Shown here: one piece after another, positions 1 through 13,640 of the stretch | Position numbering within the stretch: the stretch's first letter is position 1 | Layout: every line of letters starts with the position of its first letter | Assembly: GCA_016931955.1 (NCBI GenBank) | Contig: JAFGDV010000033.1 | Span: 1 to 13,640, forward strand | Length of the DNA: 13,640 nucleotides | Direction: 5' to 3' | Origin: Candidatus Altarchaeota archaeon | Lineage (GTDB): Archaea > Altiarchaeota > Altiarchaeia > IMC4 > QMZM01 | The notes under the pieces: model-generated | What the model saw: only the letters and a program-made list of their open reading frames with translations | Databases searched by the model: none | Told to the model about the DNA's origin: nothing | Made by a program: the position numbers and the translations under genes

Positions 1-145
1 CCACCACGGCTGGCACTTCCCCAACCAAACTACGTTGACACATTTTTAATTACATAATACCCCGCCCTTCAGGGCGGGGAAGTTTATGTTTATCTGATTT
101 ATAGGCATCTAATACCCCTTTTTTTTATAGTCTCTTCGAAAATCT
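1..145. other. Left-edge noncoding stretch
   Basis: No gene that can be supported lies here. The first 49 bases have a short open frame (2-49, ending in TAA) that could be the tail of a gene cut by the window edge, but 15 codons are too few to identify. The only clear structure is the palindrome at 60-79. The remaining bases to the stop of the glycosyltransferase gene are AT-rich, with a T8 tract at about 119-126. That tract reads as A on the minus strand, so it is not a terminator for the minus-strand operon. Confidence 0.5.
60..79. repeat. Perfect GC-rich palindrome, IS200/IS605-type end hairpin candidate
   Basis: The sequence shows a 9-bp perfect stem (CCCCGCCCT / AGGGCGGGG) closed by a 2-nt loop, followed by GAAGTTTA. 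GC-rich hairpins of this form, with an AGGGCGGGG arm, are typical of the subterminal ends of IS200/IS605 (TnpB-carrying) elements, where the Y1 transposase recognises them and the right-end copy forms part of the omega RNA. That is family knowledge. No tnpA or tnpB gene is visible in the window, so this may be the right end of an element lying to the left, a relic, or simply a terminator hairpin of the minus-strand operon. No T-tract follows it on the minus strand, which argues against a terminator. Confidence 0.4.
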
Positions 146-1342
146 CTAGTTGTCAATCTTTCGACATTTTATCATCATTTTGTAGCAGCTTATAAGCCTC
201 ATGGCGACATTATCCCAGGAGAAATTTTCCACCACTCTTTTTCTAGACGCCGTGCCCAAGTTTTCCGCAAGTTCGTCATCATTAGCTATCTGTAGTATAG
301 CAGAAGCTAGCGATTCAGGGTCGCCAAGCACCTTAGCATAGATACCAAGATCACCGAGGATTTCCCTGTTAACAGGGGTATCGAAGACTACTACTGGAAG
401 CCCGCATGCCATATAATTATATACCTTACCGTTTGCTTCCGTCTTTGATAACTTAGGCGAAACTGCGATATCTCCCAGCAAGATGTATCTGGCAGCATCT
501 TTATAATCCACTCTTCCTGTGAAAGTTATGCTATCCAAGATACCTAAATCATCAGCCATCTTCTTGTATCTATCCACGTTGGGGTATCCCATGATCAGGA
601 AATGCACATCACTTTTTTTCTCCAGTACAATAGGTATGGCTTTTAGTAAACAATCAACCCCCTGATATCCATTTAAGAGCCCAAGATATACAACAATCTT
701 TTTATCTGAAGGTATACTCAACTCTTCTCTTAAATCCATCGTTTCTAAACCAGGTCTAAATTCATCAGTATCTACACCATCCAATGTCAGAAATACCCTA
801 CTCTCTGGGATGCCGAATTTCTCCTTTAGTTCGTTTACCATATCAGTTGATTGCGTTACGATTATATCTGCTAAGTTGTTAATCCTTTTTTCTAGAAGAT
901 ACATGAATCTATGAAATAATTTATTTCCGTTCAAAAAATTGTGACTTTTTACCTCCCCCGTTAAACTACCCTGTGAATCAAAAAGCAATGGTGTTTTTGT
1001 AAACTTGCCTACAAAAAAGCCTATAAGAGCGCCCTCATGCAAATGCCCGTGAATTATATCTGGCTTAATCTTTAAAGCTATCCTGAGAGATTTTATGAAA
1101 AGAAGAAAGTCAAGGTAGATCTTATGAAGAGAGGGACCAGCTTCTAATTTGTTATACCATAGAATATTCATTATTCTCTCTATCTTCAAATTAGGAAGAT
1201 TTCTTCCGTTGTGATAGGTGCAGATTGTTACATTACAACCAAGCTTTTGCAAAGATTTTATCTCCTCATAGATCTGAACATGGCAGCCTCTATCGGCGAA
1301 AAAAGGGGTTGGGGCGATCATCAGAATATTATACGTCTCCAT
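146..1342 (-). CDS. GT4-family glycosyltransferase
   Basis: 398 aa, a predicted GT-B fold retaining glycosyltransferase of family GT4. It would transfer a sugar from a nucleotide donor to a glycan or lipid-linked acceptor on the cytoplasmic face. The N-terminal Rossmann half opens with a region typical of GT4 (about residues 4-20, with a PTPFFADRGCH segment). The linker motif GVDTDEFRP (189-197) and the C-terminal donor-binding half (FTGRVDYKDA, 274-283; KVYNYMACGLPVVV, 306-319) are all present. The second Glu of the canonical EX7E motif is replaced by Asn (N309), a variation also seen in GT4 members with a K..[DE]Y.A.G signature. It is the last gene of the operon: its ATG lies one base after the stop of the DegT aminotransferase, so translation is probably coupled. 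It ends in TAG. The acceptor and donor cannot be read from the sequence. Confidence 0.88.
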   Translation of the reverse strand: METYNILMIAPTPFFADRGCHVQIYEEIKSLQKLGCNVTICTYHNGRNLPNLKIERIMNILWYNKLEAGPSLHKIYLDFLLFIKSLRIALKIKPDIIHGHLHEGALIGFFVGKFTKTPLLFDSQGSLTGEVKSHNFLNGNKLFHRFMYLLEKRINNLADIIVTQSTDMVNELKEKFGIPESRVFLTLDGVDTDEFRPGLETMDLREELSIPSDKKIVVYLGLLNGYQGVDCLLKAIPIVLEKKSDVHFLIMGYPNVDRYKKMADDLGILDSITFTGRVDYKDAARYILLGDIAVSPKLSKTEANGKVYNYMACGLPVVVFDTPVNREILGDLGIYAKVLGDPESLASAILQIANDDELAENLGTASRKRVVENFSWDNVAMRLISCYKMMIKCRKIDN

Positions 1343-1343
1343 C

Positions 1344-2453
1344 TTAATCTTTGAAGGCCTTAACGCTAGTAATCACTTTGTTTACATCGTTGGGAGTCAT
1401 ATCAGGGTATAATGGGAGTGTAATAATCTTCTTCCATATCTTTTCTGCCACCGGAGCACTTGTCTTGACGTTACTGTAGATAGGGTGAAGATATAAGGGC
1501 ATGTAGTGCACCCCGGTTGAAATACCCTGTTCTGCTAAAAAGGCAATTAGTTCATCCCTATCCTCGACCTTGATAACATAGTTGTGATGGGCGCTTTTAA
1601 CGTAATCTTTTTTTACAGGTATTCTTATCCATCCCATATCCCCGAAGTTTTTGTTATAGATATCTACTATCTCTGCACGTCTTTCATTCATTTTTCCAAG
1701 TTTTCTCAATTGAACTAAACCGATGGCTGCTGTGATGTCATTCATATGGTATTTATAGCCTATATCCATAACATCGTAATACCAGGAGTAATTATTTCGT
1801 CCAGATCTCAGGAATGTGCTCCTATCTATCCCCAACCATCTCAGTTGTTCGACTTTTTTGGCTATCCCCCCATCGTTTGTAGTTAGCATACCCCCATCCC
1901 CCGTAGCGAGGTTTTTAACTGCATGGAAACTAAAGCAGCCCACATCACCAAAAGAGCCTACAGGTTTGCCCTTATACTCTGAACCACAAGCGTGGGCGCA
2001 GTCCTCAATTATCCTCAAATCATGTTCATTTGCAATATCCAGAAGAGCTTCTATCTCAACAGGATGGCCGCCGTAATGAACGGGTATTATAGCCTTTGTC
2101 TTCTTTGTAATTTTTTTCTTTACATCATCTACGTCTATATTCAGTGTGTCCTCATAAACATCGGCAAACACAGGTTTTGCATTATTGTATGTTGCTGCTA
2201 ATGCAGTTGATATAAAGGTGATGGCAGGAACAATTACCTCGCCTGAGTTGATCCCTAAAGCCTTTACGGCTAAGTGCAATGCAGCCGTAGCTGAATTCAA
2301 ACCAACGGCAAAGTTAACTTTGCTAAATTCAGCAAATTTTTCTTCGAATTCCTTGGTTTTTGGACCTAATCCTAACCAACCAGATCTTAGTACCTCTGCG
2401 ATGGCATCTATCTCTTCCTCTCCCATAGACGGCCTAAAAACGGGAATTTGCAT
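1344..2453 (-). CDS. DegT/DnrJ/EryC1-family sugar aminotransferase
   Basis: 369 aa, a PLP-dependent fold-type I enzyme that aminates a keto-sugar nucleotide, using an amino acid as amino donor. Visible marks are the N-terminal PVFRPSMGEEEI (4-15), GLNSATAALHLA (51-62, phosphate binding), EDCAHACGS (150-158, with D151 contacting the pyridine N), and SFHAVKNLATGDGGM (175-189) in which K180 is the expected Schiff-base lysine. MDIGYKYHMNDITAAIGLVQL (229-249) is the family's dimer/active-site segment. Length is normal. The start is fixed by the conserved N-terminus and lies inside the end of rmlA, overlapping it by 20 bp. Because the substrate in this operon is probably the RmlB product (4-keto-6-deoxy sugar), a C4-aminotransferase of the VioA/WecE kind is the simplest reading. 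A C3 activity cannot be excluded. It could make a 4-amino-4,6-dideoxyhexose. Confidence 0.9.
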   Translation of the reverse strand: MQIPVFRPSMGEEEIDAIAEVLRSGWLGLGPKTKEFEEKFAEFSKVNFAVGLNSATAALHLAVKALGINSGEVIVPAITFISTALAATYNNAKPVFADVYEDTLNIDVDDVKKKITKKTKAIIPVHYGGHPVEIEALLDIANEHDLRIIEDCAHACGSEYKGKPVGSFGDVGCFSFHAVKNLATGDGGMLTTNDGGIAKKVEQLRWLGIDRSTFLRSGRNNYSWYYDVMDIGYKYHMNDITAAIGLVQLRKLGKMNERRAEIVDIYNKNFGDMGWIRIPVKKDYVKSAHHNYVIKVEDRDELIAFLAEQGISTGVHYMPLYLHPIYSNVKTSAPVAEKIWKKIITLPLYPDMTPNDVNKVITSVKAFKD

Positions 2454-3168
2454 TTCTAACCTTTGCTATAAATTGATTAGCTTTAAACAAACTTTCAAAT
2501 GTTCCCGCGTCCACCCAAAATCCCCCCACAATGTCATAGCCTATGTCACCATTTTTTACGTAATCGTTTATCACATCCACGATCTCTAGTTCATCTCTAG
2601 CGGATGCTTTGAGTTTTGGTATGATGTCAAATACCTTTCGGTCAAAGAAATATACGCCCAGAATGGCTAAATTAGTAGTTGGGTTTTCTGGCTTCTCTAT
2701 TGCCTTCACTACTTTTTTTCCCTCGACCTCTGCTAAACCAAACCTCTCAGGATCCTGTACCCTTTGAAGTAAGAGATGAGCGCCTTTATCGCTTTTTCCA
2801 AATTTTTCAACATAAGCGCCGATGCTATCTTCCATCACATTATCCCCGAGTATTACTACAAATTTTTCATCACTACCGATGAAGTCCTTAGTTATATGGA
2901 GAGCTACTGGAATGCCTCCCGAACCGTCCTGATAACCATAAGTAAATCTTGCATTAAATCTTTTTCCACTACCCAGCAACTTCAAGAAATCACCAACGTT
3001 CTCCCCTCCGGTCACTATCATGATCTCTTTTATCCCCGCGTTCAACAGAGTCTGTATAGGATAAAATATCATCGGTTTGTCATATACTGGGAGAAGGTGT
3101 TTATTGGTAACATCAGTCAATGGAGCAAGCCTTGAACCCGCACCACCTGCTAATATTATACCTTTCAT
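2434..3168 (-). CDS. rmlA: Glucose-1-phosphate thymidylyltransferase (RmlA-like)
   Basis: 244 aa nucleotidyltransferase that would condense glucose-1-phosphate with dTTP to give dTDP-glucose, the first step of deoxysugar synthesis in the cytoplasm. The signature loop LAGGAGSRLAPLT lies at 6-18, KHLLPVYDKPMIFYPI at 23-38, LGDN (metal/nucleotide site) at 107-110, IEKPENP at 157-163, and GGFWVDAGT at 215-223. It belongs to the short form of about 240 aa common in archaea and lacks the C-terminal extension of bacterial RmlA (about 290 aa). A good ribosome binding site, GGTGAGG, sits at 3176-3182 on the minus strand just ahead of the ATG. It starts 4 bp after rmlB ends and overlaps the aminotransferase gene by 20 bp. 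Some related short enzymes use other nucleotides, so dTTP specificity is inferred mainly from the adjacent rmlB. Confidence 0.88.
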   Translation of the reverse strand: MKGIILAGGAGSRLAPLTDVTNKHLLPVYDKPMIFYPIQTLLNAGIKEIMIVTGGENVGDFLKLLGSGKRFNARFTYGYQDGSGGIPVALHITKDFIGSDEKFVVILGDNVMEDSIGAYVEKFGKSDKGAHLLLQRVQDPERFGLAEVEGKKVVKAIEKPENPTTNLAILGVYFFDRKVFDIIPKLKASARDELEIVDVINDYVKNGDIGYDIVGGFWVDAGTFESLFKANQFIAKVRNANSRF

Positions 3169-3172
3169 CTTG

Positions 3173-4141
3173 TTACCTCACCAGTTTTTTCCACCACCAT
3201 TCATTTTCCAAGTACCAATCGACTGTTGAGATAAGGGCTTCTTCAAATTCGTATTTTGGCGTCCAACCCAGTTCTCGTATTTTTTCACAGTTTAGAGAGT
3301 ATCTCCTATCATGACCCTTTCTGTCTTCCACGAAATTTATCAATGATTCTGCTTTATCCAATTTTTTTAATATGAGATCAGTTATCTGCATATTTTTTCT
3401 TTCATTTCCACTAGCAACATTGTAGATCTCATTAACCTTCCCCTTGTGAAGTAGGAGGTCTATAGCTCTGCAGTTATCCATGACATAGAGCCAATCCCTC
3501 ACATTTGTGCCGTCGCCATATAATGGGAGGGGTTTATTCTGAATAGCATTTATTATGAATAATGGAATAAGCTTCTCAGGATATTGATAAGGTCCAAAAT
3601 TGTTCGAACTTCTTATGATTATTGTTGGGAGGCCATATGTCCTACTATACGATCTGACTAGCAAGTCCCCACCTGCTTTGCTTGCTGAATATGGACTTGA
3701 TGGATTCAAGCAGTCTTTCTCATTAAAAGAGCCTTCTTCGATACTACCGTAAACTTCATCGGTGGATATCTGTATGAATCTTTTTATATCATATCTGCGA
3801 GCGGCTTCTAGAAGGACATAAGTTCCATAAATGTCCGTTTTCACAAAATTCCCTGCATCAATTATTGATCTATCCACATGAGTCTCTGCAGCGAAATTGA
3901 TTATTGCATCCACATCATTTGAGAGATCGTCGACTATTGATTTTTCGCAGATATCCCCCTTATAGAAGCCGTATCTAGGATTATCTTCAATATCTCCGAG
4001 ATTGTCTAGATTCCCAGCATAAGTGAGTTTATCAAGATTAATAATCTCACAATCCGCGTGTTTTTTTACCATGTAACGTATAAAGTTACTTCCGATGAAA
4101 CCTGCACCACCAGTAACCAAGATTTTCATATCATCATCCAT
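3173..4141 (-). CDS. rmlB: dTDP-glucose 4,6-dehydratase
   Basis: 322 aa extended SDR enzyme converting dTDP-glucose to dTDP-4-keto-6-deoxyglucose with bound NAD. The Rossmann motif TGGAGFIGS is at 10-18, NFAAETHVDRS at 82-92, the STDEVYG catalytic segment (T127, D128, E129) at 126-132, and YSASK (Y151, K155) at 151-155. The Asp-Glu pair is diagnostic for 4,6-dehydratases rather than 4-epimerases. GDGTNVRDWLYV is also conserved. Length is typical. The longest start (4141) overlaps the RmlC-like gene by 8 bp. M5 (4129) lies exactly where the family usually begins (MKILVTGGAG) and has GGATGATGAT before it, so 4129 is an equally good start. It sits between rmlC and rmlA in the operon. Confidence 0.93.
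   Translation of the reverse strand: MDDDMKILVTGGAGFIGSNFIRYMVKKHADCEIINLDKLTYAGNLDNLGDIEDNPRYGFYKGDICEKSIVDDLSNDVDAIINFAAETHVDRSIIDAGNFVKTDIYGTYVLLEAARRYDIKRFIQISTDEVYGSIEEGSFNEKDCLNPSSPYSASKAGGDLLVRSYSRTYGLPTIIIRSSNNFGPYQYPEKLIPLFIINAIQNKPLPLYGDGTNVRDWLYVMDNCRAIDLLLHKGKVNEIYNVASGNERKNMQITDLILKKLDKAESLINFVEDRKGHDRRYSLNCEKIRELGWTPKYEFEEALISTVDWYLENEWWWKKLVR
3176..3182 (-). promoter_or_regulatory. Shine-Dalgarno site for rmlA
   Basis: GGTGAGG on the minus strand, about 7 nt before the rmlA ATG. It matches the archaeal 16S rRNA 3' end (ACCUCC/CACCUC). It overlaps the last codons of rmlB and supports the chosen rmlA start. Confidence 0.6.
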
Positions 4142-4607
4142 GCTTTAAACCCGGTTTCAGTTTCCATCTATATGGGAGCTTTTTGGTATCTGGGGGAAGC
4201 CTGTATTCATCAGGTTTTTCGCGATTATATGCTCTAGTAGGTACGTTGACAATAAATGCTGTCTCATCACCTATAGCGGAGAAACCGTGATATACAAGTG
4301 AGGGTATCTTTACCAATATGGGATTTTCCATCCCCATCACAAATTCATTTACCTCCATATGTGTTGGAGAATCCTCTCTTCCATCACAGAGCACCAGTCT
4401 TGCCGTTCCTTTTATGCATGTAAAGTAATCTGTCTGATTTTTATGATAGTGCCACGCTTTCACAACATCAGGGTAAGCTGTTGTAATGTAAACCTGCCCG
4501 AATCTTTCAAATATCTTATCATCGCTCCTCAGGATCTCCATCAACCAACCGCGTTCATCTTCCATCACTTTTAGTTGTTTGACCTCAACGCCATCTATCA
4601 TTTTCAT
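4134..4607 (-). CDS. RmlC-like cupin (dTDP-4-keto-6-deoxyhexose epimerase family)
   Basis: 157 aa single-domain cupin of the dTDP-sugar isomerase family (PF00908 type). WHYHKNQTDYF (52-62) carries the conserved catalytic His, KGTARLVLCDGRED (66-79) is the central barrel, IPSLVYHGF (101-109) holds a second conserved His, and the tail has Y127, DEYR (133-136) and PYRW (145-148). It is shorter than classical RmlC (about 180-200 aa) but matches a compact branch often found in archaeal sugar operons. Expected role: 3- and/or 5-epimerisation of the RmlB product. It does not show the WxcM/FdtA 3,4-ketoisomerase pattern. Without an rmlD nearby its product may not be rhamnose, so no gene symbol is given. 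It starts 5 bp after the GT2 gene ends. Confidence 0.75.
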   Translation of the reverse strand: MKMIDGVEVKQLKVMEDERGWLMEILRSDDKIFERFGQVYITTAYPDVVKAWHYHKNQTDYFTCIKGTARLVLCDGREDSPTHMEVNEFVMGMENPILVKIPSLVYHGFSAIGDETAFIVNVPTRAYNREKPDEYRLPPDTKKLPYRWKLKPGLKHG

Positions 4608-4612
4608 GCTAG

Positions 4613-5557
4613 TTATATTATCCTTTCTATAAAATAATTTCTCCGTTTTCCTTGAGTGTGGTATAATTTGAGCATGATGTCAGCTAAAACTCCTGTCGCT
4701 ATAAATTGAATGCCTATGATCAATATTAGAATCGAAAGAAGAAATAATGGTTTGTCTGACAGAGGATATCCAAAGAACAGTCGCATAACTCCCAGATAAC
4801 CACCTAAGACGAAGCCCAATAAAAACAAAAGCAAACCTACGCTACCAAAAATATGTATCGGCCTTGCGGAATATTTCTGCCAGAAAGTTACTAGGATTAG
4901 ATCCAAAATTCCCTTGATAAATCTTTTACAACCATATTTTGTTTTTCCTTTTTTTCGTGGATGGTGCTTTACTTGTATCTCACCAATCTTGAAGCCCTTC
5001 CAAGCTATCAAGGCAGGTATATACCTGTGGACATCTCCATAGAGTTCCATGTCCGTTAGAACATCTCGTTTGTATACCTTAAGAGTGCAACCGAAGTCAT
5101 GAATGTTAACCCCCGTGAGGTGTCTCGCAAGGAAATTTGAGATTAGTGAAGGTATCTTCTTTGTGATGGGGTCCTTCCTGTCTGTACGCCATCCGCTAAC
5201 AACATCAAAGCCTTCGTCTAATTTCTGCAATAGCTTTGGTATATCCTCTGGGTCATTCTGCAGATCAGAATCCATGGTAACAATTATTTTGCCTTTAGTA
5301 TAATCAAATCCCGCGGATATTGCAGCAGTCTGACCGAAATTCTTTCTGAACTTGATGGCTTTCACTCGTGAGTCTTGGGCGTGGATTCCTTCAAGAACCT
5401 CGAAACTATTGTCTGTGGAGCCGTCGTCGATGAAAACGATTTCGTATTCTTTATTTAGTCTTTCTATAACCTGCTTTAATTTGGAATAGAGTTCAGCCAA
5501 GGATTCGCTTTCATTAAATACTGGAACAACTATCGAAAGTTCAATATTTTCAGGCAT
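4613..5557 (-). CDS. GT2 polyprenyl-phosphate glycosyltransferase (DPM1/GtrB-like)
   Basis: 314 aa with an N-terminal GT-A domain and two C-terminal membrane segments (about 235-260 and 270-296). The GT-A marks are SIVVPVFNE (8-16), FIDDGSTD (42-49) and MDSDLQNDPE (95-104), which includes the DxD metal/nucleotide site. RKNFGQTAAISAGFD (71-85) and GCTLKVYKRDVL (156-167) are typical of the dolichyl-phosphate mannose synthase/GtrB/ArnC group. Known members load a sugar onto dolichyl or undecaprenyl phosphate at the cytoplasmic side of the membrane. As first gene of the operon it probably loads the sugar made by the downstream genes, or an early sugar of the same glycan. Start 5557 fits the family N-terminus, and a TATA-like box lies upstream at 5594-5602. 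Confidence 0.88.
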   Translation of the reverse strand: MPENIELSIVVPVFNESESLAELYSKLKQVIERLNKEYEIVFIDDGSTDNSFEVLEGIHAQDSRVKAIKFRKNFGQTAAISAGFDYTKGKIIVTMDSDLQNDPEDIPKLLQKLDEGFDVVSGWRTDRKDPITKKIPSLISNFLARHLTGVNIHDFGCTLKVYKRDVLTDMELYGDVHRYIPALIAWKGFKIGEIQVKHHPRKKGKTKYGCKRFIKGILDLILVTFWQKYSARPIHIFGSVGLLLFLLGFVLGGYLGVMRLFFGYPLSDKPLFLLSILILIIGIQFIATGVLADIMLKLYHTQGKRRNYFIERII

Positions 5558-5593
5558 TCAGACCACACTTATGTTAACTATTAAGCAGGTTGT

Positions 5594-5602
5594 GATAAAT
5601 AT
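5594..5602 (-). promoter_or_regulatory. Candidate TATA box of the glycan operon
   Basis: On the minus strand the bases read ATATTTATC, preceded by a purine-rich GGGAGG that could serve as a BRE. Its centre is about 41 nt before the GT2 ATG, giving a predicted transcription start near 5572 and a leader of about 15 nt. The match to the TTTAWATA consensus is partial. It is the only good candidate in the 60-bp gap to the Lrp gene. Confidence 0.35.
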
Positions 5603-5617
5603 CCTCCCAAGAAAGGT

Positions 5618-6070
5618 TCATATCAGCTTGTTTAGGGCTCCTTCGTGTATTTTGTGGTCGAATTTGACGACGTCGTGGACGGGGTAGACCCTTACGGGGG
5701 AGACATTCAATCTGGCCAGGAACTCCTCCAAGCCCTTATGCTCTCCGGAGACAAGGACTTCGACGATGATCTTCCCATCAAAGGTGCGGAAAACCTTCCT
5801 GGCTTCTTCAAAGTGAGCGATGTGGTTGGCAGTATCCTTGGACTGAGAAGGCGGAACATCCACAATAATGTAGCCAATCTGCAAGCCAAGGTCATGAGGA
5901 TGCAAAATGGCGGAGAAATTCTTTATAACGCCCCGATCCAGTAAACGCTCAGCCCGCGTAAACACCGTCGTATGAGGGACGCCTAGCTTCTGACCCAGCT
6001 CACGGAAGCTTAACCTGGCGTCCTCCTGGAGGTGCTTGATTATGCTCAGATCAAGTTTATCGACTTTCAT
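5618..6070 (-). CDS. Lrp/AsnC-family transcriptional regulator
   Basis: 150 aa with the standard two-domain layout: a winged helix-turn-helix (about residues 5-50; DKLDLSIIKHLQEDARLSFRE) and a C-terminal RAM ligand/oligomerisation domain (about 65-140; FRTFDGKIIVEVLVSGEH). Proteins of this family bind DNA as dimers or higher multimers and often respond to amino acids. The open frame reaches 6097, but the upstream ATG falls inside the TATA box at 6097-6104. The start is therefore taken at 6070, where the family's usual N-terminus begins and where the message would be nearly leaderless. It stands alone, separated from the glycan operon by 60 bp that hold a TATA candidate. It looks more GC-rich than its two neighbours, closer to the genes on the right of the window. 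Target genes cannot be read; the glycan operon or itself are possible. Confidence 0.9.
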   Translation of the reverse strand: MKVDKLDLSIIKHLQEDARLSFRELGQKLGVPHTTVFTRAERLLDRGVIKNFSAILHPHDLGLQIGYIIVDVPPSQSKDTANHIAHFEEARKVFRTFDGKIIVEVLVSGEHKGLEEFLARLNVSPVRVYPVHDVVKFDHKIHEGALNKLI

Positions 6071-6096
6071 TGTTGTATAATATATTATATTCTTCA

Positions 6097-6104
6097 TATA
6101 TAAA
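6097..6104 (-). promoter_or_regulatory. TATA box of the Lrp/AsnC gene
   Basis: Minus strand reads TTTATATA. Its centre lies about 30 nt before the ATG at 6070, so transcription would start about 4-6 nt before that codon. This decides the gene start in favour of 6070. Confidence 0.5.
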
Positions 6105-6120
6105 TGGACAATATGTGTGT

Positions 6121-6125
6121 AAAAA
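6121..6125 (-). terminator. Weak oligo-T terminator of the membrane protein gene
   Basis: A T5 tract on the minus strand, 18 nt after the TAG at 6143 and just before the Lrp promoter. Oligo-T without a strong hairpin is the usual archaeal terminator. This one is short. Confidence 0.3.
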
Positions 6126-6142
6126 GGATAAAACTATAAATA

Positions 6143-6970
6143 CTATTGAGCCAGTATACTTCCTAACCTTTTGTAGTAAACCGTTATCAGTGCGATAGGA
6201 TAAAGCCAGTAATTGGGGAAAATTGCCGAACCTCCCTTGATACTCTCTGTTTTGTGAATGTGATTAAGAAATGCCTGCTGTAAAAAGCTATCATGGTCCC
6301 ACAGCATGAAAGGCAAAGATACCAAAGCGATGAGCAGGAGAGCCATAAAGATGGATTTATACTCCTTTCTATGCATCCATATAAGCGTCATGATTGGAAA
6401 ATTAAATTGCTTTATGGCACATCCTATGTACGAGGCGATTTTATTGTCAGATAAAATCCCCAGCATGAGAAAATAAACAGGGACTATGTCATTGTAACCG
6501 TGAAATATAATGGCAATGGTAATGGGGTTGAAGAAAAGACACATCTTGGTTGTATCCCCCCTGAGTAGAATGACCGTTAGAAAAACAAACACCGCTATGG
6601 TGAGAAAATAGAAATTCGTTGGCTGGAGCGGGAGGGGTCCTATGTATGGGATTTGGATAAAACCCAGCAGTGGAAGATATGCCCAGTAATTATCCCGTCT
6701 AACATAAGAGAGAGTGACAGGTGTTGAATAGGGATTTTGACCCATCAGGAGGGTAGCATAGAAACTTGCAGTATACTCAGGCTCGTCAGTATACCAACAA
6801 AAAACCTCATAGGCAAATATATAGCCAACAGTTATGCTCACTATGATGTAAATAATAAACCAATACCTCGATACCCGCTTCAATCCAAATAAAATATTAA
6901 AGAAAAAAAGCAGGAATACTAAAATCATAAAATGATGGGATAATGGCATTAAAGAATCCGAATTAATCAT
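6143..6970 (-). CDS. Polytopic membrane protein, short GT-C/GT87-like glycosyltransferase candidate
   Basis: 275 aa from the preferred start, with about six or seven hydrophobic segments. Numbering from the preferred start, an acidic pair in a YTDEPEYT segment (about 60-67) is followed by LLMGQNPYS (74-82). FNP plus FHGYND (about 147-161) and KQFNFPIMTLIW (187-198) come next, then PFMLWD (220-225). This order (acidic loop, G.NPY, FNP...G.ND, K..P, LWD) resembles archaeal GT-C enzymes of the GT87/DUF2029 kind, which use polyprenyl-phosphate sugars outside the membrane. Such enzymes usually have 400-500 residues, so this protein is short and seems to lack the last membrane segments. The open frame extends to a GTG at 7027, but ATG 6970 is preferred because a TATA-like box lies at 6998-7004. 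It is AT-rich compared with the genes to its right. Family assignment is tentative. Confidence 0.6.
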   Translation of the reverse strand: MINSDSLMPLSHHFMILVFLLFFFNILFGLKRVSRYWFIIYIIVSITVGYIFAYEVFCWYTDEPEYTASFYATLLMGQNPYSTPVTLSYVRRDNYWAYLPLLGFIQIPYIGPLPLQPTNFYFLTIAVFVFLTVILLRGDTTKMCLFFNPITIAIIFHGYNDIVPVYFLMLGILSDNKIASYIGCAIKQFNFPIMTLIWMHRKEYKSIFMALLLIALVSLPFMLWDHDSFLQQAFLNHIHKTESIKGGSAIFPNYWLYPIALITVYYKRLGSILAQ

Positions 6971-6997
6971 CTTGGATTTATTTATTAGGTTTGTACC

Positions 6998-7004
6998 ATA
7001 TATA
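6998..7004. promoter_or_regulatory. Symmetric TATA box serving divergent genes
   Basis: ATATATA (flanked by ACC and CG) reads as a TATA box on both strands. On the minus strand, 26 nt further is about 6975, six bases before the ATG at 6970. On the plus strand it points to about 7027, nine bases before the ATG at 7036. The spacing fits both genes, so one box may serve both directions, but this is inferred from spacing only. Confidence 0.4.
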
Positions 7005-7035
7005 CGTATTCGTCGTAAAATAATCACTCAGAGAA

Positions 7036-7860
7036 ATGAAAACTCCCGACCTAAAACCCAGGAAGATGAGTCTCAGCATAGAATATGTTAACAAATTGCT
7101 TGGAATGGATTACAGCGGAGAGGAAGTTAAGAAACTGCTGGAGAAGATGCGCTACGGCGTAGAGGTCAGTGGAGAGAAAATCAAGGTGTTGATCCCAGCA
7201 TATAGAACAGACGTACTGCACCCGATGGACTTGGTGGAAGACATAGCAATAGCTCATGGATACGGGAACTTTAAGCCGGAGCTGCCGAAGACCAGTACCA
7301 TAGGAGAAAGAGACCCGGCGGAGCTATTCTATAACTCCATAAGAGAACTGATGCTAGGCTTCGGCTTCCAGGAAACAATGACGCTAATAATGACGAACAA
7401 AAAAAATCTGTTCGAGAAAATGGAGACTCCAGAAGAAAAAACAGTGGAGACAAAGAATCCAGTCTCAGTAGAGCACTCAATAGCGAGAACATGGCTCCTA
7501 CCATCACTCCTAACAGTACTGGAGAAAAACAAGAATAGGGAATACCCGCAAAGGATCTTTGAAATAGGATACTGCATCACAGGAGAAGGAAGAGACAAGG
7601 TAAAGATGGCAGCAGTAATAGCGCACTCTAAGGCGAACTTCTCAGAGACGAAGGCCATCTACACAGGCATAATGGATAATATCGGTATAGAGTGCAAGAC
7701 AACGGAATACAAACACGGAAGCTTCATCCCGGGAAGATGCGCCTCCACAGAGGAAGGATTCTTCGGAGAAATACACCCCAAGGTATTGGAAAACTTCGGC
7801 CTCGAAGTGCCAGTAACAGCCTTTGAATTGGATCTGAGCTCTATCTTTGAGAGAATATAG
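7036..7860 (+). CDS. pheT: C-terminal half of phenylalanyl-tRNA synthetase beta subunit (lacks editing domain)
   Basis: 274 aa matching only the second half of archaeal PheT (normally about 550-590 aa). Residues 1-85 are the B5 domain: TPDLKPRKM (3-11), YVNKLLGM (17-24), and the conserved VLIPAYRTDVLHPMDLVED (51-69). Residues 90-274 are the catalytic-like core (B6/B7): FGFQETMTLIMT (109-120), NPVSVEHSIARTWLLPSLL (141-159), FEIG (175-178), GEIHPKVLENFG (244-255), ending in the family's FELDLSSIF. The N-terminal B1 and B3/B4 (editing) part, about 270 residues, is absent, and upstream plus-strand frames do not encode it. The frame is open, with stops just before 7024. Homology begins at residue 2-3, so the break is at about 7020-7042. 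aRF1 follows after 14 bp with no terminator, so the two are probably co-transcribed. It may be a split gene, a truncated pseudogene or a rearrangement/assembly junction. Confidence 0.85.
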   Translation: MKTPDLKPRKMSLSIEYVNKLLGMDYSGEEVKKLLEKMRYGVEVSGEKIKVLIPAYRTDVLHPMDLVEDIAIAHGYGNFKPELPKTSTIGERDPAELFYNSIRELMLGFGFQETMTLIMTNKKNLFEKMETPEEKTVETKNPVSVEHSIARTWLLPSLLTVLEKNKNREYPQRIFEIGYCITGEGRDKVKMAAVIAHSKANFSETKAIYTGIMDNIGIECKTTEYKHGSFIPGRCASTEEGFFGEIHPKVLENFGLEVPVTAFELDLSSIFERI

Positions 7861-7874
7861 CAACTGATTCTAGA

Positions 7875-8963
7875 ATGGACGCCAAAAAAGAGTACAGACT
7901 AAGGAAGATAGTGAACGAATTGAAGAACAAGAGAGGAAGACACACAGAACTGGTCTCAGTGTACGTGCCCAAGGGCTTCGACATAAACAACGTCATAGGA
8001 CAACTCGCAGAAGAACAGGGGACTGCCTCGAATATAAAGTCGAAGACTACTAGGAAGAACGTGGTAGACGCCTTAGAGAAGATAATACAACATTTGAGAT
8101 TATTCAAGCAGACCCCGGAGAACGGATTAGCGGTATTCTGCGGAAACATCTCAGAAAGAGAGGGAATACAGGACCTGCAACTGTGGTCCGTGGAGCCGCA
8201 CGAGCCGATATATGTGAGAATATACAGGTGCGATCAAACCTTCGTCACAGAGCCCCTCGAAGACCTGGTGACTACAAAGGAGGTATATGGGTTGATAGCG
8301 ATCGACAACAAGGAGGCGACGATAGCCACTTTGAAGGGAGATAGATACAACATAATAAAGAAGCTGACCTCAGGATACAGGGGAAAACACAGAGCCGGAG
8401 GACAATCACAGAGGAGATTCGAACGAATAGTCTTAGAGCAGTCACATGAGTTCAAGGTAAGGGTGGGAGAAGCAGCCACAACAGCATTCCTAGACAACCT
8501 GAAAGACCTGAAGGGAGTCGTCGTAGGAGGCCCAGCAGGCACAAAAGACGACTTCCTGGAAGGAGACTACCTACACCACGAACTCAAGAAGAAGATCATC
8601 GCAGTACAGGACATAACATACACCGACGAATCAGGGATAAGAGAGCTGATAGACAAGTCCAAGGATGTTCTAAGCAACGTAGAAATGGTGAGACAGAAGA
8701 TCCACGTGCAGCGGTTCCTGAAAGAACTGATACACGACGGAAACATAGCCTACGGAGACGACATAGAAAAAGCACTCAACGCAGGAGCCGTGGAGGTGTT
8801 GTTGCTCTCCCAAAATCTGAACGACGAAGCCATAGACGACCTGTACGAGAAGGCGAAGGCGACAAGCGCCAACGTCGAAATACTCTCAGACAACTTCGAG
8901 GAAGGATTCCAGCTCTGGAACACATTCAAGGGAAAGGCAGCATTGCTGAGATTCAAGGTATAG
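7875..8963 (+). CDS. prf1: Archaeal peptide chain release factor aRF1
   Basis: 362 aa class-1 release factor that reads all three stop codons in the ribosomal A site and triggers peptide release. Domain 1 carries TASNIKS (50-56) and YRCDQTF (117-123; the YxCxxxF stop-recognition motif). Domain 2 carries GGQ (175-177) within HRAGGQSQRRFER. Domain 3 (about 245-362) is shorter than in most archaea (typical total about 410 aa). After VEVLLLSQNLND (307-318) the sequence passes directly to ANVEILSDNFEEG, without the CxxC-bearing mini-domain. The GTS/GTE motif reads HTE (23-25), preceded by GR. The ATG at 7875 fits the normal N-terminus; no Shine-Dalgarno is apparent, so coupling to the upstream pheT fragment is likely. 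It ends in TAG followed by T9. A partial copy of its 3' end lies downstream. Confidence 0.95.
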   Translation: MDAKKEYRLRKIVNELKNKRGRHTELVSVYVPKGFDINNVIGQLAEEQGTASNIKSKTTRKNVVDALEKIIQHLRLFKQTPENGLAVFCGNISEREGIQDLQLWSVEPHEPIYVRIYRCDQTFVTEPLEDLVTTKEVYGLIAIDNKEATIATLKGDRYNIIKKLTSGYRGKHRAGGQSQRRFERIVLEQSHEFKVRVGEAATTAFLDNLKDLKGVVVGGPAGTKDDFLEGDYLHHELKKKIIAVQDITYTDESGIRELIDKSKDVLSNVEMVRQKIHVQRFLKELIHDGNIAYGDDIEKALNAGAVEVLLLSQNLNDEAIDDLYEKAKATSANVEILSDNFEEGFQLWNTFKGKAALLRFKV

Positions 8964-8972
8964 TTTTTTTTT
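8931..8972 (+). repeat. aRF1 3'-end direct repeat, copy 1 (in gene)
   Basis: The last 33 bp of aRF1 with its T9 tract. Copy 2 (9032-9072) differs by three transitions and one T. The copies are 101 bp apart. Confidence 0.85.
8964..8972 (+). terminator. Oligo-T terminator after aRF1
   Basis: Nine T residues immediately after the TAG of aRF1, followed by a GTGCAAC...GTTGCAC hairpin. T-tracts of this length terminate archaeal RNA polymerase without needing a hairpin. Confidence 0.65.
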
Positions 8973-9000
8973 GTGCAACTAAGCGAAGCGCATGTTGCAC
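8973..9000. repeat. Intergenic hairpin 1
   Basis: GTGCAAC (8973-8979) pairs with GTTGCAC (8994-9000): a 7-bp perfect stem with a 14-nt loop. It follows the T9 tract of aRF1. Confidence 0.6.
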
Positions 9001-9007
9001 CTTTGAT

Positions 9008-9026
9008 CAACCTTTATTAAAGGTTG
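9008..9026. repeat. Intergenic hairpin 2
   Basis: CAACCTTT (9008-9015) pairs with AAAGGTTG (9019-9026) around an ATT loop: an 8-bp perfect stem. Nearly the same hairpin recurs at 9159-9179. Confidence 0.65.
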
Positions 9027-9031
9027 CAGAT

Positions 9032-9072
9032 GGAAAAGCAGCATTGCTGAGATCCAAGGTGTAGTTTTTTTT
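9032..9072 (+). pseudogene. Second, displaced copy of the aRF1 3' end with T-tract
   Basis: A 33-bp segment matching the last ten codons and stop of aRF1, followed by T8. In frame it would read GKAALLRSKV-stop against GKAALLRFKV-stop in the gene. The differences are three transitions, two silent and one Phe-to-Ser. It has no open frame upstream and cannot be translated as part of aRF1. Possible origins are a tandem duplication with partial loss, or an attachment-site-like repeat left by an element that integrated at the gene's 3' end. Confidence 0.8.
9065..9072 (+). terminator. Second oligo-T tract (duplicated terminator)
   Basis: T8 directly after the TAG of the duplicated aRF1 tail. It would act as a back-up terminator for plus-strand transcription. 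Confidence 0.45.
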
Positions 9073-9096
9073 GCACCAGGATCTTCTATTCTGCAC

Positions 9097-9119
9097 ATAA
9101 GGGCACCCTGTGCCCTTAT
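9097..9119. repeat. Intergenic hairpin 3
   Basis: ATAAGGGCAC (9097-9106) pairs with GTGCCCTTAT (9110-9119) around CCT: a 10-bp perfect stem with a 3-nt loop. Confidence 0.65.
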
Positions 9120-9128
9120 CAACCCCAA

Positions 9129-9149
9129 GAATCTGCCTTCGGCAGATTC
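9129..9149. repeat. Intergenic hairpin 4, terminator-like on the plus strand
   Basis: GAATCTGCC (9129-9137) pairs with GGCAGATTC (9141-9149) around TTC: a 9-bp perfect stem, followed on the plus strand by CTTTTTGG. It could stop plus-strand readthrough into the SPFH gene. Confidence 0.6.
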
Positions 9150-9158
9150 CTTTTTGGT

Positions 9159-9179
9159 CAACCTTTTATGAAAAGGTTG
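9159..9179. repeat. Intergenic hairpin 5
   Basis: CAACCTTTT (9159-9167) pairs with AAAAGGTTG (9171-9179) around ATG: a 9-bp perfect stem. It is a near-copy of hairpin 2. It lies 5 bp beyond the stop of the SPFH gene, so it is transcribed at the 3' end of that message. Confidence 0.65.
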
Positions 9180-9184
9180 CGGGT

Positions 9185-10192
9185 CTAGTATGTGCTGGAT
9201 CTGGATTCAGGCTCCTCTGAGCCTTTTCCCTCTGATGTAGTGGACTCGAAGGACTTAGCTAGATCCTCCAGTTTCTTCCTCCTGACGTCGGGATTCTCCT
9301 TGAAGATTTCAGCGACGGCGGCGATACTTCCAAGGATACCTGAAGTCTCCATGGGCAGGAAGATCTTCGTAGCATTACCGTCGGCGACCTTCTGCAAGGT
9401 TTCAAGATACTTTATCGCGATCAAGTCCTCAGAAGGCATACCCCTGTGTATCGCCGAATAAACGCTTATGATGGCTTCGGCCTCACCCTCAGCCACTGCG
9501 ATCTCCTTATACCGGGTAGCGTCGGCGACCTTCTGTATAGCCTGAGCCCGACCCTCCGCCTCAAGGATGGCGCCCTGCTTCGAACCCTCAGCCTTCAGGA
9601 TCTCAGACTGCTTGATACCCTCAGCCTCCAGGATTGCTGCCCTCTTGGTCCTCTCAGCCTTCATCTGCTTGCTCATAGCATCAGTTATGTCCCTAGGAGG
9701 GTCGATCTTCTGCAATTCAACCCGAGTGACCCTGACACCCCATCTATCGGTGGCGTCGTCTAGGATCCTCCTAAGCTCTGCGTTGATCTTCTCTCTAGAG
9801 GTTAAGGTCTCATCCAGCTCCAAGTCACCTACGACGTTCCTCAGATTGGTCTGAGCCAGCTTCAAGGCAGCCAACTCGAACATAGCAACATTGTAGACGA
9901 CCTTAAATGGATCGGTGACCTCAAAATAGATAACAGCGTCAACGGTAACCACTGCGTTATCTTCTGTGATGACCTCCTGAGGCGGGACATCAATAACCTG
10001 CTCCCGGACGTCCACCTTTATTATGGTCTCGACAAAGGGGATGATAAACTGCAGCCCAGGACCAAGGGTCTTCTGATATTTACCGAAACGCTCAATCAAG
10101 CCCTTCTCAAATGGGCGAATAATCTTCACAGCCTTCGTGGCAAAAATAAAAACCAAAAACAAAGCAAACAATATTGGGTAGAAACCATCCAT
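9185..10192 (-). CDS. Stomatin/prohibitin-like SPFH-domain membrane protein
   Basis: 335 aa. One N-terminal membrane segment (about 4-19) is followed by an SPFH/Band 7 domain (about 22-180). Typical stretches are IRPFEKGLIERFGKY (25-39), GPGLQFIIPFVE (44-55), DVREQVIDVPPQEVITEDN (61-79) and WGVRVTRVELQKIDPP (151-166). A long coiled-coil region (about 172-245) contains three 11-residue repeats of the form ILxAEGxxQ at about 185-217. A low-complexity Ser/Glu-rich tail ends the protein. Family members form membrane-bound oligomeric scaffolds linked to membrane quality control. The gene sits 10 bp after a short NfeD gene, the standard SPFH-NfeD partnership. A strong GAGGTGA site at 10198-10204 supports the start. 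No ClpP-like NfeD protease is visible here. Confidence 0.92.
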   Translation of the reverse strand: MDGFYPILFALFLVFIFATKAVKIIRPFEKGLIERFGKYQKTLGPGLQFIIPFVETIIKVDVREQVIDVPPQEVITEDNAVVTVDAVIYFEVTDPFKVVYNVAMFELAALKLAQTNLRNVVGDLELDETLTSREKINAELRRILDDATDRWGVRVTRVELQKIDPPRDITDAMSKQMKAERTKRAAILEAEGIKQSEILKAEGSKQGAILEAEGRAQAIQKVADATRYKEIAVAEGEAEAIISVYSAIHRGMPSEDLIAIKYLETLQKVADGNATKIFLPMETSGILGSIAAVAEIFKENPDVRRKKLEDLAKSFESTTSEGKGSEEPESRSSTY

Positions 10193-10197
10193 TTATC

Positions 10198-10204
10198 TCA
10201 CCTC
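10198..10204 (-). promoter_or_regulatory. Shine-Dalgarno site for the SPFH gene
   Basis: GAGGTGA on the minus strand, 5 nt before the ATG at 10192. It begins within the NfeD stop codon, indicating tight translational linkage of the pair. Confidence 0.65.
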
Positions 10205-10628
10205 ACATTTTTTTCACGATAACATGTGCGCCTTCAACGCCTGTTACTTCGACCTTCTCTCCTACAGGAATCTTTTCCTCGGCGTCGGCTCGCCATTCAT
10301 CCTTTCTGATCCTCACCCTGCCAGTGTTCTCCTCAGGGTCTATTGTTTCGATGACATGCGCCTTCTGCCCGATCAATGCATCAATGGCTGCATCCCTCGG
10401 CGCTTTCTTGGTTATCCTGTCAGCGAACCGCCTCGTGAAGAGGAGCAATATAACTGAGACGACGAGAAATATAATCCATTGGGTTATGTCATCTGAGACG
10501 CCGAAGAAGGCTGCTAAGGCAGCAGCAAGGCCGCCGACGCCAAACCAGGTCAAAAAAAAGCCTTCAGTGAACATCTCACCTATAAAAAAGATTATCGCTA
10601 CGACAAGCCAAATCTCGAATCCAGCCAT
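10203..10628 (-). CDS. NfeD-family membrane protein, short form
   Basis: 141 aa with three hydrophobic segments (about 5-19, 23-42, 48-64) and a C-terminal OB-fold (about 85-140). The OB-fold shows the family pattern GQKAHVIETIDPEENTGRV, then EWRADAEEKIPVGEKVEV and VEGAHVIV. This is the short NfeD form without the N-terminal ClpP-like serine protease domain. Short NfeD proteins are generally encoded beside SPFH proteins and are thought to act with them in membrane organisation. Here it is the first gene of a two-gene unit with the SPFH gene. It is divergent from the large surface protein at 10673, sharing a 44-bp intergenic region. Confidence 0.9.
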   Translation of the reverse strand: MAGFEIWLVVAIIFFIGEMFTEGFFLTWFGVGGLAAALAAFFGVSDDITQWIIFLVVSVILLLFTRRFADRITKKAPRDAAIDALIGQKAHVIETIDPEENTGRVRIRKDEWRADAEEKIPVGEKVEVTGVEGAHVIVKKM

Positions 10629-10672
10629 AATATGTATATGTATCCAAATAAATAAATAGTTTAAACGGTCAG
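10629..10672. promoter_or_regulatory. Divergent promoter region between NfeD and the surface protein
   Basis: A 44-bp AT-rich spacer. On the plus strand TATGTATATG (10631-10640) is a TATA candidate, predicting a start at about 10661, 12 nt before the ATG at 10673. On the minus strand TTTATTTAT or TTTAAACTA (within 10645-10666) could serve NfeD. The boxes are assigned by spacing only. Confidence 0.4.
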
Positions 10673-13090
10673 ATGGACACTAAACACATGATGTGGATAG
10701 CAGTGGTCTTTGTTCTGATACTATCACATCATGCCTCTGCAGGATACTGCAATGAAGAGCTAATGGATGCTGAAGCCGGAGCCCACGTCGTCGTATCCAA
10801 ATGCAGGAACATCGGAACGTTCTCCCTCGGAGGCTTCTATGACGGAGAATGGGAGAGATTAACGTATAACTACCCGGAGGCGTGGGAGGGCACCTTCATG
10901 AGTGTGTACGTGGATGGAAGGGTCTATTCTAATACTATGAATCCCTCCAGTGTAAGGCTCGACAGCAGCACATTCATGGACCAATACGTGGAGAAGGCTC
11001 CGCAGAGGATAGGCAACAAGATCATCACGGTGTGGAGGCTCCCCGAGCAGGTCATCGTTGAAGAGATACTCGAATTGGTCGAGAACGGCACCAAGATACA
11101 TATCAGATTGGGAAACAAAGGGGGGCGGGATGTTGAGGTTGGGGCGAGGCTCCACTTAGACACGATGCTCGGGGAAAACGACGGCGCACCGATCTACATA
11201 CCAGGCGACGGATTGAAGTCGAAGGAATCAGAGTACTACGACGACGGACTCGACTTCAGATACTGGAAAGCATATAACAGGGGAGAGAATGCGACGATAA
11301 TCTCCAGCGGAATACTCTATGGTGAAGGATTAACGTACCCCGACAGGCTGCTGGTCACGGACTGGAAGAAGAGCATGTACTCGTCATGGGACTATGGAAT
11401 TGATCCAGGGGTCACTATACTGGGGGATTCAGCAGTGATCATATACTATGAACCGAGGACCCTTTCGCTGAATGAGACGAGGACGATCCTCACAGCATAC
11501 AAGAGAGGCGAGCCCGTGCTGGGGGTTGCGAAAGGCAGCCTTGGAATAGCGGACATAGTACCAGAAGGCGTTGATGATGAGCATCTTCCAGGAGAAAACA
11601 TCTCCTTCAGCGTTGATGTTGTGAGCAGGGACGTTGAAGAAAATACCAGCGTGCTTGTAGAGGTCGTCGACAAAGAAGGTAAGATAGTCTACAAATACAA
11701 CTCGACAAGCGATATCCTGGAGCCGGATACAGTAACGCCGACAGGTTTTGGCTTCCAGGTTCCTGAGGACTCAATGGAAGGAGACTTCTTTGACGTAAGG
11801 GCGTCTCTGTTCAAGGACGGGGAGAGGGTCGATCAACAGAGTAAGAGGTTCACTGTTTCAGAATCACAGAAGGGCTCATTCATGTTGGACGACGTCAGGG
11901 TTACTGGTTCCGGTAATGTCTCAGACATAGAGGTGGACTTGATAAACCTCGGATCGAGAAATAGCGGGGTCTTGAGGATTCAAGTAATAAAGGACGGAGT
12001 GGTCATCTATGAAGCAACAAGGTCGACTGATATCTTGAATGCGGACACTGTAGGGACCTACAACTTCGAATGGTTCCATGAAGGCATCGACTTGGATTCC
12101 TTCATCGTTGTCGTATCCCTCTACAGGGATTACAGGAAGGTGGATGAGATAAAGAAGGAATTCTCTTTCCGGTTCAGGTTGAAGGACGTGCGGCTTTACA
12201 AGACAGGAGAGAAACAGGTCATCATCGAAATAGATCTGGTAAGCTCCAAGGCGCCGAACAGCGGCGAAGTAGGGCTTGAGGTACTGAGCAACGGGGAAGT
12301 CATCCATGAAAGTATGAAGGCGACTGGTATCGTTCCACCCTTTATGACGACCACCGTCAACTTTACCTGGATCCCAGAGGGTGATTATTATAATCCAATT
12401 TTTGTAGCCATTTCCTTGTACAAGGATCTCAAGAAAGTAGATGAGATCACGAAGGAGTTATCCTTTAAAACAGATGATGGCGGATCTCCTGAATCGGTCG
12501 AACTGCCCGAGGCTTCAGAAGTCATGGTAGAAGAGGAGGATGAAGTAGATGAAGGCGTGCCTTACCTGCAGATTGCCGGGTTAATGTTATTGATATTGCT
12601 GTTTTTGTTTCTCAATCCAGTGACTAGGGGGAAGGTGATGGATACTGGGGGTGGCATCTATGGTGAAATAGAAAGGAGGAGCCAGAGGAAGGGTTCGATG
12701 AAGAAGGTGGTTGAGATTCTAAAGGCGGTAGGCGTTAGCATGGGAGTCAACGATATCCTAAAGGAGATGAGGGATCTTAAGGCGGTTGAATTGGAGAAGC
12801 TGAGGGACGGCGAAAATATTGTGCTGATCATCAAGAACAGAAGCGGTAAGAGGTTGAGGAATTGTGTGGTCGAAGACAGCCTCCCAGGAGGTGGGGGGGT
12901 TTCGATGTCAGACTTCCACACGATAGGCAAGGGTGATAAACTGGTAGTTGGCAGGGACGATAAACTCATCTGGCAGATAGGGACACTGCTGCCTGGGGAC
13001 ACAGCTATCCTGGAATACAAGATGACGGGAGGCAAAACCATGACTCCGGTAAGGCTTAAATGGGATTTCGGGGAGAAAGTCCAAGGTTAG
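10673..13090 (+). CDS. Large secreted, single-pass surface protein with three beta-sandwich repeats
   Basis: 805 aa of no family I can name. A signal peptide (about 1-23, ending ASA-G) leads to an ectodomain. The N-terminal domain (about 35-285) contains NIGTFSLGGFYDG (46-58), LTYNYPEAWEGTF (63-75) and RLHLDTMLGENDGAP (159-173). Three repeats follow at about 327-394, 433-499 and 533-598, each of the form [LV].V...G.V.YE..(S/T)TDIL...T and ending SLYKD..KVDEI.KEFSF, like CARDB/Ig-type modules. Eight N-X-S/T sequons (N138, 206, 267, 309, 324, 343, 415, 563) precede an acidic linker (617-627) and one membrane segment (about 629-650). A basic patch and a roughly 150-residue tail (about 655-805) with a W-Q-I-G-x-L-x-P-G beta motif follow. 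It is divergent from NfeD, and a paralogue begins 38 bp downstream. It is probably a glycosylated surface protein. Length and repeats are seen; function is unknown. Confidence 0.75.
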   Translation: MDTKHMMWIAVVFVLILSHHASAGYCNEELMDAEAGAHVVVSKCRNIGTFSLGGFYDGEWERLTYNYPEAWEGTFMSVYVDGRVYSNTMNPSSVRLDSSTFMDQYVEKAPQRIGNKIITVWRLPEQVIVEEILELVENGTKIHIRLGNKGGRDVEVGARLHLDTMLGENDGAPIYIPGDGLKSKESEYYDDGLDFRYWKAYNRGENATIISSGILYGEGLTYPDRLLVTDWKKSMYSSWDYGIDPGVTILGDSAVIIYYEPRTLSLNETRTILTAYKRGEPVLGVAKGSLGIADIVPEGVDDEHLPGENISFSVDVVSRDVEENTSVLVEVVDKEGKIVYKYNSTSDILEPDTVTPTGFGFQVPEDSMEGDFFDVRASLFKDGERVDQQSKRFTVSESQKGSFMLDDVRVTGSGNVSDIEVDLINLGSRNSGVLRIQVIKDGVVIYEATRSTDILNADTVGTYNFEWFHEGIDLDSFIVVVSLYRDYRKVDEIKKEFSFRFRLKDVRLYKTGEKQVIIEIDLVSSKAPNSGEVGLEVLSNGEVIHESMKATGIVPPFMTTTVNFTWIPEGDYYNPIFVAISLYKDLKKVDEITKELSFKTDDGGSPESVELPEASEVMVEEEDEVDEGVPYLQIAGLMLLILLFLFLNPVTRGKVMDTGGGIYGEIERRSQRKGSMKKVVEILKAVGVSMGVNDILKEMRDLKAVELEKLRDGENIVLIIKNRSGKRLRNCVVEDSLPGGGGVSMSDFHTIGKGDKLVVGRDDKLIWQIGTLLPGDTAILEYKMTGGKTMTPVRLKWDFGEKVQG
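11147..11196 (+). repeat. 50-bp exact direct repeat, copy 1
   Basis: Encodes the RLHLDTMLGENDGAPIY block of the 805-aa protein. Identical at every base to 13591-13640, although flanking homologous DNA has diverged at many silent sites. Confidence 0.9.
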
Positions 13091-13091
13091 G

Positions 13092-13097
13092 TTTTTT
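13092..13097 (+). terminator. Oligo-T tract after the surface protein gene
   Basis: T6 one base after the TAG at 13088-13090. A short terminator candidate separating the two tandem paralogues. Confidence 0.35.
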
Positions 13098-13110
13098 CTG
13101 GTGACGTGTA

Positions 13111-13127
13111 ATATATAAGGTATATAA
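13111..13127 (+). promoter_or_regulatory. TATA-rich spacer before the second paralogue
   Basis: Two TATATAAG-like words lie directly before the ATG at 13129. They are too close to place a transcription start upstream of that codon with the usual 26-nt spacing. Either transcription begins inside the signal-peptide region or the gene is read through from upstream. Confidence 0.25.
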
Positions 13128-13128
13128 G

Positions 13129-13640
13129 ATGTTTTCCAAGGAATACGGGATTCTGTTTACTGTGTCTATGTTGTTGCTCCTGAATGGAGTCATAGCTGAG
13201 GAGTGCACGGTGGAGCTCAAGAACCCATCAAAGGGCGTGCACATCGTAGTCGAAAGCTGCGGCAACATAGGGACATTCTCAGTTGGAGGGCTGTATGACA
13301 AGGATAAATGGGAGAAGCTGACCTACAACTACCCGGAGACATGGAAGGGCACCTTCCTGAGCGTGAAGGTCGATGACAGGGTTTATTCCAATTTTGTGGA
13401 ATCACAGGATAAGGTATTCATGGATCCATACGTTGAGCAGCAGCCTACGGTGGAAGGCGAATCGATCCTGACCACATGGAGGCTTCCTGGGGATGTCAGA
13501 TTGGAGGAGAGGTTTGGGCTGATAGATAAAGGGGTTATGTTAAATGTAACGATAATAAACGAGGGAGACGTATGTGTCGATACCGGGATAAGGCTCCACT
13601 TAGACACGATGCTCGGGGAAAACGACGGCGCACCGATCTA
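13129..13640 (+). CDS. Secreted surface protein paralogue, 3' end cut by window
   Basis: An open frame from ATG 13129 that runs off the window after 170 complete codons. It opens with a signal peptide (MFSKEYGILFTVSMLLLLNG, then VIA-EE as likely cleavage). It continues as a clear paralogue of the N-terminal domain of the upstream 805-aa protein. Shared blocks include NIGTFSVGGLYD, LTYNYPETWKGTFLSV, DDRVYSN, TTWRLPGDVRLEE and RLHLDTMLGENDGAPIYI. Overall identity by eye is a little above half, with indels. Two Cys (after the signal peptide, in EECTV, and in VESCGNIG) match the two Cys of the upstream protein and could form a disulfide. The tandem arrangement suggests a duplicated surface-protein family. 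Whether it has the same repeats and membrane anchor lies beyond the window. Confidence 0.85.
   Translation, partial: MFSKEYGILFTVSMLLLLNGVIAEECTVELKNPSKGVHIVVESCGNIGTFSVGGLYDKDKWEKLTYNYPETWKGTFLSVKVDDRVYSNFVESQDKVFMDPYVEQQPTVEGESILTTWRLPGDVRLEERFGLIDKGVMLNVTIINEGDVCVDTGIRLHLDTMLGENDGAPI
13591..13640 (+). repeat. 50-bp exact direct repeat, copy 2 (reaches window end)
   Basis: Same block in the paralogue, identical to 11147-11196 for all 50 bases to the last base of the window. Its true length is unknown because the sequence stops here. Confidence 0.9.

What the first reader, a model, noticed from the sequence alone, without database searches (positions are those of the whole stretch)
7020..7860. 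PheT reduced to its C-terminal half, starting at the B5 domain boundary
The sequence shows an open 274-codon frame covering only B5 and the catalytic-like core of archaeal PheT. It starts with ATG two residues before the family's TPDLKPR segment and has a plausible TATA box upstream. The B1 and B3/B4 (editing) half is missing. Since the cut falls at a domain border and the remaining frame is intact and linked to aRF1, this could be a genuine split synthetase, with a separate editing half encoded elsewhere, or a synthetase that has lost editing. Split genes, including a split AlaRS, are known in Nanoarchaeum equitans. The alternatives are a truncated gene after rearrangement or a chimeric assembly.
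Basis: partly seen in the sequence, partly recalled or inferred. Interest (0 to 1): 0.78.

Follow-up and report, generated by a model that had tools for sequence, protein, structure and literature searches.

The report
Split phenylalanine tRNA synthetase in Altiarchaeota
In this archaeon the beta subunit of the enzyme that loads phenylalanine onto its tRNA is made from two separate genes far apart in the genome; the split is real, ancient and intact, but it was already described in 2016 as a hallmark of this archaeal lineage.

Summary
Window 7036-7860 (+) is an intact 274-codon gene for the B5 and catalytic-like half of archaeal PheT (TIGR00471 positions 271-550), followed directly by aRF1. 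The missing half exists. On another contig of the same genome (C28:13397-14203, -) a stand-alone 268-codon gene encodes B1 and B3/B4 (positions 1-265) with its editing residues. No full-length copy was found.

The split is not an assembly artefact. All 22 genomes of the phylum in which both halves were found carry them at separate places. In a single-contig genome they lie 355 kb apart, and in another they lie 450 kb apart on one contig. Purifying selection acts on both halves, so the protein is most likely a three-chain PheRS (alpha, beta-N, beta-C). "Lost editing" and "truncated or chimeric" are rejected.

It is not new. Bird et al. 2016 (PMC4975002) reported pheT split just before B5 as a synapomorphy of Altiarchaeales, and the window's relatives are named Altiarchaeales records. 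I add a 29-genome survey, the genomic distances, and one exception. Family f6 has a full-length pheT and branches below all split lineages, so the fission probably followed f6's divergence. The companion dph2 split is shared with f6 and is therefore older.

The parts
7036..7860 (+). pheT C-terminal half gene (B5 domain + catalytic-like module of PheRS beta), 274 aa
   Evidence: PF03484 82 bits, PF17759 138 bits, TIGR00471 positions 271-550; AlphaFold model mean pLDDT 92.4, best PDB matches all PheRS beta
7021..7023 (+). in-frame TAA stop upstream of the start codon; excludes a longer PheT frame
6997..7005 (+). TATA-like sequence (CATATATAC) about 35 nt upstream of the ATG; possible promoter of an almost leaderless transcript
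   Evidence: by eye; no clear equivalent in relatives, so weak
7875..8963 (+). aRF1 (prf1), directly downstream; the linkage C-half - aRF1 recurs in families f1, f4, f5 and f7

Best explanation
The window carries the C-terminal half of a pheT gene that underwent one clean fission at the linker between the B3/B4 editing module and B5 in an ancestor of most Altiarchaeota. The two halves are now independent, non-adjacent genes. Each is translated on its own, and the inferred product is a heterohexamer (alpha, beta-N, beta-C)2 with PheS. Beta-C (B5 and catalytic-like module) forms the core four-helix-bundle interface with alpha. Beta-N (B1, B3/B4) docks non-covalently on the core and keeps hydrolysing Tyr-tRNA(Phe). 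Shown here: both halves exist, are intact, are under purifying selection, and are separate in all relatives where both were found. Inferred: assembly, charging and editing.
For: C-half is the only copy in the genome. The N-half is a separate ORF on C28, TIGR00471 1-265 at 315 bits; together the halves cover the family with a gap of about 5 positions. C-half frames of 272-355 aa and N-half frames of 264-319 aa recur through the phylum. Halves are 355 kb apart on opposite strands in the single-contig G015, and 450 kb apart in G018. dN/dS is about 0.14-0.24 for both halves (ratios computed). Editing site: Asn217 of P. horikoshii (PMC3275996) corresponds to N213, invariant; S211, D234 and T236, which I recall from Sasaki 2006, correspond to S207, D229 (D or E in the clade) and T231. 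PheS was found above cut-off in 25 of 29 genomes, at another place in the genome. Split sequences form one clade, 99/98. Published precedent in the same lineage. An engineered split PheT (at a different linker, B1/B3) is viable in Mycoplasma pneumoniae (PMC12494982).
Against: No expression, complex or activity data exist here. The window's own reads could not be inspected. The window's genome is a 46-contig draft, 92% complete, so a full-length copy in a missing part is not strictly excluded, although none appears in any of the other split genomes. The function of each half alone is untested.
Confidence: 0.91

Rival explanations
1. The B1/B3/B4 half acts as a free-standing trans-editing protein, like AlaX or other free-standing editing domains, and is only loosely or never part of PheRS, while PheS plus beta-C does the charging.
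For: The halves are at unlinked loci. The B3/B4 editing residues are kept. A protein with this domain set plus B5 folds on its own: the P. horikoshii structure 2cxi covers residues 1-348.
Against: B1 and the whole architecture up to the exact cut are retained. [quoted passage not shown] No genome at high completeness was found with the C-half alone.
Confidence: 0.07
2. Pseudogene, truncation after rearrangement, or chimeric assembly.
For: The window's genome is a draft in 46 contigs.
Against: The same cut occurs in every split genome of the phylum, in single-contig and long contigs, with intact frames and low dN/dS. Bird et al. checked read support and three assemblers in their genomes.
Confidence: 0.01
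3. Synthetase that has lost editing, with a shortened PheT as the only beta chain.
For: Only the C-half is present in the window.
Against: The N-half is in the same genome with conserved editing residues.
Confidence: 0.01
4. One chain is restored by split inteins or mRNA trans-splicing.
For: None found.
Against: The halves end and begin within a few residues of the conserved PheT sequence. No intein domain in either. Each half has its own start and stop codon.
Confidence: 0.01

Closest known systems
Split pheT of Altiarchaeales (Bird et al. 2016, Front Microbiol 7:1221, PMC4975002)
   Same: Same gene, same cut just before B5, two non-adjacent loci, same lineage; [quoted passage not shown]
   Different: They had 7 genomes, could not place the halves relative to each other, and reported the split as defining the order. 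Here 29 genomes are surveyed, distances are measured, and one family (f6) with unsplit pheT is found at the base.
Full-length archaeal/eukaryotic PheRS beta (TIGR00471; structures 2cxi, 3l4g)
   Same: All domains present in order when the halves are joined; conserved editing residues; partner PheS.
   Different: Two polypeptides instead of one.
Other split synthetases: LeuRS of Aquifex aeolicus, AlaRS of Nanoarchaeota (as cited in PMC4975002)
   Same: An aminoacyl-tRNA synthetase chain encoded by two genes.
   Different: Different enzyme and cut site; independent events.
Engineered split PheT of Mycoplasma pneumoniae (PMC12494982)
   Same: Experimental proof that a PheT works as two fragments in vivo.
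   Different: Bacterial PheT, cut in the B1-B3 linker, artificial.

Membership tests
Archaeal PheRS beta (TIGR00471 pheT_arch) | Sequence match over the whole model | tested here: met
   N-half 1-265 at 315 bits (cut-off 282.65); C-half 271-550 at 281.4 bits, just below the full-length cut-off as a half
Archaeal PheRS beta (TIGR00471 pheT_arch) | B1, B3/4, B5 and catalytic-like domains | tested here: met
   PF18262, PF03483, PF03484 and PF17759, all above cut-off, divided between the two genes
Archaeal PheRS beta (TIGR00471 pheT_arch) | Single polypeptide | tested here: not met
   Two ORFs on different contigs; in-frame stop 4 codons before the C-half start
Archaeal PheRS beta (TIGR00471 pheT_arch) | tRNA(Phe) charging and Tyr-tRNA(Phe) editing with PheS | not testable with these tools
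   Needs purified proteins; PheS is present in the genome
Split pheT of Altiarchaeales (Bird et al. 2016) | Cut just before B5, halves at non-adjacent loci | tested here: met
Split pheT of Altiarchaeales (Bird et al. 2016) | Host belongs to Altiarchaeales/Altiarchaeota | tested here: met
   Contigs of G002, G004, G009, G013 and G027 match by length and match position named Altiarchaeales, Altiarchaeota or Altarchaeum records, including WOR_SM1_SCG, one of the genomes of Bird et al.; the window's genome is in the same family as G002, G004 and G009
Split pheT of Altiarchaeales (Bird et al. 2016) | Single origin of the split | tested here: met
   Split sequences form one clade, 99/98; species markers agree

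The most novel reading that the evidence does not exclude
The free beta-N half is not a fixed PheRS subunit but a dissociable or stand-alone editing factor that proofreads Tyr-tRNA(Phe), and perhaps other tRNAs, in trans. In that case the fission would have turned a cis-editing synthetase into a trans-editing system.
Probability: 0.07. Interest if true: 0.7.

Novelty: already known. Interest (0 to 1): 0.3.

Why it matters
A universally essential synthetase chain has existed as two genes across a whole archaeal phylum, apart from one basal family. That is a clean natural experiment in gene fission and a good rare marker for archaeal phylogeny. The unsplit family f6 gives the missing before-state: it places the pheT fission after f6 diverged and orders it after the dph2 fission. 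It also warns that split pheT does not define every member of the phylum. Fragment-based annotation or marker-gene completeness checks will see two partial pheT genes in these genomes.

Tried and rejected
Read coverage over 7000-7060 could not be checked, because no reads are available; conservation across genomes was used instead. Full-length pheT elsewhere in the genome: none. Independent splits in other archaea: G061's short frame lies at a contig end; G053's shorter frame is a full-length match 1-550 with one in-frame TAG. Re-fusion of pheT in f6: the PheT tree alone cannot exclude f6 nested within the split clade (AU p 0.155 and 0.158), but aRF1+EF-2+PheS reject it (p 0.0009 and 0.0017); replacement of pheT in f6 by horizontal transfer is not excluded. 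The eight extra N-terminal residues of the window genome's N-half ORF are probably not used, because close relatives have stops there and start at MPTVEF.

Full report
Observation. The ORF at 7036-7860 (+) is real: 274 codons, ATG start two residues before TPDLKPR, TAG stop, in-frame TAA at 7021-7023 upstream, aRF1 starting at 7875. Pfam and NCBIfam show B5 and the catalytic-like module only, TIGR00471 positions 271-550. A model built from a 29-sequence alignment has mean pLDDT 92.4 and matches PheRS beta chains first in the PDB. The C-half therefore looks like well-folded domains, though the pTM of 0.67 leaves their relative placement less certain.

The other half. A search of the window's genome (G000, 1.55 Mb, 46 contigs, 92% complete, 0.4% contamination) with B3/4 gave one place, on contig C28. 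There a 276-codon ORF (probably 268, starting at MPSVEF) covers TIGR00471 1-265. The C-half has no second copy. The two genes together make a complete archaeal PheT with a gap of about five model positions at the cut. The N-half aligns to P. horikoshii 2cxi residues 1-266, and the start of the C-half to 274-348 of the same chain, so the cut falls in the linker between B3/B4 and B5.

It is a conserved split. Of 29 genomes of the phylum, 26 carry the N-half and 24 carry the C-half as separate genes (a few of these are cut by contig ends); 22 have both, and in none of these are they adjacent. The six split-lineage genomes in which one half was not found (G003, G008, G011, G014, G020, G021) are 70-81% complete. 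On the single contig of G015 the halves are at 384.9 kb (+) and 740.5 kb (-); on contig C3 of G018 they are at 81.8 and 531.7 kb. This answers a point that the earlier authors had to leave open. Low dN/dS (NG86) in the pairs that were not saturated, 0.14-0.24 for the C-half and 0.14-0.20 for the N-half, shows purifying selection on both (ratios computed).

Function. The N-half keeps the editing pocket. Asn217 of P. horikoshii, named in PMC3275996, is N213 here and invariant. Ser211, Asp234 and Thr236, which I recall from Sasaki et al. 2006, are S207 (invariant), D229 (Asp or Glu in the clade, Glu also in the unsplit relative) and T231 (invariant). PheS of about 490-505 aa is encoded elsewhere. 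The most likely product is (alpha, beta-N, beta-C)2. That is inferred, not shown. A split PheT works in an engineered Mycoplasma pneumoniae, cut at another linker (PMC12494982).

Prior work. Names came from contigs shared with annotated records: the relatives are Altiarchaeales, Altiarchaeota and Altarchaeum. Bird et al. 2016 (PMC4975002) described exactly this: pheT split just before B5, at non-adjacent loci, supported by reads and three assemblers, proposed as a synapomorphy, together with a split dph2-type gene. The finding is therefore already known. My searches turned up no other paper in the library that describes a natural split pheT.

What this adds. One family of the phylum, f6 (single genome G024, 79% complete), has a full-length pheT (535 aa). 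In a PheT tree the split sequences are one clade (99/98) with G024 outside. In a tree of aRF1, EF-2 and PheS (864 columns) G024 is sister to all split lineages (100/99). Nesting it in either split subgroup is rejected (p 0.0009 and 0.0017). PheT alone does not reject nesting. PF01866 (dph2 type) is split at profile position about 60 throughout the phylum, and G024 has the small stand-alone N-piece, though its C-piece was not found. So the dph2 fission is probably older than the pheT fission. This rests on one draft genome for f6, and replacement of its pheT by transfer is not excluded.

Verdict. The split synthetase is real, essentially ordinary for this lineage, and published; the refinements are modest.

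Noticed in passing
L305 (G008:C78:1-1900), 234-320 and 1761-1842: An 82-bp stretch 94% identical to the start of the C-half gene (about codons 1-27) lies 1.5 kb upstream of the intact C-half, with an ATPase_2/DUF234 gene between them. It looks like a mobile gene inserted in the 5' end of the C-half with that end regenerated. Insertion at this spot could hint at how pheT was first broken, but that is speculation.
   Followed up: partly
window 7875-8963 and L170-L199, L284: aRF1 of Altiarchaeota is about 362 aa against 398-417 aa in most other archaea sampled; the difference lies near residue 317 of the window protein, in domain 3. The f6 fragment shares the short form; a few other lineages (G044, G046, G053) look short too.
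   Followed up: partly
L307/L309 (G053:C1:257994-259649): Full-length pheT with a single in-frame TAG in a 99% complete archaeal genome outside the phylum; could be read-through such as pyrrolysine, or an error.
   Followed up: no
G000:C38:41361-41543 and C23:95023-95673 (L141): The diphthamide synthase gene (PF01866) is split in the window's genome as in the rest of the phylum, with a first piece of about 60 profile positions; already reported by Bird et al. 2016.
   Followed up: yes
window 10673-13090 and 13129-13640: Two tandem paralogous secreted-looking proteins (N-termini strongly alike, 'GTFSLGG/GTFSVGG...LTYNYPE...LHLDTMLGENDGAPI'); the first, 805 aa, has no Pfam match.
   Followed up: no
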